Origin: Loigolactobacillus binensis
GTDB lineage: Bacteria > Bacillota > Bacilli > Lactobacillales > Lactobacillaceae
Direction: 5' to 3'
DNA: 64,000 bases
Assembly (NCBI RefSeq): GCF_005405165.1
Contig: NZ_BJDN01000002.1
Span: forward strand, 62,001 to 126,000
Each line of letters opens with the position of its first letter. Position 1 is the first letter of the stretch. Position numbers and translations under genes: made by a program. This document shows, one piece after another, positions 1-64,000 of the stretch. A model generated the notes under the pieces. That model did not search any database. It worked only from the letters and a program-made list of their open reading frames with translations, and had not been told where the DNA came from.

Positions 1-396
1 TTGGAGCACTCGTTGAATGTTTCTTATCGTAGTTATTTAATTGCTAAGAAGTTACATTTAGATACCCGGGCAACCGCACGCGGTGGTTTATTGCATGATC
101 TATTCTATTATGATTGGCGTACCACCAAATTTGATATGGGTACTCATGCCTATGTTCACCCGCGGATCGCATTGCGCAACGCTGAAAAAATAACTGAATT
201 ATCTAAAAAAGAAAAAGACATTATTATCAAGCACATGTGGGGAGCAACAATTGCGCCACCACGCTATATGGAAAGTATGATCGTGTCCTTAGTCGATGAT
301 TATTGCGCTATTGATGAATACGCGGTACCCGAATTACAAAAATCTAGTCACAGCTTAAAACAACGAATGTTAAAACTAACTACTAAAGGTAATTAA
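1..396 (+). CDS. HD-domain phosphohydrolase-like protein, 5' end cut by window edge
   Basis: The reading frame is open from base 1 to the stop at 394-396 and gives 131 residues. The early His (MEHS), the HD doublet in GGLLHDLFYYDW and a later Asp pair (LVDDY) match the metal-binding pattern of HD-superfamily hydrolases of about 170-190 residues. The N-terminal part is therefore probably outside the window, and the TTG at position 1 need not be the true start. The substrate cannot be read from the sequence. A strong hairpin terminator follows directly after the stop codon. Confidence 0.75.
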   Translation: MEHSLNVSYRSYLIAKKLHLDTRATARGGLLHDLFYYDWRTTKFDMGTHAYVHPRIALRNAEKITELSKKEKDIIIKHMWGATIAPPRYMESMIVSLVDDYCAIDEYAVPELQKSSHSLKQRMLKLTTKGN

Positions 397-398
397 TT

Positions 399-440
399 AA
401 AAAAGATTATGGCGCATTGAATTGCGGCATAATCTTTTTT
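399..440 (+). terminator. Rho-independent terminator after the HD-domain gene
   Basis: A 13-bp stem (A-run plus GATTATG pairing with CATAATC plus T-run) closes a short loop and ends in six T. The flanking A and T runs make it potentially bidirectional. A second GC-rich hairpin (GGCGGCAAC pairing with GTTGCCGCC, about 453-483) lies between it and the convergent usp gene. Confidence 0.85.
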
Positions 441-499
441 GTTGAGAGTGTAGGCGGCAACGGTTTTAATTAGGTTGCCGCCGTTTTATGAACTTTGTT

Positions 500-970
500 T
501 TAGAAAATTGGACGGTTATCTAGGTCGGTGCGAATCGTAAGCACATCAGTTGTGGCGTTGCGGGTCACGTAATCAGTGACGGAACCTGTCAAGGTACGTG
601 TCAAAGCATTTTTACCCGTAGCTGCTAAAATAATCAAGTCAACTTGATGATTGCGTTTAAATTCATAGGCGATAATTTTTTTCGGATTACCGAAGCGAAT
701 ATGAATGTCACAATCCGTTACCCCAAGTTGCGCGGCTTCTTGTTTTAAGACCTGTAGATAAGTTTTAGTTTGCGCAAAAATCTTTTGTGTGAAGTCATCA
801 TTATCCGGGACTGGGCGAAAATCATAGTTTTTATTCCAAATATCCAATACATTCAGTAACAATAAGTGGCCTTGATTGAGTTTAGCGATTCGGATCGCTT
901 TTGCGAAAGCCTGTTGCGCTTGGGCCGAACCGTCAACGGCAACTAAAATATGACGATAATTTTGTAGCAT
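500..970 (-). CDS. Universal stress protein, UspA family
   Basis: A 156-residue single Usp domain. The N-terminal strand ends in AVDGS (Asp13), and the C-terminal nucleotide-binding loop reads ATGKNALTRTLTGS (about residues 117-130), a variant of the G-x2-G-x9-GS ATP-binding motif in which the second Gly is Ala. ATP binding may therefore be altered. The family is cytoplasmic and linked to stress survival; no specific reaction is known. The ATG start has GGGAGG 8 nt upstream. A putative promoter is read on the minus strand with a TATACT -10 near 1038-1043. It stands alone, convergent with the HD-domain gene. Confidence 0.9.
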   Translation of the reverse strand: MLQNYRHILVAVDGSAQAQQAFAKAIRIAKLNQGHLLLLNVLDIWNKNYDFRPVPDNDDFTQKIFAQTKTYLQVLKQEAAQLGVTDCDIHIRFGNPKKIIAYEFKRNHQVDLIILAATGKNALTRTLTGSVTDYVTRNATTDVLTIRTDLDNRPIF

Positions 971-1181
971 CCATATATCCCTCCCAGCTTGTGCTTGTTA
1001 ACTTAACCAGCACTTAGTACAAGCATAATTAAGCTACTTTTAGTATAACATTTTTCTGAAAAGGAGTGAAAATTATCGCCTACTGGGTAGCTTTTAGTTA
1101 ATTAGTGGTTGACTAAAATATTAGCTGCAAAAGTATCATAGCTGGGTCAGTGTAGTTTACTATATAAAAATAAGCCACCGA

Positions 1182-1212
1182 TTGGACTTACCCGAAGTAA
1201 GTGTGCTAAACT
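1182..1212 (+). promoter_or_regulatory. Promoter with inverted-repeat operator for the YodB-like regulator
   Basis: TTGGAC (1182-1187) and TAAACT (1207-1212) are 19 bp apart. The spacer holds an inverted repeat, ACTTAC-CCGAA-GTAAGT (1186-1202). An operator inside the promoter of a regulator gene suggests negative autoregulation; this is inference. Confidence 0.55.
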
Positions 1213-1230
1213 ATCTGCGAGGTGAGAGCT

Positions 1231-1599
1231 ATGACAGAAAAAGCGGTGGTTGACTGTCAAACAAGACAATTTCAATTATGTCCAAAATTTCAGAAAACAT
1301 TTACGATTTTAGGTAAAAAGTGGAACGGTTTGATCGTTGATGTTTTGCTAGAAGAAGGAACGCAACGCTTTAAAGATTTGGCGCAAAAAGTGCCTAAGTG
1401 TTCTGATCGGGTCCTCGTCGAGCGGCTAAAAGAATTAGAGCAAGAAGGAATCGTTGAACGACGGACTTATGCCGATTCTGCTTTGATCGAATATGCATTG
1501 ACGGAACAAGGCCAAGACTTGAAACAGGTCATGGATGCGGTTCATGGTTGGGCCGACACTTGGTTAGATGCTACCGAATGCGCACAGGAATTAGCCTAA
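1231..1599 (+). CDS. HxlR-family transcriptional regulator, YodB-like redox sensor
   Basis: 122 residues from the ATG at 1231, chosen because GAGGTGAG lies just upstream; an in-frame GTG at 1222 sits inside that ribosome binding site. The winged-helix HxlR core (LGKKWNGLIVDVLL, ERLKELEQEGIVERR) is close in pattern to Bacillus YodB, including a Cys just before the first helix (LCPKF, Cys17) at the place of YodB's redox-active Cys6. Three more Cys (9, 57, 117) are present. YodB and CatR repress quinone and aldehyde detoxification genes until thiol oxidation. A similar role is inferred here. No detoxification gene is adjacent, so targets other than itself are unknown. Confidence 0.85.
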   Translation: MTEKAVVDCQTRQFQLCPKFQKTFTILGKKWNGLIVDVLLEEGTQRFKDLAQKVPKCSDRVLVERLKELEQEGIVERRTYADSALIEYALTEQGQDLKQVMDAVHGWADTWLDATECAQELA

Positions 1600-1603
1600 G
1601 CTA

Positions 1604-1631
1604 TTGACGAAAACGCCGGTTATGTTAAAAT
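1604..1631 (+). promoter_or_regulatory. Promoter of the pheST operon
   Basis: TTGACG (1604-1609), 16-bp spacer, TAAAAT (1626-1631). It lies immediately upstream of the T-box leader and starts only 5 nt after the stop of the preceding gene. Confidence 0.7.
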
Positions 1632-1635
1632 ATAC

Positions 1636-1876
1636 CAAGAAAGACGTTGAGGGAAAATAGTACGTGTTAGGGCCAGCATAGAAAATCGTTTATTAGCTGC
1701 AAAAACGGTCACGATCTAGCACTGAATTCACTTCCGGAGTCGACTTTGGGCGTAAATACAAAAAAAGTTCCGGCACAGTCCGTTACCCTGTCTGAGTGTA
1801 TAAGTATTTATTTGCTTATGAACTAGGGTGGTAACGCGATGCCTCGTCCCTTGATTTTTGGGACGGGGCTTTTTTA
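1636..1876 (+). promoter_or_regulatory. T-box riboswitch controlling pheST (tRNA-Phe responsive)
   Basis: The diagnostic T-box sequence AGGGTGGTAACGCG lies at 1825-1838, followed by a terminator stem (CCTCGTCCC pairing with GGGACGGGG, 1842-1868) and a T run. Upstream lies a long region of Stem I type. The triplet TTC at 1727-1729, followed by A, is the best candidate specifier codon and fits the downstream phenylalanyl-tRNA synthetase genes. By the established mechanism, uncharged tRNA-Phe pairs with the specifier and with the T-box bulge, stabilises the antiterminator and allows read-through. The exact specifier position is inferred. Confidence 0.92.
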
Positions 1877-2018
1877 TACCCATTTTTGTAAAAAGCAGTT
1901 GTCAAGGTGGTGTCATGTTTTAATTTGGTGTACCAACCGTTATTGCATGGCCGGCGTCTGTAACCGCAAATATTTTTGTAAAAATTGGCCGCTTAAAGTG
2001 GCGTAGAGGAGCCTGATC

Positions 2019-3059
2019 ATGAGTAGTTTGCAAGAAAAATTGAGTGCGTTGCAAAAGCAAGGTATCGAAGAGATCAAAAAAAGTGACGATTTAAAGCAAT
2101 TGAATAATATTCGGGTCAACTTGTTAGGTAAAAAAGGTCCGATCACCGAAGTTTTACGGGGAATGCGTGACCTGACGAAGGAAGAACGCCCTGCAGTCGG
2201 TAGTTTTGCCAATAAGGTTCGGGATGCGTTGACTGACTCAATTGAAACCCGTAAGCAGGCCTTGGAGGCCGCTAAAATTGAGCATCAGCTAGCCCAAGAA
2301 AAATTAGATGTTACGCTGCCAGGAACACCGATTCAGCAGGGAACACATCATGTGATCATGCAGACCGTAGAAACTTTGGAAGCTGTTTTCTTGGGAATGG
2401 GTTTCAAGGTCGTTCTTGGTTATGAGGTTGAAGAAGAAAAGTATAATTTTGAAAAGTTAAATATGCCGAAGGATCATCCCGCTCGCGATATGCAGGATAC
2501 ATTCTACATCAATCAAGATATTTTAATGCGGACGCATATGTCACCGGATGAAGCACGGACTTTGGAACAGCATGACTTCAGTACTGGCCCGATGAAAATG
2601 ATCGGTCCTGGCCGAGTTTATCGGCGTGATACCGATGATGCAACGCATTCTCACCAATTCTTTCAAATGGAAGGCCAATACATCGGCGAACAAGTAACGA
2701 TGGCAGATTTAAAGGGGACTTTATCTTTTGCAATTCGCCAGTTTTTTGGTGCGGAACGCAAAATTCGTTTCCGCCCCAGCTATTTTCCTTTTACTGAACC
2801 TTCCGTTGAGGTGGATATTTCCTGCTTCAAATGTAATGGTGCTGGCTGTGATGTTTGTAAACATTCAGGCTGGATCGAAGTGTTAGGCGCAGGAATGACT
2901 CACCCGAATGTTTTAAAAGCTGCTGGAGTTGATCCGGTTAAATATGGCGGTTTTGCTTTTGGTTTGGGCATCGATCGTTTTGCTATGTTGAAATACGGGA
3001 TCGACGATATTCGCCAATTCTACCAAAACGACATTCGTTTCCTCAGTCAATTCAACTAG
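2019..3059 (+). CDS. pheS: Phenylalanyl-tRNA synthetase alpha subunit
   Basis: 346 residues, typical for bacterial PheS, which charges tRNA-Phe as an alpha2-beta2 enzyme with PheT. The N-terminal coiled coil (about 1-90) is followed by the class II catalytic core: motif 2 around [19 protein letters not shown] (198-216) and motif 3 [14 protein letters not shown] (311-324). Four Cys in a CxxC-x4-CxxC arrangement (269, 272, 277, 280) lie in the insertion common to Gram-positive PheS. The ATG has GAGGAG about 8 nt upstream. It is the first gene behind the Phe T-box and is followed 75 nt later by pheT. Confidence 0.98.
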
Positions 3060-3134
3060 GGTGGGCTTTTTCGCTATCCCTAAGTCATTGTAAAAACTGA
3101 CAAATCTGCTTAGCTTGAGAAAGGAATTTAACGC

Positions 3135-5549
3135 ATGAAAATTTCGTATAATTGGTTAAAAGAATATGTTGATCTAAATATGTCCGCTGAAGAGTTGGCT
3201 AATAAGGTGACCTTAACGGGTATTGAAGTTGATAGTGTGATCCACCCAGCTGCTGGTTTGAAAAAGATTGTGGTAGGTTATGTGGAAGCGACCAAACCCC
3301 ACCCGGACTCCGACCATTTACAGTTGTGTCAAGTTCAAATTAGCGCTGACGAAACGGTTCAAATCGTTTGCGGTGCACCTAATGTGGCGGCTGGTCAAAA
3401 AGTGATCGTGGCCTTGCCTGGTTCGCGGATCGCTAATAATGAGAAAATTAAAAAAGGTAAGTTGCGTGGTGAGATCTCCAACGGCATGATTTGTGCCTTA
3501 CAAGAAATCGGATTTAGCGATGATGTGACCCCTCAAGCTTATGCTGATGGTATTTATGTTTTACCGGCGACCGCTGAAGTTGGTCAACCGGTTTATGGCT
3601 ATTTAGGCATGGATGATGCCATTTTAGATTTAGAGATCACGCCTAATCGCGCGGATGCGCTTAGCATGCGCGGTGTGGCGCATGAAGTTGCTGCTATTTA
3701 TGGGGAACAAGTTCATTTTCCAGCAGTTAAATTGGCAGAAGCAACTAAACCAGCCAGCACTGTTTTACAGGTCAAAGTCGATGATGTTCAGGACGCACCA
3801 AGCTATAATTTACGGGTGATCGAAAACGTGACGATCAAGCCTAGTCCATTGTGGTTACAACGACGCTTGTGGAATGCCGGTGTGCGGCCGATCAATAATG
3901 TGGTCGACATTACTAATTTGATCATGATCGACCACGGTCAACCGTTACATGCTTTTGATTACGATCAAATCGGTGGGCAAACAATTGAAGTTCGGCGGGC
4001 ACAAGCCGGTGAGAAACTAACCACGTTAGACGGCAATGATCATGACTTAACACCAGATGATATTGTGATCGCCAATGATACAACGGCCTTGAATCTAGCC
4101 GGTGTTATGGGCGGCTTAGGTTCAGAGATCACTAATAAAACAACAACGGTGATCTTAGAGGCTGCCGTTTTTGAGCCAACGCATATCCGAAAAACTGCCC
4201 AACGTTTCAACCTTCGCAGTGAAGCCTCATCTCGTTTTGAAAAAGGGGTCAATAGGACTGATGTGCTAACGGCATTGGATCATGCTGCAAGTTTGATCGC
4301 TGATCTAGCCGACGCAACTGTTCTAGCTGGGCGTTTAGCCCCAACGGCGATCACGCCTGAAAATGTGACGGTCACAGTGTCCACTAAACGGATCAATCAA
4401 GTTCTAGGTACGACGATCACTACGGCTGAGGTCAAGGCCATTTTTGAACGGTTAGGGTTCGGCGTTACTGAGGCTGCCGGCGTGTTCACAGTTAGTGTAC
4501 CGCCACGGCGTTGGGACATCGCCATTGAAGCCGATTTGATCGAAGAAGTTGCGCGTCTTTATGGCTATGATCGTTTACCTGAAACCTTAACGGCCAGTGC
4601 GTCAACGCCAGGTTTATTAACCCCACGGCAAAAATTGATTCGCCGGTTGGCAAGTAATTTGGAGGCCAACGGTTTAAGTCAAGCGTTAAGTTATGCGTTG
4701 ACCACTGCGGATAAGGCAGCCGCCTTTAAGTTAAAGGCCAGCCAGCCCACAAGTGTTGATTGGCCGATGACGGTCGACCACGCAACTTTACGCATGAATT
4801 TGATCAGCGGCTTGTTGGATGATCTAGCCTATAACGCTGCTCGTAAGCAGCAAAATGTTGCTTTATATGAACAAGGACGGGTTTTCTTAAAGCAGCATGC
4901 GACGACCGTACGGCCCCATGAATTAGAATATTTGGCGGGGGCGATCACTGGTGATTGGCAACTTGGCGCGTGGAATCAACCTGCACAACCAATTGATTTT
5001 TATCAATTAAAGGGGATCGTGGTGTCAGTTTTAGCCGAATTCCATTTAACGACGGCGCCGGAGTTTGTTGCGACTGCCCGGCATCAAGATATGCATCCCG
5101 GGCGCACGGCGGATATTTTAGTTGGTAACCAAATCGTTGGTTTCTTAGGCCAAATCCATCCACGAATTGGCAAACAATATCGGCTACCGGCAACTTATGT
5201 CTTCCAATTAGATCTAGAACAGTTATTGGCTTTAGAGGCACAGCTGGTTGTTTATACCCCGGTTGCCCGCTATCCGGCCATTACCCGGGATGTTGCATTG
5301 GTGGTCGACGAAACGGTGACCAACGCGGCACTGGAAGCGACGATTTTGGCGCACGGTGGCGCTTATTTGACTGACGTACACTTATTCGATCTGTATGCAG
5401 GTCGGCATATTGATGCCGGTAAGAAGTCATTAGCCTACACGTTAACCTATCAAAATCCGGCTGCTACCTTAACTGATGCTGAGGTTACGACGGCTTTTGA
5501 CAAGGTGATCGCAGTGTTAGAAACTGAACATGGTGCAACGATTCGCTAA
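3135..5549 (+). CDS. pheT: Phenylalanyl-tRNA synthetase beta subunit
   Basis: 804 residues, full length. Domain order: N-terminal fold and tRNA-binding OB domain (about 40-150, ending in the NGMICALQEIG region), B3/B4 editing domain (about 200-400, with NNVVDITN and HAFDYD), B5 domain (about 405-475), the catalytic-like core, and the C-terminal anticodon-binding FDX-ACB domain (about 710-804, starting at YPAITRDVALVV). It recognises tRNA-Phe and hydrolyses mischarged Tyr-tRNA-Phe. AAAGGAA precedes the ATG. It is cotranscribed with pheS under the same T-box. A weak hairpin (CCTTAATAA pairing with TTATTAAGG, 5565-5601) follows, without a clean T run. Confidence 0.98.
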   Translation: MKISYNWLKEYVDLNMSAEELANKVTLTGIEVDSVIHPAAGLKKIVVGYVEATKPHPDSDHLQLCQVQISADETVQIVCGAPNVAAGQKVIVALPGSRIANNEKIKKGKLRGEISNGMICALQEIGFSDDVTPQAYADGIYVLPATAEVGQPVYGYLGMDDAILDLEITPNRADALSMRGVAHEVAAIYGEQVHFPAVKLAEATKPASTVLQVKVDDVQDAPSYNLRVIENVTIKPSPLWLQRRLWNAGVRPINNVVDITNLIMIDHGQPLHAFDYDQIGGQTIEVRRAQAGEKLTTLDGNDHDLTPDDIVIANDTTALNLAGVMGGLGSEITNKTTTVILEAAVFEPTHIRKTAQRFNLRSEASSRFEKGVNRTDVLTALDHAASLIADLADATVLAGRLAPTAITPENVTVTVSTKRINQVLGTTITTAEVKAIFERLGFGVTEAAGVFTVSVPPRRWDIAIEADLIEEVARLYGYDRLPETLTASASTPGLLTPRQKLIRRLASNLEANGLSQALSYALTTADKAAAFKLKASQPTSVDWPMTVDHATLRMNLISGLLDDLAYNAARKQQNVALYEQGRVFLKQHATTVRPHELEYLAGAITGDWQLGAWNQPAQPIDFYQLKGIVVSVLAEFHLTTAPEFVATARHQDMHPGRTADILVGNQIVGFLGQIHPRIGKQYRLPATYVFQLDLEQLLALEAQLVVYTPVARYPAITRDVALVVDETVTNAALEATILAHGGAYLTDVHLFDLYAGRHIDAGKKSLAYTLTYQNPAATLTDAEVTTAFDKVIAVLETEHGATIR

Positions 5550-5629
5550 TTCACAACGAAGGCTCCTTAATAATTTAGCGATTTTCTTAACTTTATTAAG
5601 GGGCGGGTGCATTTAACGGAATTTTTTTG

Positions 5630-5635
5630 TATAAT
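5630..5635 (+). promoter_or_regulatory. Putative -10 element for mltG
   Basis: A perfect TATAAT lies about 100 nt upstream of the mltG start. The -35 at optimal spacing (GTGCAT, 5607-5612) is poor, so the promoter is weakly supported. Confidence 0.4.
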
Positions 5636-5737
5636 GTGTAAGGCATTGTACAAGCATTATGCGGTCAAGTTTGTTTGCGCGGAAAGCACAGCCAGCAACT
5701 TATCACGCTTGTATTAGTAAATAAGGGAGGTTTTGCT

Positions 5738-6916
5738 TTGGCTAATCGTGGCGGTAATCAGCCTGACCATCAAAGTAAAGATAAACAGCAGCTCGAAGCA
5801 GACGCAGAAAAGTTGGCGGAAGAGCGGGTCGCTGAGAAAAAAGTTGTCGATAAAATTGTTTATTGGATCGTTGGTATTTTAGTATTGTTGATCGTTATTA
5901 TTGGGTTAGTTGGCTTTAATTATGTTCATTCATCATTACAACCCTATGATCGCGATAATAATAAAACGGTCGTCGTTAAAATTCCAATTGGTGCGACTAA
6001 CAAGCAAATTGGGGCTATTTTAGCGAATGAAAAAGTTATTAAAAGTGCGATGATCTTTAATTATTACGTTAAATCGCATAATTTTTCGGAATTTCAAACT
6101 GGATTTTATAATTTGAAGCCGTCGATGTCCTTGGCAGAAGTCACTAAAAAGCTAGCGGATGGTGGCAGCCAAAATAGTAAGTATCGCGTTCTAATCAAAG
6201 AAGGGGCTACAACCGAACAGGTCGGTAGCGCAGTTGCCAAAGCAACGCATTTTTCAAAGAAACAGTTCTTAGCGTTAATGAAAGATCAAACGTTTATGCG
6301 CCATTTAGCTAAGAAATATCCGAAGTTGTTAAGTTCATCGATGGCGCAAAGCGGTGTTCGTTACCACTTAGAAGGCTACTTATATCCAGCAACTTATGAC
6401 TATTATCAAGGGATGAGCCTGAAAGAACTTGTCACTAATATGGTTGAAAAAACTGATTTGGTGATGCAGGCGTATTACAAGCAGATCAATGCTAAAGATC
6501 TGACGGTACAAAAAGTGTTGACCTTGGCTTCCTTAGTTGAACGTGAAGGTAATAATTCAACGGATCGGGCTAAAATTGCCGGTGTCTTCTTTAACCGTAT
6601 TGATGCAAGTATGCCGCTGCAATCCGATATTTCGGTTATGTACGCCTTAAATACGCATAAAAAGCATTTGTATAATAAAGATCTAGCGGTTAAGTCACCC
6701 TATAATCTGTATAAGAATAAAGGTTATGGACCGGGGCCATTTAATAATCCCAGTAAAGATTCGATTCAGGCCGTTTTGAATCCTACTAAGCGGTCGCAAG
6801 ATTATCTTTACTTTGTTGCTGATTTGAAGACTGGTAAAGTTTATTATTCACAAACCTTTGAACAGCACACCAGTACCAATAGTACGATCCAAAGTACTAA
6901 CGGGAACAATAATTAG
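5738..6916 (+). CDS. mltG: Endolytic murein transglycosylase MltG (YceG)
   Basis: 392 residues from the TTG at 5738, chosen because GGGAGG lies 7 nt upstream; a longer frame from 5675 has no ribosome binding site. A charged cytoplasmic tail (1-39) is followed by one membrane helix (about 41-62) and an extracellular YceG domain. The catalytic Glu is in LASLVEREG (about Glu268), followed by FFNRI and MPLQSD, all family hallmarks. The family cleaves nascent peptidoglycan strands at the membrane and is linked to elongation and division machinery. The C-terminus is Ser/Thr/Asn-rich. A terminator separates it from udk. Confidence 0.95.
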   Translation: MANRGGNQPDHQSKDKQQLEADAEKLAEERVAEKKVVDKIVYWIVGILVLLIVIIGLVGFNYVHSSLQPYDRDNNKTVVVKIPIGATNKQIGAILANEKVIKSAMIFNYYVKSHNFSEFQTGFYNLKPSMSLAEVTKKLADGGSQNSKYRVLIKEGATTEQVGSAVAKATHFSKKQFLALMKDQTFMRHLAKKYPKLLSSSMAQSGVRYHLEGYLYPATYDYYQGMSLKELVTNMVEKTDLVMQAYYKQINAKDLTVQKVLTLASLVEREGNNSTDRAKIAGVFFNRIDASMPLQSDISVMYALNTHKKHLYNKDLAVKSPYNLYKNKGYGPGPFNNPSKDSIQAVLNPTKRSQDYLYFVADLKTGKVYYSQTFEQHTSTNSTIQSTNGNNN

Positions 6917-6920
6917 GCTT

Positions 6921-6952
6921 AAAACAGTCAGGAATATTCTTGGCTGTTTTTT
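6921..6952 (+). terminator. Terminator after mltG
   Basis: AAAACAG pairs with CTGTTTT across an imperfect stem containing GGAATATTC, followed by a T run. It overlaps the start of the udk leader. Confidence 0.6.
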
Positions 6953-6979
6953 GCAGTATTGAGTAGGAGGAGAGCAACC

Positions 6980-7624
6980 ATGACGAAAGCTCAGCCAGCT
7001 AAACCGATCGTGATCGGCGTTACCGGTGGTACGGCCTCAGGTAAGACGACGGTTTCCCACGCGATTTTTGATCATTTCGCGGATAATTCGGTGTTGTTGC
7101 TGGAACAAGATGCCTATTATAATGATCAGTCAGAAATGACGATGGCACAACGGCGCGCGGTCAATTATGACCATCCCTTGGCCTTTGATACTAAACGTCT
7201 GATCGCGGATCTTAAAAAGTTACTGGCCTATCAACCAATTGAAAAGCCAGTTTATGATTATAAATTATTTAATCGCAGTAAGGAAACGATTTTACAAAAG
7301 CCGAAGGACGTTATTATTCTTGAAGGCGTGTTGATTTTAGATGACCCGCGCTTACGGGATTTAATGGACATTAAAGTTTTTGTGGATACTGATGATGATG
7401 TGCGGGTGATTCGGCGAATCGAGCGGGACATGAAAGAACGTGGCCGTAGTTTAGATAGTGTGATCACCCAGTATTTAACCACGGTCAAGCCGATGTACCA
7501 CCAGTTTGTTGAGCCGACCAAACGCTATGCCGATCTAATCGTGCCTGAAGGTGGCGAAAATCAAGTCGCTATTGACCTATTAGTTACTAAGGTACGTTCG
7601 ATCCTAACACAGCGCGGCAAATAA
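6980..7624 (+). CDS. udk: Uridine kinase
   Basis: 214 residues from the ATG at 6980, preceded by AGGAGGAG; the in-frame GTG-type start at 6959 lies upstream of that site. The P-loop is [12 protein letters not shown] (about 13-24). The LEQDAYYND segment and [44 protein letters not shown] (about 113-155) are the nucleoside-binding and lid regions of the Udk family. It phosphorylates uridine and cytidine with ATP or GTP for pyrimidine salvage. The mltG-udk-greA order is common in lactobacilli. Confidence 0.96.
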
Positions 7625-7639
7625 TTTTTGCGTAAGTTA

Positions 7640-7668
7640 TTTACAAGTTTTAAAACGCGTGGTACGCT
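7640..7668 (+). promoter_or_regulatory. Promoter of greA
   Basis: TTTACA (7640-7645), 17-bp spacer, TACGCT (7663-7668) with a TG at the extended -10 position. The leader that follows holds two hairpins: ATTTGGC-agta-GCCAAAT (7684-7701) and ATCAGG pairing with CCTGAT (7716-7743). No terminator is formed, so any regulatory role is open. Confidence 0.55.
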
Positions 7669-7762
7669 AGTTGGCGTAAAAAAATTTGGCAGTAGCCAAA
7701 TCCATTAGGGAGACAATCAGGATCATAGTTGATGGTACCTGATCATTGAGGAGGAAATAAGC

Positions 7763-8239
7763 ATGGCAGAACAAGAATTTCAAATGACTGCAGAAGGTAA
7801 AAAAAAGCTAGAAGCAGAATTAGAAGACTTAAAAGTAAATAAACGTCCGGAAATCGTTGAACGAATCAAAATTGCGCGTGGTTTCGGTGATTTGTCAGAA
7901 AATTCCGAATATGAATCTGCTAAGGATGAACAAAGCTTCGTTGAAGGACGGATCGCGACCATTGAGAACCAACTTCACTATGCGGTTGTGATCGACAATA
8001 AAGCAATTGCCGCGAATGAAGTTTCTGTTGGTAAAACCGTTTCCTTCGTTGAAGTCGGTGACGATGATGAAGAAAGTTATACCATTGTGGGGGCTGCTGA
8101 GTCGGATCCTTTTGCCGGTAAGATCAGTAATGATTCACCGATCGCCAAGGCTTTGATCGGCCAACATACAGGTGATACGGTGACGATCGCAACCCCAGGT
8201 GGTGAAATGCAAGTTAAGATCACTAAGGTAACGGACTAA
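7763..8239 (+). CDS. greA: Transcription elongation factor GreA
   Basis: 158 residues, standard length. The N-terminal antiparallel coiled coil (about 1-78) carries the acidic tip in [16 protein letters not shown], whose two acidic residues enter the RNA polymerase secondary channel and stimulate cleavage of backtracked RNA. The C-terminal FKBP-like domain (about 82-158) ends in [18 protein letters not shown] precedes the ATG. It is monocistronic between its own promoter and the terminator at 8313. Confidence 0.97.
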
Positions 8240-8563
8240 ATTAAGCTATTTATTTTTGGTGCATTTACAGCTTAGCGGAAAATTAGTTTAAGGAACGGAT
8301 TTTAGCAAGTATGGAAACCTCTATTGAATTTGATTTCAATGGAAGTTTCCTTTTTGTTTTAGAAAATTCAGTCTAAAGGCTGATTAGATCTGCGACTTAA
8401 GCAAAACGTCAAAAAAATGATTTCCGTGTATACTAAGTTCAGGTCATCAAAATGGTTAGTCGAACTGTTGTCCGTAAATTAAGCAAAAATTAACGCCTGT
8501 GATCCTAAAATTGCAAACAAGTCAAGTTAGGGCGTTATTCTGTATCATAAAGGAGGGTACGCA
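8240..8563 (+). other. Intergenic region between greA and liaF
   Basis: Holds the greA terminator (8313-8356) and a probable liaF promoter with TATACT at 8429-8434. No small gene is seen. A long leader of about 120 nt precedes liaF. Confidence 0.6.
8313..8356 (+). terminator. Terminator after greA
   Basis: GGAAAC pairs with GTTTCC at the base and TATTGAA with TTCAATG inside, followed by TTTTTGTTTT. Confidence 0.85.
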
Positions 8564-9304
8564 TTGCGACGAATTGGTTCTTGGCGTATATTTTTTATTA
8601 TTGAAGCCATTCTATTGATCACTTTAGGTTGGCAAATTTTTTCTCACGTACCTTCGTTAGTCTTTTTAGTACTAGGCGCATTGAGTTTACATTTGGCCAT
8701 TAAAAGTAAACAACGGCGTTTTTTAACCAGCTTTTTTTGGCTATTTGGGGTTTTATCGGTGGCGATCACATTATTGACCAACCCGACCATTTGGTTGATG
8801 CTGATCGTTGGTATTTTCTTTGCCTTAGCTCAAGGTTATAATTGGCACGATCAGCGACCTTATTTTAATTGGTTGCCGTGGAATAAAAAGGCCTTTCATG
8901 CCGTAAAAACCTGTGATCCGCAGGAGCATGCCGGCGAAAATAACCGGACGAACTGGTTTGGTAACCAAACGATCGGCAATGATGTTTTTGAATGGAATGA
9001 TATTAATTTAGTTTTAGTCGCTGGTGATACGATCGTGGATCTTGGCAATACCTTGCTACCTAAGGCCGATAATACGATCGTGATCCGCAAAGGTGTTGGT
9101 CGTACCCGAATCCTGGTTCCCATTGGGACCGCAGTTATGCTGGATCACACTGCACTAGTCGGCAGTGTGACTTTCAATAATAAACAATATAAAATGAGTA
9201 ACACCGCGTTAAAACTCTATAGTCAAGATTACGATGAAAATGATCGGCGGATCAAGCTGTTGACCAATGTACTCATTGGGGATTTAGAGGTGATCTTCGT
9301 ATGA
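8564..9304 (+). CDS. liaF: LiaF-like envelope stress regulator (VraT family)
   Basis: 246 residues from a TTG start with GGAGGG upstream. The N-terminal half has three to four short membrane helices (about residues 8-90). The C-terminal half (about 125-246) is the LiaF/DUF2154 domain: a beta-rich fold with NQTIGNDVFEWNDINLVL, then DLGNTLLP and RTRILVPIGTAV. In Firmicutes LiaF holds the partner kinase LiaS inactive until lipid II-targeting antibiotics or envelope damage release it. The stop overlaps the liaS start (ATGA, 9301-9304), so translation is coupled. No liaI or liaH homologue is next to it. Confidence 0.93.
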   Translation: MRRIGSWRIFFIIEAILLITLGWQIFSHVPSLVFLVLGALSLHLAIKSKQRRFLTSFFWLFGVLSVAITLLTNPTIWLMLIVGIFFALAQGYNWHDQRPYFNWLPWNKKAFHAVKTCDPQEHAGENNRTNWFGNQTIGNDVFEWNDINLVLVAGDTIVDLGNTLLPKADNTIVIRKGVGRTRILVPIGTAVMLDHTALVGSVTFNNKQYKMSNTALKLYSQDYDENDRRIKLLTNVLIGDLEVIFV

Positions 9305-10374
9305 GTAAACGTGCTCAAGGTTTCCTGTTTGCGATAACAAGTCTGTTATCGTTTATTTTGCTGAATGCACTCTTTTTTTCGTATTTTTACGCAGTCGATC
9401 AATCTGATTGGTTGATCACTTTGTTTACCGCCCAATTGATGTACCTGCCGATCTACGTTTATTTGATCGTTGGTTCTTTGCTGACCGGGGGCGTGATCAC
9501 CATGATCTGCTTTTTACTGGTGCGGCAACAAATGCGGCCAGTTGAATCAAAATTAGCGCTACTAGGTACTGGTCAGTATGAAGCTGATATTTTCAAAAAA
9601 CCGGCTTCAGAAACTACCTTTGATCTTGACGCCAGCGTGGAAAAACTACGGCAAAAAATGATCAGTTTGCAGCAAGAAATTCAAACTTACAGTGAACGCC
9701 CCCAACTAGTCGATGGCGCGAACAAGGAAGAAATTTTGACTCAGGAGCGGCACCGGCTGGCCCGTGAATTACATGATTCAGTGAGTCAACAGTTATTTGC
9801 GGCCATGATGATGCTGTCAGCGTTGAATGAGATCGCCGGTAATCCGGACAAAGCCGCCCAACTGAATAAACAATTAAAACTGGTGGAGACTATTATTAAT
9901 GAAGCGCAGTCCGAGATGCGTGCGTTGCTGTTACATTTGCGGCCGATCAGCTTAGAGGGTAAGTCGTTACGGCAAGGGATCATTCAATTGTTGAAAGAAT
10001 TAACGACTAAGATTCAGTTGAAAATCCAATGGGACATCAATGATGTGCAACTGACTAGCGGTGTGGAAGATAATTTATTCCGGATCGTGCAAGAGCTACT
10101 GTCAAATACATTACGCCATTCCCAAGCCAAGTCACTTGAAGTATACTTAAAACAAGTCGAACAAATGGTGGTGCTAAAAGTCGTTGACGATGGAGTTGGT
10201 TTTGATATGCAAAAAAGCAATCATGCCGGCAGCTACGGGCTAAATAATATTCGCGAACGAACGGCAAGTATCGGTGGTACCGCAAAAATTATTAGTTTTC
10301 CTAAGCAGGGCACTAGTGTTGAGATCCGGGTACCGTTAGTCCGCGCTGAAGAAACACTAAAAAACGGTCAATAA
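9301..10374 (+). CDS. liaS: Sensor histidine kinase LiaS/VraS
   Basis: 357 residues. Two membrane helices (about 8-30 and 45-75) flank a short outside loop, as expected for an intramembrane-sensing kinase. A HAMP-like linker leads to the HisKA_3 dimerisation box RHRLARELHDSVSQQLFA with phospho-accepting His158. The HATPase domain shows QELLSNTLRHSQA (N box), VVDDGVGFD (G1) and GSYGLNNIRER (G2). Together with LiaF and LiaR it forms the cell-envelope stress three-component system. GAGGTG precedes the ATG, which overlaps the liaF stop. Confidence 0.95.
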   Translation: MSKRAQGFLFAITSLLSFILLNALFFSYFYAVDQSDWLITLFTAQLMYLPIYVYLIVGSLLTGGVITMICFLLVRQQMRPVESKLALLGTGQYEADIFKKPASETTFDLDASVEKLRQKMISLQQEIQTYSERPQLVDGANKEEILTQERHRLARELHDSVSQQLFAAMMMLSALNEIAGNPDKAAQLNKQLKLVETIINEAQSEMRALLLHLRPISLEGKSLRQGIIQLLKELTTKIQLKIQWDINDVQLTSGVEDNLFRIVQELLSNTLRHSQAKSLEVYLKQVEQMVVLKVVDDGVGFDMQKSNHAGSYGLNNIRERTASIGGTAKIISFPKQGTSVEIRVPLVRAEETLKNGQ

Positions 10375-10427
10375 AAGGGTTCCAGTTTTTTGATAATTAA
10401 CTTGGCAAAAAGAGGAAGTGGATTACG

Positions 10428-11060
10428 TTGATAAAAGTGTTATTGGTGGATGATCATGAGATGGTGCGGATCGGTGTGGCCAGCTATTTAGCTGTTCAAG
10501 ATGATATTGAAGTGGTCGGTGAAGCCGAAAATGGTAAGGTTGGCTTTGAGAAAGCGTTGGAATTGCGGCCCGATGTGATCATGATGGATCTCGTCATGGA
10601 CGTGATGGATGGGATTGAAGCGACGCAAAAAATCATGACTGCTTGGCCAGAAGCCCGGATTTTGATCGTCACCAGTTTTATCGACGATGAAAAGGTTTAT
10701 CCAGCAATTGAAGCTGGCGCCAAAAGTTATATTTTAAAAACTTCGACGGCAGCAGAAATTGCCGATGCGATTCGAGCGACCAACAATGGCGAGTCTGTTT
10801 TGGAGCCTGAAGTGACTACCAAGATGATGCATCGCCTGACGCAACGACCTGAGCCCAATCTCTATGAGGATCTAACCAAACGGGAAACTGAAGTACTCAA
10901 ATTAATTGCCAAAGGTAAAAGTAATCAAGAAATAGCTGATGATTTATTTATCACCTTAAAAACGGTTAAAACCCACGTTTCTAATATTCTTTCTAAGTTA
11001 CAAGTGGAAGATCGCACCCAAGCTGCGATCTATGCCTTAAAGCATAAAATTGCGGATTAA
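10428..11060 (+). CDS. liaR: Response regulator LiaR/VraR (NarL family)
   Basis: 210 residues from a TTG start. The receiver domain shows the acidic pair DDH near the N-terminus, the phospho-accepting Asp54 in MMDLVMD, Thr/Ser of VTSF and Lys of ILKTS. The C-terminal LuxR-type helix-turn-helix (about 145-205) contains [40 protein letters not shown]. It is the output of LiaS. Its targets here are not known, but the neighbouring YfhO and PBP genes are plausible candidates (inference). It closes the operon at a strong terminator. Confidence 0.95.
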
Positions 11061-11110
11061 AAAAGTTCGGCTGATGATCAATGCATTTTGATCAGTAGCC
11101 GAACTTTTTT
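11059..11110. terminator. Bidirectional terminator between liaR and the yfhO-like gene
   Basis: A long stem (AAAAAAGTTCGGCT pairing with AGCCGAACTTTTTT, plus TGATCA arms inside) serves the convergent genes on both strands. Confidence 0.92.
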
Positions 11111-11119
11111 GGTTGCAGA

Positions 11120-13777
11120 TTAAAATAAATGGGTGCGTGCTTTACGGCGCCGGTGTCGGTAGTAGGCGTAGCCAAGATCAATGCCCAACGTGCTGGCGGT
11201 GATCAGTATGCCAAGATTGAGGTAAGGTGGCCAGTAACGTAGCGTCACGGTATGGCTTCCTTTATTTAAAGGGATGGCAATAAAGGTGTCTAGCGCAGTT
11301 TTTATTTTAACGGTTTTACCGTCGACGGTTGCACGCCAGCCGTCTGTTGCGGGAATCGTAGTCATCATTACTTGTTTGGCCTTAGCAATAGTAATATGCC
11401 CACTGAGATTAATATTTTGATTCTTAGTTAGTTTCCATGGTGAAGCCTGCAACTGGCGAATACCGGCACTAAAGGCCGCTGTATGGAAATGATTAAGTTG
11501 AAAATTCTGGAGCCAAACTTCATTTTGGTTCAAAGTGATCGTTAGCTTAAGCGGTTTATTTTTTTGTGCCGCGGCCAAGTCGACGATCACGGTGTCGCGG
11601 AATGTATCGTATTGTTGCAGGGCCTTACCGTTAACGCTAAAGCTGACAGCCTTACTATTCAGATTTGAACCAATACTTAAATAATAGGGATCGTTAGTTG
11701 GTGGTGTAAACGTGTAAGTAATGGTTGCCGGCTTATTCTTTTTGATTTTGCGGTAAGTCTGTGTCAGTGGCGCCTTGCGTTGCTTAACGTTACTGTACGT
11801 GACGGTATTAAACAGTTCTGGTGTAAAAAGGGCTGTGTAATTAGTCGTACCTACAAGCGCATTGAACACATTGGACTGGTAAACTGTGGGATAACTGGTG
11901 TTGGTGTTGGCCTTCAGTATTTTAGCAGATGCCGCAAAACCAAGATTCAGCGCGTACGGATTTTTGTAGATCTTGATTTGTTTTGTTTGTTTAGTTTGGT
12001 TGTAATAACTGAGATCAGGTTTATCGGTTAGCGGGGGCAATAACGGATTGTTATTGCGGCTTGGCGATTCGATCCAGCTGGAGTTACGCGCTAAGTAATA
12101 TTTCATGCCTAGAAAGGCATCGCTAAACAACGTTCCGTTGGCATAGGCAATGAAACCATCACCGGCCGGCTGCCCGATTGCACCCATAAAGTTAGGGATC
12201 CGCGATTCAAAGGTGGAACTGAAATGGGAAGCACTATTATAGCCGGCTTCCATGGAATCATTTTTGGTGCGCATAAATGTTTTTTCTAAGCGGTAAAAAT
12301 CAGTGTTGCGAGTTCCTTGCTTCACCTTATTGACGGCCTTAACTAAATCGGCTGTGTAGTCAGCATAATCGGCCTGATTCACATAACTGATTTGATTCAG
12401 GCTTAGAATTGCGTTGGCGCCCATTTCCACCACCACCAAGGCCAAGATGGTAAAGGGTAGTAGCGGTGAGGGCGTTGCCTTAAAGGCCAATAAAACAAGC
12501 GCTAAACCAGTAAAAAGCAGACTTAGTTTGACTGCGGTTTGATTGAGGTAATTAAAAGATTTCAAGTTAGTCCAAACGTAATAAAAACTGGCGGCAAACA
12601 GGCCAACTAAAACGATCCCGGCGGGCAGTTGCAAGCGGGGCAAATGTTGTAGGCTAATGGCGGCGAGCCACACAAACCAGAAGCAAACCACAAAGGAAAA
12701 GCGGTAAGGGTACCAAATTGGAAACTGCATAGCGTGCCACAAAAGATCTAATGGCTCGAAACACAAGGATAACAGTAAAATGGCGGTGACTATGGCCGCA
12801 GCGATCCGTTCCCGCCAGCGCAAACTTTTCAAACCAAAGTACAATAAAAAGCCGCTTAAAACGATGGAGCCAACAAAAATATTGGGGAAGCCGGTTGGCA
12901 TTTGATCGAAATTAAAGGCACCAACGATCAATTTAGATAGCATTTTTAACGGGGCATATTCAAACTTCCAATGAACCGTAGTCACAGTGTATTGCGCTTT
13001 ACTTTGGGTCAATGAATAGAAAGTTGGCAGTAGCACAATGGCTGCTGCGGCCACGCCTAGCAGCGAGCCTAGCACAAATTTACCGAAGACCTGGGCAGTT
13101 TGACGCCAACTAGTAAAGTGTCGGGCCAGCGCCCATAAAATATATAGCGCTAAGAATAAACAGATCATGTAACTCATATAGTAGTTAATGATCAAGGCCG
13201 CCGCTAGAATTAGGCTATAGCGTAAGTAGCTAGCACCAGTAAAGAGACGTTCCACGGCTAAAACAATCAGCGGGAGTAAAACGACAGCATCTAACCAGAT
13301 CAAATTCAGTTGATTGGCGACCATCCAACCCATTAACGCGTAGCTGGTGGCCAAAGCCGGGATATAGAGTCCCTTAGCGGTAGCCGTTTTTTTTAATAGC
13401 CAACCGAAACTTAAGCCGGCACAGCCGTATTTCATCAAGGTGATCAGCATGATTCCAGCAGTCAGCCATTTACCTGGGGTTAACAATAAGATCAAATTAA
13501 AGGGACTGAATAGATAGTAAGCCCAAACACCGAACATATCGCCGCCGATGGCCTTGCTAAAAGAATACAGGATCTGACTCGGATGATGCAGTAAGGTATC
13601 ACGATAAAACGCAAAAAAATCAATGTATTGTTGGCCTAGATCCACGGTCAGCAAGCTACTGTGACCAAACGGAAACATTTGGCGGGCCGCAAAGTAGCCG
13701 CCCATTAATAAAAATGGCAGCCAAAAACTGAGTAGCAGTGGATAGTGTCGTTTGGTAAAACTTATCAGTCGTGTCAA
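11120..13777 (-). CDS. YfhO-family multi-pass membrane protein
   Basis: 885 residues from the TTG at 13777, selected because GAGGTGG lies about 8 nt upstream; an in-frame ATG at 13840 has no clear site. About a dozen membrane helices fill the first 470 residues, with FPFGHSSLLTVDLGQQYIDFFAFYR near the N-terminus, typical of the YfhO family. A large outside region follows (about 480-850), then a last helix and a basic tail. YfhO proteins resemble GT-C glycosyltransferases. In Gram-positives they glycosylate lipoteichoic or other envelope polymers, or are needed for growth under stress. The exact substrate cannot be read here. Confidence 0.88.
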   Translation of the reverse strand: MTRLISFTKRHYPLLLSFWLPFLLMGGYFAARQMFPFGHSSLLTVDLGQQYIDFFAFYRDTLLHHPSQILYSFSKAIGGDMFGVWAYYLFSPFNLILLLTPGKWLTAGIMLITLMKYGCAGLSFGWLLKKTATAKGLYIPALATSYALMGWMVANQLNLIWLDAVVLLPLIVLAVERLFTGASYLRYSLILAAALIINYYMSYMICLFLALYILWALARHFTSWRQTAQVFGKFVLGSLLGVAAAAIVLLPTFYSLTQSKAQYTVTTVHWKFEYAPLKMLSKLIVGAFNFDQMPTGFPNIFVGSIVLSGFLLYFGLKSLRWRERIAAAIVTAILLLSLCFEPLDLLWHAMQFPIWYPYRFSFVVCFWFVWLAAISLQHLPRLQLPAGIVLVGLFAASFYYVWTNLKSFNYLNQTAVKLSLLFTGLALVLLAFKATPSPLLPFTILALVVVEMGANAILSLNQISYVNQADYADYTADLVKAVNKVKQGTRNTDFYRLEKTFMRTKNDSMEAGYNSASHFSSTFESRIPNFMGAIGQPAGDGFIAYANGTLFSDAFLGMKYYLARNSSWIESPSRNNNPLLPPLTDKPDLSYYNQTKQTKQIKIYKNPYALNLGFAASAKILKANTNTSYPTVYQSNVFNALVGTTNYTALFTPELFNTVTYSNVKQRKAPLTQTYRKIKKNKPATITYTFTPPTNDPYYLSIGSNLNSKAVSFSVNGKALQQYDTFRDTVIVDLAAAQKNKPLKLTITLNQNEVWLQNFQLNHFHTAAFSAGIRQLQASPWKLTKNQNINLSGHITIAKAKQVMMTTIPATDGWRATVDGKTVKIKTALDTFIAIPLNKGSHTVTLRYWPPYLNLGILITASTLGIDLGYAYYRHRRRKARTHLF

Positions 13778-14128
13778 TCTTTCCACCTCAACATTTTCTT
13801 CTATGCTTAAAAGCATAAGTGAACCAGCGGTCAGCTGCAAGTTTTTTCGCCGTTTCTTAAGTTAGGTTTAGAAAATAGACTGCCGATAATTAAGTTAATC
13901 TTAGGTTTTGTGCGCTTTAAAATCATTTGGCGATATGCTAGTATTAATAAGAGTTGCGCAAGGTCACGGGACGTGAAATAATAGCGGTGACCTGTTGATA
14001 AGCAGATAAGTTAAGTTAAAAGTAATTGCTATTTTAATCGTTTGAAAGTAGCGCTGGGTTTCAACGTAACGCTTTTTATTGTGAGTTGAACCGGTGACCT
14101 TAATTGTGAAGTAGAGGAGAAATCGGTA
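13778..14128 (+). other. Intergenic region with promoter and structured leader of the PBP gene
   Basis: The first part belongs to the 5' region of the minus-strand yfhO-like gene. The rest holds the PBP promoter (13916-13944) and a leader of about 177 nt with two hairpins: AGGTCAC pairing with GTGACCT (13961-13993), and one pairing CG-TTTGAAA with TTTCAACG (14039-14065) followed by CGCTTTTTATT. A second copy of GTGACCT at 14094-14100 could pair with the same left arm. No gene is seen. Confidence 0.5.
13916..13944 (+). promoter_or_regulatory. Promoter of the class B PBP gene
   Basis: TTTAAA (13916-13921), 17-bp spacer, TAGTAT (13939-13944) with TGC at the extended -10 position. Confidence 0.55.
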
Positions 14129-16294
14129 GTGAAATTTTTGCGAAAAAAATCTAATCGACCAGCTAAAAATCAGTCGAGTATTCCTTTTCGACTGAATTTT
14201 TTGTTATTCATCGTTTTTATCTTATTTGCGGCTTTGATCGCTCAATTAGGTTATTTGCAGATTCTATACGGTTCTAAATTTGAAGCTGAAGTTGAGAAAA
14301 CCGATAAAACAACGGTGAGCAGCACAGTTCCGCGGGGCATGATCTATGATTCGAATGGTCGGGTAATGGTCGGCAATAAAGCAAATAACGCGATCAGTTA
14401 CACCAAGGACGCCAACGTTTTGTCTACGGATATTTATAAAATCGCCAATCGTTTGGCGGGTTATATCAGCGTTGATGTTAATCAGCTAACTCACCGGGAT
14501 AAGGTTGATTTTTATTTGGCCAACGCCCAGAATTTGAAGCGGGTGTACAATAGCTTACCGCACAGCCAAAAAGTTGATGCCAACGGCGATTCAGTTGGTG
14601 AAAAGGTACTTTATAAGCGGGAAATGGCTGCCGTTAAGGCCAGTGATCTGAAATTTACTAAAAAGCAACGGCAGGCTGCCCAGATCTTCAAGACGATGAG
14701 TGGTGCGTATCAATTATCGACCGTTTATGTTAAGAATAGTGGTGTGAGTGAAGCCGAAGTTGCTAAGGTCAGTGAGCATTTAACGGAATTACCGGGTGTT
14801 AATATTGCGTCAGACTGGGAACGTTCTTATCCAAATGGCGATTCCATGCGCAGTATTTTTGGGAGTGTTTCTTCCGAAAAATCCGGGCTGCCAAGTGATA
14901 AGTTAGATGAATATCTGACCCAAGGTTATTCGCGTAATGACCGGGTCGGCACTAGTTATTTGGAAGAGCAGTATGAAGACGTGCTGAAGGGCACCAAGGC
15001 CAAGACCCAAGTGACCATGAATGCAAGTAATAAAGTGACCAGCAGTAAGAAACTTTATTCTGGTAAACAAGGGGGTAACTTAGTTTTAACGATCAACTCC
15101 AAGTACCAAAAGCAAGTTGAAGCCACATTAAAGAGCGTGTTCAGTTCTGCTAAGTCAGCAGGGATGACCCAGTATTCAAATGGTGCTTACGCCGTGGCCA
15201 TGAATCCGAAAACCGGGGCCGTTTTAGCAATGGCTGGCTTAGGCTATAATCCAAAAACTGGTAAAACTTCTGATGATGCACTAGGCGTGATCAACCAAAC
15301 TTTCACCATGGGCTCGGTTGTCAAAGGGGCAACGGTGCTTGGTGGAATGATGGATGGTGTGATCACACCAACTAATAATACGTTATCGGATACGCCGTTA
15401 TATTTCTCTGGTGGTTTAGTTAAAAAGGCGGTTTATTCGGCCGGTACGTATACATCGTTAGATGCGCAACAGGCTTTGGAAGTGTCGTCAAATATTTATA
15501 TGATGCGTTTGGCCATGAAAGAAGGCAACGCGAAATATGAGGCAAATCAGTATTTTAGTGTGAATAAGTCGATTTTTGCCAAGGAACGGGGATACTTCAA
15601 TCAATTCGGTCTTGGGGTAAAAACCGGGATCGACTTACCTGGTGAAGTGTCTGGTTATACGGGCCCAACAACCGATGTGGTTAAGTCGCTTGATTTAGCC
15701 TACGGGAATTTCGATCAGTATACCGTTATGCAATTAGGTCAATATGTATCCACGATCGCTAACAATGGGTACCGAATGAAGCCTTACTTGGTGCAATCAA
15801 TTCGCAGCACTAATAGTAAGGATGGTAGCTTGGGCAGTACAGAATCGACCACAACGCCAACCGTTTTGAATAAAATCGGGGCCACGCAGGCGGAGATCAA
15901 CGTGGTTAAAGAAGGTTTTTATAACGTGACTCATGGTAGCATGGCTTGGGGGACTGCCCATAGTTTGAAGAACTTTACGCCAGCTATTGCCGGTAAAACC
16001 GGGACCGCGCAAACCTTCTATTATGATTCGTCGAATCCTAATAATGCTAATCCGCCAGAAACTTTGACTTCTAGCTTTGTTGGTTATGCGCCGGCAAGTA
16101 ATCCAACGATCGCAGTGGCAGTCGTTTTCCCTAATATTTCGACTAACGCTGACAGTTCGCATTATAATACGCAGGTCGCCCAAGAAATGTTCAGTAATTA
16201 TTTCAAGGACAATGGCGTGAAGACGTCTAGCGGTACTAGCACGACAACAACTTCAACCACAACCACGTCAACATCGACAAGTACAACGAATTAG
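14129..16294 (+). CDS. pbp2b: Class B penicillin-binding protein (PBP2B-type transpeptidase)
   Basis: 721 residues from a GTG start with GAGGAG upstream. A cytoplasmic basic tail and one membrane helix (about 24-48) are followed by the PBP dimer domain (about 60-290) and a transpeptidase domain. Catalytic motifs are Ser396 in GSVVK, SSN at 453-455 and KTGTAQ at about 623. The C-terminus ends in a Ser/Thr tract of about 20 residues. Class B PBPs crosslink peptidoglycan during elongation or division. PBP2B of lactic acid bacteria is the closest match in layout. It has its own promoter and an unusually long structured leader. Confidence 0.93.
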   Translation: MKFLRKKSNRPAKNQSSIPFRLNFLLFIVFILFAALIAQLGYLQILYGSKFEAEVEKTDKTTVSSTVPRGMIYDSNGRVMVGNKANNAISYTKDANVLSTDIYKIANRLAGYISVDVNQLTHRDKVDFYLANAQNLKRVYNSLPHSQKVDANGDSVGEKVLYKREMAAVKASDLKFTKKQRQAAQIFKTMSGAYQLSTVYVKNSGVSEAEVAKVSEHLTELPGVNIASDWERSYPNGDSMRSIFGSVSSEKSGLPSDKLDEYLTQGYSRNDRVGTSYLEEQYEDVLKGTKAKTQVTMNASNKVTSSKKLYSGKQGGNLVLTINSKYQKQVEATLKSVFSSAKSAGMTQYSNGAYAVAMNPKTGAVLAMAGLGYNPKTGKTSDDALGVINQTFTMGSVVKGATVLGGMMDGVITPTNNTLSDTPLYFSGGLVKKAVYSAGTYTSLDAQQALEVSSNIYMMRLAMKEGNAKYEANQYFSVNKSIFAKERGYFNQFGLGVKTGIDLPGEVSGYTGPTTDVVKSLDLAYGNFDQYTVMQLGQYVSTIANNGYRMKPYLVQSIRSTNSKDGSLGSTESTTTPTVLNKIGATQAEINVVKEGFYNVTHGSMAWGTAHSLKNFTPAIAGKTGTAQTFYYDSSNPNNANPPETLTSSFVGYAPASNPTIAVAVVFPNISTNADSSHYNTQVAQEMFSNYFKDNGVKTSSGTSTTTTSTTTTSTSTSTTN

Positions 16295-16300
16295 TCATAA

Positions 16301-16342
16301 AATAAAGTCGCAACCGGTTTAAAACTTGGTTGCGGCTTTATT
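16301..16342 (+). terminator. Terminator after the PBP gene
   Basis: AATAAAGTCGCAACC pairs with GGTTGCGGCTTTATT around a 12-nt loop. Confidence 0.9.
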
Positions 16343-16381
16343 AATTGGAGCAGACTTAATTAAATCAATAGGAGTTTATTC

Positions 16382-17368
16382 ATGCAAATTAATCAAGCAA
16401 TTTTACACATTGTTGATCCGGCCACGGCGACTGCTTATTACTCAGAACAAATCTTAGATTTAAGTGAAGCTGGAGTTGGACAATATATCGAACAGCTATG
16501 TACTCGTTTTTTACGCCGGGATAATCAAAATGGTACCTTACCAGTGGAAAACCCTGTACGGCAATTATGTCAATCTACAACTGATTTTATTGTTGGCAGT
16601 CAGCAGCTGGCGCATCGTTTCTTTGATTTCACGTTACCGCATAGCGAGATTGTCAGTGGCGATTTATTGATCGCACAATTAACGGTTGATGAGCACGATT
16701 ACTGGGCGATTTTGAAGCTTAATCAACGTCAGAATTTTATTCACTATTTGAATTATGCTGACCAGGCGGTGGCCAATCAAATCGTTTTAAATCAGGCCGT
16801 GTTGCCGGCAAGCGGGCAGACGATCACCGAAGGAGTAATGATCGCCGCGGAAAGCGGTCAGTATTTTCTGGCGGATAAGGCCTATGCGATTGACGGCGAA
16901 AAACGGTCGTACGTGGCCAGTGATTTTCTGCAGGTCGCTGCGGCGCCGACATTGACCACAAGCGTTAAGCAAGTCCGGCAGGCGGTGGCAACCGTGGCCG
17001 AAAAATATAATCAAGATCCTGTGACCACGACTGCTGATCTTAAGCAGGCGGTTTACGAAAGCTTAAGCGAAAATAATACGCTAGACATTGATTATGTGAG
17101 TGACCAAGTTTTCAAAGCAAATCCGGCGGCGCAGCAGGAGTTTGATCAGCAGGTCGCCCAAGCACAGGTTCCGCGACGTAAAGCAGATCTGACGCATAAG
17201 TTTGAAACTAAGGTCAGTAAGCAAAAATTCAAATTAGATAACGGTATCGAGTTGATCGTCCCGGTTGATATTTATCAAAATTCTGATTTGATCGAATTTG
17301 TGAATAATCCGGATGGTACGATCTCTGTTTTGCTGAAAAATATTAACACGATCCAGAATAAATTTTGA
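16382..17368 (+). CDS. Nucleoid-associated protein, NdpA/YejK (37-kDa) family
   Basis: 328 residues; AGGAG lies 8 nt upstream of the ATG. The N-terminus (INQAILHIVDPATATAYYSEQILDLSEAGVGQYIEQLCTRF) and the central stretch reading GDLLIAQLTVDEHDYWAILKLN match the nucleoid-associated NA37 family. Members bind DNA in the cytoplasm, and their precise role is poorly defined. The C-terminal part ends in a beta-rich segment (about 275-328). It is monocistronic between terminators and convergent with the L,D-transpeptidase gene. A more specific function cannot be supported. Confidence 0.82.
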   Translation: MQINQAILHIVDPATATAYYSEQILDLSEAGVGQYIEQLCTRFLRRDNQNGTLPVENPVRQLCQSTTDFIVGSQQLAHRFFDFTLPHSEIVSGDLLIAQLTVDEHDYWAILKLNQRQNFIHYLNYADQAVANQIVLNQAVLPASGQTITEGVMIAAESGQYFLADKAYAIDGEKRSYVASDFLQVAAAPTLTTSVKQVRQAVATVAEKYNQDPVTTTADLKQAVYESLSENNTLDIDYVSDQVFKANPAAQQEFDQQVAQAQVPRRKADLTHKFETKVSKQKFKLDNGIELIVPVDIYQNSDLIEFVNNPDGTISVLLKNINTIQNKF

Positions 17369-17393
17369 ACATGCACCATTTACAGCGTTAAAA

Positions 17394-17436
17394 AAGCGCC
17401 GTTGAAAGTAGGTTTCGTTACTTTCAACGGCGCTTT
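17394..17436. terminator. Bidirectional terminator between the NA37-like and ldt genes
   Basis: An 18-bp stem (AAAGCGCCGTTGAAAGTA pairing with TACTTTCAACGGCGCTTT) with A-rich and T-rich flanks. Confidence 0.93.
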
Positions 17437-17452
17437 AATTGTTTTTGTGTGG

Positions 17453-18094
17453 TTAAGATGCACGAATGACAACTTTAGTACCAAAGGGAATGTAGGTGTT
17501 GATCCATTTGGCATCCGCAATGGTTAAGCGCACACAACCATGGGAAGCCTTATGACCAAGCTTTTCGGCCTCAGCAACGTTATAGTTACCGCTGGCATCG
17601 GTGGGCACACTATGGAAAAGGTAGACACCATGGCCGGACCAAGATGTCCAATAGTTGGCTCCTTCGTTTAGTTTGTGATTAAAAAAGTGATCACCACGTT
17701 CAGCTTGAATACTGTACGTGCCGTTAGGAGTTGTATTATCCATCCCAGTTGAAGCATACATTGTGTAAAGAACTTGATTGCCATCCTTTACGTAGACCCG
17801 CTGTTTGCCTTGAGAAACGTCTAACCAGACATGCGGATGTTGCTTAAGATCTGGGTAAGCCTTTTTTTCAGAAGGCGCACGCCAATCAATGGTTTGCTTT
17901 TGTGTTTTGGTTGTAGGCGTCGCCGAAGATGAGGTTTTGGTCGAGCTGGCTACTTTAGATGAACTAGCTGTTGTTGTCGTTTGTGGCGCCATTGTTTGTT
18001 TGGCATTAACGATATGGCGATAACCGAGGCCTAATAAAATAACCGCCAAAATGACGATGATCGCTAACTGTTGCATCTTGATGAATCGCTTCAT
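17453..18094 (-). CDS. L,D-transpeptidase (YkuD / ErfK-YbiS-YcfS family), membrane anchored
   Basis: 213 residues. A membrane anchor (about 8-26) is followed by a Ser/Thr-rich linker (about 35-65) and the YkuD domain (about 85-213). The catalytic motif is SHGCVRL with Cys186 and His184; an upstream His lies in HGVYLFHS. Such enzymes form 3-3 crosslinks in peptidoglycan or attach proteins to it outside the cell, and resist most beta-lactams. In lactobacilli, where the stem peptide often ends in D-Lac, their natural substrate is less clear. GGAG precedes the ATG. Confidence 0.92.
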   Translation of the reverse strand: MKRFIKMQQLAIIVILAVILLGLGYRHIVNAKQTMAPQTTTTASSSKVASSTKTSSSATPTTKTQKQTIDWRAPSEKKAYPDLKQHPHVWLDVSQGKQRVYVKDGNQVLYTMYASTGMDNTTPNGTYSIQAERGDHFFNHKLNEGANYWTSWSGHGVYLFHSVPTDASGNYNVAEAEKLGHKASHGCVRLTIADAKWINTYIPFGTKVVIRAS

Positions 18095-18348
18095 GAATTT
18101 ATCGCTCCAATAACAAAGGTTCTAACTTAAGAACTATCATACCTGACTCTAATAGTGAACGCAAAGAAGCTGCGTAAAATTAATATTTCAATTTGATTGC
18201 AAAAATAATGCGTATCGTCAAAAAATTCTGCTGTTATGTCATAAAGGGTTAGTACGCGCTTACCAACTAACCGCAGTGAACGCTTTAGCCACCTTGATGC
18301 TAAAGCAATTGGCAGACAACGCAATTAAAATAATTGTGCGCTCGTTGC

Positions 18349-18672
18349 TCAAGCAGTACCAAAACCATCTAATAAAATAACCCCGGCCACGATCAAAACT
18401 AAGCCAATAATGCCGATCGCATTTAAAGGTTCATGCCAGAGATAAATCGAAATAACTGTGGTTAAGATCAACCCCAAACCCGCCCAGCTGGCATAGGCCA
18501 AATTCAGGGGCACCGTTTTGATCGATAAGGATAGAAAATAAAAACAAAAACCGTAGGCGATCAATGTACCTACCGTCGGTAACAGGTGACTAAAGCCAGC
18601 GGAAACTTTAAGTAAATTAGTTCCGATCAATTCACCAATAATTGCGATCCCCAAATAAACATAACCCAACAT
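18349..18672 (-). CDS. Small multidrug resistance (SMR) family transporter
   Basis: 107 residues with four membrane helices, the usual SMR length. Glu14 (AIIGELIGT) is the conserved substrate/proton-binding residue, and YASWAGLG (about 60-67) is the conserved Trp-containing loop of helix 3. SMR proteins work as antiparallel dimers exporting quaternary ammonium, guanidinium or similar cations by proton exchange. The substrate cannot be told from the sequence. SMR genes often occur as heteromeric pairs, but only one is present here. AGAAGG precedes the ATG. Confidence 0.93.
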   Translation of the reverse strand: MLGYVYLGIAIIGELIGTNLLKVSAGFSHLLPTVGTLIAYGFCFYFLSLSIKTVPLNLAYASWAGLGLILTTVISIYLWHEPLNAIGIIGLVLIVAGVILLDGFGTA

Positions 18673-18791
18673 GGTGCATGCCTTCTCTCTACATCGATCT
18701 TAAAACACTTTGATTGAAGGTACAACCACAAACGGTTATTTTTCACTGATCAGTGACCAACAAGTTAATGGCGTTTAACGCAAAATTCTGG

Positions 18792-18797
18792 TAGAAT
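18792..18797 (+). promoter_or_regulatory. Putative extended -10 promoter of rpmG
   Basis: TGG-TAGAAT (18789-18797) resembles an extended -10; the -35 region is weak. It would give a leader of about 150 nt containing the hairpins described at 18833-18888. Confidence 0.4.
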
Positions 18798-18832
18798 AGC
18801 TTCTTGACGTTTCAAATAATTTAAATTTAGGC

Positions 18833-18888
18833 TGTAAAGCTAATTTACTTTACATTATTTGCCAAAAGGACTAGCCAGCGTTGGCAAA
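18833..18888 (+). promoter_or_regulatory. Two perfect inverted repeats in the rpmG leader
   Basis: TGTAAAG-N8-CTTTACA (18833-18854) is followed 3 nt later by TTTGCCAA-N15-TTGGCAAA (18858-18888). Neither ends in a T run, so they are not terminators. They may be an operator, an RNA leader for ribosomal protein feedback, or both. Confidence 0.5.
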
Positions 18889-18956
18889 AAATGATAAACT
18901 AATACTCGTTTGAGACGAAGGTCGAAAAAAATATAAATATCAGGGAGGATTTCAAT

Positions 18957-19106
18957 ATGCGTGTCAACATTACGATGGAATGCACAGATTGTCATCATCG
19001 CAACTACTTAACTAGCAAGAATCGTCGTAACAATCCTGATCGGTTGGAATTAAATAAATATTGCCCAAACGAACGGAAAGTTACGTTACATCGCGAAACT
19101 AAGTAA
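18957..19106 (+). CDS. rpmG: 50S ribosomal protein L33
   Basis: 49 residues, normal for L33, with GGGAGG upstream of the ATG. It starts [12 protein letters not shown] and ends TLHRETK, both family signatures. Of the four Cys that bind zinc in C+ type L33 only three remain (Cys9, Cys12, Cys36); the fourth position is Glu39 (YCPNE). It is thus intermediate between the zinc-binding and zinc-free paralogues often found in Firmicutes. L33 sits near the E site of the large subunit. It has its own leader with two inverted repeats and is separated by 145 nt from the next gene. Confidence 0.95.
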
Positions 19107-19251
19107 TACCGATTGCGCGTTTACTTAGCGTGTCTGGGTAAATGTGTGCATTAGCGCCATTACTCATTGAGTAGTGCGTCGCGTGCAAGTAAGTTCGGGC
19201 TAATCCCCGGGCTTATTTTTTTAGGAAGGCGATTGCGGGGAGTTGATTTAG

Positions 19252-19791
19252 ATGGAAAAGAAAGCGTTACGGCAAATTTTGATCCAGAAAATGGCCCAAT
19301 TGCCGACGAAAAACCAGGAAGAGCAGCAGTTGCAGCAAAAATTGTTGGCGTTACCGCAGTGGCAACAAGCAACAACGGTGGCTTTGACCATCAGCCAGGC
19401 TTTAGAAGTAGCGACACAGCCTTTAATCACACAGGCGTGGGCGGCTGAAAAGCAGGTTTATGTCCCTAAAGTCATGCCTAAACGGCAGTTGGCCTTTTTA
19501 CCGTATACCAGCACAACGCCGTTAGTTAAAAGTAAATTTGGCTTGTATGAACCTGCTTATCAAGCTGATCTTGTGGTCACTAAATTTGATTTATTGTTGT
19601 TACCTGGGCTGGCTTTTACTGCCGCTGGGCAACGGTTAGGTTTTGGTGGCGGCTACTATGATCGCTTTTTGGCACAACATCCGCAAACAACTGTCAGTTT
19701 GGCCTTAACACCACAGTTTTATGTGACGGCAGACTGGCCAGTAGAACCCTTTGATATCACGGTAGATCAAGTTATTACCGTAAGTAGGTGA
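19252..19791 (+). CDS. 5-formyltetrahydrofolate cyclo-ligase
   Basis: 179 residues, usual for the MTHFS family. The signature GQRLGFGGGYYDRFL (about 124-138) contains the ATP and phosphate-binding glycines, and KPKVMPKRQLAF-type central strands are present (YVPKVMPKRQLAFLPY). It converts 5-formyl-THF to 5,10-methenyl-THF at the expense of ATP, returning stored folate to one-carbon metabolism. GGGGAG precedes the ATG. The stop overlaps the region of the following rhomboid start. This rpmG-yqgN-rhomboid-yqgQ-glcK order is well known in Bacilli. Confidence 0.95.
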   Translation: MEKKALRQILIQKMAQLPTKNQEEQQLQQKLLALPQWQQATTVALTISQALEVATQPLITQAWAAEKQVYVPKVMPKRQLAFLPYTSTTPLVKSKFGLYEPAYQADLVVTKFDLLLLPGLAFTAAGQRLGFGGGYYDRFLAQHPQTTVSLALTPQFYVTADWPVEPFDITVDQVITVSR

Positions 19792-19796
19792 AAATA

Positions 19797-20468
19797 ATGC
19801 AGCGAACATTGAGACAGTGGCGCAACGGCCCGTGTATGATGTATTTCTTTTTAGGCCTACAAATTTTAGTTTATTTGGTATTGACCCTTTTTGGTGGCAG
19901 TCAAAATACCAGTGTGTTGGTTTATTTTGGGGCTAAAGTCAATCCGCTGATCCAGCAAGGCGAGTGGTGGCGTCTGATCACGCCGATTTTTTTGCATAGC
20001 GGCTTGACACATATCGCGGTCAATTCGGTCACCTTGTATTTTATTGGAATGCAGATTGAAGAATTATTCGGTCATTGGCGGTTTGCGGTGATCTATTTAT
20101 TAAGTGGGATCACCGGTAATATTGCAAGCTTTGTCTTTAATACGGGAATCTCAGTAGGTGCCAGCACGGCGCTATTTGGTTTATTCGGCGCTTTTTTCAT
20201 GCTGATGGAGGCCTTTCGGCAAAATACCGCTTTGCGAGCAGTCGGGCAACAGTTTGGTTTGTTCATTATTTTGAACTTAGCATTTGATCTGTTTATTCCG
20301 GGGATTGATCTCGCTGGGCACGTTGGTGGCTTACTTGGTGGCTTTTTGATCGCTAATGTTGTCGGTGTGCCCCGCGTGCGTAGTGTTTCTAAGTTGCGGC
20401 GGATCGTGGCTGGAATCGTATTAGTGGCAGCCAGCGTTTTCTTCCTTTATTTAGGGTTTACTAAATGA
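19797..20468 (+). CDS. Rhomboid family intramembrane serine protease
   Basis: 223 residues from the ATG at 19797, with AGGTGA 5 nt upstream; an in-frame GTG at 19788 overlaps the previous stop and is an alternative. Six to seven membrane helices are visible. The catalytic dyad is Ser123 in GASTALFGLFG and His175 in AGHVGGLLGG; the HSGLTHIAVNS segment in the loop before helix 2 is also typical. Rhomboids cut membrane proteins near the outer face. The Bacillus counterpart YqgP takes part in membrane protein quality control together with FtsH. The substrate here is unknown. Confidence 0.94.
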   Translation: MQRTLRQWRNGPCMMYFFLGLQILVYLVLTLFGGSQNTSVLVYFGAKVNPLIQQGEWWRLITPIFLHSGLTHIAVNSVTLYFIGMQIEELFGHWRFAVIYLLSGITGNIASFVFNTGISVGASTALFGLFGAFFMLMEAFRQNTALRAVGQQFGLFIILNLAFDLFIPGIDLAGHVGGLLGGFLIANVVGVPRVRSVSKLRRIVAGIVLVAASVFFLYLGFTK

Positions 20469-20501
20469 ACTTTCACGTTATAATTGTGGGGTTATTGCAA
20501 A

Positions 20502-20720
20502 ATGAAAACATTATATGATGTTCAACAATTGCTCAAAAAATACAATATCTTTGTGCATCTTGGTAAACGTTTGTGGGATATTGAATTGATGGCGATCGAG
20601 TTAGATCATTTGTACGAAGCAGCCGTAGTCGATCATGACACTTACCTTCGTGCCAAAATGGTCCTTGAACGGGAACATCGTGTTGAAGAACGACATGAAA
20701 AACAAACTGGAGGTAAGTGA
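20502..20720 (+). CDS. yqgQ: YqgQ family small protein (DUF910)
   Basis: 72 residues from the ATG at 20502; the usual family length is about 70. The sequence reads KTLYDVQQLLKKYNIFVHLG, then RLWDIELMAIELDHLY, matching the YqgQ family, a small helical bundle. Its function is unknown, but it is almost always found between the rhomboid gene and glcK, as here. The ribosome binding site is weak (GTGGGG). Its end overlaps the possible GTG start of glcK. Confidence 0.88.
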   Translation: MKTLYDVQQLLKKYNIFVHLGKRLWDIELMAIELDHLYEAAVVDHDTYLRAKMVLEREHRVEERHEKQTGGK

Positions 20721-20725
20721 CAAAC

Positions 20726-21688
20726 ATGGATAAAAAATTAATTGGCGTTGACCTTGGTGGTACAACCACAAAATTCGCGATTCTAACGGTGGCAGGTGAT
20801 ATTCAGCAACGTTGGAGCATTGATACCAATATTCTGGATGAAGGGGCGCACATTATTCCCGATATTATTGCTTCGATCAATCATCACGTTAAACTATACG
20901 ATATGACGGCAGATCAATTTGCTGGTATTGGGATGGGTTCTCCTGGTACCGTTGATCGGGCGCTAGGAACGGTGATCGGTGCGTATAACTTAAATTGGAA
21001 AACTTTGCAACAGGCGAAAAAAGAGATCGAAGCGGGTACTGGAATCAAATTTGCCATTGACAATGATGCCAACGTTGCGGCTTTAGGCGAACGCTGGAAG
21101 GGTGCCGGTAACAATGATGATAACGTCGCCTTCGTTACTTTAGGTACTGGTGTTGGTGGCGGCATTATCGCTGACGGCCATTTACTGCATGGTACTGCCG
21201 GTTCTGCTGGTGAGATTGGGCACGTGACCATTGATCCGGAAGGTTACCTTTGTACTTGTGGCAAAAAAGGTTGCTTAGAAACGGTTGCTTCTGCTACCGG
21301 CGTGGTGCGTGTTGCTCGAGATATGGCTGAAGAATTTGCGGGCACGTCACAATTGAAACAGATTTTAGATGACGGCAACGAAATTTCGTCTAAAATTACC
21401 TTTGATTTGGCCAAACAAGGCGATCCGTTGGCCGTTATGGTCGTGGATAAGGTTGCTAAATATTTAGGCATCGCTTTGGGTAATGTCGGTAATACCCTAA
21501 ATCCTGCGTTCATCGTGATCGGTGGTGGCGTTTCGGCGGCTGGAACTTTCTTGTTGGATCAAGTACAGGCCTATTTCAATGAATATACCTTCCCCCAGGT
21601 TCGGGATACGACGCAATTAAAATTAGCGGAATTAGGTAACGTAGCCGGTGTGATCGGCGCCGCTTCGTTAGCGTTAGAATTTGTTTAG
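20726..21688 (+). CDS. glcK: Glucokinase, ROK family
   Basis: 320 residues from the ATG at 20726. GGAGG lies 12 nt upstream, so a GTG at 20717, only 3 nt from that site, is a weaker alternative. The N-terminal phosphate-binding segment is LIGVDLGGTTTKFAI, the sugar-binding and catalytic part is IDNDANVAALGE, then TLGTGVGGGI and GEIGHVTI. The ROK zinc motif CTCGKKGC spans 176-183. It phosphorylates glucose to glucose-6-phosphate in the cytoplasm, feeding glycolysis and the phosphoketolase route. It is part of the yqgN-to-rhodanese operon. Confidence 0.96.
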   Translation: MDKKLIGVDLGGTTTKFAILTVAGDIQQRWSIDTNILDEGAHIIPDIIASINHHVKLYDMTADQFAGIGMGSPGTVDRALGTVIGAYNLNWKTLQQAKKEIEAGTGIKFAIDNDANVAALGERWKGAGNNDDNVAFVTLGTGVGGGIIADGHLLHGTAGSAGEIGHVTIDPEGYLCTCGKKGCLETVASATGVVRVARDMAEEFAGTSQLKQILDDGNEISSKITFDLAKQGDPLAVMVVDKVAKYLGIALGNVGNTLNPAFIVIGGGVSAAGTFLLDQVQAYFNEYTFPQVRDTTQLKLAELGNVAGVIGAASLALEFV

Positions 21689-21718
21689 GTGGTACTTTTT
21701 CAGGGAGGTTAGTTGGTC

Positions 21719-22111
21719 ATGAATTGGAATTTTATTTTAGAAGCTTTGGTTATTTTGGGTCTGCTTTTTTTAGCGGGACAGCAGGTTTACCTGATGATTC
21801 AGCGTAAGCGTGTCGGTACAGAATTAAGCGAAGAAGAATTTAATGCGGGTATGCGTAAAGCGCAGATCATTGATCTACGGGAAAGTAAATATTTTGTGTC
21901 TGGTCATATTCTCGGTGCCCGCAATTTACCGTACTCGCAATTAAAGCAGCGTTTTGGTGAAATTCGTGCTGATCTGCCAGTTTATTTATACGATCAAGGA
22001 CGGACTCTAAGCACACGAGCTGCGATCCAGCTACACCGCAAAGGTTACCAACATATTTTCTGGTTGAAACGTGGTTTTCAGGACTGGAACGGGAAGACCA
22101 AGCGTAAATAG
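21719..22111 (+). CDS. Membrane-anchored rhodanese-like protein lacking the catalytic Cys
   Basis: 130 residues from the ATG at 21719 (GGGAGG upstream). One N-terminal membrane helix (about 5-25) is followed by a rhodanese fold with IIDLRESKYFVSGHILGARNLPY and VYLYDQGRTLSTRAAI. In active rhodaneses the loop is Cys-x-x-Gly-x-Arg-Ser. Here the Cys position is Asp (YDQGRTLS), so sulfur transfer is not expected and a binding or structural role is more likely. It matches the YqhL-type gene that follows glcK in Bacilli. A hairpin with T-rich tail follows. Confidence 0.88.
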   Translation: MNWNFILEALVILGLLFLAGQQVYLMIQRKRVGTELSEEEFNAGMRKAQIIDLRESKYFVSGHILGARNLPYSQLKQRFGEIRADLPVYLYDQGRTLSTRAAIQLHRKGYQHIFWLKRGFQDWNGKTKRK

Positions 22112-22118
22112 CAAAAAT

Positions 22119-22156
22119 AAGGCTGGCTCAATCTACTGATTGGCGTCAGCCTTTTC
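22119..22156 (+). terminator. Terminator after the rhodanese-like gene
   Basis: AAGGCTG pairs with CAGCCTT around a long loop and is followed by TTCTT. Confidence 0.65.
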
Positions 22157-22193
22157 TTATACCGTAAGCAGAAAAATGATCGGAGGAGTCACC

Positions 22194-23123
22194 ATGCCAC
22201 AACAGAAAATCATTTTGATCGTTGGCCCGACCGCCGTAGGTAAAACGGCATTAAGTTTAACCTTAGCCCAAACTTTTGGTGGGGAGATTATTTCTGGTGA
22301 TTCGATGCAAGTTTATCAGGAATTAAATATTGGCACGGCCAAAATTCAGCCGGCAGAAATGCAAGGCATTCACCATCACTTGTTGGATATTTGCTCGCTG
22401 ACTGAACCGTTTACCGTCGCCGATTTTCAAAGGTTAGCTGACCAGGCGATCACGGCGATCGCGCAACGCCAGCGGCAACCCTTTATTGTTGGTGGTACAG
22501 GGTTTTATTTACAGTCATTATTACGTGGGTATCATTTAGGTGGGGCCACTAGTGCTGGCAGTTCGATGATCCGGGCCAAGTGGCAACGAATTGCCACTGA
22601 ACAGGGTGTGGCGGCGTTACAGGCGGCGCTGGCCCAAGTTGACCCTAGTAGTGCCGCAAAGATTCCGGCTGGCGATAGTCGCCGCCTGATTCGGGCCTTA
22701 GAAGTTTATGAGCTGACCGGTAAGCCGATTTCCGCGCAAACGGATCAAGTTAATGCGCATTATCGACCTTTTATCATCGGTTTGACTACAGCCCGCGAGC
22801 AGTTGTATCAACGGATTGATCAGCGCGTTGAACAAATGCTTACCGCTGGTCTATTGCAGGAAGCGCGCTTCGTTTATCAGCGGCGCCAACAAGCACCACA
22901 GGCGAGCAAGGCTATCGGTTACAAAGAATTCTTCCCGTATTTTGCGGGGGAGATCCCGTTGGCGACTGCGGTGGCCAAGGTGAAGCAAAACTCACGGCAT
23001 TTTGCCAAACGGCAATTAACCTTTTTCCGTAATCAGCTGCCGACGCATTGGTATGATCTACTGGCGCACCCTGAGCAGTTGACCCAGATCAAAGCTGATG
23101 TGACACAGTTTTTATCAGAATAA
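22194..23123 (+). CDS. miaA: tRNA dimethylallyltransferase
   Basis: 309 residues from the ATG at 22194, which follows GGAGGAG; an upstream frame from 22140 has no ribosome binding site. The P-loop is GPTAVGKT (11-18), followed by ISGDSMQVYQELNIGTAK, HHHLLD and VGGTGFYLQSLL, all MiaA signatures. It transfers a dimethylallyl group to A37 of tRNAs reading codons that start with U. The DMAPP donor links it to the isoprenoid pathway. The miaA-ynbB-glnR-glnA order is conserved in Bacilli. Confidence 0.97.
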   Translation: MPQQKIILIVGPTAVGKTALSLTLAQTFGGEIISGDSMQVYQELNIGTAKIQPAEMQGIHHHLLDICSLTEPFTVADFQRLADQAITAIAQRQRQPFIVGGTGFYLQSLLRGYHLGGATSAGSSMIRAKWQRIATEQGVAALQAALAQVDPSSAAKIPAGDSRRLIRALEVYELTGKPISAQTDQVNAHYRPFIIGLTTAREQLYQRIDQRVEQMLTAGLLQEARFVYQRRQQAPQASKAIGYKEFFPYFAGEIPLATAVAKVKQNSRHFAKRQLTFFRNQLPTHWYDLLAHPEQLTQIKADVTQFLSE

Positions 23124-23140
23124 CAACAAGGAGATTTATC

Positions 23141-24403
23141 ATGGAAGAAAATTGGCAACAACTTGATCCTAAATTACAGGCATTGGTGGCCCAGGTCAAT
23201 GTACAGATCCAACCCCAGCTCGCCAAAATTGGCCAACAAGTGCTGTATAATCAGCACAAAGTTTTGACTGCCTTTCGCGAACAGCAGGTAGCGGCCACTA
23301 GTTTTGCTGGTACCACCGGTTATGGTTACGACGATGAAGGTCGGGATCAATTAGATGCAGTTTATGCACAGGCCTTTGGTGGTGAAGCGGCGATTGTTCG
23401 GCCACAATTTGTTTCTGGGACCCACGCCATTGGTACCGCCTTTTTCGGTTTATTACGGCCAGGCGATGAGTTACTTTATTTAACAGGGATGCCGTATGAT
23501 ACCTTACAAGAAGTGATCGGCGTAGCCGGTAATGGTGTCGGCTCGCTTAAGGAATTCGGGATCAGCTTTGATTATGTGCCGCTGACAACTGCTGGTAAGG
23601 TTGCAGTGGCGCAAATTGCGGCCCATTTGAAGCCGCAAACTAAGGTAGTGGCGATCCAACGTTCCCGGGGTTACGCAAGTCGGGACAGCTTTACGATCGC
23701 TGAGATCGCGGCGATGATCAAAGCGGTGCGCCAATTAGCGCCAGATGTCACGATTTTTGTGGACAATTGTTACGGTGAATTTTCGGAGACTCAGGAACCC
23801 TTGGCGGTTGGTGCGGATTTAATGGCTGGCTCCTTGATCAAAAACCCAGGTGGGGGGATCGCCAAAACCGGTGGTTATGTTGCCGGGCGGCGGGATCTAG
23901 TCAAAAAAGTTGGCTATGCATTAACCGTGCCTGGGATCGGTGCCGATGAAGCTGCAACTTTGAATAATCTAAGTGACATGTTTCAAGGTTTCTTTTTGGC
24001 GCCCCATGTTGTTGGCGAAGCGCTTAAGGGCGCTGTTTTCACGGCAGCATTATTAGGCCAATTAAAGTTAGACGTACACCCAACTTGGCAAGCACCGCGG
24101 ACTGACCTGATCCAAACGGTTAATTTTGGCAACGCGTCGGCTATGGTTACTTTTGCTAAAGCGATTCAGCAATTTTCACCGATTGATGCTTATGTGGCCC
24201 CGATTCCTAGCGCAATGGCGGGTTACGAAGATCCGATCATTATGGCGGCCGGAACCTTTGTTCAAGGGGCTAGTGTCGAATTATCGGCTGACGGTCCGCT
24301 GCGGCCACCCTATACGTTGTATATTCAAGGCGGATTGACCTTTGAGCACGTTCAATTAGCGATCACCGCTGCGGTCAACGCCGTCTTTTTTAGCCAGAAA
24401 TAA
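23141..24403 (+). CDS. ynbB: YnbB-type PLP-dependent protein (methionine gamma-lyase / aluminium resistance family)
   Basis: 420 residues, AAGGAG upstream. The fold-type I PLP enzyme shows VRPQFVSGTHAI near the cofactor site, VDNCYGEF (Asp pairing with the pyridine nitrogen) and the likely Schiff-base Lys234 in AGSLIKNPGGGIAKTGGYV. The family is annotated as methionine gamma-lyase-like or aluminium resistance protein, but the true substrate in Bacilli is not settled. It starts 17 nt after miaA and precedes glnR, the usual position. Confidence 0.9.
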   Translation: MEENWQQLDPKLQALVAQVNVQIQPQLAKIGQQVLYNQHKVLTAFREQQVAATSFAGTTGYGYDDEGRDQLDAVYAQAFGGEAAIVRPQFVSGTHAIGTAFFGLLRPGDELLYLTGMPYDTLQEVIGVAGNGVGSLKEFGISFDYVPLTTAGKVAVAQIAAHLKPQTKVVAIQRSRGYASRDSFTIAEIAAMIKAVRQLAPDVTIFVDNCYGEFSETQEPLAVGADLMAGSLIKNPGGGIAKTGGYVAGRRDLVKKVGYALTVPGIGADEAATLNNLSDMFQGFFLAPHVVGEALKGAVFTAALLGQLKLDVHPTWQAPRTDLIQTVNFGNASAMVTFAKAIQQFSPIDAYVAPIPSAMAGYEDPIIMAAGTFVQGASVELSADGPLRPPYTLYIQGGLTFEHVQLAITAAVNAVFFSQK

Positions 24404-24417
24404 AAACACACTTTTTA

Positions 24418-24434
24418 TGTTATAAAACATAACA
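24418..24434 (+). promoter_or_regulatory. GlnR operator upstream of glnRA
   Basis: TGTTATAAAACATAACA fits the GlnR/TnrA consensus TGTNA-N7-TNACA at every fixed position. A second imperfect site, TTGAC-N7-TTACA (24442-24458), overlaps the -35 box. Two tandem sites at this place match the autoregulated glnRA promoters of other Firmicutes. Confidence 0.9.
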
Positions 24435-24441
24435 TCTCCTG

Positions 24442-24470
24442 TTGACAAACGAGTTACAGCTTGCTATGAT
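24442..24470 (+). promoter_or_regulatory. Promoter of glnRA
   Basis: TTGACA (24442-24447), 17-bp spacer, TATGAT (24465-24470) with TGC at the extended -10. This is a near-consensus promoter, fitting strong expression when GlnR is not bound. Confidence 0.9.
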
Positions 24471-24497
24471 AAGTTTGTCTTTAAAAGGAGGGTCGCT

Positions 24498-24896
24498 ATG
24501 AAAGAGAAGGAATTACGGCGTTCATTATCTGTTTTTCCGATCGGTACGGTAATGAAATTAACTGACCTGACTGCTCGGCAAATTCGCTATTACGAAGAGC
24601 AGCAATTGATTCAGCCTCAGCGCAACGACGGTAATCGGCGGATGTATTCACTGAATGATATTGATGTTTTATTGGAGATCAAGGATTATCTCGCAGAAGG
24701 CATTAATATGGCTGGGATCAAACATATTTACGAAATGCAAGAACAGGAGCAGGAAAAGAAACAAGCTGCCTTGAAACGTCCGGTAACTGACGAGGATGTT
24801 CGGCGCATTTTTCACGATGAACTTCTACAACAGGGCCGGCTAAACAATGATGAACAGGGCCACTCAACGCTGTTTCATACGCACAAACCGCTTTAA
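24498..24896 (+). CDS. glnR: Nitrogen metabolism repressor GlnR (MerR family)
   Basis: 132 residues; AGGAGG precedes the ATG. The N-terminal winged helix (FPIGTVMKLTDLTARQIRYYEEQQLIQPQRNDGNRRMYSLNDIDVLLEI as described in family terms, about 14-62) is followed by a short coiled coil (about 70-95) and a C-terminal tail. In Firmicutes feedback-inhibited glutamine synthetase binds the GlnR tail and promotes its binding to DNA when nitrogen is plentiful. Here the operator immediately upstream and glnA immediately downstream support the standard autoregulated glnRA operon. Confidence 0.96.
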   Translation: MKEKELRRSLSVFPIGTVMKLTDLTARQIRYYEEQQLIQPQRNDGNRRMYSLNDIDVLLEIKDYLAEGINMAGIKHIYEMQEQEQEKKQAALKRPVTDEDVRRIFHDELLQQGRLNNDEQGHSTLFHTHKPL

Positions 24897-24949
24897 GGAC
24901 AGCTACAGGTGATGTTAATTTTGGTTACTAATTTGAAGGAGCGATGACC

Positions 24950-26281
24950 ATGGCTAGAAAAAGCTACACTAAAGATCAGATCCGTAAAATTGCGCAAGAT
25001 GAAAATGTTCAGTTTCTCCGTTTGATGTTTACTGATATTGGCGGCGTGATCAAAAACGTTGAAGTGCCAGTTGATCAGTTAGATAAAGTGTTGGAGAACA
25101 AAGTGATGTTCGATGGTTCTTCAATTGACGGCTTTGTCCGAATCGAAGAAAGTGATATGTACTTATATCCTGACCTAGATACTTGGATGATTTTCCCATG
25201 GGGATCTGAACACGGGAAGGTTGCACGCTTGATCTGCCGGATCTACAACACAGATGGCACACCATTTATGGGTGACCCGCGGAATAACTTAATTCGCGTG
25301 ATCGACGAGATGCGAGCGGCAGGTTATACTGATTTTAACATCGGGCCAGAACCGGAATTCTTCTTGTTCAAACTAGATGACAAAGGTGAACCTACACTGC
25401 AACTTAACGATAAGGGCAGTTACTTTGACTTTGCGCCGGTCGATCTTGGTGAAAATTGTCGTCGCGACATTGTATTGGAACTGGAAAATATGGGCTTTGA
25501 AGTGGAAGCTAGTCATCATGAAGTGGCTCCGGGTCAGCATGAGATCGACTTTAAGTACGCGGATGCTTTAGAAGCCGCTGATGATATCCAAACCTTCAAG
25601 TTAGTCGTTAAAACCGTTGCCCGTAAGCATGGGCTGCACGCAACGTTTATGCCAAAACCACTTGATGGGATCAACGGTTCAGGCATGCACATGAACATGT
25701 CACTTTTCCACGATAAAGGTAATGCCTTTTTTGATGCCAAAGATGAAATGCAACTTTCAACCGAAGCTTATTATTTCTTAGCTGGTTTGTTGAACCATGC
25801 TCGGGGCTTAACGGCCATTGCCAACCCTACCGTTAATTCGTATAAACGTTTAGTTCCTGGTTTTGAGGCGCCGGTTTATGTGGCTTGGTCCGGCAAAAAC
25901 CGTTCGCCATTGGTCCGGGTACCAGCAGCACGTGGTTTATCCACTCGTTTAGAATTGCGTAGTGTCGATCCAACGGCTAATCCGTATTTGGTTATTGCGG
26001 CAATGATGGAAGCAGGGCTAGACGGTATTCGCAACAAGATCGAACCTCGGCCTGCCGTTGACCGCAATATCTACCGGATGGATGAAGATGAATTGAAGGC
26101 AAACCACATCACGGATCTACCTTCGACTTTGCACAATGCATTGAAAGACCTGCAAAATGATGAAGTGTTACGCACTGCACTGGGTGGTCATTTGTACCAA
26201 AGCTTTATGGAGTCTAAGCGTTTAGAATGGGCTTCATATCGTCAAGTCGTCTCCCAGTGGGAACGTGATCAATACTTATAA
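24950..26281 (+). CDS. glnA: Glutamine synthetase type I
   Basis: 443 residues from the ATG at 24950, 8 nt after AAGGAG; the ATG at 24944 is too close to that site. Signatures: DGSSIDGF near the N-terminus, GPEPEFFLF, the beta-grasp/catalytic border [30 protein letters not shown] and [17 protein letters not shown]. The length and the lack of an adenylylation-type loop fit the I-alpha class, which is controlled by feedback inhibition and by GlnR. It makes glutamine from glutamate, ammonia and ATP. Two tandem terminators follow. Confidence 0.98.
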
Positions 26282-26307
26282 CTCTATTAGTTATGAATAG
26301 GGAAATT

Positions 26308-26343
26308 AAAAAAACGAAGCCGTTTTAACGACTTCGTTTTTTT
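26308..26343 (+). terminator. First terminator after glnA
   Basis: A-run plus ACGAAG pairs with CTTCGT plus T-run; seven T follow. Confidence 0.93.
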
Positions 26344-26344
26344 G

Positions 26345-26378
26345 CGGAGCTGGGACCTAATAGCGCAGCTCCGTTTTT
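26345..26378 (+). terminator. Second, tandem terminator after glnA
   Basis: CGGAGCTG pairs with CAGCTCCG and is followed by TTTTT, starting 1 nt after the first terminator. The doubled arrangement should insulate the convergent pepX from glnA transcription. Confidence 0.88.
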
Positions 26379-26409
26379 GTACTGCCGAACAACATCGCCA
26401 AAACGTATG

Positions 26410-26432
26410 CCACAAGGCAGCCTTATGGCACA
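26410..26432 (-). terminator. Possible hairpin at the pepX 3' end
   Basis: TGCCA-AAGG and CCTT-TGGCA arms form a compact hairpin about 20 nt past the pepX stop. The tail on the minus strand is only weakly T-rich, so termination is uncertain. Confidence 0.35.
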
Positions 26433-26449
26433 TTCTCTTTTTGTCACTG

Positions 26450-28834
26450 TTAATGCTTAGTGAAGGGCACGCTTAATTGGCAAGCATTTAGGTCCAGCTG
26501 GTAGGTAGCAACGGTTTGCGGTCGCAGGGTCATCCCCATATCGCTGGCGTATACGATGACACCAAGTTGATGACCAGCAGCAACTTGGAAATGAGTAGGC
26601 TGCAATTCAAAATTAACCGTATAGAAGTTGTCAGGCACCACCGGCAAACTCACCCGGTTGCTTTGCCGATTTTGCAAATTAATATGGCCACGGGTGATAA
26701 CTTTAAAATCGGTGGCCGGCTGTAATCTGAATTCCACTAATTTATCGGTTTGGCCGGCTGGATCGAGCCGGTAGCCCTGCCGATCGAGCAATGTTGGGTC
26801 GGCCCCTAGGCGCTGCATCCGCCCGTAATCGACAACTAATACACTGAGCAGCCCTGTCGGTTGGTCAACGGCAGCCTGTAGGGTAACAATAATATTACCA
26901 TCAATGATCAGCGGTTGCGCCAGCGGTGCGGTTTTTAAACGTACCTGATTTGTGGCATAGATAGAATTTTCGGCAATAAAATCAGTGCGCCATTGGGCTT
27001 CATCTTGTTGCTGCTGTTCAAATAACCGGCGATTGTCGTCTTTAAAACTGACAAAAGCGGCATCAGTCGGCTCTTCTAGAGTTAAGGCCGCAGGGGTAAA
27101 GTGATATAATTGCCGCTTACGGTCAGCTGGTGCCCAATCGTGGTGCCCACGCCAGGTTTCGGGTTGCAAATTATCCTGAATGATCACATTAGGTAGTACA
27201 GCCGGCGCGTTATTAGCGATACCGTACAATTCATAGCTCAACCACAAATTCATCATATCGCTAAAGTCCAACGACGGCATATTGTTAATATAGATATGTT
27301 GCCCTTGGTGCAAAATTAACTTCCGCTGCACGCCGGTCGTTTTTAAGGCTTGCCACAGCTTTTCCACGTTACGCGGCTTAACGTTCCAGTCATTAAGCCC
27401 GTGGACCATGACAATATCGGCTTTGACGTGACCAATATTGCGTCGATAGTTACGTTGGTCCCAAAAATCGTTATAATTGCCGGTTTTACGGTCTTGCCCT
27501 TGGCGCAATTGAGCCAATTCAGCGGCAAAAATTTGTTTGACTTTAAGATAGTCGGCGGCGTCTTTTTGCCGCGAAAAGCAGAGCTCAGCCAGTACATCAG
27601 TGTCTTCACCTTGACAGTCAATGGGGGCGACAACTAGGCCATTGTCACGATAATAATCGTACCAGCTGGAGATCGCGGCTTCCGCAATGATAGTTTTTAA
27701 GCCGGCCACTCCCGTTGTTGCGGCCGCTACAGCCAAAGTCCCAAGGTATGATTTACCCGTCATCGCCACATTACCGTTACACCAAGTGGCCTTGATGGTG
27801 ATATTATCAGTACGATTGGTGAAGGCGCGGCGTTTACCGTTTAGCCATTCAATAATGGCAATGGTCGATACAGTTTCGGCTACTGAGCCGCAAGTGCGAA
27901 TGCCATCAGAATCACGGGTGCCGATCCCACCGGCATAAACTGTTGCAAAACCACGGGCTAATAGATAGTCGTTTAAAGCATAACTACTAAGATCAGTGGC
28001 GGTTTTTTCCGTTTGGGTTGCTTGACCGGCAACTTTTCGCGGTGCCGGAATAGCCGGTTCCGGTGCTGCTGGCGTTTTAACAGCAGCCGTCTTGACGGGT
28101 AACGCTTGATCAACATCATGTAACATGGCATCAACAGCGTTTATCCCTTTAAAATAGGGATTAGCGGTATATAAGGCCGGAATTTTTAAATCGTCAGTGA
28201 CCCGGGGCCGAAAAATCGTGGTGGCCAATAGATCGCGGTGGCCATCTTGGTCTGTATCCAGTGGCGCCTCGATGTAAACAACTTCTTTGATCAAATCATG
28301 CGTATCAAAAACTGCCTGAGCCTTACCATTGAAGAAAAGCGGCCGTGGTCCAGTATAATCAGCAAAAAAACCGCGGTTAGCTAGATCATCCAAGAAAGTC
28401 AGTCCCAACTTATTGTGGGTCGTTAATAATAGGTAGATGTTGGTCAACAAAGTTGTATTATCTACTGGATCAGTCGCGTCGAAGACAAGCTGACTAGCGC
28501 GCATAAATTTAAATGGCGTGGCCAGATCAAAGTCACTGCCAACTTCAAAACCAAGTAATTGTAAGGCTAGATTATAAAATTGTTGTGCCGAAAGGGCTGT
28601 AGGTGCGGCTAAAAAGTCACTGCCAGTTGTTTGTTCATCAAGTAAAAGCTTAGCGATGGCTTCGTTCTGACCACTTTTAGTGGCAGCTTCAGGAAAACAG
28701 CGGTGTAGAAAATGAGTTAAATTTGCGGCTAACGGTTTTTGCGTTGCGTCAGCCGTGAATAGGCCAATATTCTGTAATTCGGTCAACGCTTGCTCGGCGG
28801 CAACGTGAATCTGTGCAAATTGATTAATTTTCAA
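26450..28834 (-). CDS. pepX: Xaa-Pro dipeptidyl-peptidase
   Basis: 794 residues from the TTG at 28834, with GGGGG 8 nt upstream (TTG at 28849 lies before that site). Helical N-terminal domain (about 1-150), catalytic alpha/beta-hydrolase domain (about 170-560) with nucleophile Ser362 in GKSYLGT, Asp in HGLNDWNVK and His in HQGQHIY, then a C-terminal beta-sandwich (about 590-794). It removes X-Pro dipeptides from peptides, a key step in using proline-rich casein fragments. Intracellular; no signal peptide is seen. The length is typical for Lactobacillus PepX. Confidence 0.97.
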   Translation of the reverse strand: MKINQFAQIHVAAEQALTELQNIGLFTADATQKPLAANLTHFLHRCFPEAATKSGQNEAIAKLLLDEQTTGSDFLAAPTALSAQQFYNLALQLLGFEVGSDFDLATPFKFMRASQLVFDATDPVDNTTLLTNIYLLLTTHNKLGLTFLDDLANRGFFADYTGPRPLFFNGKAQAVFDTHDLIKEVVYIEAPLDTDQDGHRDLLATTIFRPRVTDDLKIPALYTANPYFKGINAVDAMLHDVDQALPVKTAAVKTPAAPEPAIPAPRKVAGQATQTEKTATDLSSYALNDYLLARGFATVYAGGIGTRDSDGIRTCGSVAETVSTIAIIEWLNGKRRAFTNRTDNITIKATWCNGNVAMTGKSYLGTLAVAAATTGVAGLKTIIAEAAISSWYDYYRDNGLVVAPIDCQGEDTDVLAELCFSRQKDAADYLKVKQIFAAELAQLRQGQDRKTGNYNDFWDQRNYRRNIGHVKADIVMVHGLNDWNVKPRNVEKLWQALKTTGVQRKLILHQGQHIYINNMPSLDFSDMMNLWLSYELYGIANNAPAVLPNVIIQDNLQPETWRGHHDWAPADRKRQLYHFTPAALTLEEPTDAAFVSFKDDNRRLFEQQQQDEAQWRTDFIAENSIYATNQVRLKTAPLAQPLIIDGNIIVTLQAAVDQPTGLLSVLVVDYGRMQRLGADPTLLDRQGYRLDPAGQTDKLVEFRLQPATDFKVITRGHINLQNRQSNRVSLPVVPDNFYTVNFELQPTHFQVAAGHQLGVIVYASDMGMTLRPQTVATYQLDLNACQLSVPFTKH

Positions 28835-28926
28835 TAATAGGACCCCCAAAATAGGTTTGCCTCTATTATTGATTAAGTGTTGCTAAAATACAAACATGAA
28901 ATGCAGTGCCACTGGTAGAATTCTGC

Positions 28927-28932
28927 TATAAT
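28927..28932 (+). promoter_or_regulatory. Extended -10 promoter for the gene at 29041
   Basis: TGC-TATAAT (28924-28932) is a perfect extended -10. The leader of about 100 nt contains complementary 8-nt arms, TAGCTTGC (28955-28962) and GCAAGCTA (28991-28998). Confidence 0.55.
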
Positions 28933-29040
28933 TAAAGTCGGAAGTTTTGGACGATAGCTTGCACTTTCTTACCAATTTAGATTAATACGCGCAAGCTAAG
29001 CGTGTTTATATGACATGCTCGAGTAAAGGAATGATGACTT

Positions 29041-29421
29041 ATTCAAAAATTAGCAAATGGTCAGTGGGACTGGCCAGCGTACCAGACATTTTTACCGGAA
29101 TTTGCGGCCATCTATCGGGAAGTTGACCCAACCGTTGTTACTGATTTCGATCGTTACGCGCAAGCCTTTCCCACCCGCCAAGAAATTATGCAGCACTATG
29201 ATAAAAGCTGGTACGATCTTAAGCGTGGTGCTGGCTTGGCGTTTGCACCGCAATCATTATCGGCTGGTGAACTATTGAACATGGCCAGTGAAATTTTTGC
29301 TGACGATCCAGTGAGCTTAACTTCACTGCAGCGCTACGGCATCACCGCGGCCTTATTGGCGGAACGGTTTGGCAGTGTTGAGCAGGTTTTTAAATTGCTT
29401 AAAGTTATACCGGAAGACTAA
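29041..29421 (+). CDS. Unrecognised small protein, probable ATT start or frameshifted
   Basis: The frame is open from just after a TGA at 29035-29037 to 29421. It reads as a normal soluble protein of about 127 residues (GQWDWPAYQTFLPEF, DRYAQAFPTRQEIM, SWYDLKRGAGLAF, LTSLQRYGITAALLAERFGS). No ATG, GTG or TTG is present before the Met at 29188, which lacks a ribosome binding site. AAAGGA at 29025-29030 suggests either initiation at ATT 29041, or an original ATG at 29031/29034 now out of frame by one base. The family is not recognised. A promoter lies upstream and a terminator downstream, so it is a separate transcription unit. Confidence 0.6.
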   Translation: MQKLANGQWDWPAYQTFLPEFAAIYREVDPTVVTDFDRYAQAFPTRQEIMQHYDKSWYDLKRGAGLAFAPQSLSAGELLNMASEIFADDPVSLTSLQRYGITAALLAERFGSVEQVFKLLKVIPED

Positions 29422-29448
29422 AAAGGCAGACTATAGGTCTGCTTTTTT
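29421..29448 (+). terminator. Terminator after the gene at 29041
   Basis: GCAGAC pairs with GTCTGC around a 5-nt loop; A-run before and six T after. It begins at the stop codon. Confidence 0.9.
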
Positions 29449-29455
29449 GTTAGAA

Positions 29456-29770
29456 TCAGTCGTATAAAGTAAAATGACGACTAAGTAATATTTGTTTCGC
29501 TGCACTGTCGGCGGCGTGATAACCTTGGCGCAAAAGTTTGTTGATGTAGATTCGATTATAAATAAAGGCGCAAAGGATTGAATAAATACTAGCACCGATA
29601 CCGTACGATGGTAGACCTATAATCAGTTGGATAATTAAGCCGATCAATGCCCATAGCCAATCGCCACGAAATAATGCCGGCCAAAAGCCAAAGAAAAATG
29701 TGGTCCATGAAAAGCCAATCTTAACTTGTTTCAATTGCTTAGTTCGCGGATTTGTTAAATTAGCGCGCAT
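29456..29770 (-). CDS. DUF2628-like small membrane protein
   Basis: 104 residues; GAGGAG precedes the ATG. The N-terminal soluble part is followed by the aromatic block GFSWTTFFFGFWPALFRGDW (about 19-38), characteristic of DUF2628/HrgC-like proteins. Two hydrophobic segments (about 38-55 and 58-75) and a basic-to-polar tail complete it. The function of the family is not known. It is monocistronic and convergent with the upstream small gene. Confidence 0.75.
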   Translation of the reverse strand: MRANLTNPRTKQLKQVKIGFSWTTFFFGFWPALFRGDWLWALIGLIIQLIIGLPSYGIGASIYSILCAFIYNRIYINKLLRQGYHAADSAAKQILLSRHFTLYD

Positions 29771-29854
29771 GACTAACGTCTCCTCGTGATGGTAAAAATC
29801 AACCGTTATTAAAAATAATAGCTATTATGAAAAATTGAAATATAATTAAATATG

Positions 29855-29888
29855 AAAAAAAACGTGCACCTAAAATTAGGTCCACGTT
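29855..29888 (-). terminator. Terminator of tRNA-Arg
   Basis: Read on the minus strand, AACGTG-ACCTAA pairs with TTAGGT-CACGTT around a short loop and ends in eight T, 7 nt past the tRNA 3' end. Confidence 0.9.
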
Positions 29889-29894
29889 AAATGA

Positions 29895-29968
29895 TGCCTC
29901 GAGTGGGATTCGAACCCACGGCCTACGGTTTAGAAGACCGTTGCTCTATCCAGCTGAGCTATCGAGAC
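29895..29968 (-). tRNA. tRNA-Arg (anticodon UCU)
   Basis: A 74-nt cloverleaf on the minus strand. The acceptor stem GTCTCGA pairs with TCGAGGC (one G-U pair) with discriminator A. The D arm reads AGCTCAGCTGGATAGAGC, the anticodon loop is CTTCTAA with anticodon TCT (plus-strand 29932-29934), and the T arm is GTGGG-TTCGAAT-CCCAC. CCA is not encoded. It reads AGA and AGG. Confidence 0.97.
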
Positions 29969-29981
29969 AACAACAGTACTG

Positions 29982-30011
29982 ATTATAAAGTAATTTTAAT
30001 ACTGCTGTCAA
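29982..30011 (-). promoter_or_regulatory. Promoter of tRNA-Arg
   Basis: On the minus strand TTGACA (30006-30011), 18-bp spacer, TATAAT (29982-29987). Both boxes are consensus. Confidence 0.9.
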
Positions 30012-30075
30012 TAACAAATATGACCAGTGTTTGGCGCTGGGTTATCTGAAAAATTAATAAGATGTGATAAACTAT

Positions 30076-30104
30076 TTGCAACTTGCGGCGATTATTGGTA
30101 TGAT
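30076..30104 (+). promoter_or_regulatory. Promoter of the rplU operon
   Basis: TTGCAA (30076-30081), 17-bp spacer, TATGAT (30099-30104), followed at about +1 by the L21 leader. Confidence 0.85.
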
Positions 30105-30113
30105 ATTAGCGTT

Positions 30114-30195
30114 GTAATTGTGGCTGCCACAGCTACAACCGCTCGAAACGAGTTCAAGTCGGGAAACCGCACTTGTTTTCGGCGAGTCTAAGACG
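30114..30195 (+). ncRNA. Ribosomal protein L21 leader
   Basis: The segment between promoter and ribosome binding site holds nested short hairpins (GTGGCTGCCAC, CTCGAAACGAG, and AAGTCGG...CCGCACTT) in the arrangement of the L21 leader found upstream of rplU in Firmicutes. Its position and composition fit that family; it is thought to let L21 repress its own operon. The exact boundaries are estimated. Confidence 0.65.
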
Positions 30196-30209
30196 AGGAG
30201 GTGCAGCAT

Positions 30210-30521
30210 ATGTACGCAATTATTAAAACCGGTGGCAAACAACTTAAGGTCGAAGCAGGTCAAAAGATCTGGATCGAAAAGTTGGATGCTAAAGAAGGCG
30301 ACGAAGTTACTTTTGACGACGTTGTTTTGGTTGGTGGTGAAGGTGACACTAAGATCGGCACACCAACCGTAGCAGGTGCTACCGTTACGGGTACGGTTGA
30401 AAAACAAGGCAAGGAAAAGAAAGTTGTTACTTACAAGTACAAGCCTAAGAAGCATAGCCATAACAAAGTTGGCCATCGTCAACCCTACACGCGTGTCTTG
30501 ATCAACGCAGTTAACGCATAA
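30210..30521 (+). CDS. rplU: 50S ribosomal protein L21
   Basis: 103 residues from the ATG at 30210, which follows GAGGAGGTG; an in-frame GTG at 30201 is part of that site. The N-terminus [14 protein letters not shown] and the C-terminal [21 protein letters not shown] are hallmarks of L21, which binds 23S rRNA together with L20. It is first in the conserved rplU-prp-rpmA operon. Confidence 0.98.
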
Positions 30522-30540
30522 TTAAAGAATAGGTGGTTGT

Positions 30541-30873
30541 ATGATTCAAGCACAATTTGAGCGGGATCAGGCCGGAGTAATTCATTATTTTGGCTTAACT
30601 GGGCACGCTGATGCCGGCCCTTACGGTAGCGATATCGTCTGTGCCGCTGTTTCGGCAGTTGCCATCGGCGCTGTTAATGGCATCGAACAGATCGCGGCAG
30701 TTAAACCGCAGGTCACTGCTGATTCAGTCAACGGTGGTCATCTGGAGTGTCGCTTACCCGGTCATTTGAATAATGAACAAGCTAAAACTACACAAGTGAT
30801 TTTAGCCACATTATTATTGAGCTTGGAAAGCATTGCGGCCGATTATTCTGATTATGTTACAATTAAAAAATAA
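30541..30873 (+). CDS. prp: Ribosomal-processing cysteine protease Prp
   Basis: 110 residues, located between rplU and rpmA as in all genomes that encode an extended L27. The catalytic dyad is His22 (LTGHADAG) and Cys34 (SDIVCAAVSA). Prp removes the N-terminal extension of L27, an essential step in Firmicutes ribosome assembly. The neighbouring rpmA encodes exactly such an extension, so enzyme and substrate are side by side. Confidence 0.96.
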   Translation: MIQAQFERDQAGVIHYFGLTGHADAGPYGSDIVCAAVSAVAIGAVNGIEQIAAVKPQVTADSVNGGHLECRLPGHLNNEQAKTTQVILATLLLSLESIAADYSDYVTIKK

Positions 30874-30903
30874 GTACGATAAACGCATAGGAGGTGCACG
30901 GAT

Positions 30904-31197
30904 ATGTTGAAAATGGATCTACAATTCTTCTCTCATCATAAGGGGGGCGGTTCAACTTCTAACGGTCGTGATTCTGCTGGTCGTCGTTTGGGTAGCAAAC
31001 GCGCTGACGGTCAAACTGTTACAGGTGGTTCAATCCTCTATCGGCAACGTGGCACAAAGATTCATCCCGGTGTCAACGTCGGTATCGGTGGCGATGATAC
31101 GTTATATGCTTTAGCTGATGGCGTTGTTAAATTTGAACGTTTCGGCAAAAACAAAAAGAAAGTTTCTGTTTACCCAGCTGAAGCTGCCGCTAAATAA
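30904..31197 (+). CDS. rpmA: 50S ribosomal protein L27 with Prp-cleaved N-terminal extension
   Basis: 97 residues; AGGAGGTG upstream. The precursor begins [16 protein letters not shown]. The L-Q-F-F stretch is the Prp recognition site, and cleavage after the second Phe (residue 9) would leave mature L27 starting SHHKGG, whose N-terminus reaches the peptidyl transferase centre. The body ([21 protein letters not shown]) is canonical. A terminator follows and ends the rplU operon. Confidence 0.98.
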
Positions 31198-31206
31198 GAA
31201 ATTTCA

Positions 31207-31249
31207 AAAGCTTCGGAACAAAACTTTGTTGAGTTCCGGGCTTTTTTTG
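31207..31249 (+). terminator. Terminator of the rplU-prp-rpmA operon
   Basis: AAGC-TCGGAAC pairs with GTTCCG-GCTT, followed by seven T. Confidence 0.9.
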
Positions 31250-31417
31250 TTGTCTTAAGTTGGATTACAAAAAAGCAATCGCAAAGAATCATTCTGCAGG
31301 GTGTGCGTTCGGGGTCTTGGCCAGGTTAAGGGAGCGTTGCTTTGGCAAGGTGGTGGTTAAACACGCTAACTATTTCAGTCACCGAGTCTAAGGACCATTT
31401 TGTTTAGCGCTATTCTT

Positions 31418-31426
31418 TGTTATAAT
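31418..31426 (+). promoter_or_regulatory. Extended -10 promoter for pepP-efp
   Basis: TGT-TATAAT (31418-31426) with only a weak -35 (TTTGTT, 31399-31404, 16-bp spacing). It precedes the long pepP-to-xseB gene cluster. The rest of 31250-31400 shows no gene. Confidence 0.6.
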
Positions 31427-31481
31427 AGAAATTAATTTAGTTTGCACTTAAATGTTGCAGTAACAAGAAAAGAGGCAAACG

Positions 31482-32558
31482 ATGGCACAGAGATTAACTG
31501 GCCTACGGGACAAGTTAGCCGCCATTGATCTGGATGGTATTATGATCACGAATGCGGCAAATTTGCGTTACTTAACAGGTTTTACCGGGACGACCGGGGC
31601 AGCGTTGATCACCCGATCTAGCGCGTTTTTCGTTACTGATTCCCGTTATACGCAGCAGGCCTATCAACAGGTTGCCCCAAACGGTTTTGCAATTGTAGAA
31701 AATAAAGAACCATTATACGTTGAAATTGGTCATTTGTTGGCAAAATTACAGCTGACAACTTTAGGTTTTGAAGCTGACCATATTTCTTTTAATACTTACG
31801 ATGATCTAGCGGATATTTTCGATGTTGGGTTGGTACCCACCTCCGGGATCGTTGAACAGTTGCGGCAGGTAAAGGATATTGATGAGATTAATTTGATTCG
31901 GGAAGCAGCTGCTATCGCTGATCAAGCGTACCAGCATATCTTGAATATGGTCCATCCAGGGATGACTGAACGCCAGGTCGCCAACGAACTTGATTTTTAT
32001 ATGCGTAAATTAGGGGCTAGTGGTGTTTCTTTTGAGACCATCGTGGCGAGCGGACCGCGTTCGGCCATGCCCCATGGTGTGGCCACCGATAAGCCGATCG
32101 CACCTCATGAATTAGTTACTTTAGATTTTGGTTGTTACTATCAAGGCTACGTTTCTGATCTGACCCGCACTTTTGCAGTTGGTGAGCCGGATGCTGAATT
32201 AAAGCATATTTATCAGGTTGTTTTGGCGGCACAACAACAAGTGATCAAAACTGCCCGTGCTGGTCTAACCGGCCATCAATTTGATCATGTTGCGCGCCAA
32301 GTGATCACCGCCGCTGGCTATGGTGATTATTTTGGGCACGGCACCGGCCACGGCATTGGGTTGGAAATTCACGAAGCACCGCTGGCAACGCCTAATGCTG
32401 ATGATCTAACTTTAGTTGACGGTAATATCATTACCGATGAACCTGGTATTTATTTGCTAGGTTTAGGGGGCGTACGGATCGAAGATGATTTGCTGATTAT
32501 GTCGTCAGGGAATCAAGTACTGAACACGGCGCCTAAAAAAGAATTGATTATTGTGTAA
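31482..32558 (+). CDS. Aminopeptidase P family Xaa-Pro peptidase (M24)
   Basis: 358 residues. N-terminal creatinase-like domain (about 1-130), then the pita-bread catalytic domain with the five metal ligands recognisable in LDFGCYYQG, SDLTRTF, GHGTGHGIG, DEPGIY and RIEDD. The closest match by layout is the YqhT/PepP-like gene that precedes efp in Bacilli. It cleaves peptides with proline at the second position and complements PepX. Cytoplasmic. AAGAGG precedes the ATG. Whether it acts as a prolidase on dipeptides (PepQ) or on longer peptides cannot be decided. Confidence 0.92.
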   Translation: MAQRLTGLRDKLAAIDLDGIMITNAANLRYLTGFTGTTGAALITRSSAFFVTDSRYTQQAYQQVAPNGFAIVENKEPLYVEIGHLLAKLQLTTLGFEADHISFNTYDDLADIFDVGLVPTSGIVEQLRQVKDIDEINLIREAAAIADQAYQHILNMVHPGMTERQVANELDFYMRKLGASGVSFETIVASGPRSAMPHGVATDKPIAPHELVTLDFGCYYQGYVSDLTRTFAVGEPDAELKHIYQVVLAAQQQVIKTARAGLTGHQFDHVARQVITAAGYGDYFGHGTGHGIGLEIHEAPLATPNADDLTLVDGNIITDEPGIYLLGLGGVRIEDDLLIMSSGNQVLNTAPKKELIIV

Positions 32559-32686
32559 AAACTTGCCAACTAACGGCACGACTTGCTATAGTTAGTTGAT
32601 GCTATTTTTTAGCTGTGCGGTGGCTTAAACCGGGGCACATAGGTGGTTCTAGTGTAGGCACCGTAATTTGAAGGAGGAACATTTTC

Positions 32687-33244
32687 GTGATTTCTGTAAA
32701 TGATTTTAAAACGGGTTTAACGATCGAAGTTGATGGTGAATTATGGCGGGTCGTTGAATTTCAACACGTTAAGCCAGGTAAAGGGAGCGCCTTCGTGCGG
32801 TCTAAGCTGAAGAATCTACGGACTGGTGCCGTTCAGGAAAAAACTTTCCAAGCCGGTAAAAAGGTTGGCAAGGCGCAAATTGATAACAAAAAAATGCAGT
32901 ATCTGTATCAAGATGGTGATAATTATGTCTTCATGGATACCAATACTTATGAACAATTATCGTTGCCGACAGAACGGATCAAAGATGAATTAAATTATCT
33001 AAAGGAAAACATGGTGGTCAATTTGATCATGTATGGTAGTGAAACTTTAGGTTTAGAATTACCGAATACCGTTGAGCTGGATGTGGCCGAAACTGAACCA
33101 GGCATTCGTGGTGCAACGGCTTCAAGCAGTCCTAAACCAGCAACCATGGAAACCGGCTTAGTGGTCCAAGTGCCATTTTTCATTAATAATGGGGATAAGT
33201 TGATCATTAATACCCAGGATGGTTCCTATATTTCACGAGCTTAA
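32687..33244 (+). CDS. efp: Translation elongation factor P
   Basis: 185 residues from a GTG start with AAGGAGGAA upstream. It starts [17 protein letters not shown] as expected. The loop that contacts the peptidyl transferase centre, KPGKGSAF, has Lys32 at the position modified in many bacteria. KOW-like domain I and two OB domains follow; the C-terminus reads [18 protein letters not shown] relieves stalling at polyproline stretches. It heads the conserved efp-asp23-nusB-folD series. Confidence 0.98.
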
Positions 33245-33279
33245 GCGCTGGATTCATTAAGTAATAGGAGGTTTATATT

Positions 33280-33711
33280 ATGGCTGAAGATACAAATATC
33301 GTTTTAGATAGTAAGAACACCGCCCGTTTAGGCAAAATCGAAATTGCCCCTGAAGTGATCGAGATCATTTTAGGCATCGCAGCGAGTCAAGTTGACGGTG
33401 TTTATAAAATGCGGGGTACTCTGTCATCTAGTATTAGTCAATTACTTGGTCGGGAAGATCGAGGAAAAGGCGTTAAATTGGTAGTGACGGACGGTCAGAT
33501 CCAAGCGGATATTTATGCTTATCTGAATTATGGCGTGTCCGTACCGCAAGTTGCTTTAAAAATGCAAGATACGATCAAGGAACAATTGTTATTTATGACT
33601 GATTTAGATTTAGCGGAAGTCAATATTCACGTGGTGGGTGTTGTGCCGGAAAAATTGGTTAACGCGGTTGATCCCAATAATTTATTTGCTGAAGATGGTG
33701 AGGATAAGTGA
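33280..33711 (+). CDS. yqhY: Asp23/Gls24 family protein, YqhY type
   Basis: 143 residues with AGGAGG upstream. The Asp23 domain includes IEIAPEVIEIILGIAASQVDGVYKM, then VVTDGQIQADIYAYLNYGVSVPQVALKMQDTI. In Bacillus YqhY is encoded just before nusB and its loss disturbs acetyl-CoA carboxylase activity and lipid balance; a similar role is possible here. A paralogue (YloU type) lies at 55361. The stop overlaps the GTG start of nusB. Confidence 0.93.
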   Translation: MAEDTNIVLDSKNTARLGKIEIAPEVIEIILGIAASQVDGVYKMRGTLSSSISQLLGREDRGKGVKLVVTDGQIQADIYAYLNYGVSVPQVALKMQDTIKEQLLFMTDLDLAEVNIHVVGVVPEKLVNAVDPNNLFAEDGEDK

Positions 33712-34127
33712 TTAATCGACATGAGATCCGCGAGTATGCCTTTCAAACTCTGTTTGCCATCAATGCCAATCCGGACGTTGATCAACAAGGGTTAATGGAA
33801 TCATTGGCAGCAGCCCCTGGTGAAGAAGTTGAATTACCGGCTTACTTATTGAGTTTGGTGGCTGGCGTTCAGGCTAAAACGCCGCAATTAGACGAAGCAA
33901 TCAGCCAACATTTAAGTGCGAATTGGTCGCTGGCTCGTTTGGCTAAAACTGACTTAGTGATCCTACGGGTCGCGGTTTATGAACTGTTAGAAGTACCAGA
34001 TGTCCCGGCTAAAGTTGCGGTTAATGAGGCTTTGGAGATCGCCAAAAAATATAGTGATGAGCGTTCGCGTAAGTTTATCAATGGTGTGCTTTCAGCAATC
34101 GTGCGCCAACATGATTTGGTTGAATAA
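33708..34127 (+). CDS. nusB: Transcription antitermination factor NusB
   Basis: 139 residues from the GTG at 33708 that overlaps the stop of the preceding gene. The all-helical NusB fold is evident in REYAFQTLFAI near the N-terminus and in RVAVYELL, then VPAKVAVNEALEIAKKYSDERSRKFINGVLSAI at the end. With NusE (S10) it binds BoxA RNA to prevent premature termination in rRNA operons. Confidence 0.97.
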   Translation: MINRHEIREYAFQTLFAINANPDVDQQGLMESLAAAPGEEVELPAYLLSLVAGVQAKTPQLDEAISQHLSANWSLARLAKTDLVILRVAVYELLEVPDVPAKVAVNEALEIAKKYSDERSRKFINGVLSAIVRQHDLVE

Positions 34128-34141
34128 ACAGTAAAATAATT

Positions 34142-34183
34142 AGGGCTGGGCAACATGACTTAGGTTGTGGGTCCAGCTTTTTT
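34142..34183 (+). terminator. Intra-operon terminator between nusB and folD
   Basis: GGGCTGG pairs with CCAGCT across a larger partly paired loop, followed by six T. Because genes on both sides are co-oriented, it may reduce rather than stop transcription into folD. Confidence 0.7.
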
Positions 34184-34202
34184 AGAAAGTGAGTGCGCAA
34201 GG

Positions 34203-35054
34203 GTGAAAAAATTAGATGGTAAAGTCGCGGCCCAGGCCCTGAGCCTGGAACTACAACAACAGATTGCTGATTTAAAAGCTAACGGAGTAACGCCAACCTT
34301 GGCGGCGATTTTGGTTGGGGATGATCCAGCTAGTCAAGTGTACTTACAAAGTAAGCAAAGGCGTGCGGCTAAGTTTGGGTTACAGTTAATGACTACTACA
34401 TTACCAGCAACGACCACTACGGCAGACTTGATCGCGGTGATCACGGCATTAAATCAGGATCCGCAGGTCAACGCGATCATGGTGGAAATGCCGTTACCGC
34501 AGCAGATCGATCGCCAGCAGGTTATCCTAGCGCTGGATCCAACCAAAGACGTTGACGGTGTCCACCCGCTAAACTTAGGGCATCTGTTTGCCGGTGCTCC
34601 CCACGCTATTCCCAATACACCCTACGGTATTTTAAAATTGTTGGATCATTATCAGATCAAGGTCGCTGGTAAACATGTGGTTATGATCGGCCGTAGTGTG
34701 GTCGTTGGGCGGCCACTGGCAGCGTTGTTGTTGAATCGGGACGCAACCGTGAGCATTGCTCATAGCCACACTGAAGATCTAACGGGTTTGGCGCGCCAAG
34801 CCGATATTTTGATCGTAGCTGTTGGTCAGGCTCATTTTATTGACGCTAGTGCGGTTAAGCCTGGCGCCACTGTGATCGATGTCGGAATGAATCGCTTGGC
34901 TGACGGGCGCTTAGTCGGGGATGTGGACTATGCTAGTGTGGTAACCACTGCCGGTGCGGTGACACCCGTACCCGGTGGCGTGGGTCCGATGACGAGCCTA
35001 ATGTCACTTTATCAAACCGTGCAGTTAGCAAGGAGTCAAACAAATCATGGCTGA
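34203..35054 (+). CDS. folD: Bifunctional methylenetetrahydrofolate dehydrogenase / methenyltetrahydrofolate cyclohydrolase
   Basis: 283 residues from the GTG at 34203; an upstream frame would run into the terminator hairpin. Signatures: VGDDPASQVYLQSKQR (catalytic Lys in QSK), PLPQQIDRQQVILALDPTKDVDGVHP, and the NADP-binding Rossmann part GRSVVVGRPLAALLL, ending in TPVPGGVGPMTS. It interconverts methylene-, methenyl- and formyl-THF. It works in the same pathway as the cyclo-ligase at 19252. The 3' end overlaps xseA. Confidence 0.97.
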   Translation: MKKLDGKVAAQALSLELQQQIADLKANGVTPTLAAILVGDDPASQVYLQSKQRRAAKFGLQLMTTTLPATTTTADLIAVITALNQDPQVNAIMVEMPLPQQIDRQQVILALDPTKDVDGVHPLNLGHLFAGAPHAIPNTPYGILKLLDHYQIKVAGKHVVMIGRSVVVGRPLAALLLNRDATVSIAHSHTEDLTGLARQADILIVAVGQAHFIDASAVKPGATVIDVGMNRLADGRLVGDVDYASVVTTAGAVTPVPGGVGPMTSLMSLYQTVQLARSQTNHG

Positions 35055-36405
35055 ACAAACGGATTATTTAACGGTCACCACTTTGACCAAATATTTAAAG
35101 GCTAAATTTGAGCGGGATCCTTATTTGGATCGGGTTTATTTAACTGGTGAAATTTCTAATTTTCGTCTCCGGCCCAATGCGCATCAATATTTTAGTTTAA
35201 AAGACGATCACGCTAAAATTAGTGCGATCATGTTTCGTTCGGCTTTTAATAAAGTAAAATTCACCCCAGAAGAAGGGATGAAAGTGCTGGTGGTCGGCCG
35301 AATTTCACTATATGAACCTAGTGGGAGTTATCAGATCTACATTGAACGCATGGAGCCGGATGGGGTCGGTGCTTTTTATCAGGCCTATGAACAATTAAAA
35401 AAGAAATTGGCGCAGGAAGGTTTATTTAATGCGCCAAAGCAACCGTTGGTGCGTTTTCCTAAGCGCATCGCCGTGGTCACCAGTCCCAGCGGCGCGGTGA
35501 TTCGGGATATTATTACGACCACGCGCCGCCGCTTTCCCATTGCGCAATTAGTTTTGTTCCCGACGGTGGTGCAAGGTAATGATGCCGCTGCGGATATTGT
35601 GGCTAAAATTCAGCAGGTTAATCAATTAGGTGATTTTGACACCTTGATCGTTGGTCGGGGTGGTGGTTCAATCGAAGACCTGTGGCCGTTTAACGAGGAA
35701 ATTGTTGCCCGGGCGATTTTTGCCAGCCAAGTACCGGTGATCTCTTCAGTTGGTCACGAAACCGATACCACGATTGCCGACCTAGTTGCGGACGTCCGTG
35801 CGGCTACACCAACTGCAGCTGCGGAATTGGCGGTGCCTGTTCTCAGTGATGAAGTGGTGAAGTTACAACAACAACAGGTCCGCCTATTACAAGCACTGCA
35901 AAATCGGATCGCTTTAGCCAAAAAACAAGTTGAGCGCTTACGGCAATCATACGTTTTCCGGCAGCCACAACGCTTGTACGATGGTTATTTACAAAATGTC
36001 GATCAATTAAATCGCCGGCTACAAACAGGCTTTAAACAAGTGCTGCAAGTTAAGCAGCAACAGGCTTTGTTAGCTGCTAGCCACTTACAGCAACACCAAC
36101 CACAGGCGCGGGTCCAACAAGGCCAGCGGGATGTGGCGCGCCTGCAACAACAATTAGTGGTGGCCATGCAGCGTTACTTTAAATCCCAGCAGCAGAAGGT
36201 TCAACAGCAGATCCAATCGTTGGATTATTTAAGTCCTTTGAAGATCATGGGTCGCGGGTATAGCTACGTCACCGATGATCGCGGTAATGTGTTAAAGCAG
36301 GCCGCAGATTTCAAACCGAATCATGAAGTTGCGTTACATGTCACCGATGCAGTGGTTAAAACTAAAGTGCTCAGTGTGACGCCACAACAAGCAACGGATA
36401 AATAA
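35047..36405 (+). CDS. xseA: Exodeoxyribonuclease VII large subunit
   Basis: 452 residues. N-terminal OB domain (about 5-100, with YLTGEISNFRLRPNAHQYFSLKD), catalytic region (about 125-320, with VVTSPSGAVIRDI, IVGRGGGSIEDLWPFN and SVGHETDTTIADLVAD), then a very Gln-rich coiled coil (about 270-410). With XseB it degrades single-stranded DNA from both ends. It overlaps the folD stop by 8 nt and is followed 18 nt later by xseB. Confidence 0.98.
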   Translation: MAEQTDYLTVTTLTKYLKAKFERDPYLDRVYLTGEISNFRLRPNAHQYFSLKDDHAKISAIMFRSAFNKVKFTPEEGMKVLVVGRISLYEPSGSYQIYIERMEPDGVGAFYQAYEQLKKKLAQEGLFNAPKQPLVRFPKRIAVVTSPSGAVIRDIITTTRRRFPIAQLVLFPTVVQGNDAAADIVAKIQQVNQLGDFDTLIVGRGGGSIEDLWPFNEEIVARAIFASQVPVISSVGHETDTTIADLVADVRAATPTAAAELAVPVLSDEVVKLQQQQVRLLQALQNRIALAKKQVERLRQSYVFRQPQRLYDGYLQNVDQLNRRLQTGFKQVLQVKQQQALLAASHLQQHQPQARVQQGQRDVARLQQQLVVAMQRYFKSQQQKVQQQIQSLDYLSPLKIMGRGYSYVTDDRGNVLKQAADFKPNHEVALHVTDAVVKTKVLSVTPQQATDK

Positions 36406-36423
36406 GAACGGAGGCCGTTTTAA

Positions 36424-36657
36424 ATGGCAGAACCAACATTTGAAAATAATTTGGAAGCATTGAATACGATCGTCACAAATTTGGAACAAGGTGATATTCC
36501 TTTAGAACAAGCGCTAAGTGAGTTTCAAAAGGGCGTTACCTTAAGTAAAACGCTGCAGGATACCTTGACCCATGCAGAAAAAACGTTAACTAAAATGATG
36601 GCTGAAAATGGTACCGAAGTCCCATTTGAAGAAAAAGGAACTGACCATGATGATTAA
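36424..36657 (+). CDS. xseB: Exodeoxyribonuclease VII small subunit
   Basis: 77 residues, typical. The helical hairpin shows [32 protein letters not shown] as the family core (residues 5-37). Several XseB copies coat the XseA coiled coil. Its last codons overlap the ispA start (ATG at 36647). Confidence 0.97.
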
Positions 36658-37528
36658 ATTTGCGGATTTTCGGGCTGAATTGACGCCGGCGGTAGATAAT
36701 TTACTGGCCATGAAATTGCGCCATGATGTTGCTGAGCCTACGTTACAAGCGGCGATGAGTTATTCTGTGATGGCGGGGGGCAAACGGTTGCGGCCTTTGT
36801 TATTGTTAGCGGTGGTCCAAACCTTTCGGGCTAACTTGATTCCAGCAAGCTTGCAAGCTGCAGCTGCGATCGAATTGATCCATACTTATTCGTTGATCCA
36901 TGATGATCTGCCAGCGATGGACAATGATGATCTGCGCCGCGGGCAAGCGACGAATCATAAAAAATTTGGCGAAGCAATGGCAATTTTGGCCGGTGACGGC
37001 TTGCAACCGTTAGCATTTCAATGGCTTAGTGATACTAGTTTTACTGCGGCGATCAGGGTTCAGTTGATCCGTGAGCTGGCTAATGGTGCCGGTCCGGTTA
37101 ATATGGTTGCTGGGCAGGTCGAAGATATGCAAGGCGAGCAAAAAACGCTGACCTTGGCTGAATTAAAGGCTTTGCACCGTCGGAAAACGGGGGCGCTGCT
37201 GCAAGCCAGCCTGTTGATGGGGGCGACGATCTGCGCGTTAGATGAAAAGCGCACCGCTGCTTTAGCCGCTTACGGCGCTCATTTAGGCCTGGCCTTCCAG
37301 ATTCGCGACGATATTTTAGACGTTACGAGTACCGCAGCTGAGTTAGGCAAACCAGTGCATCAGGATCAAGCTGCTAGTAAAAATACTTATCCCAGTTTAT
37401 TAGGCTTAGCCGGCGCCCAAACGGCCTTGACCACGGAATTAGCGGCTGCGCGCCACGCATTAGATCCGTTGGTAGCTTCCACTGATATTAGTTTGTTGGC
37501 TGAATTCTTAACGGTTTTGGCTAAATAA
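36647..37528 (+). CDS. ispA: Farnesyl diphosphate synthase (polyprenyl synthetase)
   Basis: 293 residues from the ATG at 36647, 7 nt after AAAGGA. The first Asp-rich motif is [22 protein letters not shown] precedes it, and the second motif is [12 protein letters not shown]-type Lys/Thr residues appear in [12 protein letters not shown]. It condenses DMAPP and GPP with IPP to make FPP for undecaprenyl phosphate and quinones. It overlaps xseB and precedes tlyA, the standard order in Bacilli (no dxs gene lies between them, in keeping with a mevalonate-pathway organism). Confidence 0.96.
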
Positions 37529-37542
37529 TGGAGGCAGAATAA

Positions 37543-38370
37543 ATGAAAAAAGAACGGATCGACGTTTTATTGCAGCAACAAGGCTTTTTTGATTCCCGCG
37601 AGCAGGCAAAACGGGCGGTAATGGCTGGGGAAGTTTATGATGCCAATAATCAGCGCTACGACAAGCCAGGTAGCAAGCTGCCTAACGATACCGTGTTACA
37701 TTTAAAAGGTAAACACATGCCGTACGTCAGTCGTGGAGGCTTGAAATTAGCCAAAGCGTTGAAAGTCTTTGCAATCGACGTTACCGCTAAAACTGTTTTA
37801 GATATTGGCTCGTCCACTGGTGGCTTTACCGATGTGATGTTACAAAATGGTGCGGCCCGTAGCTATGCACTGGATGTGGGAACCAATCAATTAGTTTGGA
37901 AATTACGGGAAGATCCCCGGGTCACGGTGATGGAACAAACGAATTTTCGTTATAGTAAATTAGCCGACTTTACCGCAGGTCAACCTAGTTTTGCGTCTAT
38001 TGATGTTTCCTTTATTTCGTTGCGCCTGATTTTACCCAATTTGGCGACAATCTTACAGCCAGGTGGCGACGTTGTGGCTTTGATCAAACCGCAGTTTGAA
38101 GCGGGACCTGAAAATGTAGGCAAAGGTGGTATTGTGCGCGATCGCAAGGTTCATCAAGCTGTTTTGCAGACGATTCTTGATTTTGCGCTTGCCCATCACT
38201 ATGACGTGTTAAATTTAGACTTTTCGCCGATCAAAGGTGGCGAAGGGAATATTGAATTTATTACCCATTTACGGTTGAATCTAGACGCGGCAGGACAATT
38301 GGCACCTAATGTTTCGATCGAAGCAACTTTGCAGGCGGCCTATCAGGCTTTAAACGGGGCCAAGGCCTAA
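37543..38370 (+). CDS. TlyA-family rRNA methyltransferase (S4 plus FtsJ domains)
   Basis: 275 residues, GGAGG upstream. The S4 RNA-binding domain is at the N-terminus (about 3-62: ERIDVLLQQQGFFDSREQAKRAVMAG). The FtsJ-like SAM-dependent methyltransferase domain (about 65-250) shows YVSRGGLKLAKAL, VLDIGSSTGGFTDVMLQ and ASIDVSFISL. TlyA proteins 2'-O-methylate rRNA and were once called haemolysins. This is the YqxC gene of the ispA-tlyA-argR-recN cluster. Confidence 0.94.
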   Translation: MKKERIDVLLQQQGFFDSREQAKRAVMAGEVYDANNQRYDKPGSKLPNDTVLHLKGKHMPYVSRGGLKLAKALKVFAIDVTAKTVLDIGSSTGGFTDVMLQNGAARSYALDVGTNQLVWKLREDPRVTVMEQTNFRYSKLADFTAGQPSFASIDVSFISLRLILPNLATILQPGGDVVALIKPQFEAGPENVGKGGIVRDRKVHQAVLQTILDFALAHHYDVLNLDFSPIKGGEGNIEFITHLRLNLDAAGQLAPNVSIEATLQAAYQALNGAKA

Positions 38371-38481
38371 AAATCAGCTGGCCAGCGTTGGGTACTGAAC
38401 GTAAGGTAACCGGTTTTATTTTTGGGAAGCTAACTTGAAAAGCAGCTTTACGCTTTAAAATTTAAGCCTTGCGCCCATCAT

Positions 38482-38500
38482 TATAATTGCATAATAGACA
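38482..38500 (+). promoter_or_regulatory. Putative argR promoter and ARG-box-like sequence
   Basis: TATAAT at 38482-38487 overlaps a dyad, ATTAT-aattgc-ATAAT, whose right half TTGCATAAT resembles an ARG-box half-site. Autoregulation by ArgR is plausible but only weakly supported. Confidence 0.35.
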
Positions 38501-38578
38501 ATTGCCGGCAGATAACGCTTTAATTTTGTTAGTGAATAAGCTATCATGAAGTTAGAATCTGGAAAGCAAGGTGACGGT

Positions 38579-39034
38579 ATGCGAAAATCGGAGCGGCAGC
38601 GCTTGATCAAGCAGCTAATGAATGAAAATGACATTCAAAAACAGGAAGATTTTGTTACATTACTCGAAAATTCCGGCGTAAAGGTTACCCAGGCAACTAT
38701 TTCGCGGGATATCAAGGATATGCAACTGATCAAGGTACCGTCACCTGGTGGCGGTTACCGCTACAGCTTACCTGCACAACAAACGGTGGATACGGAAAAG
38801 AAGTTGAAACGAGTATTGTATGATGCTTATGTTTCGATGGCTATTCAGGATTATTTTATTGTTTTAAAAGCATTGCCAGGTAACGGAACGGCAATTGCAA
38901 CGTTGATCGACCAAATGGAATTTGCGGATACTTTTGGCACTATTGGTGGTGATGATACGGTTTTGATCATCGCTAAAACGCCAGCGGCCGCGCAGGATCT
39001 ATATCAGATATTGACGAACTTGCTTGAGCGTTAA
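38579..39034 (+). CDS. argR: Arginine repressor ArgR/AhrC
   Basis: 151 residues from the ATG at 38579, which follows AAGGTGA. The N-terminal winged helix (about 1-70) contains the DNA-contacting segment VTQATISRDIKDMQLIKV. The C-terminal oligomerisation and arginine-binding domain has LPGNGTAIATLIDQM and TFGTIGGDDTVLIIAK with the Asp pair that binds arginine. In the presence of arginine, hexamers control arginine synthesis and deiminase genes. Its location before recN is conserved. A terminator hairpin overlaps the stop codon. Confidence 0.96.
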   Translation: MRKSERQRLIKQLMNENDIQKQEDFVTLLENSGVKVTQATISRDIKDMQLIKVPSPGGGYRYSLPAQQTVDTEKKLKRVLYDAYVSMAIQDYFIVLKALPGNGTAIATLIDQMEFADTFGTIGGDDTVLIIAKTPAAAQDLYQILTNLLER

Positions 39035-39050
39035 GCAAGTTCTTTGTTTT
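39017..39050 (+). terminator. Terminator overlapping the argR stop codon
   Basis: GAACTTGCTT (inside the last codons) pairs with AAGCAAGTTC just past the TAA, then CTTTGTTTTT. The left arm is coding sequence. Confidence 0.85.
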
Positions 39051-39140
39051 TAACGCTAATTTCGTTTTTTTGCGAATTTTAAATAGGAACCTTGATTAAC
39101 GGCAATGGTGACTATTTCCTGATGGTGAAGGAGGATTTTT

Positions 39141-40844
39141 GTGCTACAAGAGTTAGATATTCGTGATTTTGCGATCATTGAAAAATTGAATATTGCTTTT
39201 CAAGCAGGCATGACGGTTTTAACTGGGGAAACTGGCGCCGGCAAATCAATTATTATTGATGCAGTGGGTGTTTTGGCTGGTGGCCGGGGCTCGCAGGAAT
39301 TTATTCGCCAAGGCGCCAGTAAAATGCGTTTGCAAGGCTTATTTCATTTGCCGGAAGCGTCAGCGACGTTTGCCGTGTTGGATAAGTATGGTATTGAGCA
39401 TGCTGATAGTGATATTTTGTTGCAGCGTGATTTATACCGAACTGGGCGCAACGTTTGCCGGATCAACGGCCAGTTAGTCAATACCACCACTTTAAAAGAA
39501 ATCGGCGAAACGATCGTCGATATTCATGGTCAAAATGAGCATCAGGAATTGATGCACCCAGAGAAACATTTAGCGTTATTAGATGAATTCTACAAAGTGA
39601 AAATTGGGCCGCAGCGGCAAAAATATACGACGGCTTATCTTGAATATCAGCGGCTGAACAAGGCTTACCAAAAACGGATCGCACACGCCAAGGAATGGGC
39701 GCAACGCTTAGATATGCTGCGTTTTCAAGTGGATGAAATTGCTACGGCCCAGCTGCAGACGGATGAAGAAACAACCTTGGAAAGCGAGCGGGCACGGCTC
39801 AGTAATTTTCAACGGATCACGGCCGCTTTAAAAACTAGTTATACGGCCATTGCTGGGGATGAAGTCGGGACCATGGATCATATTGGGGCCGCAATGGCTG
39901 AATTACAACAGATCGCCGCGCTGGATCCGGCGTACCAGGAATTAGCGGATAATGTGCAAACGGCGTATTATACCCTCCAGGATGCGGCTTCAGAATTGTT
40001 GAACCAAGCTGATTTAATGGAGTGGGATGAAGGCCGCCTAGATGAAATTGAGAAGCGGTTAGAACTGATCCAACAATTAAAGCGTAAATACGGTGATAGT
40101 ATCGCCCAAATCCTCAGCTATTACACTAAGATCAAGGCCGAATTAGAACAGATGGAAGCCACTGACGACAATGAGGATCAACTGGCGCAGCAAGTGGCCA
40201 CAGCACAGCAAACCTTATTAAAATTAGGCCGGCAATTATCTAAAACACGCCAGCAAGGGGCTAAAAAGTTAAGTCAAGCGATCCACCAGCAGTTAGCGGC
40301 ATTATATATGGAAAAAACCGTTTTTTCTGTGCACTTTAAACCGGTTGCCGCCGAACACTTTTTTGCGACTGGCATCGACGATGTGGAATTTTACATTCAG
40401 ACTAATCCAGGTGAAGCGGCGGGACCGTTAGCCAAAATTGCTTCTGGTGGGGAGCTTTCCCGGATGATGTTGGCGTTAAAAACGATTTTCACCCGTAGCC
40501 AGGGAATCACCAGCATTATTTTTGATGAAGTGGACACTGGGGTCAGTGGGCGTGTGGCCCAAGCGATTGCTGATAAAATTTCTGCGATCGCCCGTTTTTC
40601 ACAAGTTTTGTGCATCACCCATTTACCACAAGTCGCGGCGATGAGCGATCAGCATTTCTTCATTCGTAAGCAGGTCAGTGGCCAACGTACAAAAACAACC
40701 TTGGTGCAGTTGGCTCCGGCCCAACGTGTGGACGAATTAGCACGAATGCTTTCCGGCACGGCGGTTACGAAATTGACGCGTGAGCATGCAAAAGAGCTGC
40801 TGCAGTTGGCTGAAGTGGAAAAAAAGCGGCTGCGTCAAGCCTAA
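39141..40844 (+). CDS. recN: DNA repair protein RecN
   Basis: 567 residues from a GTG start with GAAGGAGG upstream. SMC-like layout: the Walker A GETGAGKSIIID at the N-terminus, Q-loop region NGQLVNTTTLKEIG, a long central coiled coil (about 160-360), signature LASGGELSRMMLALK and Walker B SIIFDEVDTGVSGR near the C-terminus. RecN gathers broken DNA ends for recombinational repair. No LexA-type box is visible upstream. Confidence 0.98.
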   Translation: MLQELDIRDFAIIEKLNIAFQAGMTVLTGETGAGKSIIIDAVGVLAGGRGSQEFIRQGASKMRLQGLFHLPEASATFAVLDKYGIEHADSDILLQRDLYRTGRNVCRINGQLVNTTTLKEIGETIVDIHGQNEHQELMHPEKHLALLDEFYKVKIGPQRQKYTTAYLEYQRLNKAYQKRIAHAKEWAQRLDMLRFQVDEIATAQLQTDEETTLESERARLSNFQRITAALKTSYTAIAGDEVGTMDHIGAAMAELQQIAALDPAYQELADNVQTAYYTLQDAASELLNQADLMEWDEGRLDEIEKRLELIQQLKRKYGDSIAQILSYYTKIKAELEQMEATDDNEDQLAQQVATAQQTLLKLGRQLSKTRQQGAKKLSQAIHQQLAALYMEKTVFSVHFKPVAAEHFFATGIDDVEFYIQTNPGEAAGPLAKIASGGELSRMMLALKTIFTRSQGITSIIFDEVDTGVSGRVAQAIADKISAIARFSQVLCITHLPQVAAMSDQHFFIRKQVSGQRTKTTLVQLAPAQRVDELARMLSGTAVTKLTREHAKELLQLAEVEKKRLRQA

Positions 40845-40904
40845 AACAAGGGTGTGTTCAAAGGCTGCTATAACGTACGATCCAGTTATATTTGTTCGGC
40901 AGCG

Positions 40905-40950
40905 CAAAAAAAGACGGTTGCACCATAAATAACTTATGGCACAACCGTTT
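40905..40950. terminator. Terminator between recN and the YolD-like gene
   Basis: ACGGTTG-CCATAA pairs with TTATGG-CAACCGT. The minus-strand T run (plus-strand A7 at 40905-40911) makes it strongest for the minus-strand gene; the plus-strand tail is TTTATT. Confidence 0.85.
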
Positions 40951-40987
40951 ATTGTTTGCTTACTGAAAAATACGTTGCATAAATGAA

Positions 40988-41335
40988 CTATGCAGCTGGA
41001 TTTAAGGCGATATAGCGGATCGCATTGGCCGTAACTAAGTGAATCAATTTGTGGTCATTAGCGGTAAAAATGATCGTGTCGCGTTGGCGGCGTTCAAAAT
41101 AGCCACTGATAGCCGTTTGACCACCATGATCAAAGTCATTGAATTGTACGGTAACGGCGAGTTTCTTATTTAAGGCTTGTGTGAGAAATTGTTCGATTTG
41201 GAATTGAGGCATCTGGGGACAAGCTTGGTCAGACGTTTGCGGCGTTGCTGCTGGGATTTCAAAATCAACCAGCTTCTGGTAAGACGATTGTAAATGCGTG
41301 CTAAATTGTTTTAAAGTTGCTTGGTTAAATTCCAT
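40988..41335 (-). CDS. Probable YolD-like protein under LexA-type control
   Basis: 115 residues; GGAGG precedes the ATG. The C-terminal part (about 60-110) has the pattern of YolD-like proteins: VTVQFNDFDHGG, then ISGYFERRQRDTIIFTAND and a final HLVTANAIRYI strand. The N-terminal half is not recognised. YolD-like proteins in Firmicutes accompany Y-family DNA polymerases (UvrX/YqjW) and are SOS-induced. The promoter here carries two LexA-type boxes (41349-41362 and 41376-41389), which fits that role. No polymerase gene is adjacent, so it is an orphan. Family assignment is inference from pattern and regulation. Confidence 0.6.
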   Translation of the reverse strand: MEFNQATLKQFSTHLQSSYQKLVDFEIPAATPQTSDQACPQMPQFQIEQFLTQALNKKLAVTVQFNDFDHGGQTAISGYFERRQRDTIIFTANDHKLIHLVTANAIRYIALNPAA

Positions 41336-41348
41336 TTTTTATTGCCTC

Positions 41349-41389
41349 CGAACATTTGTTTGTAACTCTATTATACGAACAACTGTTCT
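41349..41389 (-). promoter_or_regulatory. Two LexA (SOS) boxes in the YolD-like gene promoter
   Basis: CGAACAACTGTTCT (41376-41389) and CGAACATTTGTTTG (41349-41362) match the Gram-positive LexA/DinR pattern CGAAC-N4-GTTCG with one substitution each. The first fills the spacer of the promoter, the second lies next to the ribosome binding site. Confidence 0.8.
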
Positions 41390-41398
41390 AAATTGCAA
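41370..41398 (-). promoter_or_regulatory. Promoter of the YolD-like gene
   Basis: On the minus strand TTGCAA (41393-41398), 17-bp spacer, TATAAT (41370-41375). Confidence 0.85.
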
Positions 41399-41665
41399 TG
41401 CTTTTTTAAATTTACGCGTTAAATTCTTCAGTTTGTGCAGCAAGCATATGCTAGAATATGAAGAGCACAGTGACACAGCAAGTTTAGAAAAATTGTAGGT
41501 AGCAGCATAACATATTATCATTTTCGGTTTCATTTGTCTTCAATAACGACTTGTTTTTTATTGGTCAAAATGAAAGGTCACGGAGTCCGTGCGTACCGTT
41601 AAGTTTGTGGGTTGATCGGTACTAAAATTGTTTTTATTCATGTTCTGAGAAAGTAGGTGGATTTA

Positions 41666-41893
41666 ATGGCAGCAGCGTTAGACTTCACGATTGAAGAGAC
41701 CATCGGCGTTTTAAGCACAAGTAAAAGTGGGTGGACTCGAGAATTGAATTTAGTCAGTTGGAATGGTCGGCCAGCTAAATTTGATCTGCGTGATTGGTCA
41801 CCGGATCACAGTAAAATGGGTAAGGGCTTAACGCTGACCAATGAAGAAATTGATCAGTTGCGGCAACTATTAACGGGTATGATCAGCGACTAG
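41666..41893 (+). CDS. ydbC: YdbC/PC4-family single-stranded DNA-binding protein
   Basis: 75 residues from the ATG at 41666, preceded by AGTAGGTGG. The sequence ETIGVLSTSKSGWTRELNLVSWNGRPAKFDLRDWSPD followed by KMGKGLTLTNEEI (spread over residues 10-62) matches the YdbC subgroup of PC4-like proteins, which form dimers and bind single-stranded nucleic acid. The Lactococcus YdbC structure established this fold. The cellular role in lactic acid bacteria is not known. It lies 69 nt upstream of gmk and may be cotranscribed. Confidence 0.88.
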   Translation: MAAALDFTIEETIGVLSTSKSGWTRELNLVSWNGRPAKFDLRDWSPDHSKMGKGLTLTNEEIDQLRQLLTGMISD

Positions 41894-41962
41894 ACTTGAA
41901 AAATCATGAAAAAAAGTGCAAAATAGAGATTAAAATTTAGTCAGTAGAAGGAGAATTAACCG

Positions 41963-42583
41963 ATGGCGACACGCGGGATGTTAATCGTTTTATCTGGCCC
42001 CTCTGGTGTAGGTAAGGGCACAGTACGTAAGGCAATGTTTCAGGATCAGCAACGTGATTTTGTATATTCGATCTCAATGACCACCCGGCAACCACGGCCA
42101 GGCGAAGTTAACGGGGTTGATTACTATTTTTGTAGCAAGGAAGAATTTCAGCAAGAAATTGCTAATGATGGTATGCTAGAGTATGCGCAGTATGTTGATC
42201 ATTATTACGGCACACCGTTAAAATACGTTAATCAAACCTTAGATTCAGGCAAAGATGTTTTCTTGGAGATCGAAGTTAACGGGGCGATGCAGGTTCGGGA
42301 GAAATGTCCTGACGGTGTTTTCATCTTTTTGACGCCACCAGATCTGTCCTCATTGAAACAACGGATCAAAGGCCGTGGTTCTGAAGATATGCAGACAATC
42401 GATAAACGGATGGTCAAGGCTGTTGCTGAGATCAAAATGATGCGGCAGTATGATTATGCAGTGGTCAATGATACAGTAGCCAATGCAGTGCAACGGATAG
42501 AGAACATTATTGAAAGTGAACACCTACGCGTGCCGCGGGTTATTTCACAGTATGAGAAAATGATAGGAGTTGGCGAAAAATGA
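41963..42583 (+). CDS. gmk: Guanylate kinase
   Basis: 206 residues; AGGAG 9 nt upstream. P-loop [10 protein letters not shown] (about 10-19), GMP-binding [19 protein letters not shown], then [10 protein letters not shown] and the lid region [17 protein letters not shown]. It phosphorylates GMP and dGMP. In this cluster it precedes rpoZ, a conserved link; its product GDP feeds GTP and (p)ppGpp. The stop overlaps the rpoZ start (ATGA). Confidence 0.98.
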
Positions 42584-42840
42584 TTTTATATCCTTCAATT
42601 GATAAATTATTGGACAAAGTAGATTCACGCTATTCATTGGCAGTTTTATCCGCTAAGCGGGCACATGAGATCGAAGCAGGTGGCATTAGAATGTTACCTG
42701 ATAGCGACTATCATTCACCACAGACAGTGGGCCAGGCTTTGGAAGAAATCGCTGATGGTGAAGTGATCGTGGACCCAACTTCATTGATGACGGAACGCGA
42801 AGCAGAAGCACAGGATCAAGCAGATAAGCACGAAAAATAG
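42580..42840 (+). CDS. rpoZ: DNA-directed RNA polymerase omega subunit
   Basis: 86 residues. [32 protein letters not shown] is the omega core (residues 1-32), followed by [12 protein letters not shown]-like [16 protein letters not shown] and an acidic, Gln-rich tail. Omega assists beta-prime folding. It overlaps gmk by four bases and ends at a terminator. Confidence 0.97.
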
Positions 42841-42870
42841 TGTTTAGGCAATTAAATGTAACTTTAGGTG

Positions 42871-42906
42871 AAGAGTTCGGCGGATACTGACCACGAGCTC
42901 TTTTTC
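42871..42906 (+). terminator. Terminator after rpoZ
   Basis: AAGAG-TCG pairs with CGA-CTCTT, followed by five T. Confidence 0.85.
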
Positions 42907-42985
42907 TATACGGTGGCTTGAATTGGGTTAGGTAGCTAATAAAAATTAACGCCAACTGATTCACGTAACACAGATTAGGGTTTTC

Positions 42986-42994
42986 TGCTACAAT
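42986..42994 (+). promoter_or_regulatory. Extended -10 promoter for coaBC
   Basis: TGC-TACAAT with no recognisable -35. It lies about 110 nt upstream of the chosen coaBC start. Confidence 0.5.
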
Positions 42995-43108
42995 AGCTAT
43001 ATTGAACGGCGTGTGTTTTGGCACATCACTATGATGAAGTTATTGTTCATTTGCGGAAGTTGCAAGACGCGGCCTAATTACTTAGGTGCAAATAAGGGGG
43101 AAGTTATT

Positions 43109-44323
43109 TTGTTGGCTGGAAAACATGTGGCGTTGTACGTTAGTGGTGGGATCGCCGCGTATAAAGCGGCGTATTTAGTGCGGGATTTAATTCGGCAAGG
43201 TGCGCAGGTTCGGGTTGTGGAAACTACAGGCGCGCAAGCTTTCGTGACGCCGCTCACTTTTCAAACGTTGAGTAAGCATGCGGTTTACACGGATCGCTTT
43301 GCCCAATTAGCACCAGATGAAGTTGCCCATATTGAATTAGCCGATTGGACGGAGATCGCCCTGGTGGCGCCGGCAACGGCTGATTTAATCGCTAAAATGG
43401 CTCACGGTATTGCTGATGATTTTGCTAGTACTGCTTTGCTGGCCACTACTGCGGTTAAGTTTGTGGCGCCGGCGATGAACGTTCATATGTGGGAAAACCC
43501 CGCCACACAGCGCAACGTGACGACTTTGAAGGGTGATGGCGTACACATCATCGAACCGGATACGGGCTTTTTAGCGGAAGGTTATAGTGGTAAGGGGCGT
43601 TTTCCTGAGCCAGAACAAATTGTGGCCCTACTGCGCGCTAAATTACTAGCCCAGGATACCGATTTACTGCTACATGGTCAGCAAGTATTAGTCACTGCTG
43701 GTGGCACGCGGGAACGGCTGGACCCGGTTCGTTATTTGACCAATGATTCTTCTGGTAAAATGGGCTATGCGTTGGCGCAGGCCGCTCAGAATCTAGGTGC
43801 CCAGGTCACGTTGATCAGTGCGCCAACTGCTTTACCTGTTCCAGTGGGGGTAACTTATGTGGGTGTCGACTCCGCAGCGGCGATGCGCGCGGCCTTGTTA
43901 CAGCGCTATGCCACTGCGCAGCTGGTGATCATGGCGGCGGCAGTGGCTGATTTTCGGCCGGCAACAGTTGCGGACAATAAAATAAAAAAGACGACCGCGG
44001 ATTATACGTTGGCGTTAACAAAAAATCCGGATATTTTAGCAGAATTAGGCCAGCAAAAGCAGCAGCAATTTTTAATCGGCTTTGCTGCAGAAACCCAGCA
44101 TTTATTAGCCAATGCCCAGCAGAAATTGGTGACTAAAAAAGTTGATATGATCGTGGCCAACGATGTTTCGCAGGCGCAGGTCGGTTTTGATCACGATACC
44201 AACGCGGTCACCGTTTTACAACCCCAACAGGCACCGCAACAGTTGCCGCTGGCCAGTAAGCAAGTGATCGCCCAGCAGATCCTGCAATTAGCGATCAAAG
44301 CCCAGGCGGCGCGAGCAAATTAA
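43109..44323 (+). CDS. coaBC: Bifunctional phosphopantothenoylcysteine decarboxylase / synthetase
   Basis: 404 residues from the TTG at 43109, 8 nt after GGGGG. An in-frame ATG at 43031 would add 26 residues but lacks a ribosome binding site and precedes the family's normal N-terminus. The CoaC flavoprotein domain (about 1-185) shows VSGGIAAYKAAYLVRDL, with active-site His in DEVAHIELADW and the PAMNVHMWENPATQ loop. The CoaB domain (about 195-404) shows VTAGGTRERLDPVRYLTNDSSGKMG and AAVADFRP. It performs two successive steps of coenzyme A synthesis. Confidence 0.96.
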   Translation: MLAGKHVALYVSGGIAAYKAAYLVRDLIRQGAQVRVVETTGAQAFVTPLTFQTLSKHAVYTDRFAQLAPDEVAHIELADWTEIALVAPATADLIAKMAHGIADDFASTALLATTAVKFVAPAMNVHMWENPATQRNVTTLKGDGVHIIEPDTGFLAEGYSGKGRFPEPEQIVALLRAKLLAQDTDLLLHGQQVLVTAGGTRERLDPVRYLTNDSSGKMGYALAQAAQNLGAQVTLISAPTALPVPVGVTYVGVDSAAAMRAALLQRYATAQLVIMAAAVADFRPATVADNKIKKTTADYTLALTKNPDILAELGQQKQQQFLIGFAAETQHLLANAQQKLVTKKVDMIVANDVSQAQVGFDHDTNAVTVLQPQQAPQQLPLASKQVIAQQILQLAIKAQAARAN

Positions 44324-44338
44324 TTGAACGGTTCCTTA

Positions 44339-44656
44339 TATATTGTGAAGTAGAACCATGTTTCTTGCGGCACGGTTTTGGCCACAAGAATGGTTATCGT
44401 CCGTAACATCCGAGCTTATTAGTGTTTTTGACTAATAAGCAACCTATATTGTGAAGTAGAACCATGTTTCTTGCGGCACGGTTTTGGCCACAAGAATGGT
44501 TATCGTCCGTAACATCTGGGCTTATTAGTGCTTTTGACTAATAAGCAACCTATATTGTGAAGTAGAACCATGTTTCTTGCGGCACGGTTTTGGCCACAAG
44601 AATGGTTATCGTCCGTAACATCTGGGCTTATTAGTGCTTTTGACTAATAAGCAACC
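44339..44656. repeat. Three tandem 106-bp repeats plus a 17-bp partial copy, upstream of priA
   Basis: Units start at 44339, 44445 and 44551, with an exact 106-bp period. Units 2 and 3 are identical; unit 1 differs at three positions near its right end. A fourth partial copy, TATATTGTGAAGTAGAA (44657-44673), runs into the priA ribosome binding site. Each unit contains an imperfect hairpin (TTCTTG-C-GGC pairing with GCC-A-CAAGAA) and a perfect one (CTTATTAGT-N7-ACTAATAAG), plus a 25-codon open frame from ATG to a double TAA. The bases before these ATGs do not form a good ribosome binding site. No T run follows the hairpins, so they are not terminators. I recognise no described family. Confidence 0.95.
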
Positions 44657-44685
44657 TATATTGTGAAGTAGAAAGGTGGTTAGTC

Positions 44686-47100
44686 ATGGCGCAATTTGCT
44701 CAAGTGATCGTTGATGTGCCAACTTTACAAACAAATCGGCCCTATGACTATGCGATTCCAACGATTTGGCAGGCGCAATTACAGGCTGGAATGCGAGTCG
44801 TCGTGCCATTTGGAAATGGTGCACGCCAGGTGCAAGGGTTCGTTGTCGGTTTGACTACGACCCAACCCAATTATGCTGGTGAGGTCAAAACCATTGCGCA
44901 GGTGTTAGACCTGCGACCGGTGTTGAATCCTGAATTGTTGGCGTTGGCACAGTGGCTGGCGCAGTGGACCTTTGCCTTTCAGATCAGCTGTTTGCAGACT
45001 ATGTTACCTAGTGTTTTAAAGGCTAGTTACAGTAAAAAAGTTCGGCTAACAGGTGCCGTCACGCCGGCGACGCAAGCTATTTTCCAGGATAAAACCGAGT
45101 TGGATTTTGCTGATTTGTCACCAGAAACAGTTAAGCAGCTTTTAAAATTACAGCAACAGCAGTTAGTTGAAGTGGTTTATGAAGTTCATGATCGCGCTAA
45201 GGTTAAAACGCTAAAAGCAATTCAACCGCTGTTGTCTGCGGCGGCGTATCGTCAAGCGGCGACACAGGTGCCGGCTAACGCCAAGCGGCAACAAGCGTTA
45301 TTGACTTATTTACAGGCGCACGCCGCTACCACTGCGCCGCTACCAGTTGCACAGATCACTAAGGCCACACAGTTGACTTTGGCCAACATGCACACCGGGG
45401 TGGCAAAAGGCTGGTTGCAATTAGTCGATCTAGAAACTTACCGCGATCCTTACGCTGAATTAGCCAGTGCTCCGCGCACGCAGCCGTTAACGTTAACCGC
45501 AGAACAGGCTCAGGCTGTGGCACAGATCACGGCCGCCAGCCGCCAGCAAAAAGAACAAGTTTTTCTTGTTGAAGGGGTGACTGGCAGCGGTAAAACTGAA
45601 ATTTATTTACAGGCGATCCAAGCCGCGCTTAAAATGGATCGTACCGCTTTGATGTTAGTACCGGAAATTGGTTTAACGCCGCAAATGGTGGCTCGAGTGC
45701 GGGGCCGTTTTGGTGAACGGGTGGCGGTTTTGCACAGCGGCTTATCGAATGGTGAACGCTATGATGAATGGCGGCGGATTGAACGCGGTGAGGCGCAAGT
45801 AGTGGTCGGCGCACGTTCTGCCGTTTTTGCCCCCTTGACTAATTTAGGTTTGATCATCATGGATGAAGAGCACGAAAGTAGTTATAAACAAGACGAAATG
45901 CCACGTTACCACGCCCGCGACGTGGCCTTATGGCGGGCAAAATATCATCATTGCCCAGTGGTACTAGGCAGTGCAACACCGTCGCTGGAATCACGGGCAC
46001 GGGCGCAAAAAGGGGTTTACAAATTGTTACGCTTGAAAGAGCGGGCCAATCATCAACCTTTGCCGCCGGTGACAGTTGTCGATATGAAAAATGAATTAAA
46101 AAAAACCAAAGAGGATAATTTTTCTGATCTGTTAATGCAGGCGTTACGCAAGCGGGTGCAACAGCACGAACAAAGTGTGTTGATGTTAAATCGGCGCGGC
46201 TTTTCTTCATTTGTGATGTGCCGTGACTGTGGTTTCGTGCTTAAATGTCCGAATTGTGATATTTCGCTAACCTTGCACATGGATACGCACTCGATGAAAT
46301 GTCATTATTGTGGGCATGAAGAGGCCATTCCCAAGGTCTGCACTAATTGTCAAAGCCGTAAGATTCGTTATTATGGTACTGGTACCCAAAAAGTGGAAAG
46401 TGAATTGCACACATTATTGCCGGCGGCTCGTATTTTGCGGATGGATGTGGATACTACCCGCCGTAAAGGGGCTCACGCTAAGATCTTGCGCCAATTTGGC
46501 CAGCACCAAGCCGATATTTTATTAGGGACGCAAATGATCGCCAAAGGCTTAGATTTTCCGGATGTCACTTTAGTGGGGGTTTTAAATGCGGATACGGCGC
46601 TAGGGCTACCTGATTTTCGGGCCAGTGAACGTACTTTTCAACTGTTGACGCAGGTCAGTGGTCGTGCCGGCCGTGCTGCCAAGGCTGGTGAAGTTATTGT
46701 TCAAACGTACAACCCAGAACATTATGCGATTCGGTTGGCGCGTCACCATGACTATGAAGGCTTTTATCAGCGGGAAATGACGTTGCGCCATCAAGGGGGC
46801 TACCCGCCGTATTATTACACGATTTTAGTGACCGCCAGCCACGAAGAAGAAAACGAAGCGGCTAAAAAGATTTTTCAGTTAATGAATCAAGTTAAACCGG
46901 CGTTATCGCCCCAGGCCGTTTTGTTAGGGCCGACGCCACGCGCCATTGCCCGGGTCAACAAGCGGTATTATTACCAAATGGTGATCAAGTATAAGCACGA
47001 ACCGGAATTAGAAAAAGTATTGACTCAAATTATGCAAGAAAATCAGGCACGCCACGGAATTCAGATTTCCATTGATCGCGAGCCATTGAGTTTTATATAA
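44686..47100 (+). CDS. priA: Primosomal protein N' (replication restart helicase PriA)
   Basis: 804 residues; AAAGGTGG precedes the ATG. The 3' DNA-binding domain (about 1-105), a winged-helix part, then helicase motifs GVTGSGKTEIYLQA (Walker A), DEEHESSYKQ (DExH) and GSATPSLES. The zinc region has eight Cys in CRDCGFVLKCPNC, then CHYCGHEE and CTNCQSRK. Motif VI is LLTQVSGRAGRAAK. It loads the replicative helicase at stalled forks. It immediately follows the tandem repeat array, whose last partial copy forms its leader. Confidence 0.98.
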   Translation: MAQFAQVIVDVPTLQTNRPYDYAIPTIWQAQLQAGMRVVVPFGNGARQVQGFVVGLTTTQPNYAGEVKTIAQVLDLRPVLNPELLALAQWLAQWTFAFQISCLQTMLPSVLKASYSKKVRLTGAVTPATQAIFQDKTELDFADLSPETVKQLLKLQQQQLVEVVYEVHDRAKVKTLKAIQPLLSAAAYRQAATQVPANAKRQQALLTYLQAHAATTAPLPVAQITKATQLTLANMHTGVAKGWLQLVDLETYRDPYAELASAPRTQPLTLTAEQAQAVAQITAASRQQKEQVFLVEGVTGSGKTEIYLQAIQAALKMDRTALMLVPEIGLTPQMVARVRGRFGERVAVLHSGLSNGERYDEWRRIERGEAQVVVGARSAVFAPLTNLGLIIMDEEHESSYKQDEMPRYHARDVALWRAKYHHCPVVLGSATPSLESRARAQKGVYKLLRLKERANHQPLPPVTVVDMKNELKKTKEDNFSDLLMQALRKRVQQHEQSVLMLNRRGFSSFVMCRDCGFVLKCPNCDISLTLHMDTHSMKCHYCGHEEAIPKVCTNCQSRKIRYYGTGTQKVESELHTLLPAARILRMDVDTTRRKGAHAKILRQFGQHQADILLGTQMIAKGLDFPDVTLVGVLNADTALGLPDFRASERTFQLLTQVSGRAGRAAKAGEVIVQTYNPEHYAIRLARHHDYEGFYQREMTLRHQGGYPPYYYTILVTASHEEENEAAKKIFQLMNQVKPALSPQAVLLGPTPRAIARVNKRYYYQMVIKYKHEPELEKVLTQIMQENQARHGIQISIDREPLSFI

Positions 47101-47122
47101 CCAGTAGAAAGAGGAGAAGTAC

Positions 47123-48070
47123 GTGACTTCAATTGTATTTATGGGGACGCCGGCTTTTTCGGCGCCAATTTTAGAAAGTTTAATTGCCAATGATTATCAA
47201 GTTTTAGCGGCGGTAACTCAGCCTGATCGGCCAGTGGGGCGCAAGCACGTCTTAACACCATCTCCGGTTAAAAAAGTGGCGGTGGCGCATAATATTCCTG
47301 TGTTACAACCGGAAAAATTAAGCGGTAGTCCTGAGGCAGAGCAAATCGTGGCCTTAGCGCCTGATTTAATCATAACGGCGGCTTTCGGCCAATTCTTACC
47401 TAAAAAAGTACTGGCGGCGGCTAAGATCGCGGCGCTTAACGTTCACGCATCGTTGTTACCAAAATATCGTGGCGGCGCGCCGATTCAGTACGCCTTGCTC
47501 AATGGTGAGGCTGAAACTGGCGTGACTATTATGAAAATGGTGATGAAAATGGATGCTGGCGATATTTTACGCCAACAAGCAATTCCGATCACCAGTGATG
47601 ATGACAATGGCACCTTGTTTGCTAAGTTAAGTCAAGTCGGTGAAAAGTTACTATTGGCCACGTTACCAGATCTACTAGCGGGACGTATCACACCGCAACC
47701 GCAGGATGAAAGTCAAGTGACTTTTTCGCCGACGATCAAACCTGGTGAAGAACAAATTACGTTGGCCATGACTGCGGCGGCCATTGATTTCAAGGTGCGT
47801 GCTTTGCGGCCACAACCTGGCGCGTTTGTGAAGATCAACGGCCAACGCACTAAATTATGGCAGGTACAACCAACTGCTGAAGTGACCACTTTAGCGGCAG
47901 GGGCCATCGCGGTTTTAGGTAAGCATCAATTAGGAATCGCCACGGCTGACCAGAAGGTGCTCTACATTAACGAACTACAGCCGGCCGGTAAGGCGAAAAT
48001 GAACATTACCGCTTATTTAAACGGCCAAGGTCACGGCCTAAAGGAAGGGCAAGGACTCATTGAAGACTAA
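47123..48070 (+). CDS. fmt: Methionyl-tRNA formyltransferase
   Basis: 315 residues from a GTG start with GAGGAG upstream. The catalytic N-terminal domain includes VFMGTPAFSAPILESL, the folate-binding NVHASLLPKYRGGAPIQYAL with the catalytic Asn-His, and MKMDAGDIL. The OB-like C-terminal domain (about 205-315) binds the tRNA. It formylates initiator Met-tRNA using 10-formyl-THF, linking it to folD. It overlaps rsmB by 11 nt. Confidence 0.98.
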   Translation: MTSIVFMGTPAFSAPILESLIANDYQVLAAVTQPDRPVGRKHVLTPSPVKKVAVAHNIPVLQPEKLSGSPEAEQIVALAPDLIITAAFGQFLPKKVLAAAKIAALNVHASLLPKYRGGAPIQYALLNGEAETGVTIMKMVMKMDAGDILRQQAIPITSDDDNGTLFAKLSQVGEKLLLATLPDLLAGRITPQPQDESQVTFSPTIKPGEEQITLAMTAAAIDFKVRALRPQPGAFVKINGQRTKLWQVQPTAEVTTLAAGAIAVLGKHQLGIATADQKVLYINELQPAGKAKMNITAYLNGQGHGLKEGQGLIED

Positions 48071-49412
48071 TATTAAGCATTCACCGCGTTATTTAGCGGT
48101 TAAATTATTGGATCGGGTTGCTGATTCCGGTAGCTACGCCAATATTACCTTGGACCAGACGATTGCGAAAGAACAATTACAGCCAGCTGATGCTAGCCTA
48201 TTGACTAACTTAGTTTATGGGGTGATCCAGCGCCAGTTAACGTTGGACTTTTACTTAAAACCGTTTATCAAAAAACCACAACGCCTGGAACGGTGGGCGC
48301 GGCAAAATTTGCGCGTCGCCGTTTATCAAATGGTTTATTTGGATAAAATTCCGAACCGGGCGATTTTCTATGAAGCCACAGAAATTGCTAAAAAAATGGG
48401 GAACCAGGGTGTCGCCGGGTTGATGACGGCTATTTTACGGCAAATTGAACGTCAAGGGGTACCGCAATTAGCGACGATCAGTGAGCCCTTGACGCGTTTA
48501 AGTATTAGTGCCAGTGTTCCCCAATGGTTGGTCGCAAAATTAACTGCACAATTAGGTTTGGCCAAAACGGAGGCTATTTTACAGACGATCAATCAGCCGG
48601 CTGCCGCATCGATCCGGGTGAATACTGCGATTGCCACGGTGCCTGAAGTTCAAGCGGAGCTAGCGGAGTTAGGCTTAGAAACAACGCCTAGTGAGCTTTC
48701 CGACGTTGGCTTAGTTCGGCGGGGCGGCTTTTTGGCTGGGACCACCGCATTTGCGTATGGTCAATACACGGTGCAAGATGAAAGTTCGATGTTGGTGGCG
48801 GCTAGTATGCAGATCGAACCGCAACACCAAGTTTTGGATGCTTGTGCGGCGCCTGGTGGTAAAACCACGCATATTGCGAGCTATTTGTCCGCAGAGGCTG
48901 GTGGGCATGTAGAAGCCTTTGATCTTCATCCCCATAAGGTAAAATTGATCAAAGATAACGCCAAACGCTTGCACGTGGCCGACGTGGTCACGGCGCGTGC
49001 CTTTGATGCCCGTAAATTACGGGATGTGGTGGCCAATAAATCGTTTGATCGGGTTTTAGTGGATGCCCCTTGTTCCGGTCTAGGCCTGATGCGGCGCAAA
49101 CCGGAGATCAAATACGCCCGGCAACCTGAAGATCTACTAAATTTGCAAAAAATTCAATTGGCAATTTTAAATAGTGTGGCAATTAAAGTAAAACCTGGTG
49201 GCATTTTGACCTATAGTACGTGTACAATTGTTAATGAAGAAAATGCGGACGTGATCAAGCAATTTCTCGCCCAGCATGCCGAATTTACGCCAGTTCCGGT
49301 TCACACAGATAAGCCGCTCAAAGTGGCCACCGCGCCATATTTACGGCTTTACCCGGATGATTACGGAACGGACGGTTTCTTCATTTGTAATCTAAAACGG
49401 AAAACGAGGTAA
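48060..49412 (+). CDS. rsmB: 16S rRNA (cytosine-967-C5)-methyltransferase RsmB (Sun)
   Basis: 450 residues from the TTG at 48060 with AAGGA upstream, inside the end of fmt. A NusB-like RNA-binding domain (about 5-130) is followed by a SAM-dependent methyltransferase domain: DACAAPGGKTTHIA, DAPCSGLGLMRRKPEIK (Cys in PC motif) and TYSTCTI (catalytic Cys). It methylates C967 of 16S rRNA. The fmt-rsmB-stp-pknB order is conserved in Firmicutes. Confidence 0.97.
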   Translation: MKTNIKHSPRYLAVKLLDRVADSGSYANITLDQTIAKEQLQPADASLLTNLVYGVIQRQLTLDFYLKPFIKKPQRLERWARQNLRVAVYQMVYLDKIPNRAIFYEATEIAKKMGNQGVAGLMTAILRQIERQGVPQLATISEPLTRLSISASVPQWLVAKLTAQLGLAKTEAILQTINQPAAASIRVNTAIATVPEVQAELAELGLETTPSELSDVGLVRRGGFLAGTTAFAYGQYTVQDESSMLVAASMQIEPQHQVLDACAAPGGKTTHIASYLSAEAGGHVEAFDLHPHKVKLIKDNAKRLHVADVVTARAFDARKLRDVVANKSFDRVLVDAPCSGLGLMRRKPEIKYARQPEDLLNLQKIQLAILNSVAIKVKPGGILTYSTCTIVNEENADVIKQFLAQHAEFTPVPVHTDKPLKVATAPYLRLYPDDYGTDGFFICNLKRKTR

Positions 49413-49417
49413 AAGGG

Positions 49418-50164
49418 ATGAAATTCGCTTACCGAACGGATGTTGGCCAACGTCGGGCGAACAACGAAGATTATGTAAGCGTCTATCAAAATGTAGCTGG
49501 GGTTCAATTTGCGATTGTGGCCGATGGGATGGGTGGTCACTTAGGTGGTGATGTTGCCTCGGCCATGGCCGTTTTACATATTGGCTATGATTTTGAGCAG
49601 ACAGAGTTTGATAAGGTGGAGCCGATCATTTCGTGGTTGGTGGCGGAACTACAAAAGGAAAATGAGCACATTCTCAATAAATCACAACAGTATCCGGATC
49701 TATCGGGGATGGGCACAACCTTTGTGGCGGCGATCTATTATGAAAATGAATTTATTATCGCCAATATTGGGGACAGTCGTGCGTATTTATACCGGGAAGC
49801 ACAACTGAAGCAATTGACCGAAGATCATTCTTTAGTCAATGAGCTGGTCAAGCACGGCCAATTAAGCGCCGAAGCGGCCAAACATCATCCCCAGAAAAAT
49901 ATTATTACCCGGACGCTTGGTGTTTCGGAGCAGGCCGACGCGGACGTTGTTGTGCGTCGCTCGCAGCATGGGGATTATATTTTGCTTTGCTCCGATGGCC
50001 TGACCAACATGGTGACCGATGAGCAAATTGCGACGATTTTAGCGAGTCCGCGGTCACTGGAATTAAAATGTCAGGCCTTGATCGATGCGGCTAATACTGG
50101 CGGCGGGTTAGACAATATTACGGCATTACTATTATACGAGGATCGTGGGGTGGCCGCACAATGA
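49418..50164 (+). CDS. stp: PP2C-family protein phosphatase Stp/PrpC
   Basis: 248 residues. Metal-binding and catalytic motifs of PPM phosphatases: YRTDVGQRRANNEDY, VADGMGGH, GMGTTFVAA, NIGDSRAYLYR and LLCSDGLTNMV, then GGLDNITALL at the end. It removes phosphate from Ser/Thr residues phosphorylated by the PASTA kinase encoded next, and overlaps it by four bases (ATGA). GAGG lies upstream of the ATG. Confidence 0.97.
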   Translation: MKFAYRTDVGQRRANNEDYVSVYQNVAGVQFAIVADGMGGHLGGDVASAMAVLHIGYDFEQTEFDKVEPIISWLVAELQKENEHILNKSQQYPDLSGMGTTFVAAIYYENEFIIANIGDSRAYLYREAQLKQLTEDHSLVNELVKHGQLSAEAAKHHPQKNIITRTLGVSEQADADVVVRRSQHGDYILLCSDGLTNMVTDEQIATILASPRSLELKCQALIDAANTGGGLDNITALLLYEDRGVAAQ

Positions 50165-51876
50165 TGGAAGCAGGATATAAGTTAGGCGGTCGCTACCGGG
50201 TGATCCGGCCAGTCGGTGAAGGTGGCATGGCCAACGTTTATTTGGCACAGGATTTAATTTTAAACCGGGAAGTGGCGATCAAGGTTTTACGTTTGGATCT
50301 GCAAAATGATCCGGATACGATCCGCCGCTTTCAGCGGGAAGAATTAGCTGCCACCGAATTGGTCCATCCAAATATTGTGGCCGTTTATGATGTTGGCGAA
50401 GATAATGGGTTGCAGTATATCGTGATGGAATATGTTTCTGGTACCGATCTTAAACGCTACATTGCTGATCATTACCCGATTTCCTACGCCGAAGTGGTGC
50501 GCATGATGACCGAAATTTTAGCGGCGGTGCAACAGGCCCACTCTCATGGTATCATTCACCGTGACCTCAAGCCGCAGAATATTTTGGTGGCACCGTCTGG
50601 TCATTTGAAGATCACTGATTTTGGGATCGCGGTGGCTTTGTCGGAAAACTCGATCACGCAGACCAACTCAATGTTGGGCTCCGTGCATTATTTGTCACCG
50701 GAACAGGCCCGGGGTAGCATTGCCACTAAGCAATCGGATATTTATTCCTTAGGGATCATTTTGTACGAAATGTTAACTGGTAAGGTACCATTTGAGGGCG
50801 AAACAGCAGTTAGTATTGCCTTAAAGCATTTTCAAAATGAGATCCCTTCAGTGCGCAAATTAGATCCGAATATTCCCCAGGCGTTGGAAAATGTGATTTT
50901 GCGAGCCACGGCTAAGGAGCCCGCCGAACGGTATGCCTCAGTTGGGGCGATGACCGCGGATCTAAAAACCACGCTGTCACCATTACGGGTTGGGGAACCC
51001 AAGTTTATTTCGCAGATCAGTAATGAAGAAACTAAGATCCTACCGTCGCTGTCGGCCGAACAATTTAATGCGACTGCTCCGGTGACTGCAACTGCTGATG
51101 CAGCTAAAACGACGGCGAAGGCTGCGGCGACCACTGCGGCCACAAGCTTACAAACACAAAAGAAGCGGCGCCCACGGTTATGGCCATTGCTGGTGATTTT
51201 AGTGGTGGTGATCCTAGCTGCAGTGGGTGGGTTCATCGCCTATGATCAATTACAGCCAGTAGCAGTGCCTAATGTGGCCGGTATGACCCAGCAAAAGGCC
51301 GAGGCGGCGTTGATCAGTAAACAATTTAAGGTAGGAACAGCCACTAAGCACAGTGATGATCAGGTCAAGGCCGGGCGGGTGATCAAAACCACTCCTGCTA
51401 AAGGCAGTCAACACAAGCGGCAAACTGTGGTCAAACTGCAGATCAGCACCGGACAACCGCAGTATGCTCTCAAAGATTATACCGATCAAAATTATGCGAC
51501 TGTAGCGGCAAAATTAAAAAAAGCGGGCTTTAAGGTTAAGCAGACGACGGTGATCTCGCGTAATTACGCGGCCGACCGCGTTGTGGACCAAAGTATTAGC
51601 GCAGGCCAACAAGTGGTGGCTAAAGGTAAAAAAATTACGTTAACGGTCAGTGTTGGGGCCAATGGCTTTAGTTTGCTGGATATGACGAATTGGTCGCAAG
51701 CCAGTGTGCAAGAATATGCCAGTAGCATGGGCTTTGATCTGAAATTGAAGTATGATTATTCCACGGCGGTGCAAACCGGCACAGTGATGTCACAGACGCC
51801 AAAAGCTGGTACTGCAGTTCCTCATGACGCAAAAGTGACGGTGGTTCTTTCCCGTGGTGGTCAAGACACTAACTAA
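50161..51876 (+). CDS. pknB: PASTA-domain Ser/Thr protein kinase (PrkC/Stk1)
   Basis: 571 residues. Cytoplasmic Hanks-type kinase domain (about 10-275): GEGGMANVYLA, Lys in VAIKVLR, HRDLKPQNIL, DFG and SPEQARG. A linker rich in Ala and Thr (about 290-335) leads to a membrane helix (about 343-363). Three extracellular PASTA repeats follow (about 365-432, 433-500, 501-568). PASTA domains sense peptidoglycan fragments or lipid II; targets in lactic acid bacteria include cell wall and division proteins. Coupled to stp. A hairpin lies downstream at 51902. Confidence 0.97.
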   Translation: MMEAGYKLGGRYRVIRPVGEGGMANVYLAQDLILNREVAIKVLRLDLQNDPDTIRRFQREELAATELVHPNIVAVYDVGEDNGLQYIVMEYVSGTDLKRYIADHYPISYAEVVRMMTEILAAVQQAHSHGIIHRDLKPQNILVAPSGHLKITDFGIAVALSENSITQTNSMLGSVHYLSPEQARGSIATKQSDIYSLGIILYEMLTGKVPFEGETAVSIALKHFQNEIPSVRKLDPNIPQALENVILRATAKEPAERYASVGAMTADLKTTLSPLRVGEPKFISQISNEETKILPSLSAEQFNATAPVTATADAAKTTAKAAATTAATSLQTQKKRRPRLWPLLVILVVVILAAVGGFIAYDQLQPVAVPNVAGMTQQKAEAALISKQFKVGTATKHSDDQVKAGRVIKTTPAKGSQHKRQTVVKLQISTGQPQYALKDYTDQNYATVAAKLKKAGFKVKQTTVISRNYAADRVVDQSISAGQQVVAKGKKITLTVSVGANGFSLLDMTNWSQASVQEYASSMGFDLKLKYDYSTAVQTGTVMSQTPKAGTAVPHDAKVTVVLSRGGQDTN

Positions 51877-51901
51877 TTATAGGTCTGCTCAATCAGTTGG
51901 C

Positions 51902-51927
51902 CAGCGCTAAAATAATTTTAGGCGCTG
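51902..51927 (+). terminator. Hairpin after pknB without a T tail
   Basis: CAGCGC-TAAAAT pairs with ATTTTA-GCGCTG with one bulge. It overlaps a second, weaker hairpin (CTGAC-taa-GTCAG, then TTT). Either may act as terminator or pause before rsgA. Confidence 0.45.
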
Positions 51928-52005
51928 ACTAAGTCAGTTTAAAGCAAAGTGAGTATTATTTGCGGTTGATTTTTAAAGCCATTAAAATAGAAAGTAGGCG
52001 CAAGT

Positions 52006-52911
52006 TTGGCACAAGGACAGATTCGTAAGGCCCTAAGCGGGTTTTATTACGTTTATTCACAGCAACAAACGTTTCAGACCCGTGGCCGCGGCAACTTTCG
52101 TAAGCGGCAATTGACGCCTTTGGTAGGTGATTACGTTGAATTTGAAAGCACTAATCAAACGGAAGGCTACGTTTTAAAATTATTACCGCGTAAGAATGCG
52201 TTGATTCGCCCGCAGGTCGTTAATGTGGATCAGGCTGTGGTGGTCACTTCTTGCGTTAAGCCCGACTTTTCTAGCAACTTGTTGGATCGGTTTTTAATGA
52301 TGTTAGTGCAAAAGCAAATTCGGCCGTTGCTTTATTTCACCAAAGGCGATTTATTGGATGCTGCTGGGCGGGCTAAAATGGCACCGATCGTGGCCTATTA
52401 TCAGCAATTAGGCTATCCGACCTTTTTTGCAGCCGATCCGTTTGCGCCTAGTTCGATCCAGCAGCTGACCGCTAATTTTAAGGATCAATTGACTGTCTTT
52501 ATGGGCCAATCTGGGGCTGGTAAATCCACCTTATTGAATCATATTGATCCGGAATTACAGCTTAAAACCGCGGCCGTTTCGGAAAGCTTAAGCCGGGGCA
52601 AACACACCACACGCCATGTTGAATTATTGCCGTTATTTGGTGGTTTAGTGGCGGATACACCAGGTTTTTCTTCGTTGAATCTAGACGAATTTGAGTTAAC
52701 CGAATTACCACAACTATTTCCGGAATTCGTGGCTGCTGCGGACGACTGCCGGTTCCGGGCTTGTCAGCATGATCAGGAACCCGGTTGTGCGGTTAAGCAG
52801 CAGGTGGCAGCTGGCCAGATTTTAGCCAGCCGGTACGCGAATTATCTGCAATTTCGTAGTGAAAAGAAGGCAGAAAAACCGAAGTATATCGGGAAGAGAG
52901 GGAAAAAATGA
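52006..52911 (+). CDS. rsgA: Ribosome small subunit-dependent GTPase RsgA
   Basis: 301 residues from a TTG start. OB domain (about 1-65), circularly permuted GTPase domain (about 70-230) with TKGD (G4), GQSGAGKST (G1) and DTPGFSS (G3), then a zinc domain with Cys/His residues in CRFRACQHDQEPGC and a second Cys in GCAV. It checks the maturing 30S subunit and binds (p)ppGpp in Firmicutes. The stop overlaps the rpe start. Confidence 0.96.
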   Translation: MAQGQIRKALSGFYYVYSQQQTFQTRGRGNFRKRQLTPLVGDYVEFESTNQTEGYVLKLLPRKNALIRPQVVNVDQAVVVTSCVKPDFSSNLLDRFLMMLVQKQIRPLLYFTKGDLLDAAGRAKMAPIVAYYQQLGYPTFFAADPFAPSSIQQLTANFKDQLTVFMGQSGAGKSTLLNHIDPELQLKTAAVSESLSRGKHTTRHVELLPLFGGLVADTPGFSSLNLDEFELTELPQLFPEFVAAADDCRFRACQHDQEPGCAVKQQVAAGQILASRYANYLQFRSEKKAEKPKYIGKRGKK

Positions 52912-53570
52912 TGAAAATTGCACCTTCAATTTTAAATGCGGACTACGCTAATTTAGCCCGCGATGTTCAGGCAGTCGAAACTGGTGGCGCCGACTATTTG
53001 CACGTTGACGTTATGGACGGTCAATTTGTGCCTAATATTACTTTTGGGCCGGGGATGGTGGCCGCGTTACGGCCGATCACTAAGTTAGCGTTGGATTGTC
53101 ATTTGATGATCGAGGCCCCAGAACGTTATATTGCGGAATTCGCTAAGGCCGGCGCGGATATTTTGACTTTACACGTTGAAAGTACCCCACATATTTATCG
53201 GGCGCTGCAAATGGTCAAAGATGCGGGTGTCAAGGCCGGCGTGGTGGTCAATCCTGGTACTCCATTGGAAATGATCAAAAATGTGTTGCCATTGGTGGAC
53301 CAAGTACTGGTGTTGACCGTTAATCCCGGTTTTGGGGGCCAGAAATTTATTCCGGCGATGTTGAGTAAGGTCAAACGTTTGGATCAATTACGGCAGACTA
53401 ACGATTATCATTTTGATATCGAAGTTGACGGCGGCATCAATGAGCAAACGATCAAGACTTGTGCTGCTGCGGGTGCGGATGTGTTTGTCACCGGTTCTTA
53501 TGTTTATGGCGCTGCTGCTCCCGCGCAGCAGGTCCAAAAACTACGGAACGTTGTTGCGACCCATGACTGA
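52908..53570 (+). CDS. rpe: Ribulose-phosphate 3-epimerase
   Basis: 220 residues. TIM-barrel signatures: IAPSILNADYANLARDV, LHVDVMDGQFVPNITFGP (metal-binding His and Asp), LDCHLMI, VNPGFGGQKFIP and EVDGGINEQTI. It interconverts ribulose-5-P and xylulose-5-P, the entry to the phosphoketolase and pentose phosphate routes. GAGAGGG precedes the ATG. The stop overlaps the thiN start. Confidence 0.97.
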   Translation: MMKIAPSILNADYANLARDVQAVETGGADYLHVDVMDGQFVPNITFGPGMVAALRPITKLALDCHLMIEAPERYIAEFAKAGADILTLHVESTPHIYRALQMVKDAGVKAGVVVNPGTPLEMIKNVLPLVDQVLVLTVNPGFGGQKFIPAMLSKVKRLDQLRQTNDYHFDIEVDGGINEQTIKTCAAAGADVFVTGSYVYGAAAPAQQVQKLRNVVATHD

Positions 53571-54207
53571 ATTTAATTTGCTGGTTGGTGGGCCACCGGA
53601 TATGTGGCCCGCCAATTTGGCGCAACAAAAAAAGATACCGTGGATCGCGGCGGATCGCGGGGCCTTGCGTTTATTGAAGTTGGGGATCACGCCGCAGATC
53701 GCAATTGGCGATTTTGATTCGCTGGCGCCGGCGGAATTGCGCCAGCTACAGCACCGAGTCAGCGACATGCGCTATGCAGTCGCTGATAAGGATGAAACTG
53801 ATACTGAGTTAGCGCTGGTGCTGGCGTTTAACGAGTTACAGGCCACGCGGGTGACGATCTACGGGGCCACCGGTGGCCGTTTGGACCACTTATTGGATAA
53901 TTTATTTATGCTGTTACAGCCACGCTTTTTGCCTTATTGTCAGCGGGTTCGGCTACTTGATCGGCAGAATAGTTTGCGCTTATTTTTGCCGGGCACGCAC
54001 ACGATCACGCAAGAAGCCGGGCAACACTATGTGGCTTTTGCACCGCTGACGGCGGTTAAGGGGTTAACTTTATACGACACTAAATATAAGCTGACCAATC
54101 AAGATTATGCGCAAGCGATCATGTTTGCCAGTAATCAATTTACCCAAAAAAGCGCTACCTTCAGTTTTCGCACTGGTGTGGTCGCGGTGATCCAAAGCCA
54201 TGATTGA
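53563..54207 (+). CDS. thiN: Thiamine pyrophosphokinase
   Basis: 214 residues from the ATG at 53563, which overlaps the rpe stop and seems to rely on coupled translation, since no strong site is seen. Motifs: AADRGALRLLKLGITPQIAIGDFDSL and KDETDTELAL, then GATGGRLDHLLDN, matching the TPK family. It makes TPP from thiamine and ATP. TPP is the cofactor of phosphoketolase, which gives the link with rpe. Confidence 0.95.
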   Translation: MTEFNLLVGGPPDMWPANLAQQKKIPWIAADRGALRLLKLGITPQIAIGDFDSLAPAELRQLQHRVSDMRYAVADKDETDTELALVLAFNELQATRVTIYGATGGRLDHLLDNLFMLLQPRFLPYCQRVRLLDRQNSLRLFLPGTHTITQEAGQHYVAFAPLTAVKGLTLYDTKYKLTNQDYAQAIMFASNQFTQKSATFSFRTGVVAVIQSHD

Positions 54208-54230
54208 AAATACTTAAGTTTGCAAAAAGC

Positions 54231-54277
54231 AAAAAGCGGTGAACACATAAGTAATTATGTGTTCACCGCTTTTTTTA
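54231..54277. terminator. Bidirectional terminator between thiN and rpmB
   Basis: AAAAAGCGGTGAACACATAA pairs with its complement across a 4-nt loop, ending in seven T; A-run on the other side. A 20-bp perfect stem serves both convergent genes. Confidence 0.95.
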
Positions 54278-54290
54278 TCGTCTAATGTAA

Positions 54291-54476
54291 TTAAACGCGA
54301 GTAACCTTACCGGATTTTAATGTCCGTGCAGAAACCCATACACGTTTTGGCTTGCCATCAACTAGGATGCGCACTTTTTGCAAGTTAGCTTTCCAGCTAC
54401 GACGGCTATGGTTTAACGCGTGTGACCGCTTGTTACCGAAGGTTGTCCCTTTGCCGGTAATGAAATCTTTAGCCAT
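54291..54476 (-). CDS. rpmB: 50S ribosomal protein L28
   Basis: 61 residues from the ATG whose complement is at 54474-54476, with GGGAGG upstream. The sequence [36 protein letters not shown] and [18 protein letters not shown] is canonical L28. It is one of few minus-strand genes in this half of the window; rpmB next to and divergent from yloU is the rule in Firmicutes, and here one extra gene is placed between them. Confidence 0.97.
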
Positions 54477-54645
54477 GTCTAGTCCTCCCTTAAGCATTTT
54501 TACATGCTGCTCGTTAACACTTACCTGATTTAATTTATCATAATAGGCCTGTGATTGCAATACTTTTCTTTCAAGTAAATTTGCTTGACAGGGTAAAAAG
54601 CCACCGCCGCTCAACCAGTAATTCCAGGATGGTGAGTACTAAATC

Positions 54646-55164
54646 CTACAAACGAATTTTCGGTTGAATTAGTTTTTGCATATTTGTTGTGGTGGCCAAT
54701 TTGCTCTTATTTTGGTAATCAAGTGAGCGCCAAAAGCTATCTTTTTTGCCGGGATCGGGAAATAAAAGGGTGGTCACATGTGGCATCTGTGTCAATATGG
54801 CCGCACAGCGCCAAGCCTTTTTACCTAATAAAAGTAAATTGACCTGGTGTGGTGCCTGCTGGGCAATGAAGGTCTGTAATTCGTCGCCAACACCGGCTAA
54901 AGCAAAGTAGACCTGGTGCTTTTTAAAATGGCGTAATAATTGATTTGGTGTAAAATTACGTTCTAAATGGCGTAACTTGGCTTCGATCTGTGGTCTACCT
55001 AATAAATAGGCCATTAAACGGCGGTAAGGCTTAGCATCAGGGGCCAAAGGTGTGGGAATGAAGGCGGCAGTGCTAAACGGATAATAAGTGATCTGTTCAG
55101 TTGCGGTGTAAGCTGCAGTTGAGTTATATTTTTTGCTGCCAACGATTACGGTGATCGTGGTCAT
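54646..55164 (-). CDS. Unrecognised protein of 172 residues
   Basis: GGAGGTG lies 5 nt upstream of the ATG and the codon use matches the neighbours, so it is very probably a real gene. No signal peptide, membrane helix or firm motif is seen. The part VNLLLLGKKAWRCAAILTQ followed by MPHVTTLLFPDPGKK (about 118-150) faintly recalls the C-terminal strands of the uracil-DNA glycosylase fold, but no catalytic GQDPY-type motif is present, so I do not assign it. It lies between rpmB and the divergent yloU-fakA operon. Confidence 0.75.
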   Translation of the reverse strand: MTTITVIVGSKKYNSTAAYTATEQITYYPFSTAAFIPTPLAPDAKPYRRLMAYLLGRPQIEAKLRHLERNFTPNQLLRHFKKHQVYFALAGVGDELQTFIAQQAPHQVNLLLLGKKAWRCAAILTQMPHVTTLLFPDPGKKDSFWRSLDYQNKSKLATTTNMQKLIQPKIRL

Positions 55165-55360
55165 AGCGGCACCTCCGTTTACTTTAAGTGTAAAAGCAGC
55201 GGCTCCTTAGCGCAAGCAATCCGCAAATTTGTGAACCAAATTAGCGCTTGCAAGTACAGGATAACTTTTCAATGGTTTCCGGCTATGATAGAATGGCGTG
55301 TAGAAGTTTTTTATTGTGTGCCTCAGCGGTACACAAAGTGAAAATGAGGAGGTTCTTTTA

Positions 55361-55723
55361 ATGGCTGTGCACATTAAAACCCAATACGGTACAATTGATA
55401 TTGCCAATGGCGTGATCGCAACAGTAGTCGGCGGCGCCGCAACTGATGTTTATGGCATCATTGGAATGGCAAGCAAAAATCAAATTCGTGATAACTTAAA
55501 TGATATCTTACGCAAAGAAAATTATGCGCGTGGCGTTGTTGTGCGCCAAGAAGAAAATGGGGTGGCCATTGATGTTTATATCATTGTTGGCTACGGCACC
55601 AAAATTTCGGAAGTTTGCCGCAACGTGCAAGCCAAAGTGAAGTATAATTTGGAAACCATGCTTGGCGTCACTGCTAATTCAGTGAACGTATTAGTTCAAG
55701 GCGTGCGGGTCTTAGCAGACTAA
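55361..55723 (+). CDS. yloU: Asp23/Gls24 family protein, YloU type
   Basis: 120 residues from the ATG at 55361 with GAGGAGG upstream. Asp23 domain: YGTIDIANGVIATVVGGAATDVYGIIGM near the N-terminus, then GVAIDVYIIVGYGTKISEVCRNVQAKVKYNLE. YloU precedes the fatty acid kinase gene in Bacilli and is thought to be linked to envelope or lipid homeostasis. A paralogue is encoded at 33280. Confidence 0.94.
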   Translation: MAVHIKTQYGTIDIANGVIATVVGGAATDVYGIIGMASKNQIRDNLNDILRKENYARGVVVRQEENGVAIDVYIIVGYGTKISEVCRNVQAKVKYNLETMLGVTANSVNVLVQGVRVLAD

Positions 55724-55854
55724 GACTTTTTAAACGACCTGAGTAAGTTTTAGGTCAACTCTAATGAAGATAAAGTCGTATAATGCGGATACGAATGTGT
55801 CCCGCTGGTTTTGTTTTGCGTTTAAAGCAGACAAAGCGGCAGAGGAGGATAATT

Positions 55855-57522
55855 TTGGAAGTAACAGAAATAACGGCAGCACAATTTCAAGATATGGTGC
55901 GCATTGGCGCGCATCGGCTGACTAAAAACGCCGAATTTGTTAATTCATTGAATGTTTTTCCGGTTCCCGATGGCGATACCGGTACTAATATGGGCCTTTC
56001 ATTCGGTAGTGGCGCTAAAGCCGTTAACGAATCCAACGCCACCAGTATTGGTGAGTTGGCGCAATCACTGGCTAAGGGTTTATTGATGGGTGCGCGGGGT
56101 AACTCTGGGGTGATCACCTCACAATTGTTCCGGGGGTTTGCCAGCAGTGTTGCCGGTAAGGAGACGCTAAGTGCGCTGGATCTGACGCAAGCTTTGATGA
56201 GTGGCGTGGAAACGGCCTACAAAGCGGTTATGAAACCGGTTGAAGGTACGATCTTAACCGTTGCACGCGAGGCGGCGCGGGCAGCCAATAAAGCAAGTAA
56301 AACCACCACCGATGCCGTTGTGATTTTACAGGCGGTTGTGGCCGCAGCGAAAGCGGCGTTGGCAAAAACCCCAGATCTATTGCCGGTTTTAAAAGAAGTC
56401 GGCGTCGTTGATTCTGGTGGTCAAGGCTTAGTTTTCATTTATGAAGGATTCTTGGAAGGTCTTTCCGGCGAAGTTTCTGATGAGGATACTTATCAACCAG
56501 ATGAAGGCGAAATGGACGAAATGGTTAACGCCATGCATCATCAGAGTGTGCAAAGTCAAATCGCCACTGAGGACATTGAATTCGGCTATTGTACCGAAAT
56601 GATGGTGGGCTTAGGCCAAGATGGCGCAACCGCAACGTTTGATTATGAAGCTTTCCGCAATCATTTAGATGGCCTCGGCAATTCTTTATTGGTGGTCAAC
56701 GATGATGAAGTGGTCAAAGTCCACGTCCACACCGAACATCCCGGTACGGTGCTGGCTTACGGCCATCAATATGGTTCGATGCTCAAGATCAAAATCGACA
56801 ATATGCGTTTGCAGCACGAAACGATTTTAGAACAAGACCAAGCCAATGAAGCGGCGGATCAGGAGCCAATTGATTTTGGTATTATTGCGATTGCTTCTGG
56901 TAAAGGTGTCGGCACATTGTTGAAGAGTTTAGGCGCCACAACGATTCTAAGCGGCGGGCAAACGATGAACCCTAGCACCCAGGATATTTTGGATGCGATC
57001 AATTCGGCTAACGCTAAGCAAGCCTTGATCTTGCCTAACAACGGTAATATTATTTTGGCGGCCCAAGAAGCGGCTAAGGTGGCCGCAATTCCGGTGGCGA
57101 TCGTACCTAGTAAGACGATCTCCCAAGGGATGACCTCATTACTTTCCTTTAATCCGGATAATTCTTTGGCAGAAAACCAGGAACAAATGACGGCTGGTTT
57201 GGCCGATGTGATCAGTGGGCAAGTGACTCAGGCCATTCGCGATACCACCATTGATGGGTTGCCGATCAAGAAAAATGATTACATGGGAATCATTGATGGC
57301 AAGATCAAAGTAACGGCGGCAAAACGGAAGCAAGCCACTATTGATATGATCAAGGCAATGCTCGATGAAGATAGCGAGATCGTCACGATTTTAGTTGGTG
57401 AAGGCGGTACCCGCAAAGAAGCGGAGGCCATTGCCGCCGGTGCTGATCCAGACGACCAATTGGAAATTGAAGTGCACGATGGTGGTCAACCCGTTTATCC
57501 ATATTTAGTTTCAGTTGAGTAG
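55855..57522 (+). CDS. fakA: Fatty acid kinase catalytic subunit FakA (YloV, DAK2 domain)
   Basis: 555 residues from the TTG at 55855, with GAGGAGG upstream; a longer frame from 55783 lacks a site. The N-terminal DhaL-like kinase domain (about 1-200) has NVFPVPDGDTGTNMGLS, whose Asp residues bind Mg-ATP, and GARGNSGVI. A middle domain (about 235-330) has VHVHTEHPG and the C-terminal domain (about 340-555) is YloV-type. With FakB it phosphorylates exogenous fatty acids to acyl-phosphates that PlsX/PlsY use, fitting the nearby plsX and acpP. Confidence 0.95.
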   Translation: MEVTEITAAQFQDMVRIGAHRLTKNAEFVNSLNVFPVPDGDTGTNMGLSFGSGAKAVNESNATSIGELAQSLAKGLLMGARGNSGVITSQLFRGFASSVAGKETLSALDLTQALMSGVETAYKAVMKPVEGTILTVAREAARAANKASKTTTDAVVILQAVVAAAKAALAKTPDLLPVLKEVGVVDSGGQGLVFIYEGFLEGLSGEVSDEDTYQPDEGEMDEMVNAMHHQSVQSQIATEDIEFGYCTEMMVGLGQDGATATFDYEAFRNHLDGLGNSLLVVNDDEVVKVHVHTEHPGTVLAYGHQYGSMLKIKIDNMRLQHETILEQDQANEAADQEPIDFGIIAIASGKGVGTLLKSLGATTILSGGQTMNPSTQDILDAINSANAKQALILPNNGNIILAAQEAAKVAAIPVAIVPSKTISQGMTSLLSFNPDNSLAENQEQMTAGLADVISGQVTQAIRDTTIDGLPIKKNDYMGIIDGKIKVTAAKRKQATIDMIKAMLDEDSEIVTILVGEGGTRKEAEAIAAGADPDDQLEIEVHDGGQPVYPYLVSVE

Positions 57523-57532
57523 GTAGATCGTG

Positions 57533-57563
57533 TGCGAGCTGAGGGACTAACCTCAGCTCGTTT
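57533..57563 (+). terminator. Hairpin between fakA and recG
   Basis: CGAGCTGAGG pairs perfectly with CCTCAGCTCG around 6 nt, followed by only TTT. A weak terminator or processing site is likely. Confidence 0.6.
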
Positions 57564-57602
57564 GCCGTAGTGGTTAGTTTAGTTGATGAAGGTGGTGCAG
57601 TG

Positions 57603-59648
57603 ATGACGACTAAAAGTTTGACGGATCCGGTGGCTGTTTTACCCGGTGTCGGTCCGAAAAAGGTTCAGGCCTTACGGGACCTGAAAATCGTCACGATCAG
57701 TGATTTATTGCATTATTTCCCGTTTCGTTACGAAGATCTGAAAGTAAAAGCTTTGGCTGAGGTCAACGATCAGGAAAAAGTGACTTTAAAGGGGATCGTC
57801 GTTGCGCCACCAGTGGTTAGTCGTTTTGGTCGCGGCAAAAATCGCTTAAACGTTCGCTTATTGATCGAACGGGCCGCGGTGATCGTCACCTTCTTCAATC
57901 AGCCCTGGTTAAAGGACAAGTTCGCCACCGGCGCTGAAGTAGCGGTTTACGGTAAATGGGATGCCCGGCGCAAAAGTATGACCGGCATGAAAGTCTTGGC
58001 CATCAAAAATGATGCCAGTCCCGAATTTGCCTCGATCTACAGTGTTTCAAAAAGTATTCGGCAAACCACCTTGGTCAAGTTGATCCGGGCCGCTTATGAA
58101 AGTTATGCCGACGTGATCGAGAATATTTTACCGGCGGCGTTGATCGCTAAATACCGCTTAGTCACTGAACAGCAAGTGATCCACGGGATGCATTTTCCTA
58201 AAAGTCAGGCCGAGGCGGATGCGGCGCGGCGCACGGCTATTTTTGAAGAGTTTTTCTTATTCCAAATGGCGATCCAACTGCTAAAAAAGCGGGAACAGGC
58301 GCCGGAACAAGGGGTGGCCGTTCATTATGACAATCAGAAGCTACGGGCCTTTATTCAGACCCTACCGTTTGAACTGACTAAAGCACAAAAACGGGTGGTC
58401 AACGAAATCTGTCGCGATCTGAAAAGTCCGCGGCATATGAACCGGCTGCTACAAGGTGACGTTGGGAGTGGTAAAACCATTGTGGCCGCGCTGGTGATGT
58501 ACGCGGCGGTAACGGCTGGGTACCAAGCAGCGTTGATGGCGCCAACGGAAATTTTAGCGGAGCAGCACTACAAAAACTTACAGCGCTTGTTTGCTGCTTT
58601 TGACGTTCAGGTGGCGTTGTTAACGGGGTCGATCAAAGGAAAAGCACGCCAGGCGATCCTCAGCGATCTGGCCGCAGGTAAAATTGATCTGATCATTGGG
58701 ACCCACGCTTTGATTCAAACTGGCGTGGACTTTGCTAATTTAGGGTTGGCCATCACCGATGAACAGCACCGCTTTGGTGTGAATCAGCGGCGCATTTTAC
58801 GTGAAAAAGGATACCGGCCAGATATTTTGGCGATGACGGCCACCCCGATTCCGCGAACCTTGGCGATCACAGCCTTTGGTGAAATGGATGTTTCCACCAT
58901 TGATGAACTTCCTGCTGGCCGGATCCCCATTAAAACCAGTTGGATCCGGGGCAATCAAGTGGCTAACGCGCTGAGCTTTATCCAAAAGGAACTCGCTCAA
59001 GGGCGGCAAGCTTATGTGGTGACGCCTTTGATCGAAGAATCTGAAAGTATGGATTTAAAAAATGCCCAGGCTGTTTTCACCAAAATGCAAGCCGCCTTTG
59101 CGCCGACTTATCAAGTCGGGTTATTACATGGCCAGTTGAAAAATGAAGAAAAAGACCAAGTGATGCAGGCGTTTAAAGCCAATCAATTTCAGGTTTTGGT
59201 GGCGACGACTGTGATCGAAGTTGGGGTCGATGTGCCGAATGCGTCCGCAATGTTGATCTTTGATGCAGATCGGTTTGGCTTGTCGCAACTACATCAGTTG
59301 CGCGGGCGTATTGGGCGCGGGCACGCGGCGTCATTTTGTATTTTAGTGGCGGATCCGAAGAATCAAAACGGCATCGAACGGATGGAAACTATGGTGGCCA
59401 CCAATGATGGTTTTCAAGTTTCGCAAAAGGATCTTGAATTACGGGGTCCTGGTGACGTATTAGGTGAAAAGCAGTCGGGAATGCCGGAATTTAAGGTGGC
59501 GGACCCTGTGGCTGACGCCCGTGCTTTAGAGGCGGCCCAGCTTGAAGCCACTCAGTTAGTGGCTAGTGACGCTTGGCAGCGGCCAGAAAATCAGGCCCTG
59601 GCGACTTATTTAGCGCAACAGGAACAGAATTACCAAAACTTAGATTAG
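57603..59648 (+). CDS. recG: ATP-dependent DNA helicase RecG
   Basis: 681 residues from the ATG at 57603 (AAGGTGG upstream); the GTG at 57570 is an unlikely earlier start. Wedge/OB domain (about 1-240), helicase core with [16 protein letters not shown] (Walker A), [11 protein letters not shown] (motif II), [12 protein letters not shown] (III), [13 protein letters not shown] (V) and [12 protein letters not shown] (VI), and the RecG hook at the C-terminus. It reverses stalled forks and migrates Holliday junctions. Confidence 0.98.
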
Positions 59649-59668
59649 CGCAGGGAAGGGAGCCAGTT

Positions 59669-60691
59669 ATGAAGATTGCAGTAGACGCAATGGGCGGCGA
59701 TAATGGCCCATCAACGATCGTTGCCGGGGTGGAACGTGCCCGCGACGAATTTCCAGATATTGAATTTTTACTTTATGGCGATGAAGCCAAAGTCCAAGCC
59801 GAGATTAAGAACCAGCAACGGTTGACCGTGATCGCGACCAGTGAAGAAATTTTGGCCGACGAGGAGCCGGTGCGGGCCGTACGGCGCAAAAAAGATGCGT
59901 CGATGGTAGTGGCGGCTCAGGCCGTCAAAGCTGGCGAAGCGGACGCAATCTTTTCCGCAGGCAGCACCGGGGCTTTATTGGCAGCCGGCTTATTTATCAT
60001 CGGTCGGATCAAGGGAATCGACCGCCCAGGATTGATGCCAACCATGCCTGATTTTCGAACCGGTGGCCAATTTAATATCTTAGATATTGGGGCCAACGCC
60101 GATAGCAAGCCGGAAAATTTGTATCAATTTGCGGTATTGGGTAATTACTACGCTAAAAATATGCGCGGGATCGACCGTCCCCGGATCGCCTTGTTGAACA
60201 ACGGCACGGAGCCTGATAAAGGGGATCTGACGCATAAGGCGGCCTACAAGCTGATCGCGGCGCAAAAAGATTTGAATTTTATTGGCAATATTGAGGCTCG
60301 TGAATTATTGAATGGGTGTGCGGACGTGATCGTCACCGATGGCTTTACTGGTAATGCGGCGTTGAAGTCGATTGAAGGGACCGCAATGTCGATCTTACAT
60401 TTGCTGAAACAATCGATCATGAACGGTGGCGTTAAGGCTAAACTCGGCGGTGCGTTGTTAAAGGGTAGCCTCGGCACTTTACGGGATAACTTTGAATATT
60501 CCCGTTATGGTGGGGCGGTTTTACTCGGTTTGAAGGCGCCAGTGGTCAAAACCCATGGAACTGCCAGTGCGGATGCGGTGTATTACACGATCAGCCAGAT
60601 CCACGCTATGGTGGCCAAAAATGTGGTGCCGGACGTGGTCGATTATTTCAGTCGCAACCAATTAGCCAAGCGGCCAGAACAAAACGATTAA
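59669..60691 (+). CDS. plsX: Phosphate acyltransferase PlsX
   Basis: 340 residues from the ATG at 59669 with GAAGGGAG upstream. [22 protein letters not shown] starts the protein, followed by [20 protein letters not shown]-type [13 protein letters not shown] and [16 protein letters not shown]. It makes acyl-phosphate from acyl-ACP, the first step of phospholipid synthesis in Gram-positives. It lies between recG and acpP, without fabD or fabG in between as in some relatives. Confidence 0.97.
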
Positions 60692-61003
60692 ATTGGGCTA
60701 GACAATGGTGGCGAAAACCATTACACTACTATTTGAACCTTGAAATCGACTACTAGTAAAAAAATTTAGTGCTGACGAATGTGATCCTTAGGTTAGACAA
60801 GCGGCTTTTAGTTGCTTTTTAAACCTAACTTGGTCATGTTGGGCAGGGAAGCGTTCGCTTTTTCACTGCCATCGTTTAGGGCTAATTTTTCTTGCCGGTG
60901 ACCGACATTTGAAGCGTTGTCAGTACAATAAAGCAGCGACGAATTTGATTTGTCCAGCGCAAAATTATTGGTTACCAGCAGTAGCCAAGCAAGGGGGGAT
61001 TAG
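60692..61003 (+). other. Intergenic region between plsX and acpP with several hairpins
   Basis: AATGGT-N8-ACCATT lies just after plsX. TTAGGTT pairs with AACCTAA (about 60790-60832) and encloses a terminator-like stem AAGCGGC/GTTGCTT plus TTT. GGCAG-AAGCG pairs with CGCTT-CTGCC (about 60842-60871). Near acpP, GAATTTGATTTG resembles a FabT half-site. No gene and no strong promoter are seen. Confidence 0.45.
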
Positions 61004-61243
61004 ATGTCTGAGCAAGAGATCTATGATAAAATCGCACAATTGATCGAAGAACGGTTTGAAATTTCGGCTGATAAGGTCAGTCAAACATTGGACTTCAAAA
61101 AAGATTTAAATGCTGATTCGATCGATATTGTTGAATTTATTTTGGAGCTAGAAGATACCTTCAATGCTGAAATTTCCGATGAAGATGCGGAAAAATTAGC
61201 AACCGTAGGCGATGCCGTGACTTATATCAAAAATCATCAATAA
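61004..61243 (+). CDS. acpP: Acyl carrier protein
   Basis: 79 residues, strongly acidic. The phosphopantetheine attachment site is Ser39 in LNADSIDIVEFILELE. The run of G before the ATG (GGGGGG, 5 nt spacing) is a strong ribosome binding site. The pairing with plsX suggests service in fatty acid and phospholipid synthesis. In lactobacilli a second acpP usually lies in the fab cluster; this copy is the plsX-linked one. A good terminator follows. Confidence 0.97.
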   Translation: MSEQEIYDKIAQLIEERFEISADKVSQTLDFKKDLNADSIDIVEFILELEDTFNAEISDEDAEKLATVGDAVTYIKNHQ

Positions 61244-61248
61244 TAAAC

Positions 61249-61292
61249 TGAGGGCCGTGGCTATTTCGTGGAATAGTTACGGTCCGTTTTTT
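61249..61292 (+). terminator. Terminator after acpP
   Basis: GGGCCGT-CTATT pairs with AATAG-ACGGTCC, followed by six T. Confidence 0.92.
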
Positions 61293-61388
61293 AGCTTAGC
61301 CGTGGTGGAAAAAGCGGTTAGCCAACTACGACGGAGTGGGCGCTAATAGCTTTTAGGCCATACGCTAGTCTTTTTAAGGGAAAACCTG

Positions 61389-61394
61389 TATAAT
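61389..61394 (+). promoter_or_regulatory. Promoter of rnc-smc
   Basis: TATAAT at 61389-61394, with TAGTCT at 61366-61371 (17-bp spacing) as a weak -35. The leader before rnc is about 110 nt. Confidence 0.55.
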
Positions 61395-61512
61395 ACGCTG
61401 GTGGAATAAATGTTGTCGGCTTATTGCGGACTGAATTTAGCGCTGCTTAGGCTAAAAAAGTCATTATTAGAAGCCCTGTTAGTCAAGTGATGTAAGCGAA
61501 AGGAGCCCCGTT

Positions 61513-62205
61513 GTGGAGCAAGAATTTTTAAACGAGTTACGTGATCGTTTTGGCATTGAGTACCGGAATGTTGATCTATTGACCGAAGCGTTCACCCAGT
61601 CCTCGTACGTAAATGAACATCCCAATTTAAAGTTACAAGATTACCAGCGCATCGAATTTCTCGGTGACGCCGTGATGGAATTAACGGTTTCGGAATATTT
61701 GTACAAAAAGTACCCCAATTATCCTGAAGGTAAATTGACCCGGTTACGGGCAGCAATCGTCTGTGAGGATAGTTTTAGTGCTTTTGCGCGGGAATGTCAC
61801 TTTGACCGTTACATCAAATTGGGCAAAGGTGAAGAGAAAAATGGTGCCCGTGATCGTAATTCACTTTTATGTGATATTTTTGAAAGCTTTGTTGGTTCAC
61901 TGTATTTAGATCAAGGAAAGGCTGCCGTTGGGCGGTTTGTGGCCCAAGTTGTTTTTCCTAAGGTTGAACAAGGCGCTTTTTCTTATGTGTTAGATCACAA
62001 AACCAACTTGCAAGAGTTTTTGCAAAAAGATGGTGAAGTGGAGATCAATTATCGCTTGGTCGCCGAAGCGGGGCCTGCCAATGACGCGCAGTTTACGGTG
62101 GAAGTCGTTGCCCGTGACCAAGTTTTAGGCCAAGGCACAGGTCACACCAAAAAGGCTGCGGAACAAGTGGCAGCCGAAGTGGCTTTGCGCAAATTACAAG
62201 CTTGA
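61513..62205 (+). CDS. rnc: Ribonuclease III
   Basis: 230 residues from a GTG start with AAAGGAG upstream. The catalytic signature is QRIEFLGDAVMELTVSEYL (about 44-62), with Glu and Asp metal ligands and a later DIFESFVGSLYLDQG. The double-stranded RNA-binding domain (about 158-228) ends in GTGHTKKAAEQVAAEVALRKL as a helix. It processes rRNA precursors and structured mRNAs. smc follows 22 nt later, as in other Firmicutes. Confidence 0.98.
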   Translation: MEQEFLNELRDRFGIEYRNVDLLTEAFTQSSYVNEHPNLKLQDYQRIEFLGDAVMELTVSEYLYKKYPNYPEGKLTRLRAAIVCEDSFSAFARECHFDRYIKLGKGEEKNGARDRNSLLCDIFESFVGSLYLDQGKAAVGRFVAQVVFPKVEQGAFSYVLDHKTNLQEFLQKDGEVEINYRLVAEAGPANDAQFTVEVVARDQVLGQGTGHTKKAAEQVAAEVALRKLQA

Positions 62206-62227
62206 TCACGAAAAGGAGCCTAGCAGT

Positions 62228-64000
62228 GTGCAACTTAAAACATTAGAAATCAATGGCTTTAAATCCTTTGCGGATAAAACGGTGATTCAATTTGATCACG
62301 GGCTTACCGGGATCGTCGGACCAAATGGCAGTGGGAAAAGTAATATCACGGAGGCGATCCGCTGGGCACTAGGCGAGCAGTCGGCTAAAAGCCTGCGCGG
62401 CGGTAAAATGCCGGATATTATTTTTGCCGGTTCCAGCGAACGTAAACCGCTGAATCGGGCGGAAGTGACCTTAACTTTCGATAATTCCGATCATCAGTTG
62501 AAGACAGAGTATGATCAAGTGAGTGTGACCCGGACCTTATATCGTGATGGGACTTCGGCCTTTTATTTAAATCAAAAAAGTTGTCGTCTAAAGGATATCG
62601 TTAATTTATTTATGGATTCTGGCCTTGGGCGAGAATCCTTTTCCATTATTTCACAAGGGAAAATTGCGGCTATTTTCAACAGTAAGCCGGAAGATCGCCG
62701 CGGAATTATTGAAGAAGCGGCCGGCGTTGTTAAATACAAGCAGCGCAAAAAAGAAGCGGATAGTCAATTGACGACCACCGCCGATAATTTGCACCGCGTC
62801 GCCGACATTATTGCCGAACTGGCCCAACAAGTGGAGCCTTTAAAAGAACAAAGCAGCTTGGCCAAAGATTATTTACAGCAAAAAAAGCAATTAGATCAAG
62901 TCACGAAAACACTTTTGGTGCGGCAGATCGAAAAGCAAGCGGCCAGTAAAACACAGCAACAGCAAGAACTAAAAGCGGCCCAAGAAAATGTACGTTTAGC
63001 CCAGCACAATCAAACCGCGTTTCAGACTAAGGTGACGGCACAAAAAGCGGCGCAGCAAAAAATCACCCAACGTTTGGATACCTTACAACAAGATCAATTG
63101 CGGATCACAAAACAACAGGCGGAATTAGCGGGGCAGGCGGAATTAGCCGGTGAACGGCGGCAGGTTGCCCAAGATAAGCTGACTGACCTGACGGCGGCTT
63201 TAAAAAAGCAACAGCAGCAACTGACTGCCTTACAGCAGACTTTGACTACTGAAAAAACCGCGCTGGCTCAGGCTGAGCAAGTTTTACAGCAGAAGCAGCA
63301 ATTAGTGAAGAATTATACGCAGGCCCAACAAGTCGATGAAGCGACTTTGAAACAAAAGGTGGAAAGCTTGCGGCAGGACTATATTGATCAGCTGCAGCAG
63401 CAGACAACTTTACACAATGAAGCTGTTTATTTAGCACGGGAGCAGCAACAAAGTCAAGTGCGCGATCAAAAGCAACAGGACCAACAAACTGCCTTAGCTG
63501 CGCAACAGCAGGCTTTGGCCCAGCAATTGACGGCGGCTAAGGCCCAAGCCACACAATTGCAGCACAAGGTGACCCAGCAGCAGCGCCAGCAACAGCAATT
63601 GGCGGATCAATTGGCCGCCAAGCAACAGCACTACGAGCAGCAGCAACAACAGTGGTATCAGGCCTTAGCCATCATGCAAAAGGCCCAAGCGCAGCAGGCT
63701 AGTTTGGCCGAAATGAAGGATGATTATAGTGGCTTCTACGCTGGGGTACGCGGGGTTTTAAAGCATAAGGCCCAGCTAAGCGGCGTTATTGGGGCGGTGG
63801 CGGAACTGTTGACCGTTCCGGCTAAATATAATCAAGCGCTGGAGGCTATTTTAGGCAATCAGTTACAGGCAGTGGTTGTCACCGATGAAGCGGCTGGTAA
63901 ACGCAGCATTACTTATTTGAAGCAGCAACGGCTGGGCCGCGCGACGTTTCTACCTTTGGCAGTGATGCAGCCCCAGCATTTAAGCAGCTTACAACAGCAA
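62228..64000 (+). CDS. smc: Chromosome segregation ATPase SMC, 3' end outside window
   Basis: The frame is open for 591 codons from the GTG at 62228 (AAGGAG upstream) to the window edge. The head shows Walker A GPNGSGKSNITEAIRW (about 33-48) and ALGEQSAKSLRGGKMPDIIFAGS, then the Q-loop region FSIISQGKIAAI. From about residue 170 a Gln-rich coiled coil extends to about 500; GGVIGAVAEL-type SGVIGAVAELLTVPAKY (about 519-534) opens the hinge. With ScpA and ScpB it forms condensin. The second coil and C-terminal head are missing. Confidence 0.98.
   Translation, partial: MQLKTLEINGFKSFADKTVIQFDHGLTGIVGPNGSGKSNITEAIRWALGEQSAKSLRGGKMPDIIFAGSSERKPLNRAEVTLTFDNSDHQLKTEYDQVSVTRTLYRDGTSAFYLNQKSCRLKDIVNLFMDSGLGRESFSIISQGKIAAIFNSKPEDRRGIIEEAAGVVKYKQRKKEADSQLTTTADNLHRVADIIAELAQQVEPLKEQSSLAKDYLQQKKQLDQVTKTLLVRQIEKQAASKTQQQQELKAAQENVRLAQHNQTAFQTKVTAQKAAQQKITQRLDTLQQDQLRITKQQAELAGQAELAGERRQVAQDKLTDLTAALKKQQQQLTALQQTLTTEKTALAQAEQVLQQKQQLVKNYTQAQQVDEATLKQKVESLRQDYIDQLQQQTTLHNEAVYLAREQQQSQVRDQKQQDQQTALAAQQQALAQQLTAAKAQATQLQHKVTQQQRQQQQLADQLAAKQQHYEQQQQQWYQALAIMQKAQAQQASLAEMKDDYSGFYAGVRGVLKHKAQLSGVIGAVAELLTVPAKYNQALEAILGNQLQAVVVTDEAAGKRSITYLKQQRLGRATFLPLAVMQPQHLSSLQQQ

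Follow-up and report, generated by a model that had tools for sequence, protein, structure and literature searches.

The window analysed here, a 64-kb stretch of DNA, contains a single tandem array (44339-44673), which lies in the gap between coaBC and priA and ends directly 5′ of the sequence AAAGGTGG-TTAGTC-ATG, the ATG being the start of priA. This arrangement raises the question of whether the array is a control element of priA, as the preliminary description had proposed, or a local representative of something more widespread.

Tandem Repeats Finder gave a period of 106 and 3.2 copies, with 98% matches, 0% indels and a score of 649. This result, together with direct reading, bears out the earlier account of three 106-bp copies followed by a 17-bp partial copy in the coaBC/priA gap. 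It is also the case, as had been described, that copies 2 and 3 are identical, that copy 1 carries three substitutions (two just 5′ of hairpin 2 and one in the loop of that hairpin), and that the hairpin arms are intact in the array copies. All of the features of the locus lie on the plus strand. The array opens with a partial copy consisting of the unit tail TATATTGTGAAGTAGA (44339..44354, direct reading), ahead of the first full unit. The latter (44356..44459) consists of hairpin 1, linker, hairpin 2 and tail and matches the covariance model R1 with 120.1 bits (E = 1.7e-25), being itself one of the 40 units behind that model. Unit 2 (44462..44565), which is also in the model, and unit 3 (44568..44671), which is identical to it, each score 118.7 bits. 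The tail of unit 3, GTGAAGTAG, adjoins the Shine-Dalgarno region of priA, AAAGGTGG (44672..44679). The priA gene (44686..47100) matches TIGR00595 of NCBIfam with 698.7 bits as compared with a cut-off of 230.35, and coaBC (43013..44323) matches TIGR00521 with 454 bits as compared with 219.7. The coaBC match starts from residue 34, and the start codon listed by the ORF tool is probably too far upstream. Between the end of coaBC at 44323 and the start of priA at 44686, the gap in the window genome (G000) is 362 nt.

The copy number of the array in the window may be an assembly artefact; arrays of 2-5 copies are also found in G004, a one-contig genome. No promoter-like site was detected between 44000 and 44800, and there were three terminator-like sites as compared with 1.1 expected. 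Two of the three reside inside the array, where the linker and the start of hairpin 2 pair, and their T runs are poor. The tail sequence CTTAATTGTGAAGTAGA has five matches in the window at ≤3 mismatches as compared with 0.19 expected. Four are in the array, and the fifth is a lone, exact tail (14099..14115, plus strand) positioned 13 nt 5′ of the GTG at 14129 of a PBP2-like gene. R1 gave no match at this lone tail, which is perhaps a decayed copy of the element; by eye, a hairpin precedes it within 14058-14128.

Dispersal of the unit

The 106-bp unit matched 27 places in its own genome at E ≤1. When 60 genomes (its own and 59 relatives) were searched at E ≤0.001, seven matched, namely its own and six of the seven other members of the genus, and the other genera among the 60 gave no match at this threshold. 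With R1 at E ≤0.01, all eight genus genomes matched, with 20-138 matches each (G000, the window's own, 43; G006, 71; G005, 77; G004, 138; G007, 97; G002, 41; G001, 20; G003, 81); for each genome no more than 150 candidates were scored, and among the matches are a few echoes of the palindromes on the reverse strand, such as that at G000:C3:13200-13303. At E ≤0.001 and with stricter filters, nine of 151 genomes of the family matched R1. Six belong to the genus and three are other Lactobacillaceae (G086, five matches; G102, one; G104, four). When 295 genomes drawn from the order were searched with strict filters at E ≤1e-4, the own genome alone matched. A pattern for hairpin 1 found 26 stretches in a named genome collection, which possibly omits records close to the genome of the window, and all were from Loigolactobacillus (iwatensis, backii, jiayinensis and zhaoyuanensis). 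The same pattern had no match among viral contigs. A plasmid or phage origin was considered and rejected, there being no match in the plasmid or phage collection.

At Rfam gathering scores, no match was obtained for the units of the window or of 12 loci, the best sub-threshold match in the array region being snoR117 with 16.6 bits as compared with 42. A known RNA family is thus ruled out for the units scanned, which agrees with the earlier statement that no matching family was known, and the open-access full texts that we searched contained no description of this repeat family. The copies within an array are nearly identical, with a median identity of 0.960 (80 pairs) as compared with 0.673 between arrays (80 sampled pairs). 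These values support the earlier view that a structured element has expanded in tandem.

The preliminary description had also assigned the unit to priA as its leader element, and this part of it did not survive. It had named a search with a covariance model as a check and stated that a unit found at many unrelated sites would be a dispersed repeat instead, and a dispersed repeat is what the model revealed. Moreover, no array precedes priA in the seven other Loigolactobacillus genomes. One hypothesis that would keep the link to priA is that the array serves this gene specifically, as a riboswitch or as a set of regulator-binding sites; its position directly 5′ of priA speaks for this. This hypothesis is contradicted by the dispersal of the unit, which leads dozens of unrelated genes, by the lack of an array at priA in the seven other genomes, and by the lack of an Rfam match, and we regard it as highly improbable. 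Among the three roles originally suggested, an RNA switch, a protein-binding array and a mobile minisatellite, the third is nearest to the evidence. Since the arrays at other loci have their ends at ribosome-binding sites too, it is still conceivable that the family as a whole functions as leaders.

Fold and covariation of the unit

A single unit folds better than its shuffles (z = −2.27), with 6 of 200 shuffles folding as well, and the whole array does so as well (z = −3.12, 0 of 100). The two stem-loops per unit that had been described earlier are present in the fold of the single unit; when the whole array is folded, a different pairing takes the place of hairpin 1. For the second hairpin, the prediction gives 10 pairs and not the 9 bp stated before.

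We examined the fold in two alignments, A1 with 47 units and A2 with 40, the seven units that separate them having an exchanged or decayed hairpin 1; the covariation counts from A2 therefore cover the main type only. The structure drawn on A2 comprises hairpin 1 with 12 pairs, hairpin 2 with 10 pairs, and a closing helix of 3 bp between RCA of the linker and UGY of the tail, and 97.7% of its 966 cells are paired. Double changes were seen at 11 of the 25 pairs, in 68 cells that are not independent events because the sequences are paralogous copies; none of 500 shuffles reached this level. When the structure was slid along A2, the control structures had at most 8 double-change cells, a comparison that leans in favor of the structure, since it was drawn by hand from the same sequences. 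The covariation is carried by hairpin 2, where nine of the 10 pairs are double-changed, and by the closing helix, where two of the three are. The first pair of the closing helix is A-U in 20, G-C in 16 and G-U in two of the 40 units. Hairpin 1 had no double changes among the 40 units of A2. RNAalifold, applied to the 47 units of A1, likewise predicted hairpin 2, with double changes at all 10 pairs, and placed another 3-pair helix where hairpin 1 would be. Hairpin 2 and the closing helix are thus conserved as paired elements. The counts of G-U and A-C, 19 to 11 with nine of the 19 at one pair, do not discriminate between selection on RNA and on DNA. By eye, the CC following hairpin 2 is kept also in those inner units that are not followed by a Shine-Dalgarno sequence.

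The pairing that competes with hairpin 1 joins its UUGCGG to the CCGUAR in the linker (A2 columns 10-15 and 47-52). It is possible in 95.4% of the A2 cells, it is the one that the folding prediction for the whole array adopts, and it is incompatible with hairpin 1 as well as with the closing helix between linker and tail. It has 0 double changes in A2. In the units outside A2, from L009, L026, L042, L043, L070, L073 and L078, the place of hairpin 1 is taken by other self-complementary stems (by eye), and in L009 this exchange abolishes the competing pairing (by eye).

Alternatively, selection on the unit might act through a small conserved peptide, as an open frame reading ATG TTT CTT GCG GCA CGR ... 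is visible by eye at the start of hairpin 1 in many units. The exchanged stems of L009 and L043, also inspected by eye, bring an early stop codon into this frame, and on the strength of the stop codons in variant stems we rule out a conserved micro-peptide in hairpin 1, an explanation that we find scarcely credible.

Other departures from the main type were noted. Related sequences of ~100-130 nt are inserted in or before the units of L002, L010, L067 and L072; in the first three, the insert appears by eye to lie between hairpin 1 and the linker. In units of L039, L041 and L065, a longer hairpin (GTGACCG ... ACTACGCTCCTTA and similar) seems by eye to stand where the loop of hairpin 1 would be.

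Placement of the arrays and turnover between species

The placement of arrays was determined in G000 and G004 alone of the eight genus genomes, using 39 of the 43 matches in G000 and 120 of the 138 in G004, with the lowest-scoring matches omitted. These form 98 arrays of 1-5 units (28 in G000 and 70 in G004), of which 21 were dropped for want of flanking sequence. In 57 of the remaining 77, the 3′ end of the array is followed within 30 nt by the start of an ORF of at least 60 codons on the same strand, and in 43 of the 57 the distance is 10-15 nt, which places the end of the array at the Shine-Dalgarno sequence. When arrays of at least two units are considered, 36 of 37 end ≤30 nt from such a start. 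On the mirror side, which served as a control, 2 of 77 arrays had an ORF start, and random positions had one in 1080 of 5000 cases, a value that is too high because start codons within genes are counted. Among the 57 ORF starts, two belong to 66-aa frames within fold-back copies (see below), which are probably not genes. By eye, the bases 3′ of the tail are mostly Shine-Dalgarno sequences (AGAGG, AAAGG, GAGG and similar). Several arrays fill the whole gap from a stop codon to the next ribosome-binding site. The arrays of G004 also show a strand bias, with 31 on the plus strand and 4 on the minus strand in the first half of the chromosome, and 26 on the minus strand and 9 on the plus strand in the other half. 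This agrees with arrays following gene direction, as expected, although a replication-linked process could also produce it.

The upstream edge of the arrays resembles the tail as well: a tail-like 5′ edge (≤3 mismatches of 10) is present in 31 of the 57 leader arrays as compared with 309 of 5000 random places. Outside R1 matches, about 0.86 Mb of G000 holds four exact tail motifs, three of them before ORF starts, including the lone tail of the window at 14099-14115. Tails with one mismatch lie before ORF starts in 6 of 69 cases, and shuffled motifs do so in 7 of 57 to 83 of 302. Because the one-mismatch tails show no preference over shuffled motifs, the position of the exact tails before ORFs is only suggestive.

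The genes behind the arrays are diverse, and in inspecting their names we see no pathway in common. Those identified above the curated NCBIfam cut-offs include priA, argR, pgsA, queA, accB, a PpsR-type regulator, murF, truA, pduB, pduO, dnaX, ricT, prfA, mraY, typA, comEB, rbfA, era, hslU, yidC, liaF, rsfS, rihA, trxA, mutS, trxB, a UgpC-type ATPase and rmlD; matches below the cut-off hint at gatD, murT, phoH, tag and a polysaccharide chain-length gene, and several downstream proteins had no NCBIfam match. Core genes are among those listed, with priA in the window genome and prfA, mutS, era, rbfA, truA, mraY, murF, trxA, trxB, dnaX and others in G004.

The positions occupied differ between species. 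In the priA spacers of the seven other Loigolactobacillus genomes, R1 found nothing, even with its filters off, and their coaBC-priA spacers measure 97, 143, 61, 20 and about 20-28 nt as compared with 362 nt in G000. The sequence AGAAAGGTGG before priA is common to G000 and three array-less species (L082, L083 and L084), which indicates that the array was added or lost 5′ of a ribosome-binding site that already existed. The coaBC-priA spacer of G004 ends in GTAGTAGAAAGG, possibly the scar of an array. Among the leader arrays of G004, eight have a comparable ortholog in the part of the G000 sequence that was covered; two of these orthologs, an SGNH-like lipase gene and the chain-length gene, have a unit in G000 as well, and at the same lipase gene the copy number is 1 versus 3. 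No full unit precedes the other six in G000, where the best matches within 470 nt, with the filters off, scored 6.0 bits (tag-like gene), 10.9 (rbfA), 1.6 (rsfS), 0.2 (trxB) and 3.3 (rmlD), liaF having none. The match at rbfA is a half element, hairpin 2 alone (model positions 59-94). A polysaccharide gene (L211, L234 and L142) has the element in its leader, with nearly the same flanks in two Loigolactobacillus genomes, and the upstream flank recurs in G102, which is of another genus; the similarity suggests that this leader may have been transferred as a whole.

One could envision that the unit acts by covering or exposing the ribosome-binding site. In folding calculations, the unpaired fraction of the ribosome site was 0.436 with the unit, 0.398 with shuffled units and 0.641 without any unit, and it was higher with the unit than with the shuffled units in 34 of 57 cases (p = 0.076). 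Masking of the Shine-Dalgarno sequence by the unit was therefore rejected, as there is no clear effect and the weak trend is in the opposite direction. Since the fold neither clearly masks nor frees the ribosome site, an action on mRNA stability, processing or standby is as likely as a direct block.

These observations bear on the hypothesis that the units are a cis-regulatory RNA family, a translational leader answering to one common signal or protein that has been taken up by many genes including priA. The placement at the Shine-Dalgarno sequence, the orientation shared with the genes, the covariation, and the conserved linker and tail are all in keeping with it. So is the competing helix, by virtue of its presence in most A2 cells and in the whole-array fold, and the linker could, according to these predictions, switch between pairing with hairpin 1 and the main fold. 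However, the downstream genes lack a common pathway, most of the positions compared are not common to the two sister species, the ribosome site is not clearly masked or opened, and the competing helix has no covariation and is lost in units of the L009 type (by eye). We consider this hypothesis possible but doubtful.

Relation to other interspersed repeats

Some copies are located between the ends AAACGTG..TTGAAAAAGC and GCTTTTTCAA..CACTCT. Four such stretches were folded, and each forms one long closing stem with the unit part inside. This fold-back element is roughly 215 nt long and has exchangeable inner modules, some of them in tandem (L056, L061, L069, L140, L143 and others); L143, from G104 of another Lactobacillaceae genus, has three tandem units between such ends (by eye). 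The fold-back loci scanned had no match in Rfam. Both exact end motifs flank five of the 77 arrays of G000 and G004, so that the link between the fold-back form and the bare arrays is loose; 72 of the 77 are without the exact pair, and the window array has neither motif. Among the 20 arrays that have no ORF start, three carry both exact motifs. Terminal inverted repeats, a mark of MITEs, occur in the fold-back form, and the bare arrays have none. With a length of about 104 nt, the module, composed of hairpin 1, the conserved linker, hairpin 2, the short helix between linker and tail, and the tail GTGAAGTAG, is thus found in two settings, the ~215-nt fold-back element and bare tandem arrays that end at a Shine-Dalgarno sequence.

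No target-site duplication, another mark of MITEs, was evident by eye in the flanks of the fold-back copies. A search for the Y1 (IS200/REP-type) transposase, PF01797, at E ≤0.001 found it in two of the eight genus genomes, the window's own among them, and found none in G004, the genome richest in copies. Mobilization by a REP-type or IS200-type transposase was rejected on this basis, as the search did not find the enzyme in six of the eight unit-carrying genomes. With the Y1 family as the one searched, we identified no mobilizing enzyme, no target-site duplication and no transposition event.

Several families of bacterial repeats invite comparison. REP/BIME sequences with RAYT, and the short elements of the IS200/IS605 type, are short palindromic units that have GTAG beside the foot of the hairpin and occur in clusters. 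The present repeat differs from them in that no Y1 transposase was found in six of eight carriers and in that the orientation of the arrays is tied to genes. The MIRU minisatellites of Mycobacterium tuberculosis are dispersed intergenic tandem arrays of similar unit length and variable copy number; going by this general description, the present arrays resemble them in being dispersed between genes in tandem with a similar unit length, and MIRUs are not known to have such a two-hairpin fold. With riboswitches and other cis-regulatory leaders, the arrays share a structured sequence directly 5′ of the ribosome-binding site, and they differ in having no Rfam match, no common pathway, positions that mostly do not recur at orthologous genes and a variable copy number. 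The closest likeness is to BOX of Streptococcus pneumoniae and S. suis. BOX has a core module in variable number between complementary end modules, would be tightly folded if transcribed, varies in length between genomes, has no clear link to gene function and is over-represented between convergent genes, though most copies are upstream of a CDS (PMC3049150). Paired end modules around a core of variable number are seen in the fold-back copies and, by eye, in L143, whereas the prevalence of bare core arrays, and their ending at ribosome-binding sites (36 of 37 multi-copy arrays), sets the present repeat apart. By this analogy, the repeat would be BOX-like in kind, with the fixed location of the bare arrays next to ribosome-binding sites as its distinguishing feature.

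One explanation for such a family is that it is purely selfish, preferring purine-rich Shine-Dalgarno targets and having no effect on host genes. The differences between species, in which the native Shine-Dalgarno sequence is kept, and the lack of a coherent gene set can be counted in its favor. No target duplication or enzyme was found, however, the Y1 transposase, the one family searched, having turned up in two of eight genus genomes and not in G004, and, because the bare arrays are unlike BOX with its over-representation between convergent genes, a purely parasitic reading fits poorly. We think it improbable.

Our preferred interpretation, to which we assign a probability of about 0.6, is that the window array is a lineage-specific member of a BOX-like family of modular, interspersed and expandable repeats, probably non-autonomous, whose arrays may act as mRNA leaders; that the array serves priA as a ligand switch is unlikely. 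According to this interpretation, the module would spread by copying as a non-autonomous element, expand and contract by recombination between tails, and be co-transcribed with the gene behind it. It might then act in cis on the start of translation or on the half-life of the mRNA, and copy number would be the tuning knob. The expression of many genes may be touched by this large family. A more far-reaching version is that a self-spreading leader cassette has colonized ribosome-binding sites genus-wide and iterated in tandem, and that copy number and the two-state linker set the expression of dozens of housekeeping genes. We advance this version tentatively and hold it to be rather unlikely; if it were true, each species would wire the translation control of the same core genes differently. 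Bacterial interspersed repeats are commonly held to persist where they cause the least damage. What gives this family its interest is that a folded repeat, in its array form, is located where ribosomes bind the messages of core genes, and that it differs between sister species. If expression is affected, this would be an example from nature of a repeat that rapidly rewires translation, and the role of copy number would be directly testable in food bacteria.

Two other leaders were recognized in the window by Rfam, a T-box leader (1638-1854) preceding an ORF at 2019 that is pheS-like by eye, and an L21 leader at 30127-30199.
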